A stretch of 64,000 nt of DNA from Candidatus Blochmannia sp. SNP (GTDB lineage Bacteria > Pseudomonadota > Gammaproteobacteria > Enterobacterales > Enterobacteriaceae). Position numbers and translations under genes: made by a program. Shown here in pieces: positions 1 through 64,000 of this stretch; within the stretch, counting starts at the first letter, position 1; the number at the start of each line of letters is the position of its first letter. The DNA lies in the NCBI RefSeq assembly GCF_036549215.1, contig NZ_CP144371.1, forward strand, positions 496,001-560,000, given 5' to 3'. The notes below the pieces were generated by a model. It searched no databases and was not told the origin of the DNA. It was given only the letters and a program-made list of their open reading frames with translations.

Positions 1-607
1 TTTGATCATAATCTTTACGATATACTCGTCCAAAAGAAATGATCCGAATCGGAGGACTTGTGTTAGCCATAGTACGTATTTGAATACCAGAAGTATGTGT
101 GCGAAGTAATCGTTTTTCATCAAACCAAAAGGTGTCGTGTTCGTCTCGGGAAGGGTGGTATATGGGAATATTTAGCGCATCAAAATTAAAATAATCATCG
201 TCAATTTCTGGTCCGTGTGTTATAGAAAATCCTAAAGCGTTAAAAAAAAGCTTCATACGTTTTATGGTACTTGTTATTGGGTGATGTGTGCCTATATCTG
301 ATAAACGTCCTGGTAAAGTGACATCTAGCGTATCAGTAGTTAAGGTTTTTCTTATATTTTTTGATTTTAAAATATTTTGTCGTTCAATGAATAATGTATA
401 TATATCTTTTTTTGCTTGATTAATAGCTGTACCTAATTTAGGTCGTACATCTAATGAATAATTATTAAGAGTTTTAATTTGTTGATTTAAGTATCCCTTT
501 TTACCTAAAAATTTAATACGTATTAATTCTAAAGTATTTATGCTATTAGATTGTATTATGGCTGATTGTGCTTCCATAACTAGTTTATGTATAAGATCTA
601 ATGACAT
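1..607 (-). CDS. pheS: Phenylalanyl-tRNA synthetase alpha subunit, N-terminal part (cut by window edge)
   Basis: Alpha subunit of the heterotetrameric enzyme that charges tRNA-Phe. The reading frame opens with ATG at 605-607 and stays open for 202 codons to the window edge; the E. coli protein has 327 residues, so the catalytic C-terminal part lies outside. The visible part has the N-terminal coiled-coil region, then the start of the class II core with SRDEHDTFWF and RTHTSGIQIRTM, both typical of PheS. It follows rplT in the same direction, as in E. coli. No pheM-like phenylalanine-rich leader peptide is visible in the 263-bp gap upstream, so attenuation control seems lost (inference). Confidence 0.95.
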   Translation of the reverse strand, partial: MSLDLIHKLVMEAQSAIIQSNSINTLELIRIKFLGKKGYLNQQIKTLNNYSLDVRPKLGTAINQAKKDIYTLFIERQNILKSKNIRKTLTTDTLDVTLPGRLSDIGTHHPITSTIKRMKLFFNALGFSITHGPEIDDDYFNFDALNIPIYHPSRDEHDTFWFDEKRLLRTHTSGIQIRTMANTSPPIRIISFGRVYRKDYDQ

Positions 608-772
608 ATATAAATCCTTGTGCTATAATTAGCTGTGTATATGCGTTATTTATAATTAAATTTAATTAACATTATGTAACACATGATTGTGTATAAATAG
701 GAATTTGAAGAAATTATATATATATATATAATTATTTATTCATGCTAGTTTTATTTGGATTATTCAAAAAAA

Positions 773-790
773 ACTACTACTACTACTACT
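773..790. repeat. ACT trinucleotide microsatellite (6 units)
   Basis: Six exact ACT units in the rplT-pheS spacer, next to a run of alternating AT at about 715-732. It sits where the pheM leader and attenuator would be in E. coli. No coding or regulatory role can be read from it. Confidence 0.85.
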
Positions 791-870
791 ATTACTGAAT
801 GGAATAGTAAAAATTTATAATGTTTAGTTAAATTGCATTTATACTGTAATAAAATACAGATGATTATAAA

Positions 871-1218
871 TCAATTTTTTGCCTTGTCGACTAAAACAGA
901 AAATGTTTCTTTATCGTAAATAGCTATATCAGCAAGCATTTTTCTGTTAATATAAACATTAGATTTGTGCAATCCATTTATTAAATAATTATAAGAAATA
1001 CCACATGCTCGCGATGCAGCATTGATGCGATTAATCCATAATCTACGAAACAAACGTTTCTTCTGGCGACGATCCCGATAAGAATATTGTCCAGATTTTA
1101 TTACTGATTGATAGGCAACACGATAAGTACGAGATCTAGCGCCATAGTAACCTGATGCTTGTTTTAATATTTTTTTATGGCGAGCACGTGCCACTACACT
1201 ATTTTTGACTCGTGTCAT
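871..1218 (-). CDS. rplT: 50S ribosomal protein L20
   Basis: Binds 23S rRNA early in large-subunit assembly; in E. coli it also represses its own operon. The protein has 115 residues (E. coli 118) and is highly conserved throughout, with [12 protein letters not shown] near the N-terminus and the basic stretch [20 protein letters not shown]. An AGGAGA ribosome binding site lies a few bases before the ATG. It follows rpmI after 80 bp, in the usual thrS-infC-rpmI-rplT-pheS order. The C-terminal tail is a few residues shorter than in E. coli. Confidence 0.98.
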
Positions 1219-1298
1219 ATGTATTATTCTCCTAATAATGCAAACGGATGTGGCATGATATTTAAAATAATTTTAATAATAAGTCAAATTAGATTATT

Positions 1299-1496
1299 CT
1301 ATATATATGGTAAGCATCTCATAATCGTAGTTAGATAAATTTTAGGGAGTATAGATTTTTGACGTAAATGGCGTTTATGTTTGGTAGATTTTTTAGTTAA
1401 AATATGTCGCATATGAGCGTGTTTATATTTATATTTTCCCAAAGCTGTTATTTTAAATCGTTTACTAGCTGCTTGAAGTGTTTTAATTTTAGGCAT
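1299..1496 (-). CDS. rpmI: 50S ribosomal protein L35
   Basis: Small basic protein of the large ribosomal subunit, 65 residues, the same length as in E. coli. The start [15 protein letters not shown] and the basic centre [15 protein letters not shown] are family hallmarks. It lies between infC and rplT in the conserved operon, 100 bp after the infC stop. In E. coli L20 represses translation through the leader of this gene; I could not recognise the pseudoknot here. Confidence 0.98.
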
Positions 1497-1596
1497 AAAT
1501 CAGTCTCGATAGTTCTTTTTTAAACTGTATGTTTTTAAAACGCTATAATATGTAAATAATATAATTATTATTCAGTTTTTTGATTTTAGTGGCCTA

Positions 1597-2136
1597 TTAT
1601 TTTTTTTTTGGATTTAAAATCATGGTCATTTGACGTCCTTCAATTTTATTGGATAAAAATTCTACTGTTGTTAATTCATTTAATTCATTGCGTATACGGT
1701 GTAACATTTTTGTACCGAGTTGATGGTGAATTAATTCACCTCCTCTAAAGCGCAAAGTTATCTTTACTTTGTCTCCTTCGTTAATAAATTTAATTAAATT
1801 ACGTAATTTAATTTGATAATCTCCTTCATCGGTAGCTGGTCTGAATTTTATTTCTTTAACATGAATCACCTTTTGCTTTTTCTTTTGTTCTTTTGTAGAT
1901 TTATTTTTTTCATACAGAAACTTACCATAGTTCATAATTCTACATACAGGTGGATCAGAATTAGGACTGACTTCAACTAAATCAAGACCAATATCTTCAG
2001 ATTGCTTAAGTGCTTCATGTAAACTAACTACGCCAATTTGTTTTCCGTCTACTCCAGTTAGACGGACCTTGTGAGCATTAATTTCTCTATTGATACGATT
2101 CAATCGTATTGATTGTATTTTTTTTCCTGATTTAAT
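1597..2136 (-). CDS. infC: Translation initiation factor IF-3, with an ATT start codon
   Basis: IF-3 checks start-codon pairing on the 30S subunit and prevents early 50S joining. A conventional start search would begin at a TTG at 2101-2103, but the frame continues upstream and matches the E. coli N-terminus if ATT at 2134-2136 is used ([16 protein letters not shown] against IKGGKRVQTARPNRIN). The product is then 179 residues (E. coli 180). E. coli infC also starts with the rare AUU, through which IF-3 controls its own synthesis. A GGAGG site lies at the very end of thrS, whose TAA ends 6 bp upstream in the same frame; an adjacent ATT at 2137-2139 is an alternative. The 3' end carries an A10 run (1600-1609). 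Confidence 0.95.
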
Positions 2137-2142
2137 AATATG

Positions 2143-4074
2143 TTATTCCTCCATTTGATGAAAACTATAATTGTTAATTTCATATAGTAATTTTTTTATA
2201 AATACATCAATATTATAGTTATTTAACTTTTTACCACGATAAGTACGTATGGCTACTGTATTTTGATTTATTTCTTTATTACCACAAATCAGCATATAAG
2301 GTACACGTTGTAAAGTATAATAGCGAATTTTAAATCCTATTTTTTCATTTCTCAAGTCTACTTTTGTTCTTATTTTTTTATTTATTAGTTTTTTTTCTAT
2401 AATAGAAACATATTCAGATTGTTGATTAGTGACATTAATCAGGACAACTTGTATTGGGGCTAACCATGTCGGAAAAAATCCTGCATATTCTTCTGTAATT
2501 AAACCAATAAATCGTTCCATGGAACCAAGGATCGCTCTGTGAATTATTACGGGAGCTACGCGATTATTCTTATGGTCTATATAGCGTGCATTTAGTAAAT
2601 TTGGTAAAGAAAAATCTAGCTGTATTGTACCACATTGCCAAGTTCTATCAAAAGAATCGAGTAAAATAAATTCTATTTTAGGACCATAAAATGCACCATC
2701 ATTAGGTTGATATTGAAATGAGATATTATTATTCTGAAGTGCAGTAGATAAATATTGTTCTGCTGTATCCCATATTGAATCTGTTCCAATCCGTTTTTTT
2801 GGACGAGTGGATAGTTTTACTAAAATTGTTTTAAATCCGAATATATTATATACATCATACATCATTTTAATACAGTGGTTTAATTCATCGAATATTTGTG
2901 TTTTTGCGCAGAAAATGTGGCCGTCATCTTGGGTGAATTCTCGTGTTCTTAATAATCCATGTAAAGATCCAGATGGTTCATTTCTGTGGCAATTTCCAAA
3001 TTCAGCAATACGATAAGGCAAATCTTTATAAGATCTAATGTCTTGATTAAAAATTTGAATATGTCCTGGACAATTCATTGGTTTAACGCAATACTCATGA
3101 TTTTCTGAAGAAGTAGTAAATATGTGTTCATGATAATTATCCCAATGGCCAGTTTTTTTCCATAACGCTTGATCAATCATAATAGGACTTTTAACTTCTT
3201 GGTATTTATATATTTTAAGTTGTGTTCGTATAATTTTTTTTAATTCTTGTAATAAAATCCATCCATTTTCATGCCAAAATATCATGCCGGAAGCTTCTTT
3301 TTGTATGTGATATAAGTGTAATTGTTTAGCAAGGTTACGGTGATCATGTTTTTTAGGATTTTGTAATGTATTATATTTTGACATTTCAAATTGCTGTTTG
3401 TTAGCCCAAGTAAAACCATAAATACGTTGTAGTTTTTTATTTTTACTATTTCCACGCCAATAAGATGTAGAAATCTTATATAATTTAAAATTTCTACAAA
3501 AACTAATATTAGGTACATGTGGTCCGCGACACATATCTATATATTTTTTATGATAATATAATTTAATATGTTCAGTTGGATTAATATGCTCATTGAGCAA
3601 AGAGACTTTGTATGTTTCTCCAAGGGATAAGAAAATTTTTTTGGCTTGCATCCAAGTAACGCTTTTTTTTATGATATTGTAATTCTTATTAGCAAGAAGA
3701 ATCATGTGTTTTTCTAGAGTTATTAAGTCGTTATTAGTAAGACGATAATCAAGATCTATATCATAATAAAATTCTGTGTTTATTACTGAACCAAGCGCCA
3801 TTTTGGTTACGGGCCATAACTGTTTTATAGCATACCCTAATAAATGTGCGCAAGAATGGCGAATTATATTTAATCCTATATTGTCTTCTGCATTGATAAA
3901 TTCTAATGTTGAATCGTGATATATTAAATCTGTAATATCAATAATTTTTCCATTTACTCGTGCAGCTATACAATTTTTAGATAATGTCGAATCCGTATCT
4001 TTAGCAATTTGTAAAGGAGATACTGGATGATTATATTGATATTTATTTCCGTTATTTGAAATGATTACAAGCAT
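2143..4074 (-). CDS. thrS: Threonyl-tRNA synthetase
   Basis: Charges tRNA-Thr and edits mischarged serine. At 643 residues it matches E. coli (642). Domains in order: TGS (about 1-61); editing domain with HSCAH and the CRGPH motif, which keep the editing histidines and cysteine; class II catalytic core with motif 2 [12 protein letters not shown], zinc ligands in NCPGH, DDGHIF and IHRAILGS, and motif 3 GSMERF; anticodon-binding domain (about 535-643). It is the first gene of the translation operon. A 14-bp perfect hairpin lies 20 bases before the ATG and may be a translational operator (see separate entry). A glutamate replaces the glycine of the E. coli sequence RGFTQDD (RTREFTQDD). Confidence 0.98.
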
Positions 4075-4094
4075 TGATGATTCCCGTATATTGT

Positions 4095-4130
4095 TAATAT
4101 CTTATACGTGTTTTATCGTATAAGATATTA
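4095..4130 (-). promoter_or_regulatory. Perfect hairpin in the thrS leader, possible operator
   Basis: A 14-bp perfect stem (4095-4108 with 4117-4130) and an 8-base loop lies 20 bases before the thrS start. Downstream of the stem on the thrS strand there is no T run, so it is not a good terminator in that direction. E. coli thrS is repressed by its own product through leader hairpins that mimic tRNA-Thr; a similar role is an inference here. On the plus strand it is followed by a T-rich stretch, so an antisense terminator is the alternative. Confidence 0.45.
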
Positions 4131-5379
4131 AATTTTTAAGTTTATTTTTTAATTTTTTCATCGTATATCATTTTATAATGTAGAATCATCAAGTATCACG
4201 CACCTTATCATATTTTTATTTTATTTTATATATAAGCGATATCTATTATGAGTTAAATAATTGAAAATCTTACATAAGATTGTAATTATCGTTGATAATT
4301 GTAATAAGTTTATTATTTATTTTGATATAAAACTAAACAATTCTAGCATATTATTATATTGTGTAAGAAGTATAAATGTGAAAATTATATTCAATTTAAT
4401 TAATATGGTTTTTATTTTATAATATCCGATATTCGGATAAATATTCGGTTAAATTATTTTTATGTTATATTAAGTAGTTATTATTAAGTGGCATTGTAAT
4501 TATTTGTGCAATAAATTTATTTAAAATAATTTTTATGATTTTTATTATTTTGAGGGTGTAGGGATTGTTTTTTTATCTAAATCAGTTTCAATTTTAATAA
4601 TTGATTATTAATTAAATTTAATTTTTAAAGTTTGTAATTCTTGATTGAAATTTGTATTAGATATAAAAATATTTAAATCTTGAATCATTTGACAATAGAA
4701 CGCTATAGAATTTATAGACAAAATAATATTTATAGTAATTGGTGTTGTTATATTTGAGCTGTAATTTATTTTTTTTTATGTAAGAGATAAAATATGAGTG
4801 CGTGTTTGTTCTTTATTTGAAAGTATTAATATATAAATACAACTTTGATTATATTTTTATATTTTTTATTTTAATTTTTATTTCAAATTATATTATGTAA
4901 TTTTAATGTCTATATTGACGTAGTACTATTGTTTAGTGTTATAAACATTTTTATTATATAAAATATATCTCTTGTAATGTTTGTTAAAATTAACAGACAT
5001 TTCAAAATATGTATGTATGGTAATGTAAATTTGTTTTATAATGTTAGAAAACGTGATCTTGATATCCATCAATATTAATTGTGATAGATTTTTTGTAGCA
5101 ATTTAAGTAACTTAAATTAATGACTGTTGTATAATTATGTTTTTGTATTCGTTATTGATCTCGATGTAGGATTAAAATTTATTTTTTAAGATGTTATGAA
5201 TGTTTGTTTTTAATCATATTGAACTTATGATACTGTGCATTTTTCATAAGTATTATCGTGGTGTTGTTTTTTGACTTGCAATAATTTTTAATTAGATTAA
5301 AATTGGGTTAATTTACAATTAATTTTTTAGTTTAAATAATGTTATCTGGTTATTATTATTTAATATAGGGATGTAATTC
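4131..5379. other. Long AT-rich spacer between kdsA and thrS
   Basis: About 1.25 kb without a convincing gene on either strand. I see no tRNA, no recognisable gene remnant and no long open frame. There are only small inverted repeats, for instance a 7-bp stem around 4423-4439 followed by a repeat of ATATTCGG. It is best read as decayed sequence left by gene loss, plus the promoter region of thrS. Confidence 0.7.
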
Positions 5380-6213
5380 TTAAAATGATTTTATTAGTTC
5401 ATCGATAGCTTTCATTTGTTTTAAAAAATGTTCTAGTTTATTTAAGGGTAATGCAGAAGGCCCATCGCATTTAGCATAATTTGGATTTGGGTGCGCTTCA
5501 AGAAATAATCCAGCTATACCTACTGCTGTACTGGCTCTAGCTATATCATAAATCTGTGGATTTCTTCCTCCGGAAGAAGAACTTAAAGGATCACGTTTTT
5601 GTAAAGAATGTGAAACATCTACTATTATTGGACAACCTTGAGAAATGTGATTCATTATGTTAAATCCTAACATATCTACTATTAAGTTATCATATCCAAA
5701 TAAAGTACCTCGTTCGCATAAAATTATCTTGTTATTTTTAAATGAACGACATTTATTAACAATATGTACTATTTGTGTTGGACTCATATATTGTGGTTTT
5801 TTTATGTTCATTGCCATTCCAGTTTTTGCTACAGATTCAATTAAATCTGTTTGACGCGCTAAAAATGCTGGAATTTGTAATACATCTACTACTTCTGATG
5901 CAATATGTGCTTGATTAATTTCATGTACGTCAGTCATAATCTTAACTCCGAACATTTTTTTTAATTCCTGAAATAAGCGTAAACCCTTTTCTAATCCTGG
6001 CCCACGATATGAGTCAATTGATGAACGGTTTGCTTTGTCGAAAGATGCTTTAAATATGTAAGGTATATTTAATTTTTGAGTTATGTGAGCATAATGTTCA
6101 CAAACTTTCATAACTACGTCTCGTGACTCTAAAACGTTCATTCCTCCAAATAGTACTAACGGTAAATTATTTGATACTTTTATATCGATAATATCAACTG
6201 TTAATTGTCGCAT
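5380..6213 (-). CDS. kdsA: 3-deoxy-8-phosphooctulonate synthase (KDO-8-P synthase)
   Basis: Condenses phosphoenolpyruvate with arabinose 5-phosphate to give KDO-8-phosphate, precursor of the KDO of LPS. The start chosen is the ATG at 6211-6213, which gives [18 protein letters not shown] and aligns with E. coli MKQKVVSIGDINVANDLP; an in-frame TTG at 6243 and an ATG three codons upstream are less likely. The product has 277 residues (E. coli 284, with a short C-terminal tail missing). Conserved stretches include [42 protein letters not shown] and [18 protein letters not shown]. It heads the kdsA-prmC-prfA side of an E. coli-like cluster, 196 bp downstream of prmC. Confidence 0.97.
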
Positions 6214-6409
6214 GTATTGCATTTCCAAATGTTTTAATTTCAAATGTACAGTATTAATTTAGATTTAAATTAAATACGTTCTATTATATATTTATACACT
6301 TCATTTTTTAAATTTAAATTTAATAATTTATTTTTAGTTTTTTATAAATTTAGTTGCTCAAAATCGTATTTTTGTAGTAAATAAGATATATGTGTTATAT
6401 ATATAATAT

Positions 6410-7252
6410 TTAGTGGGATATCCATTGCCCATATGTTACACGTTCGTAATGATGATAATCACGTATTGTATGGATATGAGTAAATCCAAATTTATAAAAT
6501 AATGTTCGTATATATTTTCCTTGATTCCAGCCATGCTCTAGAAACAGCCATCCATTTTGATGTAAATGTTGAGTAGAAAGCTTACAAATTATTGTTAAAT
6601 CTGCTAAACCTGATTGTTCTGATATTAATGCATTTTTAGGTTCAAAATTCATGTCTCTAATTCTTAGACATGAATCATGTTTAGCGATATATGGCGGATT
6701 ACTGACAATAAGATTAAATTTTTTCCTTACTAAATATTTAAACCAGTTTCCATATATAAATTTTACGTTTTTTAAATTGAGAAAAATTTTATTTTGGCAA
6801 GCAATAAATAATGCTTGCTTCTGGAAGTCTACTCCTGTAATATTCCAATTTGGTCTTTCTGATGAAAGAGCTAAAGCTATTGTTCCTACTCCAGTTCCAA
6901 GATCTAAAACATTTAATTTATTGGTAGGCGTATGTAGTAGGTCAAGAACCTGTTTTACTAAGCATTCAGTGTCTGATCTAGGAATAAATACACCTGGAGC
7001 TACTTTAAAATTTAAGGACCAGAATTCCTTTGAACCAATTATATAGGCTATAGGTTCTCCTTTTTTTCTACGATAAATTAAAGATTTTAGTTTAATGATA
7101 GTATCATACTTTAATACAGTTTCTCCAAATCCTAACAGTTGGGCACGAGGTTTATTTATAACTTTTTCTAAAATAATTTCAGCGTCTCTTTTTGGACTTA
7201 TAGATTTTTTTAGATTTAAAGTAGCCCAATATAACCACTGATCCCATGTCAT
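6410..7252 (-). CDS. prmC: Release factor glutamine methyltransferase
   Basis: Methylates the glutamine of the GGQ motif in peptide release factors, using S-adenosylmethionine. It has 280 residues (E. coli 277): N-terminal helical domain, then a Rossmann methyltransferase domain with the SAM loop [13 protein letters not shown] and the catalytic NPPY in [11 protein letters not shown]. Its ATG overlaps the TGA of prfA (ATGA), so the methylase is translationally coupled to its substrate RF1, as in E. coli. Confidence 0.97.
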
Positions 7253-8334
7253 TGTTCTGACTCTAATAGTTTATCAAGTTGATTAGCTTGATGCTTATCG
7301 ACTATTGATTGCATCAAAATATCTAAATTTCCATTCATTATATCATTTAGTTTGTATGATGTAAAAGAAATACGATGGTCAGTAATACGACCTTGTTGGA
7401 AATTATATGTACGGATGCGATCAGATCGATCTCCAGTACCTAGTAAGTTACGTCGAGTGCATGACACTTCTTTTTGTCGCCGTTTCATTTCAATAGCATG
7501 TAATCTAGAGCCCAGTACTGATAATGCTTTAGCTTTATTTTTATGCTGTGATCGTTCGTCCTGGCATTCTACAACTAACCCGCTTGGTATATGGGTAATA
7601 CGAATTGCTGAATCAGTGGTGTTTACATGTTGTCCTCCTGCCCCTGACGATCTAAAAGTATCGATTCTTAAGTCATTCGGATTAATACTAGGAAGTTTAA
7701 TATTTGGTATTACTGGAATTACAGCGATTGTGCAAGTTGAAGTATGAATTCGACCTTGAGATTCAGTGTGAGGTACTCTTTGTACACGATGTCCTCCAGA
7801 TTCGAACTTTAACTGCCCATATGTTCCTTTGTCAGGAATTTTTGCAATTATTTCTTTATAACCACCGTATTCGCCATAAGTAGCATTGATAATTTCTATT
7901 TTCCATCGACGCACCTCTGAATAACGAGCATACATTCGGAATAATTCTCCTGCGAAAATTGCTGCTTCTTTTCCACCAGTGCCAGCGCGCAATTCTATAA
8001 AACAACCTAATTTATCATTAGGGTCTGTAGGTAACAATAGTATTTTTAAATTTTGCTCAAGATTATTCTGATTTAAATAAAATTCTTTTAATTCATCTTG
8101 CGCAATATCATGCATATCTGTATCTGAAAGCATTTCTTTGATGTTAGTTATTTCTCGTTGCATATTTAACCAACGTTTAAAACAAATAACTATTTCAGAT
8201 AAGCGTGCATGTTCCTTAGATAAAACACAAAAACGTTCTTTATCACAAATAATATCAGGTTCATTGAGTAATTTTTCTAATATATTGAAACGTTCTTGTA
8301 ATACTATTAGTTTTTTAGTGATAGCAGGGTTCAT
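7249..8334 (-). CDS. prfA: Peptide chain release factor 1
   Basis: Recognises UAA and UAG stop codons and releases the peptide. It has 361 residues (E. coli 360). The GGQ motif is in [17 protein letters not shown], and [13 protein letters not shown] follows as in the family. The stop-codon tripeptide, PAT in E. coli, reads PHT here ([10 protein letters not shown]); it still fits the PxT pattern of RF1. The gene is followed by overlapping prmC. hemA, which precedes prfA in E. coli, is missing. Confidence 0.98.
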
Positions 8335-9018
8335 ATATGTTTATGTTAGAGTGATACACATTTTTTATTTATATGAAAATTATTGATATTGATAATTATC
8401 AGTATAATTGAAATTTGCATTGTTTTGTTTAAATAATATTTTGTGGCCATATTTTTATGAAATAAATTTCATTTTAATTATATTCAGATATAAACCTGAA
8501 TAAGTATCGTATATTTATTATAAGTAATATTAAAATAATTAATACCAATGAATGATATCATATATGTATATGTTTATGAAAAAAATTTAAAGAGTTTTAT
8601 TTTTTAGATATATAGTAATCAAATCTCTATTTATTTAGATAGCCTACAAATATTTTTATTAAGGACTACACTTGTATATGTATACATATTAAAGTTATTA
8701 AAGTAGTATAAATTTTATTATTTAATTTAACATTTTATTATTATGGTTTTTTATAATAAAAATTGATGTTATATAGTATGTTTCAATAAATGTTTAAGAA
8801 AGAAAATATTGAAGTATAAAAGTTTAATAAATTAATTATATATCGTGTGCTATTATTAAGCATCTGTTTAAATATTAGATTGAATTAATATTTAATATAA
8901 TTAAAAGTTTTATTTATGATTAATAGGTAAATGATTATATGAAAAATACAGTATTAATATACATGTAATAAATTAAATCTGCATTTTACATAAAGACTTT
9001 TTAAAATTTAATATTTAG
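8335..9018. other. Spacer at the former hemA position
   Basis: The 684-bp region between divergent prfA and lolB lies where E. coli has hemA (glutamyl-tRNA reductase), but I find no open frame or recognisable remnant of it. The sequence is AT-rich and holds the promoters for both directions; no single site can be chosen with confidence. Confidence 0.65.
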
Positions 9019-9636
9019 ATGTATCGACATATATGTTTTCGATTGTTTGGAATAGCTGTTTTTATTTGTGTTTCTTGCGTTCATTATCATAATTTTAGTT
9101 TGCATGAAAACAAATTAGTAGCGTATATGTGGAATAATCATAAGAAATTAATATCCCACATGCTTAATTATCAAGCGCAAGGAGCTGTTATTTATACGAT
9201 TAACAATCAAAGAAAGGGGTATGTTCCATTTATTTGGACTAAAGATAATAACCATTGCTATATAAAGTTATTTAATGTTTTTGGATTAACTATAATTTCT
9301 ATATCTGTGGAAAACGGAGTTGTTTCTATCTTAAGTAATATATTCCATCAAAATAATGATTTAAAAAATGAAATTCAAAAATGGTTTGTAGATATTAGTT
9401 ATTTTATAGAACAGTTACAACAATGGCTTCTCGGATTACCTAATAGCAACGCAGAATATAATTTAAATTCTATCGGTTGTTTATCTCATATAAATTATCG
9501 TTATAAGAATAAAAACATATCTATATATTATCGCCATTACTATGCTAATAGCATACCAATTTTACCTAAAGTTTTAGATGTATATTATGACCAATATTAT
9601 ATTAGGTTGATAATAAATAACTGGAATATACGATGA
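9019..9636 (+). CDS. lolB: Outer-membrane lipoprotein LolB
   Basis: Receives lipoproteins from the periplasmic carrier LolA and inserts them in the outer membrane. It has 205 residues (E. coli 207). A short hydrophobic signal ends in a lipobox with Cys20 as the lipidated residue (CVSC), where the usual leucine at -3 is a cysteine. The body is strongly diverged; identity rests on the length, the signal, the YQAQGAV and GLPNSN segments, and position before ispE. The TGA overlaps the ispE ATG by four bases, as expected for a coupled operon. Confidence 0.88.
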   Translation: MYRHICFRLFGIAVFICVSCVHYHNFSLHENKLVAYMWNNHKKLISHMLNYQAQGAVIYTINNQRKGYVPFIWTKDNNHCYIKLFNVFGLTIISISVENGVVSILSNIFHQNNDLKNEIQKWFVDISYFIEQLQQWLLGLPNSNAEYNLNSIGCLSHINYRYKNKNISIYYRHYYANSIPILPKVLDVYYDQYYIRLIINNWNIR

Positions 9637-10508
9637 ATTATCAATGGCCATCTCCAGGAAAACTTAATTTGTTTCTGTATATTACTGGGTATTGTGCAAG
9701 TGATTACCATTGCTTACAGACTTTGTTTCAATTTATTGATTATGGTGATAGTATCGAAGTATTAGTAACAGACAGTGGAAGAATTAGATTGTTTACTGAG
9801 ATGAATGGTTTAATAATGCATCGCGATAATTTGATTGTGCGCGCGGCAAAGTTGTTACAACATTATTGTTGGCCTGATAAAAAATCTTCTCTTGGTGCAG
9901 ATATTTTTCTTAATAAAGTGTTACCTATCGGATCTGGTTTAGGTGGTGCTTCTTCTAATGCTGCAACTGTTTTAATGATACTTAATCAGAAATGGCGTTG
10001 TTACTTGAATAAAAATATTTTAATGCGTTTAGGTTTGATGTTAGGATCTGATGTACCAGTGTTTATATATGGGTATTCATCATTTGCTGAAGGAATTGGC
10101 GATGTGCTTACACCAGTTTTTATACCTGAAAAGTGGTATCTTCTTGTTATCCCACCGATTAGTATCAGCACTGCGGCGATTTTTCAAATGTATAAATTAA
10201 AAAGTCGTTTTTATTCTCCATATCGTTCAATGCGAGAGTTATTATCTTTGTCTTTTAGTAATGATTTCGAAGAAATTGTAAAAGAAATATTTCCTGAAAT
10301 AAAAATATATTTTAAGCATTTATCACAATACGCATTTACACGAATTACAGGGACAGGTTCGTGTATTTTTTCTGAATTTAATACCGAAAATCTTGCTTAT
10401 CAAGTTCAAAGTTACTTGCCATCATGGATGAAAAGTATTGTAACACGAGGAATAAATTTGTCTCCGTTACATCAAAAATTATTAAAATATAATACATTAG
10501 TATTATAA
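9633..10508 (+). CDS. ispE: 4-diphosphocytidyl-2-C-methyl-D-erythritol kinase
   Basis: ATP-dependent kinase of the MEP pathway to isoprenoids. It has 291 residues (E. coli 283). It begins WPSPGKLNLFLYITG, the substrate-binding start of the family, and has the GHMP-kinase ATP loop LPIGSGLGGASSNAA. The C-terminal glycine motif appears as RITGTGSCIFSEF. It overlaps lolB and lies 92 bp before prs, the E. coli order. Confidence 0.97.
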   Translation: MNYQWPSPGKLNLFLYITGYCASDYHCLQTLFQFIDYGDSIEVLVTDSGRIRLFTEMNGLIMHRDNLIVRAAKLLQHYCWPDKKSSLGADIFLNKVLPIGSGLGGASSNAATVLMILNQKWRCYLNKNILMRLGLMLGSDVPVFIYGYSSFAEGIGDVLTPVFIPEKWYLLVIPPISISTAAIFQMYKLKSRFYSPYRSMRELLSLSFSNDFEEIVKEIFPEIKIYFKHLSQYAFTRITGTGSCIFSEFNTENLAYQVQSYLPSWMKSIVTRGINLSPLHQKLLKYNTLVL

Positions 10509-10600
10509 ATTTTTATTTCGTTAATAAATGTTGTTATATTATTATATAACTCGGGGCGTTAATAATATTATTGAATATAAAACTATGAGATATTTCTAAT

Positions 10601-11539
10601 ATGAAACTTTTTACTGGAAATGCTATTCCAGAGTTAGCTCGGTGTATTGCTAATAGACTATACACTAATCTTGGAAAGGCTTCTGTCGGTCGTTTTAGTG
10701 ATGGTGAAGTAAGCGTTCAAATTAATGAGAATGTACGTGGTGGAGATGTATTTATTATTCAATCTACTTGCGCTCCGACAAATGATAATTTAATGGAATT
10801 GATTGTTATGGTGGACGCATTAAGACGTGCATCGGCTGCTAGGATTACTGCCGTAATTCCTTATTTTGGTTATGCTCGTCAAGATAGAAGGGTACGCTCT
10901 TCTAGAGTACCTATTACTTCTAGAGTTGTAGCAAATTTTTTGTCTAGTGTAGGAGTAGATCGTATTTTGACAGTAGATCTACATGCTGAACAAATACAGG
11001 GATTTTTTGATGTACCAGTGGATAATGTGTTTGGAAGTCCGATCTTATTAGAAGATATGATGCAACAAAATTTTAATAATCCTATTGTAGTATCTCCAGA
11101 TATTGGAGGGGTAATACGCGCTCGCGCCATCGCAAAATTACTTAATGATACTGATATGGCAATTATAGATAAACGAAGATCCCGTGCTAATATTTCTCAA
11201 ATTATGCATATTATTGGAGACGTATGCAATCGTGATTGTATATTGGTAGATGATATGATTGATACTGGCGGGACATTATGTAAAGCCGCAGATGTTTTAA
11301 AAGAGAAAGGGGCTTGCCGGGTGTTTGCTTATACTACTCATCCAATTTTTTCTGGTAATGCTTATGAGAATATTCAAAATTCTATGATCGATGAGATTAT
11401 TGTTTGTGACACTATTCCATTAAAACCAAAAATAAAATCTTTACCTAATGTGCGCGCATTAACTTTATCTGGTATGCTTGCTGAGACAATTCGTCGTATT
11501 AGTAATGAGGAATCTATTTCTGCTATGTTTGAGCATTAA
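10601..11539 (+). CDS. prs: Ribose-phosphate pyrophosphokinase
   Basis: Makes phosphoribosyl pyrophosphate from ribose 5-phosphate and ATP for nucleotide, NAD, histidine and tryptophan synthesis. It has 312 residues (E. coli 315) and is one of the best-conserved proteins in the window. Motifs: [30 protein letters not shown] (ATP-binding), [12 protein letters not shown], and the PRPP loop [11 protein letters not shown]. The protein starts directly with MKLF, three residues shorter than in E. coli. Confidence 0.99.
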
Positions 11540-11760
11540 ATGAATTTTAATATATTTTCACTTTAATGTATTCTGCTAGTATTTTAAAATGGCTATAAGA
11601 AGGGTTGTTAATCTTCAGTAAAAGGAAGTGTAAAATAGTTTTAAGAAAATATTTATATTTGTATTTTAATTAGTAATTGTGTTAGTTATTTAATAATATT
11701 AATAATAATTGTTGAATAAATATTAATTTATAAGACTACATAATAATTTGTGCGCAAAAG

Positions 11761-12351
11761 ATGACTATTAAACTTATTGCTGGTTTGGGTAATGTTGGAG
11801 TGAGTTATTTTAATACTAGGCATAATTTTGGTTCTAAATATGTTGAATTGTTGGCTAAAAAATACAGAGTAATGCTGAGTAAAAGCGATATATTATGTGG
11901 GTATATCGGGAAATTGAAATTAAAAAATAATGTTGTGTATTTATTAATACCAGATTCATATATGAATAATAATGGGATTTCAATATCTAAATGTGTTGAT
12001 TTTTATCAATTATACGTAGAAGAAATATTGGTAGCGCATGATGAGCTTGATTTACCACCAGGCGTAGTACGTATTAAATTAGGTAAAAACATTAATGATA
12101 GTCATAATGGATTAAGAGATATTGTTACTAGATTAAATAATAAATTTAATTTTTATCGATTACGTATTGGCATAGGTCATCCTGGTAAAAAAACCAAAGT
12201 GATTAATTTTGTGTTAAATAGACCATCTGTTTATGAGAAATTTAGAATTGATAGCGCAATTAATGAAGCATTATTACATACTGAAAGTATAGTGACTAAA
12301 AAATTTATTAAAGTTATGAATCAATTGCATTCTTATAAATCTGATATTTAG
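11761..12351 (+). CDS. pth: Peptidyl-tRNA hydrolase
   Basis: Frees tRNA from peptidyl-tRNAs that drop off the ribosome. It has 196 residues (E. coli 194). Conserved catalytic features: Asn in GLGNVG, His in TRHNFG, Asn in YMNNNG, Asp in HDELDLPPG, and SHNGLRD. The glycine-rich loop before the last motif, GGGHGGHNGL in E. coli, has become KNINDSHNGL, and the proline of the GLANPG motif is a valine. It precedes ychF as in E. coli, after a 221-bp spacer with nothing recognisable. Confidence 0.96.
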   Translation: MTIKLIAGLGNVGVSYFNTRHNFGSKYVELLAKKYRVMLSKSDILCGYIGKLKLKNNVVYLLIPDSYMNNNGISISKCVDFYQLYVEEILVAHDELDLPPGVVRIKLGKNINDSHNGLRDIVTRLNNKFNFYRLRIGIGHPGKKTKVINFVLNRPSVYEKFRIDSAINEALLHTESIVTKKFIKVMNQLHSYKSDI

Positions 12352-12443
12352 AGAAATATTTATTTAGGAAATTTTACTAATTTTTATAAAATATTAATGA
12401 TAGTATTTATTATATTTTGTTTAATTTTAATTATTCAAGTATT

Positions 12444-13520
12444 ATGCAAATTGATTGTGGTATAATTGGCTTGCCTAATGTAGGAAAGTCTACATTGTTT
12501 AGTTTATTAACTCATGTATCTGCTAAAGTAGATAATTTCCCTTTTTGTACTATTCAACCTAATATATCTATAGTTTATATACCTGATTCACGTATATATC
12601 AGTTAACGGATATTTTTCCATCACGTAAAATAGTGCATGGCTCAGTAAGATTTATAGATGTTGCTGGCTTAATAAAAGGTGCTGCTCAAGGGGTTGGAAT
12701 GGGTGTTCAAGTTTTAAATCATATTCGTGCAACAAAAGTGTTGTGTCATGTGGTGCGGTGTTTTGATAATAATCAAATTATTCATGTTTTTAATGATATA
12801 GATCCTTGTAGAGATGTTAGTATTGTTAATACTGAATTGATTTTGTTTGATATTTTTCAGTGTGAACAAAGTGTTTGTGCTTTGCAAAAAAAGTGTAAGG
12901 TTATTGATGCCAGTAATAAACAACAGTTATTTTTATTAAAAAAATGTTTAGATTGTTTATATAATGGTGTTTTTTTAAGAAAAATACAGTTTTCTAATAT
13001 AGAAAAAATAAATATTGAAAAGCTTAATCTTTTAACTGTTAAGCCAATTATTTATGTTGCTAATATTGATGAAAAATCTCTTATAAACAATATTTATTTA
13101 AATAGGCTGAGTGCATTAGCATCTAATGAACAAGCACCATTAGTTTCGTGTTGCGCAATGTTGTCTTTATTAAAGAGCAAAAATAATTACACTGAAGTTA
13201 CTATGGAACAGAAAGAATGTGTATTACATGATATAAATAATATTATTTTTTCTGTGTTGAATTTGTGTACTTTTTTCACTATTAATTTAAACATGACACG
13301 AGCTTGGATATGCGTTATTGGAACTACCGCGTTGGAAGCAGCTAAAAAAGTACATAGTGATTTTAAAAAGGGTTTTATTAGTGTTCGAGTTATTAAGTTT
13401 AATGATTTTATTATTTATAACGGAGAATTAGGAGCAAAGAGAGCTGGTAAAATATATTATGAGGGGAAGGATTATTGTGTAGAGGACGGAGATATATTAA
13501 AGTTTTTGTTTAAAATGTAA
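12444..13520 (+). CDS. ychF: Ribosome-associated ATPase YchF (OLA1 family)
   Basis: P-loop NTPase of the Obg-like family that binds ATP and the ribosome; its exact role is unclear even in E. coli. The ATG at 12444 is chosen because MQIDCGIIGLPNVGKS matches E. coli MGFKCGIVGLPNVGKS; an in-frame TTG at 12417 would add nine residues without support. The product has 358 residues (E. coli 363). It shows the P-loop GLPNVGKST, switch segments NFPFCTIQPN and DVAGLIKGAAQG, and a C-terminal TGS domain ending KDYCVEDGDILKFLF. The middle part is more diverged than the ends. No clear ribosome binding site is visible. Confidence 0.96.
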   Translation: MQIDCGIIGLPNVGKSTLFSLLTHVSAKVDNFPFCTIQPNISIVYIPDSRIYQLTDIFPSRKIVHGSVRFIDVAGLIKGAAQGVGMGVQVLNHIRATKVLCHVVRCFDNNQIIHVFNDIDPCRDVSIVNTELILFDIFQCEQSVCALQKKCKVIDASNKQQLFLLKKCLDCLYNGVFLRKIQFSNIEKINIEKLNLLTVKPIIYVANIDEKSLINNIYLNRLSALASNEQAPLVSCCAMLSLLKSKNNYTEVTMEQKECVLHDINNIIFSVLNLCTFFTINLNMTRAWICVIGTTALEAAKKVHSDFKKGFISVRVIKFNDFIIYNGELGAKRAGKIYYEGKDYCVEDGDILKFLFKM

Positions 13521-13537
13521 TGTGATATATAGTAAGT

Positions 13538-13623
13538 AGTACATAATTGGCACATTTTTATTTAAATTTACTGTATACTATAGTATACAGTAAATTTAAA
13601 TAAAAATGTGCCAATTATGTACT
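13538..13623. terminator. 86-bp perfect palindrome between convergent genes
   Basis: Two 43-base arms, 13538-13580 and 13581-13623, are exact reverse complements with no spacer. It fills nearly the whole gap between convergent ychF and the BI-1 gene, starting 18 bp after one stop and ending 6 bp before the other. A transcript from either side would form a long hairpin, so a two-way terminator is the likely use. Its length and perfection go well beyond an ordinary terminator. Confidence 0.7.
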
Positions 13624-13629
13624 CTAGAA

Positions 13630-14340
13630 TTAACGTCGGTTTCCAAAAATACGAACTATCATTAAAAATAAATTAATGAAATCTAGGTATAAAGTTAATG
13701 CGCCTATAATTGAATATTTACGAAACTGATCTTGATTGTCTATAGATAAAGAAGCTCCTATAGATTTTAGCTTTTGAGTATCGTATGCAGTTAAACCAAC
13801 AAAAATTATCACTCCAACGTATGTAATTAACCACATTAAAGCTGTATTTTTTAACCATATATTAACTATTGAAGCTAATATTATTCCAATTAATGCCATA
13901 AATGATAAATTACTAAAACTACTTAAATCCTGCTTAGTAGTATACCCATATAATGTCATAACTCCGAACATACCAGATGTTACTACAAATGCGCTAGATA
14001 TAGAAGATGTAGTATATAGTATAAATATGCTGGATAAAGTTAATCCTGTTAGCATGGAATATAGCATAAATAATGTAGTAGCTAGAGAACCATTTAATCG
14101 TGATACCATCCCAGATAGAACAAATACCAATGCTAATTGGCCAATAATTAAACTGAAAAATATTATTTGATTAGAAAAAAGTAACTGAAGTATTGCTGGC
14201 GTCCTAGAAGCGTACCAAGCAACAAAAGCAGTTAACAATAATCCACAAGACATCCAACCAAATACTTGTGCGATATATGGTTGGATTACATTATTAGCTC
14301 GTTCCGATACTGTATTTTGAAAACGGGTAAATCGATCCAT
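13630..14340 (-). CDS. ybhL: BI-1/YbhL family inner-membrane protein
   Basis: Multi-pass protein of the Bax inhibitor-1 family; the function in bacteria is not settled. It closely follows E. coli YbhL: about seven membrane segments, QVFGWMSCGLLLTAFVAWYA near the start, TLSSIFILYT, and the C-terminal signature LTAYDTQKLKSIG followed by LDFINLFLMIVRIFGNRR. The ATG at 14338-14340 (MDRFTRF) is chosen: AAGGTG lies six bases upstream and the residues match E. coli MDRF. A TTG at 14353-14355 would add five residues. The product has 236 residues (E. coli 234). Confidence 0.95.
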   Translation of the reverse strand: MDRFTRFQNTVSERANNVIQPYIAQVFGWMSCGLLLTAFVAWYASRTPAILQLLFSNQIIFFSLIIGQLALVFVLSGMVSRLNGSLATTLFMLYSMLTGLTLSSIFILYTTSSISSAFVVTSGMFGVMTLYGYTTKQDLSSFSNLSFMALIGIILASIVNIWLKNTALMWLITYVGVIIFVGLTAYDTQKLKSIGASLSIDNQDQFRKYSIIGALTLYLDFINLFLMIVRIFGNRR

Positions 14341-14589
14341 ACTCATCACCTTCAAAAAATAATTGAAATATAAAACACTTTTATAAATTATATCGTAAGC
14401 GAATCATGTGAGCAACAAAATGTTGCATAACATTATTTTAAAAACGAATTAAAAATTAAATTTTATACATAATAACATGTACATCTTAGAAGTACGAATG
14501 TTATTGTGATTGGTTTGCCTCTAATAAACATTGAATATGGCATAGTATATTTGTTTAATTAAGATTAATGTATAATTCAATATTATTAT

Positions 14590-15291
14590 TTAATGGTTGT
14601 TTAAATAGTAATATTGAATGAGATTTGTATTTTTATCGAATTCATATATTAATGGAACACCAGTTGGGACATTAATTTGAAATATTTCTGATTCGTTTAA
14701 ATTATTTAAAAATTTTATTATAGCGCGTATAGAATTGCCATGGGCAACAATGATAAGATTTTTATTATTTTTAATATGAGGAAATATAGAATTGTTCCAA
14801 TACGGGATTACTCTATTTAAAGTTAGCGCTAAACTTTCACCTTTAGATAATTCGTTAGTATTTATATCATGGTAGCGGTTATCATTTGTTGCAATAAATT
14901 GGTTGTGTTCACAAATATTCGGAGGAACGACATCAAAACTACGACGCCATTTTTGAATTGTTTCATAGCCGTATTTTTTTACGGCTTCGTCTTTATTCAA
15001 TCCTTGCAGTGTCCCATAATGTCGTTCATTTAGTCTCCAAGATTTTTCAATTGGTAACCACGCTTGATCTAGTTGATCTAGTATAATCCATAGAGTGTGA
15101 ATTGCTCGTTTTAATACTGAAGTATATCCGTAATTAAAAAAAAATTTATTTTTTTTTAATGTTTGACCAGCACATTGCGCCTCAGTACGTCCTTTTTCTG
15201 ACAAATCTATATCAACCCATCCAGTAAATCGATTTTCTTTGTTCCATTGACTTTCTCCATGTCTTATAAGAACAAGTTTAGTGATATTCAT
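14590..15291 (-). CDS. gpmA: 2,3-bisphosphoglycerate-dependent phosphoglycerate mutase
   Basis: Interconverts 3- and 2-phosphoglycerate in glycolysis. It has 233 residues against 250 in E. coli; the difference is a missing C-terminal tail. Catalytic features are intact: phosphohistidine in LIRHGESQWN, ENRFTGWVDIDLSEKG, and the second histidine in IVAHGNSIRA. The E. coli motif RHYGALQG is RHYGTLQG. The lost tail is mobile in the E. coli enzyme and closes over the active site, so activity may be altered (inference). Confidence 0.97.
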   Translation of the reverse strand: MNITKLVLIRHGESQWNKENRFTGWVDIDLSEKGRTEAQCAGQTLKKNKFFFNYGYTSVLKRAIHTLWIILDQLDQAWLPIEKSWRLNERHYGTLQGLNKDEAVKKYGYETIQKWRRSFDVVPPNICEHNQFIATNDNRYHDINTNELSKGESLALTLNRVIPYWNNSIFPHIKNNKNLIIVAHGNSIRAIIKFLNNLNESEIFQINVPTGVPLIYEFDKNTNLIQYYYLNNH

Positions 15292-15579
15292 AATTTCATT
15301 CTCTTATTTTTATTCATAAACATGTAAATAAATTATACACTGCTTGCTTCATATTGGCTATGTTATTAGTATGTGTAATATTGAGATAACTCTTGATAAT
15401 TAAGTTACTTAATGCATAGTAATATATGCATATGTTAACAATATTTTTTAGAATAGTTAGAAATAATAATTTCTCTTTAAATTATATAAATAATAACATG
15501 ACTTTATAAGTTTTACATATGTATATGATACAATAAGAGATATGATTTTATAGTTTATATGTAACATATTATTATAAAA

Positions 15580-16605
15580 ATGAATGAATGTATGATGCAA
15601 ATTGTTTATGTAGCAAGTCCGGAAAGTCAACAAATTTATGTTTGGAAATTGGATGATGTTCATGGACTATTAGAATTAGTTCAGGTAATATCTACTCTTG
15701 GAGGCGCCCATCCTATAGCAGTGCACCCTAATAAACAATTTTTATATGTTGGAGTGCGTCCTAATTTTGGAATTACTACTTATCGTATAAGTCAGAAGGG
15801 GTTGTTGACAGATGTTGGAACAATCGCATTATTCAGTAGTCCTACTCATTTGATTAGTGATGAACAAGGTAAATTTTTGTATTGTACATCCTATAGGAAT
15901 AACACAGTAAGCGTTATTCCTATAGGCGGGTCAGGGATACTTGGACATCGTCCTGTACAAATTGTAGAAGGTTTGTTAGGTTGTCATTCTGCTAATATAG
16001 ATAAGAAATGTGCAGATTCACTTTGGGTTCCATGTTTACAGGAACATTCTATTAGGTTATTTAAAATAAATTCGTTTGGCATTTTAACACCAGATAATCC
16101 ATGTATTATTAAAACTAATATTGGTTCTGGCCCTCGTCATATGATTTTTCATGATTTTAGTTATTGTGCGTATATAATTAATGAATTAACAAGTACTGTT
16201 GATGTCATCAAATATGATAATTTACAAAAAATTGCAAGTATTGTGCAAACAATAAGTATATTACCTAAAGATGTAAAATTTGAACGATGTTGGGCAGCTG
16301 ATATACATATGACTCCTAATGGTCGTTGGTTATATTGTTCTGATAGAGCTGCTAATATCATTAGTTGTTTTGAAGTGTCAAAAGACATAAAAAAATTAAA
16401 ATTTGTTAATCATCAATTTACTGAGGAACAGCCGCGCGGATTTGCAATTGATTATAAAGGAGAATTTTTGGTTGTTGCAGGTCAAAAATCAAATTATATT
16501 TCTTTGTATCAAATTGATATGAATAATGGAAAATTAATTATATTATCTCGTTATTTATCAGGAAAAGGTCCTATGTGGGTTAATATAGTGCCTTTTTATG
16601 AATGA
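15580..16605 (+). CDS. pgl: 6-phosphogluconolactonase
   Basis: Hydrolyses 6-phosphogluconolactone in the oxidative pentose phosphate pathway; seven-bladed beta-propeller of the YbhE type. It has 341 residues (E. coli 331). Matches include YVASPESQQIYVW, FLYVGVRPNFGI, EGLLGCHSANI, GSGPRHMIFH, RCWAADIHMTPNGR and the end GKGPMWVN. The frame opens with ATG at 15580, but ATG at 15592 (MMQIVYVAS) aligns better with E. coli MKQTVYIAS and may be the real start; no clear ribosome binding site decides it. An 8-bp stem near 16637-16658 could end its transcript. Confidence 0.96.
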   Translation: MNECMMQIVYVASPESQQIYVWKLDDVHGLLELVQVISTLGGAHPIAVHPNKQFLYVGVRPNFGITTYRISQKGLLTDVGTIALFSSPTHLISDEQGKFLYCTSYRNNTVSVIPIGGSGILGHRPVQIVEGLLGCHSANIDKKCADSLWVPCLQEHSIRLFKINSFGILTPDNPCIIKTNIGSGPRHMIFHDFSYCAYIINELTSTVDVIKYDNLQKIASIVQTISILPKDVKFERCWAADIHMTPNGRWLYCSDRAANIISCFEVSKDIKKLKFVNHQFTEEQPRGFAIDYKGEFLVVAGQKSNYISLYQIDMNNGKLIILSRYLSGKGPMWVNIVPFYE

Positions 16606-17036
16606 ATATAGAAAATTAGTGATATTATGAAACATTTTTATGTAATTCTATTACATAAGAGTATAGGAATTATTGTGATTAATAATCATTTATATTATTG
16701 TGGTTGTTTGAATTCATATTTTTCTTATAAAAAGAATGGATATGAATAATATAATAAGATTTAATTATAGGTGCTTTACTAAGTAAGGGTTTATACTTAA
16801 AGGTAAAATGGGGTTTATAGTTATGATTTTAAATAGATTTCGTTCTGTATTATTACTATAAGTATCATGATAGTTGTAGATAGTTTTGGATTTCTTTATT
16901 ATTTTTTATATTATTTTATTGTTATTTAGTAGCATTTAATGCTAATTAATTCAATTATTGTTTGTTTGTGATCGTATAATTAAGATTATATAATTTCTAT
17001 ATAATATTTGATATTAATATAATGTGTGTTATTGCG
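16606..17036. other. Spacer between convergent pgl and cpoB
   Basis: 431 bp without a gene. It holds a small inverted repeat (TTATGTAA with TTACATAA near 16639-16658) that may serve as a terminator for pgl. The tRNA-Lys/Val cluster and nadA found beside cpoB in E. coli are absent. Confidence 0.6.
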
Positions 17037-17822
17037 TTATAAATGTATTAGACGTTTTTGAGCTTGTTTAGCTGCATCACTATTAGGGTATAATTTACCT
17101 ACTTGTCTATATATTACTTTAGCTTTATCTTTTTGTTCTGTTTCTTGCATGATGATACCAATTTTTAATAATGCGTCTGATGCTTTTATTGATTTAGGAT
17201 AATTTTTTACTACTAAAGCAAAATAATAAGAAGCATCATCTTTATTTCCTTTATTATAATAAAGTTGTCCTAGCCAGTAATGAGAATTAGATTGATAAAT
17301 TGATTTTGGATAATTTTTTATAAAATTTTGAAAAGCTTCTATTGCTTGATTGTATTGTTTTTTTTCTAATACTAATAATACTGCTTTTTTATAAGCAGTA
17401 TCTGCATCAATTATTGTTGTATTATTAATTTCTTTATGTTTTTCGGTGTTTGAGTTAATGGATAATTTATCAGAATCATTATTATAATAATGCGTATTGT
17501 TATGTTGTTTTAAGATATTATTTATTTTTTGACATAATTCGTTTTGATTATTTATAATTTCTGATATATGATGTTGCATATCTTGAATATATCCACGCAA
17601 TGTATCAATATCTTGTTGATTTTCGCCTAATTGTTGTTGTATTTGAATTAAGCATTGACTGTGAACATCGGATATTTGATGTAATTGATTAATACTTTGA
17701 TTTTTATATGTTTTATTGCTTGTTTCTTTGGCATAGATAATATTATGATTTGTAATATCAAAATATCCAGTGATCAGCATGATACCTATGTGTAATTTAG
17801 ATAAAAATGGTAATAATTTCAT
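17037..17822 (-). CDS. cpoB: Cell division coordinator CpoB (YbgF)
   Basis: Periplasmic TPR protein that binds TolA and links outer-membrane constriction to septal peptidoglycan synthesis. It has 261 residues (E. coli 263). The N-terminal hydrophobic stretch is a signal peptide. A glutamine-rich coiled coil follows (about 40-105), a low-complexity Asn/His linker (about 107-135), and a C-terminal TPR domain with AYKKAVLLVLEKKQYNQAIE, YWLGQLYYNKGNKDDA and YPKSIKASDALLKIG. It is last in the tol-pal operon, 11 bp after pal. TolA, its partner, is frameshifted here. Confidence 0.95.
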   Translation of the reverse strand: MKLLPFLSKLHIGIMLITGYFDITNHNIIYAKETSNKTYKNQSINQLHQISDVHSQCLIQIQQQLGENQQDIDTLRGYIQDMQHHISEIINNQNELCQKINNILKQHNNTHYYNNDSDKLSINSNTEKHKEINNTTIIDADTAYKKAVLLVLEKKQYNQAIEAFQNFIKNYPKSIYQSNSHYWLGQLYYNKGNKDDASYYFALVVKNYPKSIKASDALLKIGIIMQETEQKDKAKVIYRQVGKLYPNSDAAKQAQKRLIHL

Positions 17823-17833
17823 TATATTAAATA

Positions 17834-18361
17834 TTATTTATATATTAATACAGCACGTCTATTTTTAGAGTAGGCTGCCTCGTTATGTCCTGATACAGCT
17901 GGTTTTTCTTTGCCATAGGATACAGTAAATATTTGATCGGATAATATACCTTTGCTTTGTAGATATAATTTTATCGAGTTAGCTCGACGTTCACCTAATG
18001 CAATATTATATTCTGGAGTACCGCGTTCATCTGCATGACCTTCAATTTTGATATGATATGATGGATTATTATATAAGAAATTAGCATGAATATTTAATAT
18101 ATAAAAAAATTGAGAAGAAATATCATACTGATCTAAAGGAAAATAAATAACATTATTAGATTTTAATTCTTGCATTTTTAGTCCTAATTTCTCGTTGGTT
18201 ACTTTATTATTTTTTGTATGAATCTGTGCAAAAGGATCTAGTTCAATTTTTTTTTGATTATGAATAGTAGTAGTGTGTTTAGGTAATATAGAACATGCAG
18301 TGATAATTATGCTTATACTTACTGCAAATGTTAATTGTCTAAAAAAATTATTTAATTTCAT
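17834..18361 (-). CDS. pal: Peptidoglycan-associated lipoprotein Pal
   Basis: Outer-membrane lipoprotein that binds peptidoglycan and interacts with TolB and TolA. With ATG at 18359-18361 the precursor has 175 residues (E. coli 173) and a lipobox ITAC with Cys23 as lipidation site. An in-frame ATG at 18379 would add six residues to the n-region; the shorter form looks more like a lipoprotein signal. The C-terminal OmpA-like domain is strongly conserved: [40 protein letters not shown] and RRAVL. The linker between lipid anchor and domain is diverged. Confidence 0.96.
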
Positions 18362-18422
18362 TATACGTCTATTATTCATAATTTTATCAAATTGTTGATT
18401 ATAATGGAAACAGCTTTATATT

Positions 18423-19811
18423 TTATTCTGCATATAATGGAGACCAAGTCGGGAATTTTATATCTCCTTGCCCTCCTTTTATATGAGCTTTAAAATGTCC
18501 ATCTGCAGAAATTAATTCTAAATTAGATGTTGTTGTACAATCTTTAATACTGCTATATACTACCATGGTATTGTTAGGCGCTATACTGGGGGTATCGGCT
18601 AATAATACATTTGTTAATATTTCTTCTTGACCAGTTAATAAATTCAATCTAGCAATATTTTGCTTCCCTTGATGTCTATTTACCATCATTATAAATGTTC
18701 CATCTGAACTAACTTTTGGATTTTGATTGCTAGTGTGTAGCCAAGATAATCTTTGGGTATCAGTAGTATTTATATTAATTTTATATATTTGTGGTTTTCC
18801 TCCTTGATCAGAAGTATAAGCTATATTTTTATTATCTGGAAACCAATTAGGTTCAGTATTATTGTTTCTGTTTTTAGTTAATTGTTTAATTTCTCCAGAT
18901 TCTAAATCCATAATATATAAATTTAAGCTACCTGTTTTTGATAAAGCAAAAGCTATTTTTTTACAATCGGGAGAAAAAGCAGGAGCTCCATTATGATTTG
19001 GAAAATTAACAATGTTATTAATTAATCCAGTTCGTAATGTTTGAATAACAAGTTCTGAATGACCAGAAGCAAAAGTGACATAAGCAATTTTTTTTCCGTC
19101 TGAAGACCAGGCTGGAGACATTAATGGTTCAGTTGATCGGCAAACCGAAATTTGGTTATGACCGTCATAATCAGCAATATGTAATTCATAAGGATATTTA
19201 TTGTCCTTGATATACGATATATAAGCAATACGTGCGCAAAATGCACCTTGTATACCGGTTAATTTTTCAAAAATTTCATTACTTATAGTGTGAGCTGCGT
19301 GACGTAGCCATTTTTTTTCTACTGAATATTGATTTTCAGAAATTATCAATGCAGGATTTTTAGAGGTATCTATTAAATGATATGAAATAACATAATTTCC
19401 ATCGTAATTTATATGTGTTGTTCCTAATACAATAGTATTAATACCTAATTTTTCCCAAAACGTTGGGATTATATCAGATATTTTGGTGGGTTTATGTGGT
19501 AAATATTCTACGGGAATAGTATTAAATTTACTACTATTTCGTAAATCGGAGGCTATTATTAATGCTATATCTTCATCTGGGTCAGATTTACCATATTGTT
19601 GATTATTAATATACTCAAAAGGCATTACAGCAATGGGGCATGCAGTATTTACTCCACATGTAATTTCAATATGCATATCAGCTGAAAGCAATGAAAATTG
19701 ACATAAATATAATATCAACATCATTGATAAAGATGTGTGTATTAACCAGTTTTTCCATATTGATGGTATATTAATTTTTTTAATTGTTAAATGCATTGAA
19801 AAATTTTGCAT
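18423..19811 (-). CDS. tolB: Tol-Pal system protein TolB
   Basis: Periplasmic protein that binds Pal and shuttles between Pal and TolA. Domains: N-terminal alpha/beta domain ([13 protein letters not shown] to KLTGIQGAF), then a six-bladed beta-propeller with repeats such as [40 protein letters not shown] and [21 protein letters not shown] long N-terminal leader with a hydrophobic core serves as signal peptide. The start is uncertain: ATG 19811, ATG 19796 and a TTG at 19820 are in frame and none has a good ribosome binding site. It is about 30 residues longer than E. coli TolB (430) because of this leader. Confidence 0.96.
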
Positions 19812-20334
19812 GAAAATCAAATTTATTTAATAGATTAATATATTCTCATTTTCTGAATGTGTAAATATTTTGTTTATTGAGGAGAAAAATTTAAAATTAC
19901 GTTTTTAAAGACTTCATATACATCTGTGTTTGGTGGTTTAGGTATTTTTGCTGATTTAGTAGCAATAATTGCTGCTTGACACAACGAAGTATCTCCAGAT
20001 ATTGCGGTTATTGACAACAATGTACCATCAGGCGCTAATTTTATGCGCAGGTCACATTTTTTACCAATATAGTTAGAAGCATTATAAAATTTTTGTTGAA
20101 TTGATTCGCTAATCATGCGTTTGTATGTATTAATTTCATTATTTTTAATTATGTTCCCTGTGATATCATCATGATTATTATTGTTTTTTATTATAAAGTT
20201 TAACTTAATTTTTTCATTATTTTTTGTGGAGTTTTGTTTATTAATTAGCGTATTTAATAGATTGCTTAACGTGTTAGAATCATGAGGTGTTTTATTTAGT
20301 TCATTATATACTAATGTATTTTTTGTGGATATAG

Positions 20335-20575
20335 TGTGTTTTTGATTTTCTTTTTTTTCAGGGACGTTATTTATTGTGCGTCCTTCCAATGGACGTTGTG
20401 TTTCTGTTATTTTGAATCGATTTGATTGATCTTGATTTTTCTTTTTTTCAGGGACGTTATTTATTGTGCGTCCTTCCAATGGACGTTGTGTTTCTGTTAT
20501 TTTGAATCGATTTGCGTTGTGTTTCTGTTATTTTGAATCGATTTGATTGATCTTGATTTTTCTTTTTTTCTATTT
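20335..20575. repeat. 90-bp minisatellite within tolA
   Basis: A 90-bp unit (20394-20483) encodes the 30 residues from PLEGRTINNVP through EKKKNQDQSNR to FKITETQR. Its last 59 bp recur upstream as a diverged copy (20335-20393). Its first 31 bp are present twice at 20484-20545, and its first 56 bp once more from 20515 to about 20570. The pattern on the plus strand is Y'Z-XYZ-X-XY, with X 31 bp, Y 25 bp and Z 34 bp. It lies in the low-complexity linker of TolA, a domain that varies in length between species. Confidence 0.9.
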
Positions 20576-20651
20576 CAGTATTAGGGGTTTGTATAAAAGT
20601 ATTGATTGAACTTTTATTGTCAGTGGTATTAGTAACATACTGCTTTTTTTT

Positions 20652-20691
20652 TGTGATTATGTGTTTATTTAATAATAAACACATAATCACA
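20652..20691. repeat. 18-bp perfect inverted repeat inside the tolA membrane anchor
   Basis: Arms 20652-20669 and 20674-20691 are exact reverse complements with a 4-base loop. The repeat is within coding sequence for the end of the TolA transmembrane helix and the basic residues after it. A hairpin in the mRNA here could affect translation, but no role is known. Confidence 0.85.
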
Positions 20692-20793
20692 TGTATAATA
20701 ATTGATATCATAATAGCAAATTTGAATTTTTTGTTATCTTTATTGAGCAAATGTATTAATTTCATTGAGTAATATTATAGATCGGTTATATAC

Positions 20794-21219
20794 CTAAGTG
20801 GCAGGATTTGTGATCATTCCAATGGAATGTACCCCAATTTTACTTAATAAATTTAAAATTTTAATGATTTCATCATACGCTATGGCTTTAGACGCAGCGA
20901 TCAGACATGTTATGTTAGGAGTAATATATATTTGATGACTTATTTCCGATGAAATCCGATCTAGACATATTTGCCTTATGTGTTTATTATTAATGATGAG
21001 ATTATAAAGGCCCATTCCTAAAATTTCAATGGTCATTATAAGTTTTTCATTATTGATAACATTTGGTGCTACTTCACTATTTGGAAGATTTACTTCAAAG
21101 CTTTGTATCAATTTAGATGGTATTATCATAAAAATTATTAAAAGAACTAGTAATATATCTAAAAAAGGTATGATGTTAATATCTGATTTAATAGCGCGTT
21201 TTATTCTCTGTCTCTTCAT
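20794..21219 (-). CDS. tolR: Tol-Pal system protein TolR
   Basis: Inner-membrane proton-channel partner of TolQ. It has 141 residues (E. coli 142). The single membrane helix carries the proton-path aspartate in NIIPFLDILLVLLIIF (Asp21), followed by a periplasmic domain ending YDEIIKILNLLSKIGVHSIG. An AAGGA site lies eight bases before the ATG and the N-terminus KRAIKSDINIIP matches E. coli, so the start is secure. The first 32 bp overlap the end of tolQ in another frame. Confidence 0.97.
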   Translation of the reverse strand: MKRQRIKRAIKSDINIIPFLDILLVLLIIFMIIPSKLIQSFEVNLPNSEVAPNVINNEKLIMTIEILGMGLYNLIINNKHIRQICLDRISSEISHQIYITPNITCLIAASKAIAYDEIIKILNLLSKIGVHSIGMITNPAT

Positions 21220-21931
21220 GTTTATTTTCCTTATTTAGCGCGGCGTCAATGTTAAAAAAAATCTGACGATATAAAATTGCGATAAATTCTTCTATAAAAT
21301 TATTATAATTTTGATCTAAATTATTTATTTGTGTAGTTAAATAATTAAATGCCATAACTGCTGGAATAGCTACGAATAAGCCAATTGCTGTAGAAATTAG
21401 TGATTCAGCAATGCCCGGTGCAATGATTTGTAAATGAATCATTTGAGTAGCAGTATTATTAGTAGTTTTACCTAATTCGATAAAAACATGCATAATTCCC
21501 AGAACGGTTCCGAATAGACCAAGGTATGGGCTAATGGATCCTATTGTACCAATCAATGGGATATAATCTTCTAAGGTTTTTAATTCTATATTTATTGCAG
21601 TATGCATAGTATCTAATGTTCTGGATATTATTATTTCAGACGAACAATGTTTTATATGATATAGCCTGGAAAATTCTTTAAAACCTACATAAAAAATTTG
21701 TTCAGCGCCGTTTAATTTATTACGACGAGATGAAGATTTTTGATACAAACTAGCTAAGTCTATACCAGACCAAAATTCATTTTCAAATAATTTTAATTTT
21801 TTATGGGCTATATTAAGCGCAAAAACACGATGAAAAATAACACTCCAAGATAAGACAGAGAATCCAAGTAGCATGAATATACTAATTTGTACTAAAATAT
21901 CAGCTTCTAGAAATAAATCAAAGATATTCAT
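21188..21931 (-). CDS. tolQ: Tol-Pal system protein TolQ
   Basis: Inner-membrane motor protein that uses the proton gradient with TolR to energise TolA. It has 247 residues (E. coli 230). It has three membrane helices: one near the N-terminus and two after position about 130, with GLFGTVLGIMHVFIELG and APGIAESLISTAIGLFVAIP. The C-terminal tail (NKENKHEETENKTRY) is an extension that runs 32 bp into tolR; in E. coli the two genes do not overlap this way. ybgC, which precedes tolQ in E. coli, is gone. Confidence 0.97.
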   Translation of the reverse strand: MNIFDLFLEADILVQISIFMLLGFSVLSWSVIFHRVFALNIAHKKLKLFENEFWSGIDLASLYQKSSSRRNKLNGAEQIFYVGFKEFSRLYHIKHCSSEIIISRTLDTMHTAINIELKTLEDYIPLIGTIGSISPYLGLFGTVLGIMHVFIELGKTTNNTATQMIHLQIIAPGIAESLISTAIGLFVAIPAVMAFNYLTTQINNLDQNYNNFIEEFIAILYRQIFFNIDAALNKENKHEETENKTRY

Positions 21932-22243
21932 ACTAATTATTAATTTTTATGTTGCATAAGGGTTTATAATATAAATTATTTAAGAAAATACTTTTAATTA
22001 TATTAAAGGTGATTTAGGCCATACATAATATAATTATATATTTAATAATTGTAAAAAAATAACTTTTATAAAAGCTGTTGATATTAAATATTTTTTGAAA
22101 GCTTATAGAGTAAATATAACTTACTTATATGTTTAACTAAAAATAAAAAATAAAACAATTAAGTCTTCAAAGTTAAAGATATTATAAAACAAATTACTAC
22201 ACTTAAAGTAGTATTTATATTGTGTATATATGTTATCTTTTTA
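21932..22243. other. Spacer between sucD and tolQ
   Basis: 312 bp without a gene, where E. coli has cydAB, ybgE and ybgC among others. It probably carries the tolQ promoter. A weak inverted repeat around ACTAC...GTAGT lies near 22195-22212. Nothing else stands out. Confidence 0.6.
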
Positions 22244-23116
22244 TTATTTTATATCAATAGATTTGATATATTGGCCAATGTTAGTAAAATTATTAACAAC
22301 ATGCACTCCCGATTTAGATAAAGCTGCACATTTTTCGTAAGCAGTACTACCAATTCCAGAAATAATGGCTCCCGCATGTCCCATACGTTTTCCTTTAGGG
22401 GCCGTAGCTCCAGCAATATATGCAATTACTGGCTTTTTAATATATTTTTTAATATACATCGCCGTTTTTTCTTCGGATCTTCCTCCGATTTCACCGATCA
22501 TTACCATTAATAACGTTTGAGGATCTTGTTCGAATAAGGATAATATATCGATAAAACTAGAACCGAGTATTGGATCTCCTCCAATACCAACACATGTAGA
22601 TTGGCCTAGTTCAAGGTCAGTTATTTGTTTTACTACTTCATATGTTAAAGTACCTGATCTAGATACAATCCCCACATAGCCTGGTTTATGAATATCACTT
22701 GGCATTATCCCAAGCTTGCATTGACCTGGAGTAATAATTCCAGGACAATTTGGCCCAATCATACATGTGTTATGTTTTTTTAATTGTTGTTTTATTAATA
22801 ACATGTCTAATATTGGAATCCCTTCGGTAATACAAACTATTAATTTAATACCTGCATGGATTGATTCTAAAATCGCATCTTTGCATAAAGGAGCAGGCAC
22901 ATAAATAATAGAAGCTGTTGCATGAGTATTATTTATTGCTTCATTAACAGTATTAAATATTGGCAATCCGAGATGAACGTGCCCTCCTTTTCCTGGAGTA
23001 ACTCCTCCTACAATTTTCGTGCCATATTTTAATGCCTGCTGAGAATGAAAGCTAGCGTGTTTACCGGTAAATCCTTGACAAATTATTTTTGTATCTTTGT
23101 TAATTAATATTGGCAT
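22244..23116 (-). CDS. sucD: Succinyl-CoA synthetase, alpha subunit
   Basis: With SucC it converts succinyl-CoA to succinate with formation of ATP or GTP. It has 290 residues (E. coli 289). Features: N-terminal CoA-binding domain with [33 protein letters not shown], and the phosphorylated histidine in [12 protein letters not shown]. The ATG overlaps the end of sucC by 17 bp. It ends the sdh-suc group. Confidence 0.98.
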
Positions 23117-24299
23117 TTTTTAATTTTACCGCGGTTACAATTTGTTGAATTGCATAAACTAAGTTATTAGTAACAATAACGTCGCATTTGCTATCAATTA
23201 ATCGACTAGTACCTAATGCAGAATTGTTGCCTTCTAATCGAACTACGATAGGAACATGTGTTGTGTTGTATGTGGATAATGCAGTTATGATGCTGTCAGC
23301 AACTAAATCACAACATACGATACCTCCAAAGATATTTACGAGTATCGCATTTACTTTAGGATCTTTTAAAATCATATAAAAAGATGACATTATACATTCT
23401 TTATTAGCATTTCCTCCGATGTCTAAAAAATTAGCAGGCATTCCACCTAATGATTTAATTATATCCATAGTAGCCATCGCTAATCCAGCTCCGTTGACCA
23501 TACAACCAATATTTCCATCTAGTGGAACATAGTTGATAGACTCCTCCGACTCCCATTGGTTACTGGACAATGTATTATAGGTTTTATTTGTAGCACATAT
23601 ATTTAATAATTCTGATTGTCTAAATTTAGCATTATCATCCATAATAATTTTGGCGTCTAAACAAAAAAATTGATCATTATCAGTAATAGCCAATGGATTG
23701 ATTTCGATTAACATGAGATCCTTTTTAAGAAGCATATGTGTTGCGTCAACGATAATTTTAGCAAATTGATTTATTTTGACTCCAGATAAACCTAATTTAC
23801 ATGCTAAAATTCGTCCTTGATAAGGATATATTCCTACCAAAGGATTTATAGTAATCGTATGGATAAGATCAGGTGTTTTTTGTACTATGTTTTCAATGTT
23901 TGTGCCGCCTTGTGTAGAGGCTATGCATATTATTTGTGATTCATCTCTATCAATAAGTATGCTTAAATAAAGTTCTTGAATAATTTTAACGGATGGCTCT
24001 ATTAAAATATGATTTACTAATTCTCCAGTATCAGTTGTTTGATATGTTATTAAATTATTTCCGAGCCACTTAGTAGCAAAAGATAATATGTCTGTTATAT
24101 CATGTATAATGCGCACTCCTCCAGATTTTGCACGTCCACCTGCCTGTATCTGACATTTTACTACCCATGGACCGTTTTTTATATTATTTGATGATATATA
24201 ATGCTCTATATCACTTAAATTAGCGCACAAGCAACCTTTTAAAACAGGCAAATTGTACTTTACCAATAGTTTCTTTGCTTGATATTCATATAGATTCAT
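23100..24299 (-). CDS. sucC: Succinyl-CoA synthetase, beta subunit
   Basis: ATP-grasp subunit that binds nucleotide and succinate. It has 399 residues (E. coli 388). It begins [20 protein letters not shown] as in the family, has [46 protein letters not shown] and [14 protein letters not shown], and ends with a C-terminal extension of about ten residues that overlaps sucD. It lies 121 bp after sucB. Confidence 0.98.
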
Positions 24300-24420
24300 A
24301 ATATTGCAACCATTTTTACTATTTTTTGAAGATTCATATAATAATCAAAACCTAACAATACTAATTTGTTAATCATATACTCATGTTACATGATTATACG
24401 TGTATATGATATGATTATAA

Positions 24421-25674
24421 TTAAATTTCTAAAAACAAACGCATCGGGTCTTCTAATAATTCTTTAATATATACCAAAAAGTTTACTGAATCTTTTCCGT
24501 CTATTAATCTATGATCATAAGATAAGGCTAAGTACATCATAGGTAAAATTACTATTTTCCCATTTAAAGCTATAGGTCGATCTTTTATTGCATGCATGCC
24601 TAGAATGGCACTTTGCGGGGGATTAATAATAGGGGTGGAGATCAATGAACCAAAAATTCCACCGTTAGTAATAGTAAAATTACCGCCATTTAATTCTTCA
24701 ATTGTTAGTTTTCCATTTTTTCCTTTTTCAGCTAAATTTTTTATATTTTTCTCGATATCAGGGATACTTAATGTATCAACATTTCGTAATACTGGTGTAA
24801 TCAACCCACGTATTGTGGATACTGCAATACTTACGTCAAAATAATTATAATATACTATTTCTTCTCCATCAATGGACGCATTGATTATAGGAAAATTTTT
24901 TAAACCCTCCAAAACTGCTTTTACGTAAAAAGACATTAGTCCTAATTTAATTCCATAACGTTTTTCAAATAGTTCTCCATATTTTTTCCGTAATGTTATA
25001 ATGGGTTGCATATTCACTTCATTGAAAGTAGTCAACATAGCTGTAGTGTTAGTGACAGCTAGTAGACGTTCTGAAATTTTTTTGCGTAATCGACTCATTA
25101 AGATGCGTGTTTCTTTATGGTCGTTTTTTATATTGTTTACTTGATGATGATCTGTATCTATATAATTTTTATGGTCAGTACAGTGTGATTTTTTTTCAGA
25201 ATGAATATGTGTTTCTATATCTTCACGAGTTAGACGTCCTTTTGTCCCGCTGCTTTTAATATTTTGTGGTTGTAAATTGTGTTCTGCTATTAATTTTCGA
25301 ATAGACGGGGTTAAAATTTTATGGCTCTCCTCTTCGTTGTTTTGGATAATGACATCCTCTTGAGATGCTATTGATGTAACAGATTTTTGATTTTGAATTA
25401 TTCGTTTGATATCTTTTTTAGCAACAATTTGATCAATAATATTTAGACGGGCCAAAGCTTGACCAGATATTACTATTGATCCTTCTTGTTCTAAAATTGA
25501 TTCTAATATTCCTGTATTTGGTGCAGGTACTTCCAGCATTATTTTATCCGTTTCAATTTCAAGTAAGATATCATCTTGTTTAACTTTATCTCCTACTTTT
25601 TTATGCCAAACAGCAACAGTGGCGTCTGCAACTGATTCAGGTAAATTCGGAACCAAAATGTCTACACTACTCAT
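24421..25674 (-). CDS. sucB: 2-oxoglutarate dehydrogenase E2, dihydrolipoyl succinyltransferase
   Basis: Core of the 2-oxoglutarate dehydrogenase complex. It has 417 residues (E. coli 405). Domains: one lipoyl domain with the lipoylated lysine in [10 protein letters not shown] (Lys44); a linker; a peripheral-subunit-binding domain ([27 protein letters not shown]); a His/Asp-rich linker; and the catalytic domain with the active-site histidine and aspartate in [11 protein letters not shown]. An AAGGA site precedes the ATG. It follows sucA after 18 bp. Confidence 0.98.
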
Positions 25675-25692
25675 TTTATATCCTTTTAATAA

Positions 25693-28557
25693 TTAATTTA
25701 GATTTAACGCATCGTCAATTATTTTTTTTTGTTGTTGTTGATGTATTGAAAAAAATCCTACTGCGGGTGCTGCAGAATCAGGCCGTCCTACATAATTTAA
25801 TGTAATATGTGAAGAAGGCATTATTTTGTGAAGGTAATGTTGTATATAATGCCAAGCCCCTTGATTTTTAGGTTCTTCTTGACACCAGGTAAAATTTTTT
25901 ACATGCGAATAGGAATCAAGAATGGTCCGTGCATTTTCATAAGGGAAAGGATATAGCTGCTCAATGCGAATAATAGCTATATTATGTTGTTTATTTTTAC
26001 GTCGTTGACTTAATAAATCATAATATATCTTTCCAGTGCACATTATCACATGATTAGTTTGATTTGAAATGATATTATTATCTATTTCATTAAACACTGT
26101 TTTAAATGATCCGTGTACTAAATTTTTTAATGAAGTCGTTACCATAGGATGTCTTAATAGGGATTTTGGAGATATAATAATTAGTGGTTTTTTAACACTA
26201 TGTGTTGCTTGTTGACGCAATATATGGTAGAGCTGATCCGGAGTAGAAGGTACACAGATATGTATGTTGTATTCAGCACATAATTGCAGATATCGTTCTA
26301 TTCGAGAAGAAGAATGTTCTGGTCCTTGACCTTCGTATCCGTGAGGTAAAAGCATTACTAATCCACATACTTGACCCCATTTTTGTTCGCTGGAACTAAT
26401 AAATTGATCAATGACGATTTGTGCTCCATTAGAGAAATCTCCAAATTGTGCCTCCCAAATTACTAACATATTATTTGATAGACTGGCATAACCGTATTCA
26501 AATGCTAAAGCTGCTTCTTCAGACAACACTGAATCCCAGATACAAAAAGATCCTTTTTCATTTGATTTTTTATTAATATATGCTAAGGGGGTATATTTTG
26601 AGCCATTATTTTGATCATATATCACGGCATGTCTATGAAAAAATGTTCCTCGCCCAGCATCTTCTCCAGACAAACGAATAGAAATTCCTTGATCTAATAA
26701 AGTTGCGTATGCTAGAATTTCTGCTGCTCCCCAATCAAACAATCTATCACCTAACGCCATTTCTATTCTTTCATGGTATATTTTTTCTACTCTAGAATGC
26801 ATGGCGATACTTGATGGAATATCGTTGATGCGATAGGCTAAATTTTTTAAGTATTGGTCATCTATTCTATCAGAACGCAGTGTGGTTTTATTATTATTTA
26901 AATTATTTGTGTTTAGGGAATTGCGAATATGAATTGGCTGCCATTTTTGTAGAACGCAACATTTTTTGTCTAATTTTTCACGATATGCGTTAATTATGTC
27001 AGAGGTTTCATTTATATTCAGTATTCCATTTTTATTCAAAATATTGGAATAAATATTAAGTAAAGTTGGATGATTACGAATTTTTTTATACATAAGAGGT
27101 TGAGTGACACTTGGTTCGTCGGCTTCATTGTGTCCATGTCTACGATAACAAATTAGATCGATCATTACGTCACGTTTAAAAGTATTACGAAAATCTAATG
27201 CAACACGAGTAACATAAATAACGGCATCTATATCATCTGCATTAACATGGAAGATAGGAGCTTGTATCATTTTTGCAATATCTGTACAATATTGCGTGGA
27301 ACGAATATCGTGGATATTAGATGTCGTAAATCCTATTTGATTATTGATAATAATATGTACTGTTCCTCCTACGTCATATGCATCAGCTTTAGACATATTA
27401 AAAGTTTCTTGAACTATTCCTTGAGCACTAATTGCTGCATCTCCATGTATTGAGATTGGAAGTACTGTGTTATTTTCTCTTTTATCATCATTGTTATGGG
27501 TTGATTTTTTTAGTATCTGATCGATTCGTGCTCTAGCACACCCCATGACTACTGGGCTAACAATTTCTAGGTGAGAAGGATTGCATAATAAAGATAAATG
27601 TATGATTTGCTTATTAACTGTAATATCCGAATAAAATCCTTGATGATATTTTACATCACCACTACCAAATGTAGTTTGGTGTTTATCGGAAAATTCATTA
27701 AATAAATCTTTAGGATTTTTACCTAAAATATTAATTAAAACATTTAGGCGTCCCCGATGAGCCATCCCTAAAAATATTTCTTTAATATTATGATGACAAA
27801 CGGAATAACGTATAATTTCTTTTAGCATAGGAATTAAAGCATCCCCTCCTTCTAATGAGAATCTTTTAACTCCTGGAAATTTTGTTCCTAAATAGCGTTC
27901 TATTCCTTCTGCTGCAATGATTTCTTTAAGAAATTGTTTTTTTTCGTCAGAATTAAAATTGAATATTCCTGCTGTGGATTCAAAATAATTTTGAATCCAC
28001 AGCATTGTATTTATATCAAGAATATGCATATATTCTATGCCTATAGAATCGCAATAAGTTTTTTTAAGGAATTGATATATTTCTGATAAAGTCATTGATT
28101 TTTTGTTTATTCCAAAAAGCTTCATATCGAATTTTTTGTGAATATTTTGCAAGGAGAAATTATAATTTTCTAGGTTTAAAAGATCATTTTTAGATCTATG
28201 ATTCCATAATTTTAAAGGGTCTAATGTAGAATGTTGATGTCCATATGCCCTAAAAGAACTTATCAATTGTGCTATTTGTATGTAAGTAATATTGCTGCAA
28301 TACGTATTAGTTTTTATATATGGTTCATTAGATATAGTGTTACGTTGTAGTTGAATATAAGTATTATTTGTTAAATTATCAAAAGATTTATGTTCATATT
28401 TTTTTTCAATAAATAATTGTTTAAAAATTTTTGTCCAACTAGAATCTATGGAATTAGGATTTTTTAAAAAATCCTTATAAATTTGTTCTATGTAGGATTG
28501 ATTATTTTTTGATAAATAAGAAGAATCTAACCAATTTTTTAGTGTGTTATTATACAT
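25693..28557 (-). CDS. sucA: 2-oxoglutarate dehydrogenase E1 component
   Basis: Thiamine-diphosphate-dependent decarboxylase of the 2-oxoglutarate dehydrogenase complex. It has 954 residues (E. coli 933). Motifs: FLGMAHRGRLNVL, the ThDP site IHGDAAISAQGIVQE with INNQIGFTTS, CYRRHGHNEADEPSVTQP, LSGEDAGRGTFFHRHA and LPHGYEGQGPEHSSSRIER. AAGGA lies before the ATG. A 16-bp perfect inverted repeat lies inside the gene at 27970-28004, in a part coding for WIQNYFESTAG. It leads the suc genes, 164 bp after sdhB. Confidence 0.98.
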   Translation of the reverse strand: MYNNTLKNWLDSSYLSKNNQSYIEQIYKDFLKNPNSIDSSWTKIFKQLFIEKKYEHKSFDNLTNNTYIQLQRNTISNEPYIKTNTYCSNITYIQIAQLISSFRAYGHQHSTLDPLKLWNHRSKNDLLNLENYNFSLQNIHKKFDMKLFGINKKSMTLSEIYQFLKKTYCDSIGIEYMHILDINTMLWIQNYFESTAGIFNFNSDEKKQFLKEIIAAEGIERYLGTKFPGVKRFSLEGGDALIPMLKEIIRYSVCHHNIKEIFLGMAHRGRLNVLINILGKNPKDLFNEFSDKHQTTFGSGDVKYHQGFYSDITVNKQIIHLSLLCNPSHLEIVSPVVMGCARARIDQILKKSTHNNDDKRENNTVLPISIHGDAAISAQGIVQETFNMSKADAYDVGGTVHIIINNQIGFTTSNIHDIRSTQYCTDIAKMIQAPIFHVNADDIDAVIYVTRVALDFRNTFKRDVMIDLICYRRHGHNEADEPSVTQPLMYKKIRNHPTLLNIYSNILNKNGILNINETSDIINAYREKLDKKCCVLQKWQPIHIRNSLNTNNLNNNKTTLRSDRIDDQYLKNLAYRINDIPSSIAMHSRVEKIYHERIEMALGDRLFDWGAAEILAYATLLDQGISIRLSGEDAGRGTFFHRHAVIYDQNNGSKYTPLAYINKKSNEKGSFCIWDSVLSEEAALAFEYGYASLSNNMLVIWEAQFGDFSNGAQIVIDQFISSSEQKWGQVCGLVMLLPHGYEGQGPEHSSSRIERYLQLCAEYNIHICVPSTPDQLYHILRQQATHSVKKPLIIISPKSLLRHPMVTTSLKNLVHGSFKTVFNEIDNNIISNQTNHVIMCTGKIYYDLLSQRRKNKQHNIAIIRIEQLYPFPYENARTILDSYSHVKNFTWCQEEPKNQGAWHYIQHYLHKIMPSSHITLNYVGRPDSAAPAVGFFSIHQQQQKKIIDDALNLN
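27970..28004. repeat. 16-bp perfect inverted repeat inside sucA
   Basis: Arms 27970-27985 and 27989-28004 are exact reverse complements around a 3-base loop. They lie within codons for a conserved segment of SucA, so coding and palindrome constraints are met together. Confidence 0.85.
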
Positions 28558-28721
28558 TACAAAAATCCTTATATTCTGTTACATTTATATTTTTAATGCT
28601 TAATGTTTAATTAATTAACTTAATTAAGTATTTTACTATTAATAATTAATTTTTAACTATATTAATTGTTATAACTATGTATAGATATTTGATATTTTTG
28701 TTAAATCGTGATCATAATACA

Positions 28722-29462
28722 TTATGTAATACCTATTACATCTTTTGCTAACATTCGTTTAATGTGACCTATAGCTTTAGCTGGATTTAATTTTTTAGGA
28801 CATACGTCAACGCAATTCATAATGTTATGGCAACGAAAAACGCTAAAAGAGTCTTTGAAATTTTTTAGTCTTTCTTTATGATTAGTATCACGACTATCCA
28901 TTAAAAAACGATATAATGCTAATAATCCGGCGGGCCCAATGAACTTATCCGGATTCCACCAAAAAGAGGGACAAGAACTGGAGCAACACGCACATAATAT
29001 ACATTCATAAGATCCATCTAATTTAGAGCGTTCCTCTGGAGATTGTAAATGTTCATGTGGTAATTTAGATTGTTGATTAGAGTGATTATTGATTAGAAAT
29101 GGTTGTACTCTTTCATATTGAAGGTAAAATTGATTCATATCGACTACTAAATCACGAATTACTGGAAATCCAGGTAATGGACGTACTATAATTGTATTAT
29201 GATGATTATCATCATATAATTTTGGTAAGGAAGTGATACATGCTAGATTGTTTGTGCCATTTATATTCATTCCATCAGAACCACATACTCCTTCTCTACA
29301 AGAACGACGAAATGTTAGAGTTGGGTCTTGTTCTTTTAATTTAATTAAAGCATCTAATAATGTCATATTTTTTGCATGTAATAAGTCAAGAGTATAATTT
29401 TTCATATAGGGGCTTTTATTGAATTCAGGATGATAACGATAAATAGAAAATTTAATTTGCAT
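28722..29462 (-). CDS. sdhB: Succinate dehydrogenase iron-sulfur subunit
   Basis: Carries electrons from the flavin of SdhA to quinone. It has 246 residues (E. coli 238). Cluster ligands: [2Fe-2S] in SCREGVCGSDGM with a later Cys in NNLACI; [4Fe-4S] in CILCACCSSSCP; [3Fe-4S] in CHNIMNCVDVCPKKLNP. The quinone-site region PSFWWNPDKFIGPAGLL is intact. It follows sdhA after 17 bp. Confidence 0.98.
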   Translation of the reverse strand: MQIKFSIYRYHPEFNKSPYMKNYTLDLLHAKNMTLLDALIKLKEQDPTLTFRRSCREGVCGSDGMNINGTNNLACITSLPKLYDDNHHNTIIVRPLPGFPVIRDLVVDMNQFYLQYERVQPFLINNHSNQQSKLPHEHLQSPEERSKLDGSYECILCACCSSSCPSFWWNPDKFIGPAGLLALYRFLMDSRDTNHKERLKNFKDSFSVFRCHNIMNCVDVCPKKLNPAKAIGHIKRMLAKDVIGIT

Positions 29463-29479
29463 ATTTTAAGACCCTACTT

Positions 29480-31261
29480 TTAGTATACACGGATTTTTGG
29501 GGGAAAAGGAGGACGAAATTTTGGTTGCATATTTACATTACGGCGAATCATAATGTCATTTTTTGGTAAATATAATGTATGACATAGCCAATTTTTATCA
29601 TCACGCATAGGAAAGTCATAACGACTATGAGCTCCTCTACTTTCAGTTCTAAAAATTGAAGCCATGGCGGTTACATAAGCGGTTTCTAACAAATTATCCA
29701 ATTCTAAACATTCAACACGTTGTGTATTGAATGTGTAAGATTTATCGCCTAAAGTAGCATAATTTAATCGATTACGTATTTCTTTCAGTTCTGATAAGCC
29801 TTTTAACATTTTTTCTTTTTCTTTAAAAACAGAAAAATTATTTTGCATGCACAATTGTAAATCTTGACGTATTGTTACTGGATTTTCTTTTGCGCCTGAT
29901 TTATTATTATCCCAACGAATATAACGGGCTAATGATATTTCTATATCAGAATTGGTAGGGCCACGTACTGGCCATTCTTCTTCTGATAAATATGATTGTA
30001 TATATGCTCCGGTAGCATGTCCAAATACGATCAAATCTAATAAAGAATTTCCACCAAGTCGATTTGCGCCATGTACTGATACGCAAGCAGTTTCCCCAAC
30101 TGCAAATAATCCTGGCACTGTCGTATCTATTCCTGCATTGTTTATAGTGATTACTTCTCCATGTACTGTCGTAGGGATACCACCCATCATATAATGACAA
30201 GTTGGAAATACTGGAATTAATTCTTTTACAGGGTCTATATAGGAGAAAGTACGCACTAATTCTAAAATACCAGGTAGCCGTAATTCTAGTAATTCCTTGC
30301 CCAAATGGTCTATTTTTAATTTGACATGGGGCCCGCATGCGCCTGAATAACCTCGGCCTTCTTGAATTTCTAACATAATTGCTCGAGCTACTACATCTCG
30401 CCCGGCTAAATCTTTCGCTTTAGGAGCATATCGTTCCATAAATCTTTCTCCTAAAATATTCAAAAGATATCCTCCTTCACCACGACACCCTTCACTTACT
30501 AAAATTCCAACGCCAGCTATACCAGTAGGATGAAATTGCCACATTTCCATATCTTGAGCAGGAATACCTGCACGTAATATCATTCCAATTCCATCACCGG
30601 TGTTTATATGAGCGTTAGTGGTAGATTGATAAATACGGCCTCCTCCTCCAGTCGCAAGTACTGTAGCACGTGCTTTGAAATATACTAATTCTCCTGTTTC
30701 AATAGAAAAAGCAGTGCAACCAAGTATTCTCCCGTCTTGGTTTTGTACTAAATCTAATGCGTACCATTCTGAAAATATAGTTGTTTTATTTTTTAAATTT
30801 TGTTGATATAAAGTATGTAATAATGCATGTCCAGTACGATCAGCAGCTGCAGCAGTACGCGCTGCTTGTTTTTTTCCATAATATAAGGTTTGTCCCCCAA
30901 AGGGACGTTGGTAAATACGACCATTTTTTAATCTAGAAAATGGCAATCCCATATGTTCTAATTCTAAAACTGCTTTAGGTCCTGTTTTACACATGTATTC
31001 AATAGCATTTTGATCACCTATGTAATCAGATCCTTTAATAGTATCATACATATGCCACTGCCAGTCGTCTTCATGATTATTACCAAGAGCAACTGTAATT
31101 CCTCCTTGAGCTGATACTGTATGCGAACGGGTAGGGAATACTTTAGATATTAGGGCGCAAGAGAATCCCATTTTAGAAACTTGCAGGGCAACTCGCATGC
31201 CTGCTCCGCCAGCTCCAATGACAACAGAAAAAAATTCTTTAACTGGTATATGATGGTGCAT
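29480..31261 (-). CDS. sdhA: Succinate dehydrogenase flavoprotein subunit
   Basis: Oxidises succinate to fumarate with covalently bound FAD. It has 593 residues (E. coli 588). Features: dinucleotide-binding [12 protein letters not shown], the FAD-linking histidine in [11 protein letters not shown] (His47), [35 protein letters not shown] and [16 protein letters not shown]. The ATG directly abuts the sdhD TAG, with GGAG upstream. The quinol produced would enter respiration. Confidence 0.99.
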
Positions 31262-31609
31262 CTATACACTCCAAATAATAATTATTCCGAATAATAGGTA
31301 TATGAATAATACAGAATTAGTTATCCATATGCTTATACGTCTTAATATAATTAATTTTATATAATCTTCTAAAACATGGTGTATACCAATCCAAGTATGA
31401 CTTAAAGCAGAAATTAGGGCTATTATACTAAAAATTTTAGTGATTTTTTTGCTAAAAAAGTCATACCATTCATCATAAGATAAGGTATTAGTAAAAATAA
31501 TAAAGGTAGATATGTACATAATATATAATAATATTAGGATGGCGGAGACCCGAACCAACAACCATTCATATACTCCATGACATTTCAAGGCCGATTTAAT
31601 GGGTACCAT
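31262..31609 (-). CDS. sdhD: Succinate dehydrogenase membrane anchor SdhD
   Basis: Membrane anchor that, with SdhC, binds heme b and ubiquinone. The frame is open far upstream, but the ATG at 31607-31609 gives MVPIKSALKCHGVYEWLLVR and 115 residues, exactly the E. coli length. The heme ligand histidine lies in LSHTWIGIHHVLEDYIK. Three membrane helices are visible. It overlaps the end of sdhC by 25 bp and is followed at once by sdhA. Confidence 0.96.
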   Translation of the reverse strand: MVPIKSALKCHGVYEWLLVRVSAILILLYIMYISTFIIFTNTLSYDEWYDFFSKKITKIFSIIALISALSHTWIGIHHVLEDYIKLIILRRISIWITNSVLFIYLLFGIIIIWSV

Positions 31610-31992
31610 ATTAAAATTCCACTTAGAACAGATAGCAAAATAGTTAAGGCAAATATAATTTTTACGCTTATTTTTCCTATTAGTAGTGTTTGCTCCAAAT
31701 ATCCAAAATCCATTAAAATTTGACGAATGCCAGCGACTATATGATAAATCATCACTATTGTAATTATCCAAAATAAAAATTTTAAAATATAATAATTCAT
31801 TAATAAAAAGTTATATATTTTATAAAATCCGTTATTGGAAGATAAAGATAATTTTAACAGCCAAAGAATTGGTCCAATGATTATGAATAATAAAATTCCC
31901 GAGATTCTATGTAAAATGGAAGCAATAGCAGTGATGGGAAATCGTATAGTCCTGATGTTTAAATGTATTGGTTTTTGATGTTCTTTGATCAT
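31585..31992 (-). CDS. sdhC: Succinate dehydrogenase cytochrome b556 subunit SdhC
   Basis: Membrane subunit of complex II. It has 135 residues (E. coli 129). IRFPITAIASILHRISG carries the quinone-site Ser and Arg; the heme-ligand histidine is in IYHIVAGIRQ; LMDFGYLEQT follows. Three membrane helices. It is first in the sdh operon. In E. coli gltA is divergent from it; here the upstream side is an empty 1.5-kb spacer, so the citrate synthase step is missing at this place. Confidence 0.97.
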   Translation of the reverse strand: MIKEHQKPIHLNIRTIRFPITAIASILHRISGILLFIIIGPILWLLKLSLSSNNGFYKIYNFLLMNYYILKFLFWIITIVMIYHIVAGIRQILMDFGYLEQTLLIGKISVKIIFALTILLSVLSGILIWYPLNRP

Positions 31993-32346
31993 ATAAATAC
32001 TCTTAAGTTATATAACAGCAAACATATATCATAATAATGAGTTTTATATCTGAAAAATCATACAACAAAAGATAACTAATTATATAACAAACAATTGGTT
32101 ATTATGATGATTTATATTACTAATACAATTGTTTTAATAATATGTCATCTTTTAATCTAAGATTTTCAGGTTATGCCAATCTTTATTGCATTATAACAAA
32201 TGGTAAGCTCATATGTAATACTATATCTTGTATATTATTAACAATTTAATAATATAATAAAATTTGAAATGGATTTAGTTATTGTTATACTTAAGAAATA
32301 ATATATTTTTCAACAATGAAGTAAAAATTAATTATAAATTTTATTT

Positions 32347-32375
32347 TTAGCCTATATTAGGATAATATAGGCTAA
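32347..32375. repeat. 12-bp hairpin next to a larger palindrome
   Basis: Arms 32347-32358 and 32364-32375 pair perfectly around AGGAT. It lies eight bases before the 30-bp stem. There is no T run after it in either direction, so terminator function is uncertain. Confidence 0.7.
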
Positions 32376-32383
32376 GTTAGTAG

Positions 32384-32447
32384 TAATCCTGATTTTTTAA
32401 TCTACGTTACTTCCAACGAAGTAACGTAGATTAAAAAATCAGGATTA
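32384..32447. repeat. 30-bp perfect inverted repeat with a 4-base loop
   Basis: Arms 32384-32413 and 32418-32447 are exact reverse complements; the loop is CAAC. It lies in the middle of a gene-free region, about 1.1 kb after the pgm stop and 390 bp before the sdhC start, both on the minus strand. It could end pgm transcription, but the distance makes this uncertain. Confidence 0.85.
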
Positions 32448-33543
32448 TATATATTATTTTGTAAAAAATTGATGTATTCATCGGTCTTCTTAAAAAGAAG
32501 ATATGTATAGTTTAATAAGATACTAGTTAATAAATAGTTTTGGGTATTTTATTCTATAATTTTACTTTTATACTTATTGATTTTATAGATTTTAAAAATT
32601 TATTATTTATGGACGAAAAATAATTGTATCAATAGTAGATTTGTAATAAATAAATAGTATTAGTGTATTTTCATTAAATTTTTTAGAAATTATTAAGGTT
32701 ATAGAATTACGAAGCACTAGCATATAAATAACCACAAAATTTGTAATTATTGTAATGAATATAAAAATATGTTATAAATAGGTTCGTTTAAGGATGTTTT
32801 CAGTTTTTGTTCAGTGTTAATATTTACATTATTTTTTAATATATTAAGTAAGGTTGCGTTATGTTCATTCTTAAAAATAAGTTATTATACTGGTTTTGAT
32901 TATATGTAACATTTTATTTTTTATATAACGGGTTATTTGTATGTTTCTTGTAAAATTAGAAATAAGTCTTGTTTTTGTCTATCCATGCATATTATTAATT
33001 TGATTATTAATAAATGTGTTTATGGTTATTTAAACAAGGTATATGTAGATCGTGATTATTTAGCATATTAGTTTAAAGCGTTTACAAGATCGTTTATTAA
33101 AAATAATAATAATAATAATAGTTAGTGAATTTATTTATCTATTGAAAATATTATTAATAAGATACGTGTGTTTTAATGCGTAGATGTCATTGAAAGTAGT
33201 AATGATTATAACATTAGGATAGATTATTTGCATGATCTTCATTGTATTAAATAAAAAATTATTTTTTGCACTAATTTTTATATAAAGATTATTTTAAAAG
33301 ATATATTTTCATTATTGTGAATATAAGTATTAATTATGTGTTATATAATGGTTATAGAAAATCAATGAAAACGGTGTTGATGATTGATTGTCATCATAGC
33401 TTAATTTTTATTCAAAAGTAATATAATATATGTAAATAATAGACCAGAAATCGTAAATATATATACGATATAGTAATGACAGTAAACTAATGAATAGTCA
33501 TTTATTTTAATTTATATATTGATGATGATACCTATCGCATTAA

Positions 33544-35202
33544 TCAGGATCTATTTATTATAGTATGGACGGTGTCTATTATTTCTCTTTCGATTCTTTC
33601 TCTATGAGAGACATGCACAAAACTTTCGCAATAAATTTTATACACTGGCTCAGTGCCAGATAATCTACACGCTGCCCAACCGTTTTGAGTGATTATTTTT
33701 ATACCATCCATGGATATTTGATGTTTTAATGGCACTATACTTAGGATTTTTATGATAGGATCATCCGCTAATTCTAGCATATTAATTTGATTAAACAAAG
33801 TATTAGAAATAAGGGATTTTTGCGCGTAATTAATAGGTAATTGAATACGATTGTAACTAGATATATCAAAATTTTTTACTAATTGATCGTAATACTTCTG
33901 TAAAGATTTATCGCTAACAGCAATAATTTCAGCTGCTAATAAACACATAATGATTCCGTCTTTGTCAGTGGACCATGGAGAACAATAGAAATCTAAAAAA
34001 GATGCTCCTGCGCTGTCCTCGCCTACAAAACCTAAACGATTATTGAATAATCCTTTTACAAACCATTTAAAACCCACTGGTACTTCTAATAGTTGACGAT
34101 TGAGATTATATGCTACTCGATTGATCATAGTGCTAGACACATAGGTTTTTCCTATAGATAATGAACAATTACACCATAACGGACGATTATTGAAAAGATA
34201 ATCAGCTGCAATAGTAAGGTAATGATTGGATTTAATTAAACCAAAAGGAGTAATAATGCCATGTCTATCACAATCGGGATCATTAACTAAAATCAGATCA
34301 AAATTTTCAGATGATTTTAATACTCCAGTCATTGCAAGTTCAGAAGAACAGTCCATTCGGATACAGCCATCGTAATCGAGATGCATAAAACTAAAGGTTT
34401 TGTCAATCTTTTTACTGATTAAATTTAAATTTAATTGATAATATTGAGCAATATTTTGCCAATAGTCTATACTTGATCCACCTAAAGGATGTACTCCTAA
34501 CTTTAAACCAGATGTTTGTATAGCTTTCATATTAATTATTGTAGATAGTTTTTTTACATAATTCAGAATAAAATCTTGTGTATGTATATATCCGCTTTTC
34601 CAAGCGTTATCTAATGTCATACGATGTACATTTTGTAAATTATTTGTTAAAAAATTATTAGCGGTTTGTTCGATTTTATGAGTAATATTAGTAGAAGCTG
34701 GTCCTCCATATATTGAGTTATATTTTATTCCGCCATCTTCAGGAGGATTATGAGAAGATGTAATAATGATACCATCAGCTTTTTTTGTATGATTATTATG
34801 ATGATTCTTATTATATTGAGTAATAGCATGAGAAATAGCGGGAGTTGGAGTATAACCGTTTTTTTTTTGTATAATAACGTCAATATAATTAGCTGCTAAT
34901 ACTTCAAGTACAGATATAAATGCTGGTTCAGAAAGAGCATGAGTATCTTTTCCGACGTAACATGGTCCAGTTATACCTTGTTGTGTACGTATTTGTACAA
35001 TTGATTGACTAATTGCTAATATATGTGCTTCATTAAAGCTACATTTTTGGGAGCTTCCACGATGACCTGATGTACCAAATACAACATTATGACTATCATT
35101 GCTTGGATCTGGAGATAAAGTGTAATATTGTGTTATTAATCGAGATGTATTAATAGTGTCATTCTGTGATGCGAGTTTTCCAGCACGAATGTGATTCTTC
35201 AT
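33544..35202 (-). CDS. pgm: Phosphoglucomutase
   Basis: Interconverts glucose 1- and 6-phosphate, supplying precursors for UDP-glucose and LPS. It has 552 residues (E. coli 546). The phosphoserine is in TSSHNPPEDGG (Ser150), the metal-binding loop is DPDCDRHG, and the sugar-phosphate end reads RLSGTEPVYKIY. An A10 run (34859-34868) codes for part of IIQKKNGYTP. It is divergent from ybfF; seqA, which lies between them in E. coli, is missing. Confidence 0.98.
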   Translation of the reverse strand: MKNHIRAGKLASQNDTINTSRLITQYYTLSPDPSNDSHNVVFGTSGHRGSSQKCSFNEAHILAISQSIVQIRTQQGITGPCYVGKDTHALSEPAFISVLEVLAANYIDVIIQKKNGYTPTPAISHAITQYNKNHHNNHTKKADGIIITSSHNPPEDGGIKYNSIYGGPASTNITHKIEQTANNFLTNNLQNVHRMTLDNAWKSGYIHTQDFILNYVKKLSTIINMKAIQTSGLKLGVHPLGGSSIDYWQNIAQYYQLNLNLISKKIDKTFSFMHLDYDGCIRMDCSSELAMTGVLKSSENFDLILVNDPDCDRHGIITPFGLIKSNHYLTIAADYLFNNRPLWCNCSLSIGKTYVSSTMINRVAYNLNRQLLEVPVGFKWFVKGLFNNRLGFVGEDSAGASFLDFYCSPWSTDKDGIIMCLLAAEIIAVSDKSLQKYYDQLVKNFDISSYNRIQLPINYAQKSLISNTLFNQINMLELADDPIIKILSIVPLKHQISMDGIKIITQNGWAACRLSGTEPVYKIYCESFVHVSHRERIEREIIDTVHTIINRS

Positions 35203-35397
35203 ATAGAGATTTCCTTAATTGATTATTTCATATAATTAGATAAATATTGTGATAATTTATAAAAATTATCGTTGGTTTAATATTTAAGAAATAACTACAT
35301 CCATTGATTAGATGAGTACTTTTATATATACTGAATGCATATTATTTGATTGTGGTTAATAAAATATTTCAATATAGTTGTTATTATAATATATATT

Positions 35398-36165
35398 ATG
35401 CAACTTAATTATAGATTACGAGTTTTTAAAACTGTATGTCAGAGAATACCAATAGTAATAATGATCCATGGACTTTTTGGTAATCTTAGTAATCTTGGAG
35501 TAATTGCTGAAAGCTTAGCTCGGTATTGCTATGTTGTACAAGTTGATTTACGTAATCATGGTCGTTCTCCTCATGAAAAATCTATGACTTATTCTATAAT
35601 GGCAAAAGATATTTTGGACTTACTTGATCAGTTATGCATAAAGAAATGTATAGTTATTGGTCACTCAATGGGTGGAAAAATTGCGATGACACTGTGTACG
35701 TTGGCAGCTACGCGTGTAAGCAAGGTTGTGGTTATTGATATAGCTCCAGTAAAATATGATATTTGCAAGTATGATAATGTTTTTAATGCGATTGAGTGTG
35801 TTAATATATCCGGAGTAAAAAATAGAAATGAAGCTGCATACCTTATGCAGCAGTATTTTATTGATCAAACATTAATATTGTTTCTATTAAAATCTTTCCG
35901 TCAAGGATCTTGGATGTTTAATTTTTCGTCTATTAGAGATAATTATAGGCATATTAGTGATTGGAATACATATCAAACTTGGTGGGGTCCGATATTATTT
36001 ATTAGGGGTTCATTGTCTTCATATATTGATAATCGTTATTTACATGATATATATCATCAATTTCCGCAGGCATGTATTCGTATGATATCTAATGCAAGTC
36101 ATTGGGTACATTGGGATAATCCCTTACATGTATTGAGTACAATTAATGAATTCATTATCCATTAA
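35398..36165 (+). CDS. ybfF: Alpha/beta hydrolase YbfF
   Basis: Esterase of the alpha/beta-hydrolase fold with acyl-CoA ester activity reported for the E. coli protein. The ATG at 35398 (MQLNYRLRVF) fits E. coli MKLNIRAQ; a TTG at 35350 would add 16 residues that look like noise. The product has 255 residues (E. coli 254). It has the oxyanion segment MIHGLFGNLSNLG, the nucleophile elbow IGHSMGG and the final histidine in ASHWVHWD. LLKSFRQGSWMFN also matches. It is transcribed away from pgm. Confidence 0.94.
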   Translation: MQLNYRLRVFKTVCQRIPIVIMIHGLFGNLSNLGVIAESLARYCYVVQVDLRNHGRSPHEKSMTYSIMAKDILDLLDQLCIKKCIVIGHSMGGKIAMTLCTLAATRVSKVVVIDIAPVKYDICKYDNVFNAIECVNISGVKNRNEAAYLMQQYFIDQTLILFLLKSFRQGSWMFNFSSIRDNYRHISDWNTYQTWWGPILFIRGSLSSYIDNRYLHDIYHQFPQACIRMISNASHWVHWDNPLHVLSTINEFIIH

Positions 36166-36302
36166 TTTTGGTAGATATCCTAATATAAATAAATGTATTT
36201 GATTTTACTGTCTTGTTGCAAAGATTTAGTTTAATTACAAATACTGATATAAGTAATTATTGAATTGATTAGATATTGTATTAATGGTATTGGAGGATTA
36301 TA

Positions 36303-36326
36303 ATAACATTAATACTTTAATGTTAT
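36303..36326. terminator. 10-bp hairpin between ybfF and fldA
   Basis: Perfect 10-bp stem with a 4-base loop (TACT), about 140 bp after ybfF and 77 bp before fldA. There is no strong T run, so it may be a weak terminator or a leader structure. Confidence 0.35.
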
Positions 36327-36403
36327 AAGGTTGGATACATGATTGATTCGATCATAGAGAAATGTATTTGTGTGCAAATAAATATAAAGGTTGGAATATT
36401 ATT

Positions 36404-36931
36404 ATGAGAGTAGCATCAGTAGGTATTTTTTTTAGTAGCGATACGGGAAACACTGAAAAACTTGCTAAAATGATTCAAGAACAATTAGGACAGGATGTTG
36501 CAGATGTTTTTGATATAGCTGTAAGTTCTAAAGAAGATATAGAAAATTATGACAAATTACTATTTGGTATTCCTACCTGGTATTATGGAGAACCTCAATG
36601 TGATTGGGATGATTTTCTACCTGTATTAAGAAATATTGATTTTTCTGGAAAAAAAGTAGCAATTTTTGGATGTGGAGATCAGGAAGATTATTCGGAATAT
36701 TTTTGTGATGCGATGAGTATTTTATATGATATTATTTTAAAAAATGGTGCTGTCGTGATCGGATCATGGCCTGCATCCGGTTATCATTTTGACACATCAA
36801 AAAGCTTAATGAGCCCGGATAAGTTTGTTGGATTAGCTATTGATGAAGATCGTCAACCTGAAATGACAGAGATACGTGTTCATCATTGGGTTAATCAAAT
36901 TCGTGATGAGATGAAGATTAATTGCACATAA
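36404..36931 (+). CDS. fldA: Flavodoxin 1
   Basis: FMN electron carrier, used in E. coli for IspG/IspH (MEP pathway), BioB and others. The ATG at 36404 gives MRVASVGIFFSSDTGN and 175 residues (E. coli 176). FMN-binding loops: SSDTGNTEK, PTWYYGEPQCDWDDF and GCGDQEDYSEYFCDA. A frame extension upstream to ATG 36362 is not supported by homology. It fits with ispE here, since the MEP pathway needs a low-potential donor. fur, next to fldA in E. coli, is missing. Confidence 0.97.
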   Translation: MRVASVGIFFSSDTGNTEKLAKMIQEQLGQDVADVFDIAVSSKEDIENYDKLLFGIPTWYYGEPQCDWDDFLPVLRNIDFSGKKVAIFGCGDQEDYSEYFCDAMSILYDIILKNGAVVIGSWPASGYHFDTSKSLMSPDKFVGLAIDEDRQPEMTEIRVHHWVNQIRDEMKINCT

Positions 36932-37090
36932 GAGAAGAGATTAATTATACTGTTATGTTTTTATTTGATTAAAGAGCTATTATAAATCTCATTTTAAAAA
37001 TTGTATGCAATAGGTTTTAATCGGGTTTTATTGTCATAAATATATAAATATAAATATAATGTGAGAGTGTAATAATTTTAAGTATATTTG

Positions 37091-38755
37091 TTAGTAGTGT
37101 TTAGATTCTTTCAAGGTTACTGTTCTATTAAATACTAGATAAGATTTTTTAGAAAGTTGATTATCTATAATGAAGTATCCCTCACGTTCTATTTGATAGG
37201 GACCAGGATTATTAAATCTAATTATATTTTCTTCAACAATTCCTTTAGAGATTGTTAGGGATTTAGGGTTGATATCATCTATAAAATGATTCATTATAGC
37301 GGGATTAGGGTTAGTAAATAGTGTATCATACAGGCGAAATTCTGCTGGTATATTTTTTGTTGCTGATACCCAATGAACAACTCCAGTTATTTTTCTACCG
37401 TCTATTGGGTTTCTACGTAAAGTGCATGGATCGTAACTGCAATAAATGCAAACGATATTTCCATTATTATCTTTTTCGATAGTTTCTGCTTTTATGGCAT
37501 AGGCATATCTTAATCGTACTTCTTTGCCTAATGCCAATTTATAGCATTCATTATTGTTTAATATCTCGCAAAAATCAAAACGATCAATAAAAATTTCTTG
37601 ACTAAAAATTACATAACGGATTCCCATTTTAGGATTATTAGGATGATTTGGCATTTCAATTTTTTCTTCATATCCTATAGGTAAATTATTAATAATAATT
37701 TTTATTGGATTGATTACTGCCATAAGCCGTGGGGCATATTTGTTTAAGTCTGACCGGATACACGATTCTAAAAGTGATAATTTTGTTTGACTTTCTTGTT
37801 TACTGATTCCGATACGGTGACAAAACTCCCGAATGGATCTAGCTGTATATCCTCTGCGTCGTAATCCGGAGATGGTAGGCATACGAGGATCGTCCCATCC
37901 GTCAACTATTTTTTTTGTAACTAAAATATTGAGTTTACGTTTAGATGTGATCACATATTCTAAATTAAGACGAGAAAATTCATATTGAGTAGGACGACGG
38001 GTATCGATATCAATGTTATTTAATATCCAATTATACAAAATACGATTATCTTGGAACTCTAAAGTACATAAAGAATGAGTAATACCTTCTATTGCATCTG
38101 AAATGCAATGACTAAAATCGTATGTTGGATATATACAGCAGCTTTCTCCAATACGATGATGTGGAGTATATTTAATACGATATAATACTGGATCTCGCAT
38201 TACCATGGAAGAAGAGGCCATATTAATTTTAGCACGTAAACAAGCGCCACCTTCTGGAAAATATCCATTTTTCATTTTATAAAAATAAATTAAATTTTCT
38301 TCAATACTGCGAGATCGGTATGGACTATTTTTTCCAGGATATGTTAATGTGCCGCGATATTTTCTGATTTCATCTGTGGATAATTCATCTACATATGCTA
38401 ATCCTTTTTTGATTAATTTGATAGCATAGTTATATAACTCTTTAATGTAATCTGATGAATAATGTATATCTCCATTCCATATAAACCCAAGCCATTGAAT
38501 GTCATATTTAATAGCTTCAACATATTCTTTGTGTTCTTTTTCTGGATTGGTATCATCAAATCGTAAATTGCATTGACCATGATAATATTGAGCGATTTCA
38601 AAATTGAGACAAATGGCTTTAGCATGCCCAATGTGTAAATACCCATTGGGTTCTGGAGGAAAACGTGTTCGTACATTAGTACATTTTTTTGATTTTAAAT
38701 CTTTATTAATAATACGATGAATAAAATTAGGTCGATAGTTAATAAGAATCTTCAT
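37091..38755 (-). CDS. glnS: Glutaminyl-tRNA synthetase
   Basis: Class I enzyme charging tRNA-Gln. It has 554 residues, the same as E. coli. Signature 1 is [14 protein letters not shown]; the second signature, MSKRK in E. coli, reads TSKRK ([11 protein letters not shown]), a change at a usually fixed methionine. Specificity segments [11 protein letters not shown] and CTLEFQDNR and the C-terminal beta-barrels are present. Its substrate tRNA-Gln(UUG) gene lies 3.4 kb away. It is convergent with fldA. Confidence 0.98.
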
Positions 38756-39465
38756 TTGTTTATCCTTTTATATGGATATAATTCGTTTATTAATATAATA
38801 TTTCATTTTATATTGTAACAAAAACATCTTGTATATAATTATTATATATATAATAGTGTGGGTCAGTATAAATTTTATTTTTTATAATTAAAACATATTT
38901 TAATCATAAACTAATGCGTAATTATATTAATTATTCTTTGTATGATATATATTATACGCTGTTTATATTTGACATTGTAAGGTTGTGATTTATAGATATT
39001 TATTTTTACGGAAGATATATAAGAATATGTAAGAATTTTGTGTTATTATTGTAGACTGTACTATACTTGGTGTAATTTATTTGTTTTAGTTTGTTTTAAG
39101 TTTAAATAGTAGTTTTTAGAACTAAAGAATGTGGATATATAGATTATATTGGAATTATAAATGTGACTGATATATACAGATTTGCGCATAGCAGGTAATA
39201 GGGGTGGGATTGTTTGTTATACAGCAATCAGTGAGTTGTTGTTAAATAACCTTACAATGCTTATATACTTATATTGTTTTATAATTATTGATCTAAGGAC
39301 GTATTAAAATAATTTTATTAAAAGGATGTATGTTGTGTTTGTTAGTAATTGATTAGTGTTAGTAATATTTTTTAATAAGTGCTTTTGTGTTTAATGTTTT
39401 GTTAAGTATTTTTAAATGATTATAGAGTAGTTTAATTATTAATGTGATGGAACAGAGATTCAGAC
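38756..39465. other. Spacer between glnS and nagB (former nagE)
   Basis: 710 bp without a gene, where E. coli has nagE, the GlcNAc transporter. A 12-base sequence at 38973-38984 recurs inverted at 39248-39259. The spacer must hold both divergent promoters. No NagC or CRP site can be named with confidence. Confidence 0.6.
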
Positions 39466-40269
39466 ATGAGGGTTATATTTCTTGATACTGCCGATCACGT
39501 GGCTCAATGGGTTGCGCATTATATTGTTTACCGTATTAATTCTTTTAATCCTACCATTGAAAATCCGTTTGTATTGGGACTACCTGCAGGTAGAACACCA
39601 ATAAAAACTTACAAAAATATTATATCAATGTATCAGTCTAGTCAAGTTAGTTTTAAATATGTAGTAATATTTACTATGGATGAATATCTTGGTTTATCTT
39701 GTGAGGATCCTAAAAGTTATCATGATTTTATACATACAAATTTTATTAATCATGTTGATATCCCTAAAGGGAATGTTTATGTTTTAAATGGAAATACTGA
39801 TAATATTAAAGCTGAATGTCAACAATACGAAGAAAAAATAAAATCGTACGGAGGTGTTCATTTATTTATAGGAGGGGTTGGAAATGATGGGCATCTTGCT
39901 TTTAATGAACCAGGTTCTTCTTTAACATCGCGTACCAGAATTCAAAACTTGAGCAAAGCAACTCGGCTATCAAATGCTAATTTTTTTAATAATAATGTTA
40001 ATTCTGTACCTAAGTTTGCATTAACCGTTGGTATTGCTACATTACTGGAATCACGAGAAATAATAATAATTGCGACTGGACTAAATAAGGCTGAAGCAGT
40101 AAAAGCGGCAATTGAAGGTAGTATTAATCATATGTGGACTATTAGTTGTTTACAGTTACATCCTAAATCAATATTGGTGTGCGACGAGTTGTCAACTATG
40201 GAGTTGAAGATAAAAACGGTTAAGTATTTTCAAGAATTGGAAATCAATAATCAAACGATCACCATGTAA
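39466..40269 (+). CDS. nagB: Glucosamine-6-phosphate deaminase
   Basis: Converts glucosamine 6-phosphate to fructose 6-phosphate and ammonia. It has 267 residues (E. coli 266). Catalytic residues are at the same positions: Asp72 (MDEY), Asp141 and His143 ([11 protein letters not shown]), Glu148. The sugar-phosphate loop LPTGGTP of E. coli is LPAGRTP, with Arg for Gly43. It is followed 15 bp later by nagA. nagE and nagC are missing around it. Confidence 0.98.
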
Positions 40270-40284
40270 TGTAGTTTTTAAAAT

Positions 40285-41436
40285 ATGTATGCTTTAGTTA
40301 ATAGTAAAATCTATACTGGTAAAGAAATTCTTAGTGATCATGCACTTGTAGTTTCTAAAGGAATTATTAGAACTATTTGTTCTACTAGTGAGTTACCTAA
40401 GAATATAGATATACATGACCTTTCGGGGTCAATATTAACACCTGGATTTATAGATTTGCAAGTTAATGGATGTGGTGGAACACAATTTAATGATTATATA
40501 AATGCAATATCAATATGTACACTGAAAACAATGCAAATAACTAATCAATTTTCAGGTTGTACTAGCTTTCTTCCAACATTAATTACTAGCAGCGATGTTT
40601 TGATTAGAAGAGCTGTTAGAGTTATGCGTGGGTTTTTATCTAAGAATAAAAATCAAGCTTTAGGATTACATTTAGAAGGTCCGTTTATAAATGTTAAAAA
40701 GCGAGGCATACATAATCCTACATTAATTCGTTTACCAACAGAAGAGATGATAAGTTATTTGTGTGATAACAGTGACGTGATTAAAAAGATAACTCTTGCT
40801 CCCGAACAATTAAAGATGGCATTTATGCAGAAGTTACATGAATCAGGGATTTGTGTTGCAATTGGACATTCTAATGCTACTTATCAACAAACACGGATTA
40901 GTTTTTTATGTGGTGTTAGTTTTGGAACTCATTTATTTAATGCTATGCCTCCGTTAATTGCTCGTGAACCTGGTGTTATCGGTGCTATTTTTGATACACC
41001 AGAAATATACTGTAGTGTTATAGCAGATGGGTTTCATGTCCACTGGGCTAGTATTAGATATGCTAAAAAGATCAAAGGGGATCGTTTAATTTTAGTAACC
41101 GATGCTACTAGTCCTGCAGGGACTAGTAAGGAAAAATCTAATTTTATTTTTTCTAATAGAACTATATATCATCGTAATCATATGTGCGTGGATAGTAGAG
41201 GGGTGCTTAGCGGATCAACTTTAACAATGATACGAGCAATAAAAAATAGTGTTAAATATATTGGAATACCGTTGGACGAAGCTTTGCGTATGGCTACTTT
41301 ATATCCAGCAAAAGCTATAAGAGTAGACCATTATTTAGGTAGTTTAGAAATAAATAAAATTGCTAATTTGACCGTTTTTAATCAAGATTATAAAATACAA
41401 AAAACAATTGTTAATGGTAAAATAGTTAATATGTAA
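40285..41436 (+). CDS. nagA: N-acetylglucosamine-6-phosphate deacetylase
   Basis: Removes the acetyl group of GlcNAc-6-P to feed NagB. It has 383 residues (E. coli 382). Amidohydrolase motifs: PGFIDLQVNGCGG, HLEGPFIN, AIGHSNATY, THLFNAMPP and LVTDATSPAG with the catalytic aspartate. Together with NagB it completes GlcNAc-6-P use, while the dedicated PTS importer is not encoded beside it, so the source of substrate (for example cell-wall recycling or another PTS) is open. Confidence 0.98.
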   Translation: MYALVNSKIYTGKEILSDHALVVSKGIIRTICSTSELPKNIDIHDLSGSILTPGFIDLQVNGCGGTQFNDYINAISICTLKTMQITNQFSGCTSFLPTLITSSDVLIRRAVRVMRGFLSKNKNQALGLHLEGPFINVKKRGIHNPTLIRLPTEEMISYLCDNSDVIKKITLAPEQLKMAFMQKLHESGICVAIGHSNATYQQTRISFLCGVSFGTHLFNAMPPLIAREPGVIGAIFDTPEIYCSVIADGFHVHWASIRYAKKIKGDRLILVTDATSPAGTSKEKSNFIFSNRTIYHRNHMCVDSRGVLSGSTLTMIRAIKNSVKYIGIPLDEALRMATLYPAKAIRVDHYLGSLEINKIANLTVFNQDYKIQKTIVNGKIVNM

Positions 41437-41641
41437 TTTTTATAATTTATATATATTTGTAATATTAATATTATAAAAATGTAATTTAAGTAGATTTTAA
41501 ATTTTCTGTTACTGTAGACCAGTGAGTAGTTTGCTATATTTTGATAAAACCAAATTATTATACATAAAGTGGTGTTAGTATTATTTTATATGGTAATGAT
41601 TTTATTTTTGATGAAATAATCATTATATTTGCTTAAGTATA

Positions 41642-41671
41642 ATTAGAAAATAAATCTATTTATTTTCTAAT
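41642..41671. terminator. 14-bp inverted repeat after nagA
   Basis: Arms 41642-41655 and 41658-41671 pair perfectly, with ATTAGAAAATAAAT on the left. It lies 205 bp after nagA. It may end nagBA transcription, though no clean T run follows. Confidence 0.4.
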
Positions 41672-41758
41672 AAAAAATACTATAGGATCATATGATAATT
41701 TTATTCATCTTATTATTTAGATGAATATAAAAGAAGGTTGGCAAGTATTTTGCAATTG

Positions 41759-41812
41759 CTACATAATAATAATAATGATAATTTTATTATTATTATTATT
41801 ATTATTATGTAG
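41759..41812. repeat. 18-bp inverted repeat with a TTA microsatellite
   Basis: The outer arms 41759-41776 and 41795-41812 pair perfectly. Eight TTA units (41784-41807) make up most of the right side. It lies 41 bp upstream of tRNA-Met, within its probable promoter region. Confidence 0.75.
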
Positions 41813-41853
41813 GTAAGTAACTGAACATTGCGATTTAAGTCAATCGAAGTTTT

Positions 41854-41927
<74 letters not shown>

Positions 41928-41948
41928 TTAGTATAAGTAGATAAGCAC

Positions 41949-42032
41949 GCGGGAGTGGCGAAATAGGTAGACGCGTCAGAATTAGGATCTGATACTGTGA
42001 TAAGTATACGAGTTCAAATCTCGTCTCCCGTA
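41949..42032 (+). tRNA. tRNA-Leu (TAG)
   Basis: Class II tRNA with a long variable arm, acceptor GCGGGAG/CTCCCGT and anticodon loop ATTAGGA, like E. coli leuW. It is 21 bp after tRNA-Met, probably in one transcript. Pair 1-72 is G-U; no CCA is encoded. Confidence 0.97.
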
Positions 42033-42112
42033 TGTTATTTATCGATTAGTATAATAAAAGAAGAAATGTAAAAATATAAAGTATATGTATGATGAATATG
42101 TTTGAGTGATCA

Positions 42113-42184
42113 TGGGGCATAGCCAAACGGTAAGGCAGCGGGTTTTGATCCCGTCATTCCCAGGTTCGAATCCTGGTGCCCCAG
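42113..42184 (+). tRNA. tRNA-Gln (TTG)
   Basis: Acceptor TGGGGCA/TGCCCCA with the weak U1-A72 pair typical of tRNA-Gln, anticodon loop TTTTGAT and discriminator G, like E. coli glnU. In E. coli the cluster metT-leuW-glnU-glnW-metU-glnV-glnX lies here; only one copy of each type is kept. No CCA is encoded. Confidence 0.97.
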
Positions 42185-42415
42185 TTAGTTAGCAGTTATA
42201 ATTATTATATTGCAATGACAAATGTATAATATTTATACGTTGGATTTTTACGTTTAATTTATCATTAATAGTTGTTAAATTTAAATGTGCCTGCATAGGG
42301 ATAAGTAAATTTAATATAATTGTGTACAATAGAGATATTATGTATTTGTAATATGGTTTACTATTAATAATAGATTGAGTATCTGATGTATATATAATGT
42401 AATGATGATGGGGAG

Positions 42416-42484
42416 AGTTATCTAAAGAAAAAGATATTATTATATGCCTAAAGCATATAATAATATCTTTTTCTTTAGATAACT
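42416..42484. terminator. 32-bp perfect inverted repeat at the end of ubiF
   Basis: Arms 42416-42447 and 42453-42484 are exact reverse complements with a 5-base loop. The right arm and part of the left lie within the last 15 codons of ubiF. It separates convergent tRNA-Gln and ubiF, so it probably works as a terminator for both strands. Confidence 0.75.
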
Positions 42485-43615
42485 AGAGCGTTCAATTGTC
42501 ATAAATGCAACATTTCTTGCTATTTTAAGCGGCCAAAAGTTGTTATGAAAAATAAAGTACAACCAATCTATGCTAGTTTGCATTAGGAAGGAATCGTATT
42601 TACGGTTGTTTTGATAAGATATTAAAACTTCTGAAACACTTGAATGTTCATCAAAAACACGTGAGTTAGTTAATAAGTGTGATAAGCTTACAACATCACG
42701 TAACCCTAAATTTATTCCTTGTCCTACTAAAGGATGTAAAGAATGAGCAGCATCACCAACTAATGCTCCTCCTGGAGTTATATAACTGTGCGCACGTTGA
42801 CGAATGAGGGGGGCTACAGTTGCGTTGTATAGTTTAATATTACCTAATTGGTTTTGAAAATTATTTCTAATTTCTTTTTCTAATATTTCTATAGGTAACT
42901 GTTGTAATTTTTGAACATATTCGGGAGTATTATACCACATTAATGATCCCCAATGATTATATAGAGGTAGAAATCCTATAGGACCATAAGGAGTAAATAT
43001 TTGCCAAACTGTACCATATTGGTATTTTTTTGTTTTGATAGTAAGTAACATACAACATTGATGATATTTCCAACCAATTACTCCGATTCCTAGTTTTTTT
43101 CGAATCTGAGAATAAATTCCGTCAGCTCCTATTAATAGACGACTGATGATTATAGTACCATTATCCAGAAGACAGCGCCAAGAGGAACCGTTATAATACA
43201 TAGAGATTAGTATGGATGGGCAACATAGTGTTATTGTTTTGAAGTTTATAAAATTTTCCCATAGCGCCAATTGCAAACGGTTATTTTCGACAATGAATCC
43301 CATTTCAGATACGCCTACGGATATAGCGTGAAAGGTTACTTTTGCTGATGGCCATTCCCATGCTTCTAAATGATGATATGGAGTACAAAAATTAGGAGGA
43401 ATTTTTTCCCATGTATTAATTTTTTTTAAGAATTCTACTGAAGCATAATTAATAGCAGCAACTCGGATATGTGGTGTTGTTTTTTTTTTAATTGGAATAG
43501 GGTATTTATAGTCTACTACAATTACTTTAATTCCAGATTGAGAAAGACGTAATGCTAAAGATGCGCCTATGATACCGCCGCCAAATATTAACACATCACA
43601 AAGTAATTTTTTCAT
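42440..43615 (-). CDS. ubiF: 2-octaprenyl-3-methyl-6-methoxy-1,4-benzoquinol hydroxylase
   Basis: FAD monooxygenase of ubiquinone synthesis. It has 391 residues, the same as E. coli. FAD motifs: GGGIIGASLALRLSQSG near the start, the central segment LLIGADGIYSQIRK, and LVGDAAHSLHPLVGQGINLG. Its final codons form part of a 32-bp palindrome. An A10 run (43480-43489) lies early in the gene. UbiF is favoured over related UbiH/UbiI by position between the tRNA cluster and ybeZ. miaB, its E. coli neighbour, is missing. Confidence 0.95.
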   Translation of the reverse strand: MKKLLCDVLIFGGGIIGASLALRLSQSGIKVIVVDYKYPIPIKKKTTPHIRVAAINYASVEFLKKINTWEKIPPNFCTPYHHLEAWEWPSAKVTFHAISVGVSEMGFIVENNRLQLALWENFINFKTITLCCPSILISMYYNGSSWRCLLDNGTIIISRLLIGADGIYSQIRKKLGIGVIGWKYHQCCMLLTIKTKKYQYGTVWQIFTPYGPIGFLPLYNHWGSLMWYNTPEYVQKLQQLPIEILEKEIRNNFQNQLGNIKLYNATVAPLIRQRAHSYITPGGALVGDAAHSLHPLVGQGINLGLRDVVSLSHLLTNSRVFDEHSSVSEVLISYQNNRKYDSFLMQTSIDWLYFIFHNNFWPLKIARNVAFMTIERSSYLKKKILLYALGI

Positions 43616-44022
43616 AATATCTTCTTATGATTTAATGTAAGGATTAATTTACGTGCAATGTATGCTTAATGATGTTGTTAAGATTATATATGAGTAAATA
43701 ATTATTTATGCATAAATATATAACATATAAAACTATATATTTAAATAAATATTAAAAATTTTATAGATTTAATTATAAGTTTATATTTCTAATATATGAT
43801 TAAGTATATTTCAATTTTAAATATATTACATGATATATAATTGTACCAATAATTTGGTTAATTTTTATGAATAATTGTATATTTTATGTGTGTTAGTATA
43901 TAATACTGCTTATTATGTTTAGTAACTTATAATATATGTTTATTGGTATTATTTATTTTAAAAGGTGTTAAATATCAGTGATATTATTAACTATTTTAGT
44001 CCCGATAATTTAGGAGTGATAT
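43616..44022. other. Spacer between ubiF and ybeZ (former miaB)
   Basis: 407 bp without a gene, where E. coli has miaB. It carries the divergent promoters for ubiF and the ybeZ operon; the last bases contain the AGGAG site of ybeZ. No other feature is recognised. Confidence 0.65.
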
Positions 44023-45111
44023 TTGAATTTAGTAACTAAAGAAATTAGATTGCAACCAGCCAATAATAAACGGTTGATAAGTTTATGTGGCCCTCTAGAT
44101 GATAACTTGAAACAATTAGAATATCAATTGAGTATTACCATCAATAGGTACAATAATTTTTTTAGATTAATAGGTCCATCAATATCAGTTAAAATAGCTA
44201 CTGATGTTTTGGTATCTTTATATTCAGAAACAGAGTCTGAACGTGGAACGATTAATGATATCAATCCAGAACAAATATATTTGACTATTAAAAAGATTCA
44301 AATCTTGAAAAACAAATTAAAATATACGAAAGAAATTAGTAATACTTCAGTAAGAATTGAAACAAAAAATGGAATAATACAGCCTCGTACAGAAAATCAA
44401 GCGCAATATATTGCTAATATTTTTAATCATGATGTTACTTTTGGTATAGGACCTGCAGGAACTGGAAAAACGTATCTAGCAATAGCTGCTGCGGTAGATT
44501 TGTTGGAGCGTCAAAAAAATAAACATATTATTTTAACTCGACCTGCTATTGAAGCCGGAGAGAAATTGGGATTTTTGCCAGGAGATCTTCATCAAAAATC
44601 TGACCCTTATGTCCGGCCGTTATATGATGCCTTGTTTAATATAATCGGATATGAAAGAGTGGAGAAATTAATACAAAAAAAAATAATAGAAGTAGCTCCA
44701 TTGGCTTACATGCGCGGGCGTACACTGAACGATTCTGTTATCATCCTTGATGAGAGTCAAAACACAACTATTACTCAAATGAAGATGTTTTTAACACGTA
44801 TTGGATTTCGCTCTACAGTAATTGTTACTGGAGATATTACACAAATTGATTTACCATCTAATCAATCATCTGGATTGGAACATGCTATTAAAGTATTGCC
44901 TATTATTAAAGATATTAGTTTTAATTTTTTTAATAAAGAAGATTCGGTACGGCACTCCATAGTAACTCGGATAATAGACGCGTATGAAGCATGGGATAAT
45001 AATAAAGATACTCTGGATGTAATGAATCATAATAAATATGAAAATAATTGTAAATGCAATTATAAAGAAATAAATAGTGATGATTACGATCATTGCAATA
45101 ATGAGGATTGA
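44023..45111 (+). CDS. ybeZ: PhoH-like ATPase YbeZ, TTG start
   Basis: PhoH-family P-loop ATPase that in E. coli works with the RNase YbeY. The start is TTG at 44023: AGGAG lies six bases upstream and the N-terminus NLVTKEIRLQPANNKRL matches E. coli NIDTREITLEPADNARL. It has 362 residues (E. coli 346), the extra length being a diverged Asn/Asp-rich C-terminal tail. Walker A is GPAGTGKTYLA, Walker B VIILDESQNTT; LTRPAIEAGEKLGFLPGD is a family hallmark. An A9 run lies at 44675-44683. It is first in the ybeZ-ybeY-ybeX-lnt operon. Confidence 0.97.
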   Translation: MNLVTKEIRLQPANNKRLISLCGPLDDNLKQLEYQLSITINRYNNFFRLIGPSISVKIATDVLVSLYSETESERGTINDINPEQIYLTIKKIQILKNKLKYTKEISNTSVRIETKNGIIQPRTENQAQYIANIFNHDVTFGIGPAGTGKTYLAIAAAVDLLERQKNKHIILTRPAIEAGEKLGFLPGDLHQKSDPYVRPLYDALFNIIGYERVEKLIQKKIIEVAPLAYMRGRTLNDSVIILDESQNTTITQMKMFLTRIGFRSTVIVTGDITQIDLPSNQSSGLEHAIKVLPIIKDISFNFFNKEDSVRHSIVTRIIDAYEAWDNNKDTLDVMNHNKYENNCKCNYKEINSDDYDHCNNED

Positions 45112-45114
45112 TTA

Positions 45115-45585
45115 ATGGAAAATAATCAAATAGTTCTTGATTTGCAGTTAGCATGTAAAAATTTAAATGGATTACCTAATAGAAAATTGTTTGAATCATG
45201 GATGCGCAGTATATTTTCTGCGTGTAAAAAAAAAATAGAATTGACTATTCGTATAGTAGATGCAAAAGAAATGCGTTATTTAAATTGGTATTATTTAGGA
45301 AAAAATTATCCTACTAATGTTTTATCATTTCCTTTTACACCACCGTTAGGGATTAAATCTCCATTACTCGGAGATATAGTACTTTGTCGTCAAGTGATTG
45401 AGTATGAATCCAAGAACAGAAATATACCATCTACTAGCGCGCATTGGGCGCATATGATGATTCATGGCTCATTGCATTTATTGGGGTATAATCATCTTCT
45501 TGATGAAGAGGCTATATTAATGAAACGAACAGAAATAAGTATACTTCAGCAATGTGGATATCAAACGTGTTGTTCTATTATATAA
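45115..45585 (+). CDS. ybeY: Endoribonuclease YbeY
   Basis: Metal-dependent RNase needed for 16S rRNA 3'-end processing and ribosome quality control. It has 156 residues (E. coli 155). The zinc motif HxxxHxxxxxH is HGSLHLLGYNH; LSFPFTPPLG and LGDIVLC match the family. It starts 3 bp after ybeZ. An A10 run (45226-45235) codes for the KKK in CKKKIEL and is a possible slippage site. Confidence 0.97.
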   Translation: MENNQIVLDLQLACKNLNGLPNRKLFESWMRSIFSACKKKIELTIRIVDAKEMRYLNWYYLGKNYPTNVLSFPFTPPLGIKSPLLGDIVLCRQVIEYESKNRNIPSTSAHWAHMMIHGSLHLLGYNHLLDEEAILMKRTEISILQQCGYQTCCSII

Positions 45586-45624
45586 GCAATTTAAATTTCT
45601 ATAAGATATAGTAAAGTAAACATT

Positions 45625-46515
45625 ATGAATGCCCATAATTTAGAGGAGAATGTTAGTTCCATTCGTAAAAAGAGTTTTTTTGCTTTCATATTACATCATC
45701 TCTTTCATAGTAGTCCTAAAAATCGTGATGATTTACTAAATTTAATACGTGATTTTGAACAAAATTCTTTGATAGATGCAGATACTCGAGATATGCTGGA
45801 AGGAGTTATGGATATTGTTGAACAAAAAGTTAAAGATATTATGGTGCCTCGAGCACAAATTATTTTCTTAAAAAATACTCAATCTTGGGATGAACAGCTT
45901 TCTATTATTATAGAATCTGCGCATTCTAGATTTCCAGTATTATATGGTAATCAGGATAGAATTAAAGGAGTATTAATTGCTAAAGATCTACTACCATTCA
46001 TATTAAAAAAATCTCAATCATGTAGCATTGATAAAATTTTACGTCCAGCTTTAGTAGTACCAGAACATAAAGGCGTAGACAGGATGTTACAAGAATTTCG
46101 TATACAACACTGCCATATGGCTATTGTGATAGATGAATTTGGAGGAATGTCTGGGCTCATTACTATTGAAGACATATTAGAGTTGATTGTTGGTGAAATC
46201 GAGGATGAATATGATAATAAAGATAGTTATGATATTCGTCAGATAAGTCAATATACTTTTATTGTTAATGCATTAACCCCTGTTATAGATTTTAATAAAA
46301 TGTTTAATACCTGTTTTTATAATGAAGAAATAGATACTGTTGGAGGTTTTGTGATGCAATCTTTTGGGCATTTACCTGCAAATGGGGAATCTATAAATAT
46401 TTTAGGTTATAAATTTAAAGTTACACTTACAGATAGTCATCGTATTATGCAATTACTTGTACAAATTCCTAAAAATTCATTATATGTATCTAAACAAAAT
46501 AATTTTCATACATGA
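45625..46515 (+). CDS. ybeX: CBS-domain protein YbeX (CorC)
   Basis: Cytosolic protein with two CBS domains and a CorC/HlyC C-terminal domain. It has been linked to magnesium/cobalt efflux and, more recently, to ribosome metabolism. It has 296 residues (E. coli 292). Features: [49 protein letters not shown] and EIEDEYD. Its TGA overlaps the lnt ATG by four bases. Confidence 0.96.
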
Positions 46516-48053
46516 TGGTTGTTGTTACCTCATATTACAAATACGAACAATTTTTTTGGTTGTGCATAGTATTGTTATTTGGAGCATTCGGTGTTTTAGG
46601 ATTTTCTCCATATAACTTCTGGCCAGCTAGTATTATTTCACTAACTGTTTTATTGAAAATAGTTTTAGATTCTACATACAAACAGGCTGTATGGTATGCT
46701 TTTTTTTGGGGTATTGGTTTTTTTGGCAGTGGTTTACAATGGATTTATATAAGTATAGATCAATTTAGTAATATGTGTAGTTGTGTAAATACTGCATTAA
46801 TTGTTTGTTTTGTCTTATATCTAACGTTGTTTCCTATATTATTTTCTGCTTTACTTACGGTAATACGCTTAAATACAACTATATGGTATGTAGCAGGTGT
46901 TGCTCCAGTATTGTGGTTAATTATTGAATATATTAGAGGGTATATTTTTACTGGATTTCCGTGGTTACAGTTTGGTTATAGTCAGATTGATGGACCTTTA
47001 AAAGGCATTGCCCCTATTTTTGGGGTAGAAGGTATTACGTTTATTCTTGTTTTAATAAGTGGATTAATAGCAGTATCCATTAAAAAAGCACAGTTATTAT
47101 TAACGGTCATATCTTTAGGGATATTATTATTTTTGTGGCCTTTGGCATGGATACAATGGTATCATGTACAACCACAGCGTGCTGTAAATGTTTCCTTAGT
47201 ACAAGGTAATATTGACCAACACGTAAAGTGGGATGCTAATTATTTAGAAAAAATAATGAAAATATATTTGGATCATACTTTACCTTTGATTGGGAAAACA
47301 AAAATAGTTATTTGGCCAGAATCAGCTATCCCAGGAAATGAAATTGATCATAACCAAGTTTTAACGTTATTAGATCATCAATTAAGACAAGATCAAACAA
47401 ATTTGATTACTGGGATTATTGGAATACGTTATATTAAAAACGAATACAATTACTATAATAGTATCATAGTAATTGGAGACTCTAAACCTTACAAATATCC
47501 GAGTGATAATCGGTATGATAAACATCATTTAGTATTATGTTCTGAAAGGTTTCCATTTCAAAGATTTTTTAGTCCGTTGTTACGTTTATTTAATATTCCT
47601 GTTCCTTTTATGCAAAAAGGCTATTATTTTCAACCACAATTGACTGTGTCGTTTATTAAAATGACTGCTGTTATTTGTTATGAAATAATTCTTGGTAAGC
47701 AAATTCGCGATAATTTTAAACCTGATACTGATTTTTTATTAACTGTTGCAAATAACGCATGGTTTGGTAATTCTATTGGTCCATGGCAGTATTTTCAAAT
47801 GGCGCGTATGCGTGCTTTAGAATTAGGAAGACCTTTGTTATGTAGTACTAACAATGGAGTTACTGCTATTGTAAATGCAGATGGTTCTGTTCAGGCTCAA
47901 TTACCTCAATTTAATTCAACAGTACTTAGTGCTACAGTTATTCCAACTACAGGTTTAACTCCGTATGCAAAGTTTGGATCTTGGTTTTTTTTAGGTATCA
48001 TTACTATATATGTTATTTTACTTTTGAAATTTAAAAATCATATATTGTTTTAA
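46512..48053 (+). CDS. lnt: Apolipoprotein N-acyltransferase
   Basis: Inner-membrane enzyme adding the third acyl chain to lipoproteins. It has 513 residues (E. coli 512). About six to eight N-terminal membrane helices precede a nitrilase domain with the catalytic triad: Glu in [10 protein letters not shown], Lys in YDKHHLV, Cys in VICYEIILG. The E. coli motif FGE near the active site is CSE, keeping the glutamate. It would mature LolB, Pal and LptE, all encoded in this window. Confidence 0.97.
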
Positions 48054-48251
48054 TAAAAAATTTTTTTCTATTAAATCTATAAAGCGTGTAGTGTATAATT
48101 GTTATTAATGATATGCATTTATATTTACTGTTATTTAATTATTAGTTTTTAACTTTAATAAAAAATAGTTTTAATCTAAAAATATTGATATTCTTAATTA
48201 ATTTAAATTTTTAATTATTAATTAATAATTTTTATTTATAGTGAAGTCATT

Positions 48252-50867
48252 ATGCGAAAATCATATTCTCCAAGTAAAATTGAAAGTATTATTCAGAAAT
48301 ATTGGTACAAAAATAAGACTTTTTCAGTAGCAGAAGATAGTAGCAAAGAAAAGTATTATTGTTTATCTATGATTCCATATCCATCTGGCAACTTACATAT
48401 GGGTCATGTGCGCAATTATACAATTGGAGATGTAATTTCTAGATATCAACGTATGCTTGGAAAAAATGTATTACAACCTATAGGTTGGGATGCTTTTGGA
48501 TTGCCTGCAGAACATGCTGCAATTATAAATAATACAGATCCAGAAATTTGGACAAAATCTAATATTTGTTATATGAAAAGCCAGTTACAATCGTTAGGTT
48601 TTGCTTATGACTGGAGTAGAGAGATTATAACTTGTCAACCTCAATATTATCGATGGGAACAATGGTTTTTTACTATTTTATATAAAAAAGGTTTGGTATA
48701 TAAAAAAACTTCATCAGTAAACTGGTGTCCATATCACGAAACAGTTTTGGCAAATGAGCAAGTTATTAATAATTGTTGTTGGCGCTGTCACACTCGTGTG
48801 AAATATAAAAAAATTCCGCAATGGTTTATAAAAATTACTAATTACGCAGATCAATTGTTATATGGATTAGATCAATTAAAAAATTGGCCTAAACAAGTAA
48901 AAATTATGCAAAGAAATTGGATAGGACGTTCGGAAGGTGTAAATGTTACTTTTAATATTACTAATTGTGATGATACGTTAACGGTATATATAACCCGATT
49001 AGATATTTTTATGGGAATTACTTGTATATTAGTATCTATAGATCATCCGATAGTGTTAAAAATAGCAGAAATTGATCTAAATTTAGCTCATTTTATTCAA
49101 AAATGTAATAATTTTAATATTAAACCAAGCAACGCAAATGTTTATTTTTTTGAAAAGAAGGGAATGCCTATTAATATTTATGCGATACATCCAATTACTA
49201 ACAGTAGATTGCCAATTTGGGTTGCTAATTTTGTAGTACCTATTGAGTCTGATGGAATAGGCGCAGCTATATTGGTTCCAGCTCATAATCAGCAAGATTG
49301 GGAGTTTGCTCATAAATATAGTTTACCAGTTAAAACTGTCATAAAGAATCTGGATGGAACTGAACCAAGCGTTATGATTAAAGCAATGACTGGAGATGGA
49401 ATATTATTTAATTCTGGTGAGTTTAATGGATTAAGTTCTTGTATGGCATCTAATATAATTGCTACAGCGTTAATTGCACGTGGTATAGCTCAATATAAGA
49501 TATATTATCGCTTAAAAGATTGGTGTATCTCACGTCAGCGTTATTGGGGAGTCCCTATTCCCATGATAACATTAGAAAATGGTTTAGTTAAGCCGGTTCT
49601 TTTTGATCAATTGCCGGTAATTCTGCCAAAAAAAACAGCATTTATTCAAAGTAATAGGAATAATAAACATGTAGATAGTTCTTTGAAGATGTATTCGAAT
49701 TGGATACGAACTACTTATAAAGGACAAATAGCTATTCGTGATACTGATACTTTTGATACTTTTATGGAATCCTCTTGGTATTATGCTCGTTATACATGCC
49801 CTCATTATAGTAAGGCTATGTTAGATACATGTTCTGCTAATTATTGGTTACCAATTGATCAATATATAGGGGGTATTGAACATGCTATCATGCATTTATT
49901 GTATTTTCGTTTTTATCATAAATTAATGCGTGATGAAGGATTAGTTTATTCTGATGAACCTGCAATACGTTTATTATGTCAGGGTATGGTATTAGCAGAT
50001 TCGTTTTATTACTTATCTACTAATGATCAGCGTATATGGGTAGATCCAACTCATGTTAAAATAATAAAACGTGATAAAGTAGGGCATATTTCAAAGGCTG
50101 TAGATGAAAACGGACGCGATTTAATTTATGCTGGAATGTGTAAAATGTCAAAGTCGAAAAATAATGGCATTGATCCAAATATAATTATTAAAAAATATGG
50201 AGCGGATGCAGTACGTTTTTTTATCATGTTTGCTGCTCCAATTGAAGCAGCATTAGAATGGAAAGAATCTGGATTGGAGGGTGCTCAGCGTTTTCTTAGG
50301 CGTGTTTGGAATTTAGTATATCAACATATCCAAGATGGGCCTGTGAGTGCATTGGATGTTGTAATGCTTAATTACGCGCAAAAATTTATTCGGTATAATA
50401 TACATAAAACCATAGAAAAAGTTACTGATGATATTGATCGTAGACAATCATTTAATACTGCTTTAGCTGCAATTATGAAATTAGTGAATGAATTATATAG
50501 TGTTCCAAAAAAAAGTATACAAGATAGAGCAGTGTTACAAGAAGCTTTGTCAGTAATAGTCCGATTACTATATCCGTTTACCCCACATATTAGTTTTATT
50601 TTGTGGAGGGCTTTAGGAGGTTTGGGAGATATTGATCACGCAACATGGCCAACTGTAGATATGCAAGCAATAATAAATGAAAGGACGCTTATCATAGTGC
50701 AAATTAATGGAAAAATGCGACATAAAATATATGTACCATTAAATAGCGATAAGAATGTAATTTCTAAATTATTAGAATCAGAGAATGTTTTGAATAAATA
50801 TCTTATTGGAAAAAAAATTCGTAATATAATTTTTGTTCCAAATAGAGTGATCAATATTATTATATAG
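48252..50867 (+). CDS. leuS: Leucyl-tRNA synthetase
   Basis: Class I enzyme charging tRNA-Leu, with an editing domain. It has 871 residues (E. coli 860). HIGH-type motif in [24 protein letters not shown] in [13 protein letters not shown]; zinc-type cysteines in [10 protein letters not shown] and CCWRCHTR. The editing (CP1) domain keeps [20 protein letters not shown] but lies in a more diverged section (about 230-330). Its stop TAG shares one base with the lptE GTG. Confidence 0.98.
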
Positions 50868-51424
50868 TGAACGTTGAGCATTCTTTACATATAAAGAATT
50901 ATCTTTTAATAATTGTAAGTATTGTTACTATGATTATGTTTGAAAGTTGTGGTTATCGATTGTGTACAGATATAACGGAAAAAAAATTACAAATAATTAA
51001 TGACATAAATTCTATATCATTATGTAGTTATGATCCATTTGGGCCAATAACTCGTGCTATAATGACTGAGTTGCGTGTTAACCAAATTGGTGTTGTTGAT
51101 TATTTAAATAATGACTTATGTATACGAGAAGTACATATTCCTTGTTTACATATTCTTGGTGCTTCAGAAAAGTATATAACTACTTTTGTTTTTCAGAATG
51201 GAAAAGAAGCTGGATATCAATTAGTATTGCATATACGAACTAATTTATTCATACCAAATAAAAATTGTTGCCCTATTAATATTCGTGTGTATCGTTCTTT
51301 TATACGAAATCCTGGCAGTGCTTTATTTAACGATACACAAGAGAATGATATACGTAAAGATATGTATCGAGATGCAGCGCAACAACTTATACATCAATTA
51401 TTTTTACGATTTGATGATTTTTAA
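50867..51424 (+). CDS. lptE: LPS-assembly lipoprotein LptE
   Basis: Outer-membrane lipoprotein that plugs LptD and helps insert LPS. It starts with GTG at 50867, overlapping the leuS TAG by one base, and has 185 residues (E. coli 193). The signal peptide ends with Cys28 in FESCGYRL; the E. coli mature protein starts CGWHL. The lipobox has Phe and Glu at -3 and -2, which is unusual. MYRDAAQQLIHQL near the end matches E. coli MYDRAAEQLIRKL. The C-terminal low-complexity tail of E. coli is absent. Confidence 0.92.
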   Translation: MNVEHSLHIKNYLLIIVSIVTMIMFESCGYRLCTDITEKKLQIINDINSISLCSYDPFGPITRAIMTELRVNQIGVVDYLNNDLCIREVHIPCLHILGASEKYITTFVFQNGKEAGYQLVLHIRTNLFIPNKNCCPINIRVYRSFIRNPGSALFNDTQENDIRKDMYRDAAQQLIHQLFLRFDDF

Positions 51425-51495
51425 TAATTAAAGATATGTGATAGAATTATTTTTGTATCTAATATTAATATTTTATTTTATCGTTAAAGTTTGTC

Positions 51496-52524
51496 ATGGT
51501 TTGGATATATCCAGAACAATTATTTTTAGAATTAAAAAAAGAACTTAAGTCTGTTTATTTATTGTTAGGAAATGATTCTTATCTTTTGCAAGAGAGTTAT
51601 TTTAGTATTATAAGGGCAGCTAATAAATTAAATTTTAATACGTCTGTTAATATAGAATTGGATATATATTCTGATTGGAAGGATGTATTTAATGTATTTA
51701 AAACGGCAAGTTTATTTGAAAAGAGAAAAATATTTTCATTAAAATTTACTCAAAATTGTCCTGTTTCTTATTTTAAGAAAAATGTGCCTTTATTATTTTC
51801 GTTTCTTCATGACGATTTAGTATTAATTATATATATTCAAGAATCGAATCAAATTAGCAAAAATAATATTTGGTTGCAATATTTTAATAAAAAAGGAACA
51901 TTTGTTGATTGTAGCGCACTTACGTATGGACGGATGACAGTATGGATAGAAAATCAAGCGAATCATATGAAACTCGTTATAGAAAATTTAGCTTGTCAAC
52001 TGTTATGTTATTATTATGAAGGCAGCTTAATTTCGTTAAATCAAATGTTACAAAATTTGTCTTTAATTTATCCTGATGGAAATTTAAGTTTTACACGTGT
52101 CAAAAAAGTAGTTACTGATTCAGCACATTTTAACATTAATCATTGGGTAGAAGCAATTTTAATGGGTAAAAAACAACGTGCTGACCGAATTTTACGTCAA
52201 TTGGAATATATGGAGGTTGATTTAGAAAAATTGTTGCATAAAATTAAATCTGAAGTATTAATAATAATTAATATAAAATACGGTATGGCACAAAGAAAAT
52301 CATTATTTAGTTTATTAAAACAATATAAAATATATACAGAGTATCATTGCATGTTGTTGTCTAGAGCGGTGAAGCGGTTAAGTTTATCTAAATTATATCA
52401 ATCAGTTGGATTATTAGTACAAATAGAATTAAGATATAAAAAAGATTATATTTCTCTTTTATGGTCTAGTTTTGAGGTATTATCAGCTATATTATGTTAT
52501 GATGAAAAAAAACTTAATATATAA
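51496..52524 (+). CDS. holA: DNA polymerase III subunit delta
   Basis: Clamp-loader subunit that opens the beta clamp. It has 342 residues (E. coli 343). It begins VWIYPEQLFLELKKELKSVY, with YLLLGNDSYLLQES, LCYYYEGSLISL and NHWVEAILMGKKQRADRIL as matches along the length. Divergence is considerable but collinear. It follows lptE as in E. coli; nadD should come next but is absent. Confidence 0.95.
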   Translation: MVWIYPEQLFLELKKELKSVYLLLGNDSYLLQESYFSIIRAANKLNFNTSVNIELDIYSDWKDVFNVFKTASLFEKRKIFSLKFTQNCPVSYFKKNVPLLFSFLHDDLVLIIYIQESNQISKNNIWLQYFNKKGTFVDCSALTYGRMTVWIENQANHMKLVIENLACQLLCYYYEGSLISLNQMLQNLSLIYPDGNLSFTRVKKVVTDSAHFNINHWVEAILMGKKQRADRILRQLEYMEVDLEKLLHKIKSEVLIIINIKYGMAQRKSLFSLLKQYKIYTEYHCMLLSRAVKRLSLSKLYQSVGLLVQIELRYKKDYISLLWSSFEVLSAILCYDEKKLNI

Positions 52525-52607
52525 TTTTTTATAAATCATACCGCATATCTATTTTGGATTTACTTATAAGAGGGTTTTTAAAGTTTTATATGATAACTAT
52601 ATCATAG

Positions 52608-52661
52608 TTGTTGCAATATACATACATATTATCTGCATAATATGTATGTATATTGCAACAA
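52608..52661. terminator. 25-bp perfect inverted repeat after holA
   Basis: Arms 52608-52632 and 52637-52661 pair perfectly around CTGC. It starts 84 bp after the holA stop and is the likely end of the leuS-lptE-holA transcript. No strong T run follows, so classical intrinsic termination is uncertain. Confidence 0.55.
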
Positions 52662-53179
52662 TAACAATAAATTAAAACTAAAATTTTTATTGATTATGTA
52701 TGATCAGATCATATTAATATAAGTGGGAAATGGTTTTTGATTTTTACTACTAATAGGTAAAAATGTGTGTGTATGATTGTATGTAATGATTTTAATAGTA
52801 ATCTAAAATACTGAAAAGTTGTAATTATTGTCGTATAATTTTTTATAGAAAAGGTATGATATAATATATTTAATTGGTACTTATACTTTTTAAATCGGTA
52901 ATGTGTTTTATTTAAGTTTTATTAAAAATAATAATACAGTAGACAAGTGTAAAACATGCGTGTAAATGGTTATTTTTATTAAAATTGATAGAATATGGTT
53001 TTTAAATAAAAATACGATTTATAAAACAGAATACATTAAAATAAATAAAGTCCTATTTATTAGGTGTATAGACTAAGATATAGAATATTACTGTATAAAA
53101 TTATTTGTATTTATTTAAAAAATATAAATTTGTAAAATAGTTATTTTGTCTTTCTTATACAATAGATATTGTATATTGC

Positions 53180-53205
53180 TGATGTTTACGCGACGGTAAA
53201 CATCA
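53180..53205 (+). promoter_or_regulatory. Hairpin just upstream of rsfS
   Basis: Perfect 10-bp stem (53180-53189 with 53196-53205) with loop GCGACG, ending 27 bases before the rsfS GTG. It may be a leader structure of rsfS or the end of upstream transcripts. It is GC-richer than its surroundings, which is unusual here. Confidence 0.4.
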
Positions 53206-53232
53206 TATAAATATGTATTTAGGCGTTAAACT

Positions 53233-53550
53233 GTGCAATCCGATATTTTGAAAGAATTTGTAGTTAATATTATCAATGATATACAGGGACAAGATATTAT
53301 ATGTTTTGACATGTATGACAAAACATATATAACTGATGTTATGATTATCTGTACTGGTATGTCTAGTCGTCATGTGATTTCAATATCTCAGGAGATATTG
53401 AAAAAATCCCGTGGTATAGGTGTAAAACCTTATGGTATAGAAGGTATGAATTTTGGTGAATGGGTTTTAGTAGACTTAGGTGATGTAGTTATACATGTAA
53501 TGCAAAAAGAAATTCGTATTCTGTATGAATTAGAAAAGCTTTGGTGTTAG
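53233..53550 (+). CDS. rsfS: Ribosomal silencing factor RsfS
   Basis: Binds ribosomal protein L14 and blocks subunit joining under starvation. It starts with GTG and has 105 residues, exactly as in E. coli. Matches: GQDIICFDMYDK, ITDVMIICTGMSSRHV, WVLVDLGDVVIHVMQKE and YELEKLW. rlmH, which follows in E. coli, is missing; a hairpin terminator lies 16 bp downstream. Confidence 0.97.
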   Translation: MQSDILKEFVVNIINDIQGQDIICFDMYDKTYITDVMIICTGMSSRHVISISQEILKKSRGIGVKPYGIEGMNFGEWVLVDLGDVVIHVMQKEIRILYELEKLWC

Positions 53551-53565
53551 GATAAATAAAGAGTT

Positions 53566-53603
53566 TATTTATAAGTACACCTGTCCACGTGTACTTATAA
53601 ATA
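53566..53603 (+). terminator. Intrinsic terminator-like hairpin after rsfS
   Basis: A 15-bp perfect stem (53566-53580 with 53589-53603) with an 8-base loop is followed by TTTTACTTATT. This is the most terminator-like of the hairpins in the window. It isolates rsfS from mrdA. Confidence 0.7.
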
Positions 53604-53675
53604 TTTTACTTATTAAATGAACATATAATTACTTATATTTAATATTAATAATTGATATAAGTAAATTTTAATTGC

Positions 53676-55526
53676 ATGAAGTTAAATGATTCTCAAATTT
53701 TTTATAATTATTCGGCTGAGTTGTTGTTATTTGTACGTCGTGTAACTATTGCATGCATTTTTATTTTATTGATTACTAGTATTCTATTTATTCATTTATA
53801 TCAGATACAAATAGTTAATTTTAATATGTATACTACTCGTTCTAACGAAAATCGTATTAAGATTATTCCTATCCCGCCTAAAAGAGGAATTATTTATGAT
53901 CGTAATGGAATAGCTTTAGCATTAAATCGAACTATTTATCAATTGGAAATAACACCAAAAAATACAACTAATTTAAATCAAACGATTCATGAATTACAGT
54001 TATTATTAGATTTAAGTGATTACGATATAGTGCGTTTTGAAAAAGCTAGAAAACGTTATTCTCAATTTGAGTCATTGCCTATTAAGATTGGTTTAACAGA
54101 AGAACAACAAGCTCGATTTGCTGTTAATAGGTTTAGATTTTCAGGGGTAGCAATAAAAGGCTATCAACGTCGTTACTATCCGTATGGATCTGATTTAAGT
54201 CATGTAATTGGGTATGTTTCTAAGATTAATGAAGAGGAAATAAAAAGATTAAATAAACAAGGTATTTTAGGTAAGTATATTTCTGCTCCTAATATCGGAA
54301 AATTGGGCATTGAACGTTATTATGAAAATATTTTACATGGTACTCCAGGTTATGGAGCTGTAGAAATAAATAGTCGTGGGAAAATTATTAGAAAATTATA
54401 TAAAAGATCTCCGATTCCAGGAAGAAGTATTGTTTTAACATTAGATTTAAATTTACAACAATATATTGTAAAATTGCTATTAGGTAGTCGATCTTCTGTA
54501 ATAGTCATTGATCCGAGAAATGGCGGAATTAAAGCTTTAATTTCAAATCCTAGTTATGATCCAAATTTATTTGTTGATGGTATATCTAATACAGAATATA
54601 ATATTTTATTAAAAGATAATAATTGTCCTTTGCTTAATCGTGCCACTCAGGGGATGTATCCTCCTGCATCTACAGTAAAACCTTATATTTCTGTATCTGC
54701 TTTAATTTTAGGAGTGATTAATCAAAATTTTTTATTTTCTGATCCTGGTTGGTGGCAATTACCTGGTTCAGAAAAACGTTTTCGTGATTGGAAACGATGG
54801 GGTCATGGAGAAGTAAATATTACAAAAGCTCTCGAAGAATCTTCTGATACTTTTTTTTATCAAATAGCTTATAAAATGGGAATAGATAGTTTGTCTGAAT
54901 GGATGAATAAATTTGGGTATGGTAGATATACTGGTATCGATCTATTTGAAGAATTAACTGGTGTTATGCCGACTAAAGCATGGAAAATACAACGGTTTAA
55001 TAAACCATGGTATCAAGGAGATACTATACCGGTAGGTATAGGACAGGGATATTGGACCGCAACTCCTGTACAAATGTCTAAGGCATTAATTACTTTAATT
55101 AATGATGGTAATGTGCTTATTCCTCATTTGCTTGATAGTATTTTATTAGAAAAAGATTATATTCCGTACCATCAAACGGAATGCGATCAAGTAGGTGATC
55201 CAAAATCGGACGTATGGAAAATTGCTAAGGATGGGATGTTTGGAGCAGCTAATCGTCCAAATGGGACAGTAAGTGGCAGTTTTTCTGATGCTTCATATAA
55301 AGCAGCAGCTAAATCTGGTACAGCACAATTATTTAGTTTAAAAAGTAATCAAAACTATGATCCAAACAAAATATCTGAGTATCTTAGAGATCATAAATTG
55401 ATGACCGCATTTGCCCCATATGAAAATCCTACGATAGCAGTAGTAGTAATTTTAGAAAATGCTAAGGCTGGAATATCAATAGGAACAATTACAAGAAAAA
55501 TATTTGATTATGCTTTATTGCAATAA
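53676..55526 (+). CDS. mrdA: Penicillin-binding protein 2
   Basis: Peptidoglycan transpeptidase of the rod complex. It has 616 residues (E. coli 633). It has one N-terminal membrane helix and a dimerisation domain with RGIIYDRNGIALALNRT. In the transpeptidase domain the active serine is in YPPASTVKPY, SSD in LEESSDTFFYQ and KSGTA in AAAKSGTAQLF. It is followed 63 bp later by mrdB, its partner. Retention of PBP2 and RodA implies a rod-shaped cell with a wall. Confidence 0.98.
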   Translation: MKLNDSQIFYNYSAELLLFVRRVTIACIFILLITSILFIHLYQIQIVNFNMYTTRSNENRIKIIPIPPKRGIIYDRNGIALALNRTIYQLEITPKNTTNLNQTIHELQLLLDLSDYDIVRFEKARKRYSQFESLPIKIGLTEEQQARFAVNRFRFSGVAIKGYQRRYYPYGSDLSHVIGYVSKINEEEIKRLNKQGILGKYISAPNIGKLGIERYYENILHGTPGYGAVEINSRGKIIRKLYKRSPIPGRSIVLTLDLNLQQYIVKLLLGSRSSVIVIDPRNGGIKALISNPSYDPNLFVDGISNTEYNILLKDNNCPLLNRATQGMYPPASTVKPYISVSALILGVINQNFLFSDPGWWQLPGSEKRFRDWKRWGHGEVNITKALEESSDTFFYQIAYKMGIDSLSEWMNKFGYGRYTGIDLFEELTGVMPTKAWKIQRFNKPWYQGDTIPVGIGQGYWTATPVQMSKALITLINDGNVLIPHLLDSILLEKDYIPYHQTECDQVGDPKSDVWKIAKDGMFGAANRPNGTVSGSFSDASYKAAAKSGTAQLFSLKSNQNYDPNKISEYLRDHKLMTAFAPYENPTIAVVVILENAKAGISIGTITRKIFDYALLQ

Positions 55527-55589
55527 ATCAACATTTGATTAGACTATTTTATTTATTTCTATCAATCTAACTAATTATTGAATGTATTC

Positions 55590-56702
55590 ATGAATCAAAT
55601 TATTCGACAGAATTCATTATGGGATAAGTATCATATTGATTTAACATTATTCTTACTTATTATTTTTTTATTGCTATACGGAACTTTTATAATGTGGAGC
55701 GCGTGTGGTCAAAGTTTTGAAATGATGCGACTAAAAATATTGCAAATTATAGGAGGATTATTGCTTATGTTTTTTTTAGCGCAGGTTTCACCTAGAGTTT
55801 ATGAATTTTGGGCGCCTTATATATATTTTTTATGTCTTATATTATTAATATCAGTTAATATGATTGGAGAAATTAGCAAAGGAGCGCAGCGTTGGTTAGA
55901 TTTTGGTATAATAAGGTTTCAACCATCAGAAATAGTAAAAATTTCTGTTTTGCTTATGGTGGCATATTATGTTGATAGAGGACGACATCCACCATCTTTA
56001 AAAAATGTTGGAATAGCACTATTATTAATTATGATTCCTACTACATTTATGTTGGCACAACCAGATTTGGGCACAGCAATTTTAACGGTTAGTTCTGGTT
56101 TATTTGTATTGTTTTTATCTGGAATTAGTTGGAAGTTAATTATATTTACGTCATTGCTCATGGTTTTGTTTACTCCTATATTTTGGTTTTTTTGCATGCA
56201 TGAATATCAGAGATCTAGAATAACGATATTATTGCATCCAGAAATTGATCCATTGGGTGCTGGATATCATATTATTCAATCAAAAATTGCTATTGGTTCA
56301 GGTGGTTTAACTGGAAAAGGATGGTTACATGGGACACAATCACAATTAGAATTTTTACCAGAACGTCATACTGATTTTATTTTTGCGGTAATAGGGGAAG
56401 AATTAGGATTTTTGGGGATATTAGTATTATTATTGTTATATTTAGGAATTATATTTCGTGGATTTATTATTGCGGTTAAAACAAAACATATGTTTGGGCG
56501 GCTAATTATTGGTAGTTTTATGTTAGTGTTATTTATGTACATTTTTGTAAATATTGGTATGGTCAGTGGTTTATTACCGGTAGTAGGTATTCCTTTGCCA
56601 TTGATAAGTTATGGGGGTTCATCTTTGTTGGTATTAATGGCTGGATTTGGCATGGTTATGTCAATAAATGGACATAGAAAAATGATTTCTAAAATTTTAT
56701 AA
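55590..56702 (+). CDS. mrdB: Rod shape-determining protein RodA
   Basis: SEDS-family peptidoglycan glycosyltransferase working with PBP2. The ATG at 55590 gives 370 residues, exactly the E. coli length; an in-frame TTG at 55578 adds four. About ten membrane helices. Family motifs: ISKGAQRWLDFGIIRFQPSE, AQPDLGTAIL, the catalytic aspartate in PERHTDFIFAVIGEELG, and LPLISYGGSSLL near the end. rlpA, dacA, ybeD and lipB, which follow in E. coli, are absent. Confidence 0.98.
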   Translation: MNQIIRQNSLWDKYHIDLTLFLLIIFLLLYGTFIMWSACGQSFEMMRLKILQIIGGLLLMFFLAQVSPRVYEFWAPYIYFLCLILLISVNMIGEISKGAQRWLDFGIIRFQPSEIVKISVLLMVAYYVDRGRHPPSLKNVGIALLLIMIPTTFMLAQPDLGTAILTVSSGLFVLFLSGISWKLIIFTSLLMVLFTPIFWFFCMHEYQRSRITILLHPEIDPLGAGYHIIQSKIAIGSGGLTGKGWLHGTQSQLEFLPERHTDFIFAVIGEELGFLGILVLLLLYLGIIFRGFIIAVKTKHMFGRLIIGSFMLVLFMYIFVNIGMVSGLLPVVGIPLPLISYGGSSLLVLMAGFGMVMSINGHRKMISKIL

Positions 56703-57157
56703 TAATTTTGATCATAACGTAATAAAATTAATAGTTAATATTGTTGTTATATATTAATAATATTAGGTTAAAAATTTTAAAGCTTAAAATATATAAAAAG
56801 TATTTGTTATATATGATATTTGTGGTTAGTTATAATATTATTAATGTGCAATGTCATGTTGTATATAATAATTATATTTTAGAAGTATTAAAAAACAATA
56901 TGATACGTTCGTAACATGAAATGTATTATACATTATTACATGTAATACAAAAAATTTTATTAAATAAACTAATTATATGAATTATAAATATGTGTTTTTA
57001 ACGCAAGGATGTAAATTCTAACATTGTAGCAGTTCATATGATAAATGAATTAATTATTTTATATTAGAAAATATTATTGAGTTCAGTTAATTATAGTTTA
57101 TTTAATTAGTCAGTTAGTTTATATGATAAAATAATAATATGCGATTGAAAAATTATT
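56703..57157. other. Spacer between convergent mrdB and the DMT permease
   Basis: 455 bp, AT-rich, with no gene and no strong hairpin. It marks the point where E. coli gene order is interrupted by many missing genes. Confidence 0.6.
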
Positions 57158-58102
57158 TTAGTGCATGTTTTTTTTTCGAATTTGCATGATACATGTAACT
57201 CCAGAAATTAATAAAAACATTCCAATTAAAATTAATGGAGATGGCCATAATTGACGATGTATAAATGAATATATTAAACCCGCTATAGTTTCTACTACAA
57301 TCAGCGGACCTATTAATGTTGTTGGTAATCTTTGACTAGCTTCGTTCCAAAAAAATGTACCCAACCAAGAGCAACAAAATCCAATTAAGATCATTAATAA
57401 AATAAAAAAAACTGGTCTGGGCCCAAAGGGCAATATAAATTCATCTTGAATCAGATCTGAACAACAGATACATACAAAACAATACACGACACATGATAGT
57501 GGTAATGTAACTACACCTTGTGCGTTGGCCCATGTCATAGGTTTATTGTATGGATGTGTTTTTAACCAACGTGCATTCCTCAATGCGTACCACGCCCAGC
57601 ATAAAACAGAAATAATTGCTAAAATTATTCCACTTATATATTGCCATATATTAAATATTAAGAATTCAGATTTCAATTCAGAAATGTTTACACATAATAA
57701 CCCTATCCCCATTAGAAATAATGATGTTAGTACAGTATGATATGGTAATTTTTGTTCATTATTAGAAATAATATGTGTTGTTATAGTTAACGTTAAAGGT
57801 AAGGTTCCAATAATAGCTGTTGAAATTGGAGCCCCAACGCGTTGGATAGCACTTGTTAAACACGTATAATACACTAGGTGGCCTGCTAAGACTAGTTTTA
57901 TTGCTTCTAACCAATCTTGCAACAACAATTTACGTAAACGTGCTCTATCGTACCATGATAGAGGTATTGAAATTAATCCAAACGCAATATAACGACCAGA
58001 TGCTTGTAATATACTGGGATATTCTGGTATTAATAAGGGACCAATAAAAATTAATCCCCACAATAAACCTGAGATTACAGCAAAAGCAATGCCTAGTATC
58101 AT
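57158..58102 (-). CDS. DMT (EamA) family permease
   Basis: Integral membrane protein of 314 residues with about ten predicted helices in two EamA-type halves: the first opens FAVISGLLWGLIFIG, the second ISVLCWAWYALRNARWL. GAPISTAIIGTLPLTLTI resembles the helix 3-4 region of such permeases. An AAGGT site lies five bases before the ATG. The substrate cannot be told from sequence. I do not recognise an E. coli orthologue, and it sits between mrdB and tRNA-Arg, where E. coli has no such gene. It may be a relocated or lineage-specific exporter of metabolites to the host (inference). Confidence 0.8.
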   Translation of the reverse strand: MILGIAFAVISGLLWGLIFIGPLLIPEYPSILQASGRYIAFGLISIPLSWYDRARLRKLLLQDWLEAIKLVLAGHLVYYTCLTSAIQRVGAPISTAIIGTLPLTLTITTHIISNNEQKLPYHTVLTSLFLMGIGLLCVNISELKSEFLIFNIWQYISGIILAIISVLCWAWYALRNARWLKTHPYNKPMTWANAQGVVTLPLSCVVYCFVCICCSDLIQDEFILPFGPRPVFFILLMILIGFCCSWLGTFFWNEASQRLPTTLIGPLIVVETIAGLIYSFIHRQLWPSPLILIGMFLLISGVTCIMQIRKKNMH

Positions 58103-58293
58103 AATACCTTTATTGTACTAGTTAAATATACTGGATACTATTATTTAGTAAAAATCTATTTTTAGAAAATTAAAATATATATATATTGTTGAGTATACAC
58201 ATTTCGATTAAACAGTGTTATATGATTATTTGATTAAGACTTATTTATTCATATTAATTTAGATTTATATATTATAAGTATATAATATGATAA

Positions 58294-58367
58294 TACGCCC
58301 TATAGGATTCGAACCTATAACTTACAGCTTAGAAGGCTGTTACTCTATCCAATTGAGTTAAGGGCGC
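58294..58367 (-). tRNA. argU: tRNA-Arg (TCT)
   Basis: Acceptor GCGCCCT/AGGGCGT, D-arm CTCAATTGGATAGAG, anticodon loop CTTCTAA and a T-arm with GGTTCGAATCC, closely like E. coli argU. It lies next to folD as in E. coli. Pair 1-72 is G-U instead of G-C, and no CCA is encoded. Confidence 0.97.
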
Positions 58368-58559
58368 GTTAATATGTTTGTCATTGTATACAATATTTTA
58401 AAAGACAATAGTGTTCTGGTACTTACCTAATTGAGTTAAATGCTTCTTTTTTGAGAAAAAGATGTTTAAAAGAAAGTGTATATTTAAAGTTAATAGTAAT
58501 ATATATTTATAAAAATAACATCATTGTATTAATATAAAATTATTGGATATATTGTTGAA

Positions 58560-59414
58560 ATGATTGCTAAGGTGATTGATGGTAAATATGTGTCTGAAGA
58601 AATAAAACAAAAGATAGCTAAGCAAGTATGCCAGAATATAAATTCTGGAAAACGTGCACCAGGATTAGCTATGATTTTAATAGGACATGATCCAGTTTCT
58701 AAGATATATGTAGTTAACAAAAAAAAAGCGTGTGAACAAGTTGGTTTTATTTCATTTCTTTATATTTTGCCTGTTACAACAACCGAAAATGAAATTTATC
58801 AATTAATTGAAACTTTAAATAATGATAATCGTGTAGATGGTATTTTAATTCAGTTACCATTACCAAATAAATTAAAAAAAGTAAGTATTTTTGAGCATAT
58901 TGCTCCTGATAAAGATGTAGATGGTTTTCATCCATATAATATCGGTCGTTTATGTCAACGGTCTCCTACACTGCGTCCTTGTACCTCTAGAGGTATTATT
59001 ACTTTGTTGGAATGGTATAATATAGATATGTTTGTATTAAATGCAGTCGTAGTCGGAGCATCAAATATTGTTGGTCGTCCTATGACGATGGAGTTATTAT
59101 TGGCGGGATGTACTGTGTCGATTACGCATCGTTTTACTCAGAATTTAAAAGTGTATCTTAAACACGCTGATTTGTTGATTGTGGCAGTAGGAATGGCTAA
59201 TTTTATTCCTGGTAGCTGGATAAAACGAGGATCTATAGTAGTAGATGTTGGTATTAATCGGTTAAATAATGGAGATATAGTTGGTGATGTTCATTTTTCC
59301 AGTGCTTATGAACGTGCCGGATATATTACGCCTGTTCCAGGTGGAGTGGGTCCTATGACGGTGGCAACGCTTATTCAAAATACCTTGCAAGCCTATTACA
59401 ATCATCTTGGATAA
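58560..59414 (+). CDS. folD: Bifunctional methylenetetrahydrofolate dehydrogenase/cyclohydrolase
   Basis: Interconverts 5,10-methylene- and 10-formyl-tetrahydrofolate, supplying formyl groups for purines and initiator tRNA. It has 284 residues (E. coli 288). Catalytic Tyr50 and Lys54 in [34 protein letters not shown], the NADP loop [13 protein letters not shown] and [14 protein letters not shown]. It is convergent with cysS across 53 bp. Confidence 0.98.
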
Positions 59415-59467
59415 GATAGATGATGGAAAATATTTGTAGTTTATCTATATTTAATTATTTTTATTAC

Positions 59468-60880
59468 TTACATGTTTGTATTATTATCATGCCATTTTGT
59501 TATTCCTGTAGGATTATCTTCTAATGTTATTCCCATGACAGTTAGTTTATCTCGTATTTTATCAGATAATTCCCATTGGTTGTTTTTTCGAGCATTTTCA
59601 CGACGTTTAATTAATTTTTGAATTTTTTTAATGTGAAATTTTTTATTGTTTTTTAATGCTATTTTTTTTAAAAACATTTCTGGATTTTGATACAATAGTC
59701 CGATAATGTTTGCTAAATATTTTAAAGTGGCTGCTATTCTTGGAGTGAGTGAATGCTGTTTAACTTTTAAATCATTTAATTTATGTGCCATGTCAAATAG
59801 CACTGAGTATGCTTCTGGCGTATTGAAATCATCATCCATTTTAGAGATGAATTTTGATATAAAGTAGTTTTCTCCATCATGAGGTTTAATATCGGGATTA
59901 GGTTTAGTATCTCTTAAAGCGATATAAAGTCGTTTCAAGGATGCTTGTGCGTTTTTAAGACTATTGTCATCATATTTTAATTGGTTACGATAATGAGCAG
60001 ACATTAAAAAATATCTTATTGTTTCAGGATCGTAACGTTTTAAAATATCACGTATAGTAAAAAAATTATTTGATGATTTTGACATTTTTTCATGGTTTAA
60101 CAATAGCATGCCAGAGTGTATCCATATTTTTGCATAGGGCATGTTATAAGCACAAACAGATTGGGCAATTTCATTGTCGTGATGCGGAAAAATTAAGTCA
60201 GATCCTCCGCCATGAATATCTAATTGATTACCGAAAATAGAATGGTTCATAGCAGAACATTCAATATGCCATCCTGGACGCCCTGCTCCCCATGGAGATG
60301 GCCAACAGGGTTCGCCTGGTTTAGATGTTTTCCAAAGTACGAAATCTATAGGAGAGTTTTTTATGTTTGGTGTTTTTAATATATTGTAAATTTCAGATAT
60401 TTTTTTTTTATTAGATAAGATGCCGTAATTATGCATGGTTTTTACAGAAAACATTATATCTCCATTAGAAGATATATATGCGTGATTTTTTTTAATTAGT
60501 AGGTGAATAAGTTTAATAATTGTATCAATATTATCGGTTACTTTTGGTTCGTAATTTGGACGTAATATATTTAATGTATCTAAATCTAAATGCATTTCTT
60601 GAATCATACGATTAGTTAATTGTTTAGTTGTTTCGTTATTTTCATACGCTCTTTTTATAATTTTATCATCTATATCTGTAATATTACGAACGTAATTTAC
60701 TTGATATCCACAATGACGCAAATAACGGATAATAGTATCAAATGTTAGAAATGTTCTAGCATGGCCAAGGTGGCATAAGTCGTATACTGTAGCACCACAA
60801 ACATATATTTTAATTTTTCTATCAACAAGAGGTATAAGTTTTTCTTTTTTTCTTGTTAAAGTATTAAAAATTTTGAGCAT
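59468..60880 (-). CDS. cysS: Cysteinyl-tRNA synthetase
   Basis: Class I enzyme charging tRNA-Cys, with zinc in the active site. It has 470 residues (E. coli 461). Zinc ligand Cys28 in YVCGATVYDLCHLGHART (which also holds the HIGH-type motif), further ligands in WHIECSAM and IHGGGSDLIFPHHDNE, and HEKMSKSSNNF as KMSKS. An A10 run (60400-60409) lies within the gene, coding for part of NKKKISE. ppiB, its E. coli neighbour, is missing. Confidence 0.98.
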   Translation of the reverse strand: MLKIFNTLTRKKEKLIPLVDRKIKIYVCGATVYDLCHLGHARTFLTFDTIIRYLRHCGYQVNYVRNITDIDDKIIKRAYENNETTKQLTNRMIQEMHLDLDTLNILRPNYEPKVTDNIDTIIKLIHLLIKKNHAYISSNGDIMFSVKTMHNYGILSNKKKISEIYNILKTPNIKNSPIDFVLWKTSKPGEPCWPSPWGAGRPGWHIECSAMNHSIFGNQLDIHGGGSDLIFPHHDNEIAQSVCAYNMPYAKIWIHSGMLLLNHEKMSKSSNNFFTIRDILKRYDPETIRYFLMSAHYRNQLKYDDNSLKNAQASLKRLYIALRDTKPNPDIKPHDGENYFISKFISKMDDDFNTPEAYSVLFDMAHKLNDLKVKQHSLTPRIAATLKYLANIIGLLYQNPEMFLKKIALKNNKKFHIKKIQKLIKRRENARKNNQWELSDKIRDKLTVMGITLEDNPTGITKWHDNNTNM

Positions 60881-61232
60881 CTCAATTTTATTCTGTAATG
60901 TTAATATATTGAGTATTCATAGTACATAAACATTTATGGAAATTTATATACTTTTTAAGTAAAATTATTATAAGTGATTTCAATTATCAATCGTATTGAT
61001 AGTTACAACTTTTATGGTAAAATATAACATATGTTATTTTAACAATAAACACATGATTAGTATTTATTGAATTATCGAAATGATTGTGACTGATAATTAT
61101 GTTGTATTATATAATTGATTGTATTTATATATTGATGTAATGATTGTTTTTGAGTTGGTTATATTTTTAATTGGATAATTTTAATGTGGAGTATTAAAAA
61201 ATTTATAAAAATTATTATTTTATTTAGTAAAA
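60881..61232. other. Spacer between cysS and lpxH (former ppiB)
   Basis: 352 bp without a gene. It must hold the divergent promoters of cysS and lpxH. A 14-bp perfect palindrome, ATAACATATGTTAT, lies at 61024-61037; it could be a protein-binding site or chance in such AT-rich DNA. Confidence 0.6.
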
Positions 61233-61967
61233 ATGTCAATTTTGTTTGTTTCAGATATTCATTTGCGCTCGGAATCTCCGGATGTTACTGATGGGTTTTT
61301 GAATTTTTTAAATTATTGTGCAATACGTGCTCAATCCCTTTATATTTTAGGAGATTTATTTGAGATTTGGTTAGGAGATGATGATTATAAATCATTACAT
61401 ATTAATATTGCTAAAGCTTTAAAAAGATTACAACAAAAAAAGATTTCGTGTTATTTTATTCATGGCAATCGTGATTTTTTGTTGGGAGAAAAGTATGCTA
61501 AGGCTTGCGGGATGACGTTATTATCTTCAAAACAAATTCTGAAATTAAAATCGGGGAAAAAGATAGTTATTTTACATGGAGACACTTTATGTACTGATGA
61601 TAAATTATATCAATTATTTAGAAAATGTTTTCGAAATATTGTAGCACAGCGGTTATTTTTGTTATTACCATTATCTGTACGTTCACGTATTTTTGGTATC
61701 ATACGTTCATGTTGTGTACGGCATAAACAATGTAAATCAAAAAAAAAATTGAATATTAATTTAAGAATAGCTACAGATATATTAGTTAAGAATCATGCAG
61801 ATATTATGATTCATGGGCATACTCATCAACCAACGATTTATAAAATTTTTGGATCTAAAAAAGATATGTTAAATATAATGGTGTTAGGGGGTTGGAATAA
61901 ATATGGTTCGATGATAGAAGTAAATGAAGAGAATAATAATATTGTATTTATGGAATTTCCGATATAA
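61233..61967 (+). CDS. lpxH: UDP-2,3-diacylglucosamine pyrophosphatase
   Basis: Makes lipid X (2,3-diacylglucosamine 1-phosphate) in lipid A synthesis. It has 244 residues (E. coli 240). Metallophosphoesterase ligands: Asp8 and His10 (VSDIHLRSE), Asp41 in LGDLFEIWLGDD, FIHGNRDFLLG, LHGDTLCTDD and IMIHGHTHQP. An A10 run at 61739-61748 lies in the gene. With kdsA and lptE it supports a working LPS pathway. Confidence 0.98.
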   Translation: MSILFVSDIHLRSESPDVTDGFLNFLNYCAIRAQSLYILGDLFEIWLGDDDYKSLHINIAKALKRLQQKKISCYFIHGNRDFLLGEKYAKACGMTLLSSKQILKLKSGKKIVILHGDTLCTDDKLYQLFRKCFRNIVAQRLFLLLPLSVRSRIFGIIRSCCVRHKQCKSKKKLNINLRIATDILVKNHADIMIHGHTHQPTIYKIFGSKKDMLNIMVLGGWNKYGSMIEVNEENNNIVFMEFPI

Positions 61968-62936
61968 AAATAATTAAACATTAAATTATATTTTTATTTT
62001 GATTGTTATATCAGCTGACAGCAATTAGAGTTGTTGTTTTATTTAAAGAGAGGTGTAATGAGTTTTTAGTTTAGATATTGTTTGTTGTAATTATTTGATA
62101 TATTTTCTGTTGTCCTCTTTTATTGAAAGGTATCTTGCGACTGTGATTGTTTTGAAGCTTTTTAATGTTTTTATTTTTTAATTTTTAAAATTTATAATAA
62201 GTATTAATTTGATTGCAATATGGGTTCATTATCGTTATTAGATTTAATTTTCTATGGAACGAGTTTTGGTTAAAAAGATTGCAAATCTGTATTTTTAAAG
62301 AAAATAGTATATATTATTTAACGTTTAGAGAACCGTGAGTTGTTGTGTTTGTATGCTATCTTATTATATAAGAGGTTTTATTTAGGAGATTAATGTTTAT
62401 TAAGTTAAGTGAAGTGGAGTTTTAAAAAATTTTTAAATGAATTTTGTGATTTAATGTTTGTTAATGCTTAAAGAAAAAATTTTTATCATATTTTTGGTGA
62501 AATGTTTAGATAGTTTATGATACTAGACAATAATCTAGTAGATATTTCTTATTAATTAATATATATAATTAATAGAAGTTATGGATAGTGTTTTATGTGT
62601 TATTGCCTGAAATTAATGTTTATTGATAGTTCTATTTATAAATTGTTATTTAAGTTATAGTGTAAATTTTTAAATACTATTATAGTAAGTGATTTTTGTT
62701 TAGTTAATTGATATTTTATGTTGAAATAAACATAGTTATAAATTTTATTGTAATAGTTATTTGGTATCGTATTTAATTTTAATTTTAAAAATTATAACAG
62801 CAAATCGGTTAATCTATTATAAAAATCTGATAATTTTATGGTTGGTTCTTAATTGATAAACATATTATATTATATATATTTGATGTTATTGTAATCCATA
62901 TCCAATATTAGTTAAATTGAAATTAATTGTAACTAA
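61968..62936. other. AT-rich spacer between lpxH and adk
   Basis: 969 bp between convergent genes without any gene, RNA or strong repeat that I can recognise. In E. coli many genes lie between these two (purEK and more). It is probably decayed DNA. Confidence 0.65.
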
Positions 62937-63602
62937 TTATTTGTTAATTAATAAACTAATTAATTCTTTATAGATCTCAGTAATTTTTCGATTTGCATCA
63001 ATAGAAAAATATTGTATTTTTTTAGATTTAGATTCATGTCGATAATAATTTAATACTGGTTCAGTATATTGGTGATAGTTATGTAGTCGTTTACGTATAG
63101 TTTGTTCACAGTCATCTTTTCGGGTAGTCAAAGATTCACCAGTAATGTCATCTAATCCACAAATTTTAGGTGGATTAAATTGAATATGATATGTTCTACC
63201 AGAATTAATATGTATTCGTCTGCCTGTAATACGATTAATAACTGTAGAGTCTGATATAACGAATTCTATGACATAATTTACAAAAATTTTATACTTTTTC
63301 ATAAATTCTGCTTGTAAGATTGTTCTAGGAAATCCATCTAATAAAAATCCATTATAGCAATCATTTTTATTAATACGTGTGTTAATTAATTGAACCATAA
63401 AATCATCATTTACTAAATTCCCGGTATGCATCACATTTATTATATTTTTTCGAATTTTATGGGATTGATATGGATCTTTGGGGAACGATTGACGTAACAT
63501 CATACCTGTAGAAATATTTGGGATGTTATACTTATTTGAAATAAGATGAGCTTGAGTCCCTTTTCCAGATCCAGGAGGCCCAAGAAATATAATACGTATC
63601 AC
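62937..63602 (-). CDS. adk: Adenylate kinase
   Basis: Interconverts ATP, AMP and ADP. It has 221 residues (E. coli 214). P-loop GPPGSGKGTQAH, LLDGFPRTILQAEF signature, lid domain with RITGRRIHINSGRTYH and LTTRKDDCEQTIRKRL. The AMP-site motif, STGDMLR in E. coli, reads STGMMLR here, losing a conserved aspartate. htpG and hemH, its E. coli neighbours, are not within the window. Confidence 0.98.
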   Translation of the reverse strand: MIRIIFLGPPGSGKGTQAHLISNKYNIPNISTGMMLRQSFPKDPYQSHKIRKNIINVMHTGNLVNDDFMVQLINTRINKNDCYNGFLLDGFPRTILQAEFMKKYKIFVNYVIEFVISDSTVINRITGRRIHINSGRTYHIQFNPPKICGLDDITGESLTTRKDDCEQTIRKRLHNYHQYTEPVLNYYRHESKSKKIQYFSIDANRKITEIYKELISLLINK

Positions 63603-64000
63603 AAATTTAATTCTCGATTAAAATTATATAATTTTATTAAATAATATTTATAATATATTGCATCATTATTTTTTAGATATAAGGAGAGTATTGTTTAAAT
63701 ATATACATAAAGGATGTTAATTTTATATTTCTGTCCAAATAATGAATGTTATTATAGCATAAATTAAATATTGATTTGTTATATATTTTATCAATTGATT
63801 ATTATAGATTATGAGAGTGTATTTTGTTATATTTTTATATTCGATAAGACATATTGTATATATTATTTGTTATAAATAGTAGTGAATAATTAGTTAAAAA
63901 TGAAAGAATATATTTAATAGATCGAAGTTATTTATGTATAATTTTGAATTAATTTTTTTTATTTACTGCAAGTTATTTGATCACCAATTTTTAATAAAAT
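63603..64000. other. Spacer upstream of adk to the window edge
   Basis: 398 bp with no gene on either strand. It presumably contains the adk promoter. Nothing else is recognised. Confidence 0.6.

What the first reader, a model, noticed from the sequence alone, without database searches (positions are those of the whole stretch)
20457..20545. tolA is broken by an exact 31-bp tandem duplication
31 bp (20484-20514) are repeated exactly at 20515-20545 in the middle of tolA. As 31 is not a multiple of 3, the frame shifts. Removing one copy rejoins the N-terminal anchor and the C-terminal domain III into a 286-codon frame. All other tol-pal genes are intact, and both TolA ends look well conserved, so the lesion seems recent. 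Shifting frame before the duplication does not help, because that frame meets a TAA in the second copy. This could be a reversible repeat-length switch, a fresh loss of TolA, or a read/assembly artefact.
Basis: seen in the sequence. Interest (0 to 1): 0.78.

Follow-up and report, generated by a model that had tools for sequence, protein, structure and literature searches.

The report
Likely assembly seam in tolA repeats
An ant symbiont's tolA gene looks broken by a 31-base repeat, but the break lies in a known, hard-to-assemble repeat stretch and matches the 31-base seams left at the ends of sister genome records, so it is probably an assembly error rather than a mutation or a switch.

Summary
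In detail: 31 bp at 20484-20514 recur exactly at 20515-20545 and split tolA. It is the only exact tandem duplication with a 19-400 bp unit in 250 kb of this genome. The genome is almost certainly BSEQ (CP144371), the Blochmanniella of Camponotus vicinus: length within 1 bp, lptG split as published. BSEQ was built from short reads as two scaffolds merged in Geneious. The array was also an assembly gap in B. vafer. Seven of 14 genus records have an untrimmed terminal overlap of exactly 31 bp; in two this seam lies in the tolA array. Array units are multiples of 3, so copy-number change would not switch the frame. Best reading: an untrimmed merge or circularisation seam (0.78). Main weakness: the 31-bp seams come from records of another pipeline (MinYS), whereas BSEQ was published as Shovill/SPAdes. 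A real recent loss remains possible (0.18); a reversible switch is very unlikely.

The parts
20484..20514 (-). one of the two adjacent identical 31-bp copies
   Evidence: TRF; script
20515..20545 (-). the other adjacent 31-bp copy (first in reading direction)
   Evidence: TRF; script
20394..20424 (-). third identical 31-mer, one 90-bp unit further on
   Evidence: script
20342..20514 (-). 90-bp tandem array in the middle of tolA (1.9 copies, 97%); the 31-bp step interrupts its first unit in reading direction
   Evidence: TRF; unit table and offsets
20457..20765 (-). tolA N-terminal piece: anchor end, reads out of frame after the first 31-bp copy and stops
   Evidence: similarity to relatives (no Pfam match)
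19874..20479 (-). tolA C-terminal piece with domain III (PF06519, E 2.3e-30)
20794..21219 (-). tolR (ExbD/TolR family), intact
21188..21931 (-). tolQ (MotA/TolQ/ExbB family), intact
18423..19820 (-). tolB, intact
17834..18379 (-). pal (OmpA family), intact
17037..17822 (-). ybgF/cpoB (TPR, TolA-binding trimerisation domain), intact

Best explanation
The 31-bp tandem duplication is most likely an untrimmed 31-bp overlap left where two contig ends were joined inside the tolA tandem-repeat array, when the short-read assembly was merged or circularised. It then came to lie inside the record when the circle was rotated to the dnaK start. In the living symbiont tolA is then probably intact, with an array of unknown true length. 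Shown: the array; the anatomy of the 31-bp step; 31-bp terminal overlaps in 7 of 14 genus records, 2 of them in this array; merging of two scaffolds in the published pipeline. Inferred: the identity of the genome, the rotation of the record, and that one of its joins is this one.
For: (1) 7 of 14 genus records have a terminal overlap of exactly 31 bp; the other 7, G000 among them, have none of 8-349 bp. The last base of G000 is the first base of a minus-strand frame that I recognise as dnaK from its start, which suggests rotation. (2) In 2 of those 7 (G007, G013) the 31-bp seam lies in the last tolA unit, all but its last one or two bases; a third record, G005, also begins and ends in the array, without overlap. 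(3) The array was a gap in the B. vafer Illumina assembly, closed by Sanger sequencing (PMC3017870 passages). (4) The genome matches BSEQ (783,876 bp in print, 783,877 here; lptG split as published), built from MiSeq reads with Shovill/SPAdes as two scaffolds merged in Geneious. (5) It is the only exact tandem duplication with a unit of 19-400 bp in 250,000 bases sampled. (6) The exact run at offset 31 is just 31 bp, so there is no microhomology at the junction, unlike slippage between array units, which would add whole 90-bp units. (7) The last 150 codons of tolA keep dN/dS 0.17 against G010, like tolR 0.185 and tolB 0.145. (8) The in-frame stops in the G007 and G013 arrays also look like assembly errors: 17 of 17 unit-private differences are transversions, against 0 of 3 in four older reference records.
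Against: The 31-bp overlaps are in records of which I tie several to the MinYS study, while BSEQ was published as Shovill/SPAdes, whose largest k (127 for Shovill, recalled) should set the overlap length. That Shovill's k list starts at 31 is recalled, and the passages seen in two papers did not state it. The MinYS paper's own runs used k of 51-81; that 31 is its default is recalled. If the deposited array is true, its longest exact internal repeat at the offsets tested (31, 59, 90, 121) is 73 bp, which 300-bp reads cross. Simple joining of two ends of equal k-length in the array does not give this odd total length (arithmetic). The authors mapped reads back and saw no coverage break, though that need not reveal a 31-bp insertion. 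BSEQ has another real-looking frame break, lptG. The two tolA units of the intact relative G010 also differ by transversions only (3 of 3), so that pattern is not confined to broken arrays.
Confidence: 0.78

Rival explanations
1. A real, recent 31-bp partial-unit duplication in the tolA array that destroys TolA in this lineage, part of ongoing decay of envelope genes (lptG and ybiS are reported lost in BSEQ too).
For: lptG is split in G000 but both LptF/LptG-family genes are whole in G010, G007 and G006; against G010 there is a one-base length difference at the split, not in a long homopolymer. The paper lists hisH, lptG, rluD and ybiS as putatively inactivated. Tandem arrays are mutable. Constraint on the C-terminal piece only says that a loss would be recent.
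Against: PF06519 is kept in 14 of 14 genus genomes. tolA is one open frame in 10 of 14 as fetched and in G005 by its 275-aa database entry. Array changes are expected to add whole units. A step of exactly 31 bp in the stretch where sister records have 31-bp seams would be a coincidence. tolQ, tolR, tolB, pal and ybgF are open (dN/dS 0.125-0.30).
Confidence: 0.18
2. A reversible repeat-length switch (phase variation) that turns TolA on and off.
For: Copy number of the array differs widely between records (none or about 1 to 6.5), and two entries that appear to be from one lineage differ by one unit (P0007 and P0009).
Against: Array units are 81, 87, 90, 99 and 102 bp, all multiples of 3, so copy change keeps the frame. 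No 31-bp spacing of this 31-mer in the tolA stretches of 13 relatives, though 4 of them (G003, G009, G011, G012) have no match within 7 mismatches at all. Two 31-bp copies are too few for frequent slippage (inference).
Confidence: 0.02
3. The lesion is bypassed by transcriptional slippage or ribosomal frameshifting, so full TolA is made.
For: Slippage in poly-A tracts is proposed or reported as a rescue of Blochmannia frameshifts (passages).
Against: A run of 7 A lies upstream of the step, but the needed frame meets a stop inside the first copy. Between the start of the 31-bp copies and the stop of the first frame there is no run of 5 or more A or T; the next run (7 A) starts 9 bases past that stop. 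The reported rescues concern indels inside homopolymers, which this is not.
Confidence: 0.02

Closest known systems
tolA tandem-repeat array of Blochmannia (Williams & Wernegreen 2015, PMC4389277, Table 2; passages seen)
   Same: Same gene and central position; near-identical units of 81-102 bp in five of six species; here 90 bp.
   Different: Published arrays have 4.4-6.5 copies (B. obliquus has no such array, only a 17-bp repeat of 2.1 copies); here 1.9 copies with a 31-bp step that breaks the frame.
Untrimmed 31-bp terminal overlap of circular contigs (seven sister records)
   Same: Exact 31-bp direct duplication, two of seven in the tolA array.
   Different: There at the record ends; here inside a record, apparently rotated, published with another assembler.
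E. coli tolA repeat-region variability (Zhou et al. 2012; seen only as cited in PMC4389277)
   Same: A repeat region in tolA that varies.
   Different: Distinct location and shorter repeats, according to PMC4389277.

Membership tests
Blochmannia tolA tandem-repeat array | tandem units of about 80-100 bp in the middle of tolA | tested here: met
   90-bp period, 20342-20514, 97%; unit table
Blochmannia tolA tandem-repeat array | array in one open frame joining the anchor and domain III | tested here: not met
   two frames, 102 and 201 aa
k=31 assembly seam | exact direct duplication of 31 bp | tested here: met
   7 of 14 records have terminal overlaps of exactly 31 bp
k=31 assembly seam | lies at a place where contigs of this genus end | tested here: met
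   record ends in the tolA array in G005, G007 and G013, 3 of 14
k=31 assembly seam | the published assembler of this record leaves 31-bp overlaps | tested here: inconclusive
   Shovill/SPAdes plus Geneious merge; the k-mer list was not in the passages seen
k=31 assembly seam | absent from raw reads | not testable with these tools
   no read data on hand
phase-variable repeat switch | repeat unit not a multiple of 3, with copy-number change between relatives | tested here: not met
   array units 81-102 bp, all multiples of 3; no 31-bp spacing in the tolA stretches of 13 relatives, 9 of which hold a match within 7 mismatches
functional Tol-Pal system | tolQ, tolR, tolA, tolB and pal present and open | tested here: not met
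   as deposited, all but tolA are open; ybgC is missing in all six Blochmannia of PMC4389277

The most novel reading that the evidence does not exclude
The lesion is real: the symbiont of Sierra Nevada C. vicinus has just lost TolA through a blunt partial-unit duplication, alongside lptG and ybiS. It would be a lineage caught dismantling its outer-membrane machinery while the other Tol-Pal genes are still intact.
Probability: 0.15. Interest if true: 0.45.

Novelty: not a real feature. Interest (0 to 1): 0.15.

Why it matters
If it is a seam, it is a warning: seven of the 14 Blochmannia records held here carry untrimmed 31-bp ends, and tolA pseudogene calls, copy counts and in-frame stops in this genus should not be trusted from short-read assemblies. 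If it were real, it would be a recent first step in the loss of the Tol-Pal system in an obligate symbiont.

Tried and rejected
Tried: distant DNA relatives of tolA in the plasmid collection (no match). A genome-contig scan with TolB (one distant, unrelated locus). Protein searches for an independent assembly of the same lineage: the C-terminal piece listed 21 proteins, itself (P0001) and at best 86-88% relatives (P0002-P0004); the N-terminal piece listed only this genome's own 84-aa fragment P0022; G010's TolA listed 41, of which the close ones are again Blochmannia entries. So no second assembly of BSEQ was found. I read the sequences of 12 of the 21 proteins.

Considered and rejected: a repeat-length switch (array units are multiples of 3); rescue by poly-A slippage (no run of 5 or more A or T between the step and the stop); a lesion at the record boundary (blastn of the boundary against G010, G007, G006 and G004 runs across it in one alignment each). 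A simple model of two equal k-length ends joined end to end inside the array does not fit, because the total length is odd (arithmetic only).

Left out of the transversion count: G010 and G000 (two units, no majority; G010's units differ at 3 places, all transversions, G000's only beyond the repeat's exact end), G005 (split between the record ends), and G001, G002, G004, G008, G012 (one unit or none).

Not settled: P0005 and P0010 (C. modoc and B. camponoti; 3 and 9 member sequences) are TolA entries that start inside the array. They may come from records cut there or from frame breaks; their DNA was not on hand.

Full report
What is there. On the minus strand tolA spans 19874-20765. A 31-bp sequence at 20484-20514 is repeated exactly at 20515-20545. 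The step shifts the frame, leaving an N-terminal piece of 102 aa (20457-20765; no Pfam match, assigned by relatives) and a C-terminal piece of 201 aa (19874-20479) that carries TolA domain III (PF06519, E 2.3e-30). tolQ, tolR, tolB, pal and ybgF are open. Of 58 G010 ORFs of 80 aa or more in the matching stretch, 57 have a hit in the window; among those of 100 aa or more, only tolA and one gene cut by the window edge have a best match under 90% of their length.

The 31 bp lie in a 90-bp tandem array (20342-20514, 1.9 copies, 97%), and a third identical 31-mer sits 90 bp further on. Such arrays are known: PMC4389277 (passages) reports tandem repeats of 81-102 bp in tolA, 4.4-6.5 copies, in five of six Blochmannia; B. 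obliquus lacks them. PMC3017870 (passages) says that the tolA repeat was one of three gaps in the B. vafer Illumina assembly and was closed by Sanger sequencing.

Which genome. The window is bases 496001-560000 of a single 783,877-bp contig; five of the 13 genus relatives have the lengths printed for B. floridanus, B. vafer, B. turneri, B. obliquus and B. pennsylvanicus. PMC12779916 (passages and section 14) describes BSEQ, accession CP144371, symbiont of Camponotus vicinus from the Sierra Nevada: 783,876 bp, lptG putatively inactivated. In G000 one LptF/LptG-family gene is split while G010, G007 and G006 have both whole. I take G000 to be BSEQ; this is an inference. BSEQ was assembled from 2 x 300 MiSeq reads with Shovill/SPAdes; two scaffolds were merged with Geneious, and reads mapped back showed no coverage break at over 5,000x. 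'tol' does not occur in the paper's main text; its supplements could not be read here.

The seam evidence. I compared the first and last bases of all 14 genus records. Seven (G001, G002, G004, G007, G008, G010, G013) have a terminal overlap of exactly 31 bp; the other seven have none of 8-349 bp. In G007 and G013 the overlapping ends lie in the last tolA unit, all but the last one or two bases; G005 also begins and ends in the array, without overlap. Several of the seven belong to the MinYS study (PMC9251289; passages): 783,921 bp (G004) is named as its genome in PMC10838126; 780,612 (G010) with 780,543 averages to its C. sp. 2-JDM value; 746,321 (G001) fits its B. ocreatus. The passages I read give no k, and the MinYS paper's own runs used 51-81; a default of 31 is recalled. 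G000 has no terminal overlap, but its last base is the first base of a frame that I recognise as dnaK, so it was probably rotated and a seam would now lie inside the record. In 250,000 bases of G000 the only exact tandem duplication with a unit of 19-400 bp is the one in tolA.

Other signs that this array is assembly-fragile. In G006, G003, G011 and G009 the units are identical but for 3 bases, all transitions. In G007 and G013, cut in the array, there are 17 unit-private differences, all transversions, one of which in each record makes an in-frame stop. That pattern suggests error k-mers used to walk through the repeat. Against this, the two units of the intact G010 also differ by 3 transversions. 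Copy number is about 1-2 units in G002, G004, G008, G010, G005 and G000 and 4.4-6.5 in G006, G003, G011 and G009; G001 and G012 have no clear array, and G013 and G007 show 5.0 and 3.2 units at one end. This fits collapse of the array by short reads but does not prove it. Two database entries that appear to be from the C. nipponensis symbiont differ by one unit (P0007, P0009).

Selection. Against G010, dN/dS is 0.17 for the last 150 codons of tolA, 0.37 for the first 60, 0.185 for tolR, 0.145 for tolB, 0.125 for tolQ, 0.18 for ybgF and 0.30 for pal. Both tolA ends have evolved under constraint, so a loss, if real, is recent. PF06519 is present in 14 of 14 genus genomes.

Weighing. A real duplication needs a blunt partial-unit event of exactly 31 bp, in the stretch where sister records have 31-bp seams, in a gene that is one open frame in 10 of 14 genomes as fetched and in an eleventh by its database entry; the other two relatives are the suspect G007 and G013. 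A seam needs one untrimmed join in the known gap site of a two-scaffold assembly. The weak point is that the 31-bp signature belongs to records assembled with another pipeline; SPAdes would be expected to leave overlaps of its largest k. BSEQ also carries a real-looking frame break in lptG, a one-base length difference outside long homopolymers. A switch is not supported because the array units (81, 87, 90, 99, 102) are multiples of 3, and the tolA stretches of 13 relatives show no 31-bp spacing of the 31-mer (9 of the 13 hold a match within 7 mismatches).

What it would do if real. The N-terminal piece would keep the membrane anchor and end in a short out-of-frame tail; the C-terminal piece would lack the anchor. 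TolQ-TolR could then not act on Pal through TolA (established knowledge of the Tol-Pal system). Nothing here tests that.

Noticed in passing
G001, G002, G004, G007, G008, G010, G013 record ends (L103/L104, L099/L105, L100/L108, L083/L082, L101/L110, L093/L094, L090/L089): Seven of 14 genus records have untrimmed terminal overlaps of exactly 31 bp, so each record holds 31 bases twice.
   Followed up: yes
L082 1013-1300 and L089 1010-1446: The tolA arrays of G007 and G013 differ between units only by transversions (17 of 17) and carry an in-frame stop each; these look like assembly errors rather than pseudogenes.
   Followed up: yes
L118 (G000 91621-92660, minus strand): One LptF/LptG-family gene (lptG by the BSEQ paper) is split into two frames in this genome but whole in G010, G007 and G006; one-base length difference, not in a long homopolymer.
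   Followed up: partly
P0005 and P0010: TolA database entries of the C. modoc symbiont and B. camponoti start inside the repeat array: either records cut in the array or frame breaks there.
   Followed up: no
P0007 and P0009: Two entries that appear to be from the C. nipponensis symbiont differ by one tolA repeat unit: real variation or collapse.
   Followed up: no
L091 start and L092 end: The record ends on the first base of what I recognise as the dnaK start codon; the boundary is continuous with relatives.
   Followed up: yes
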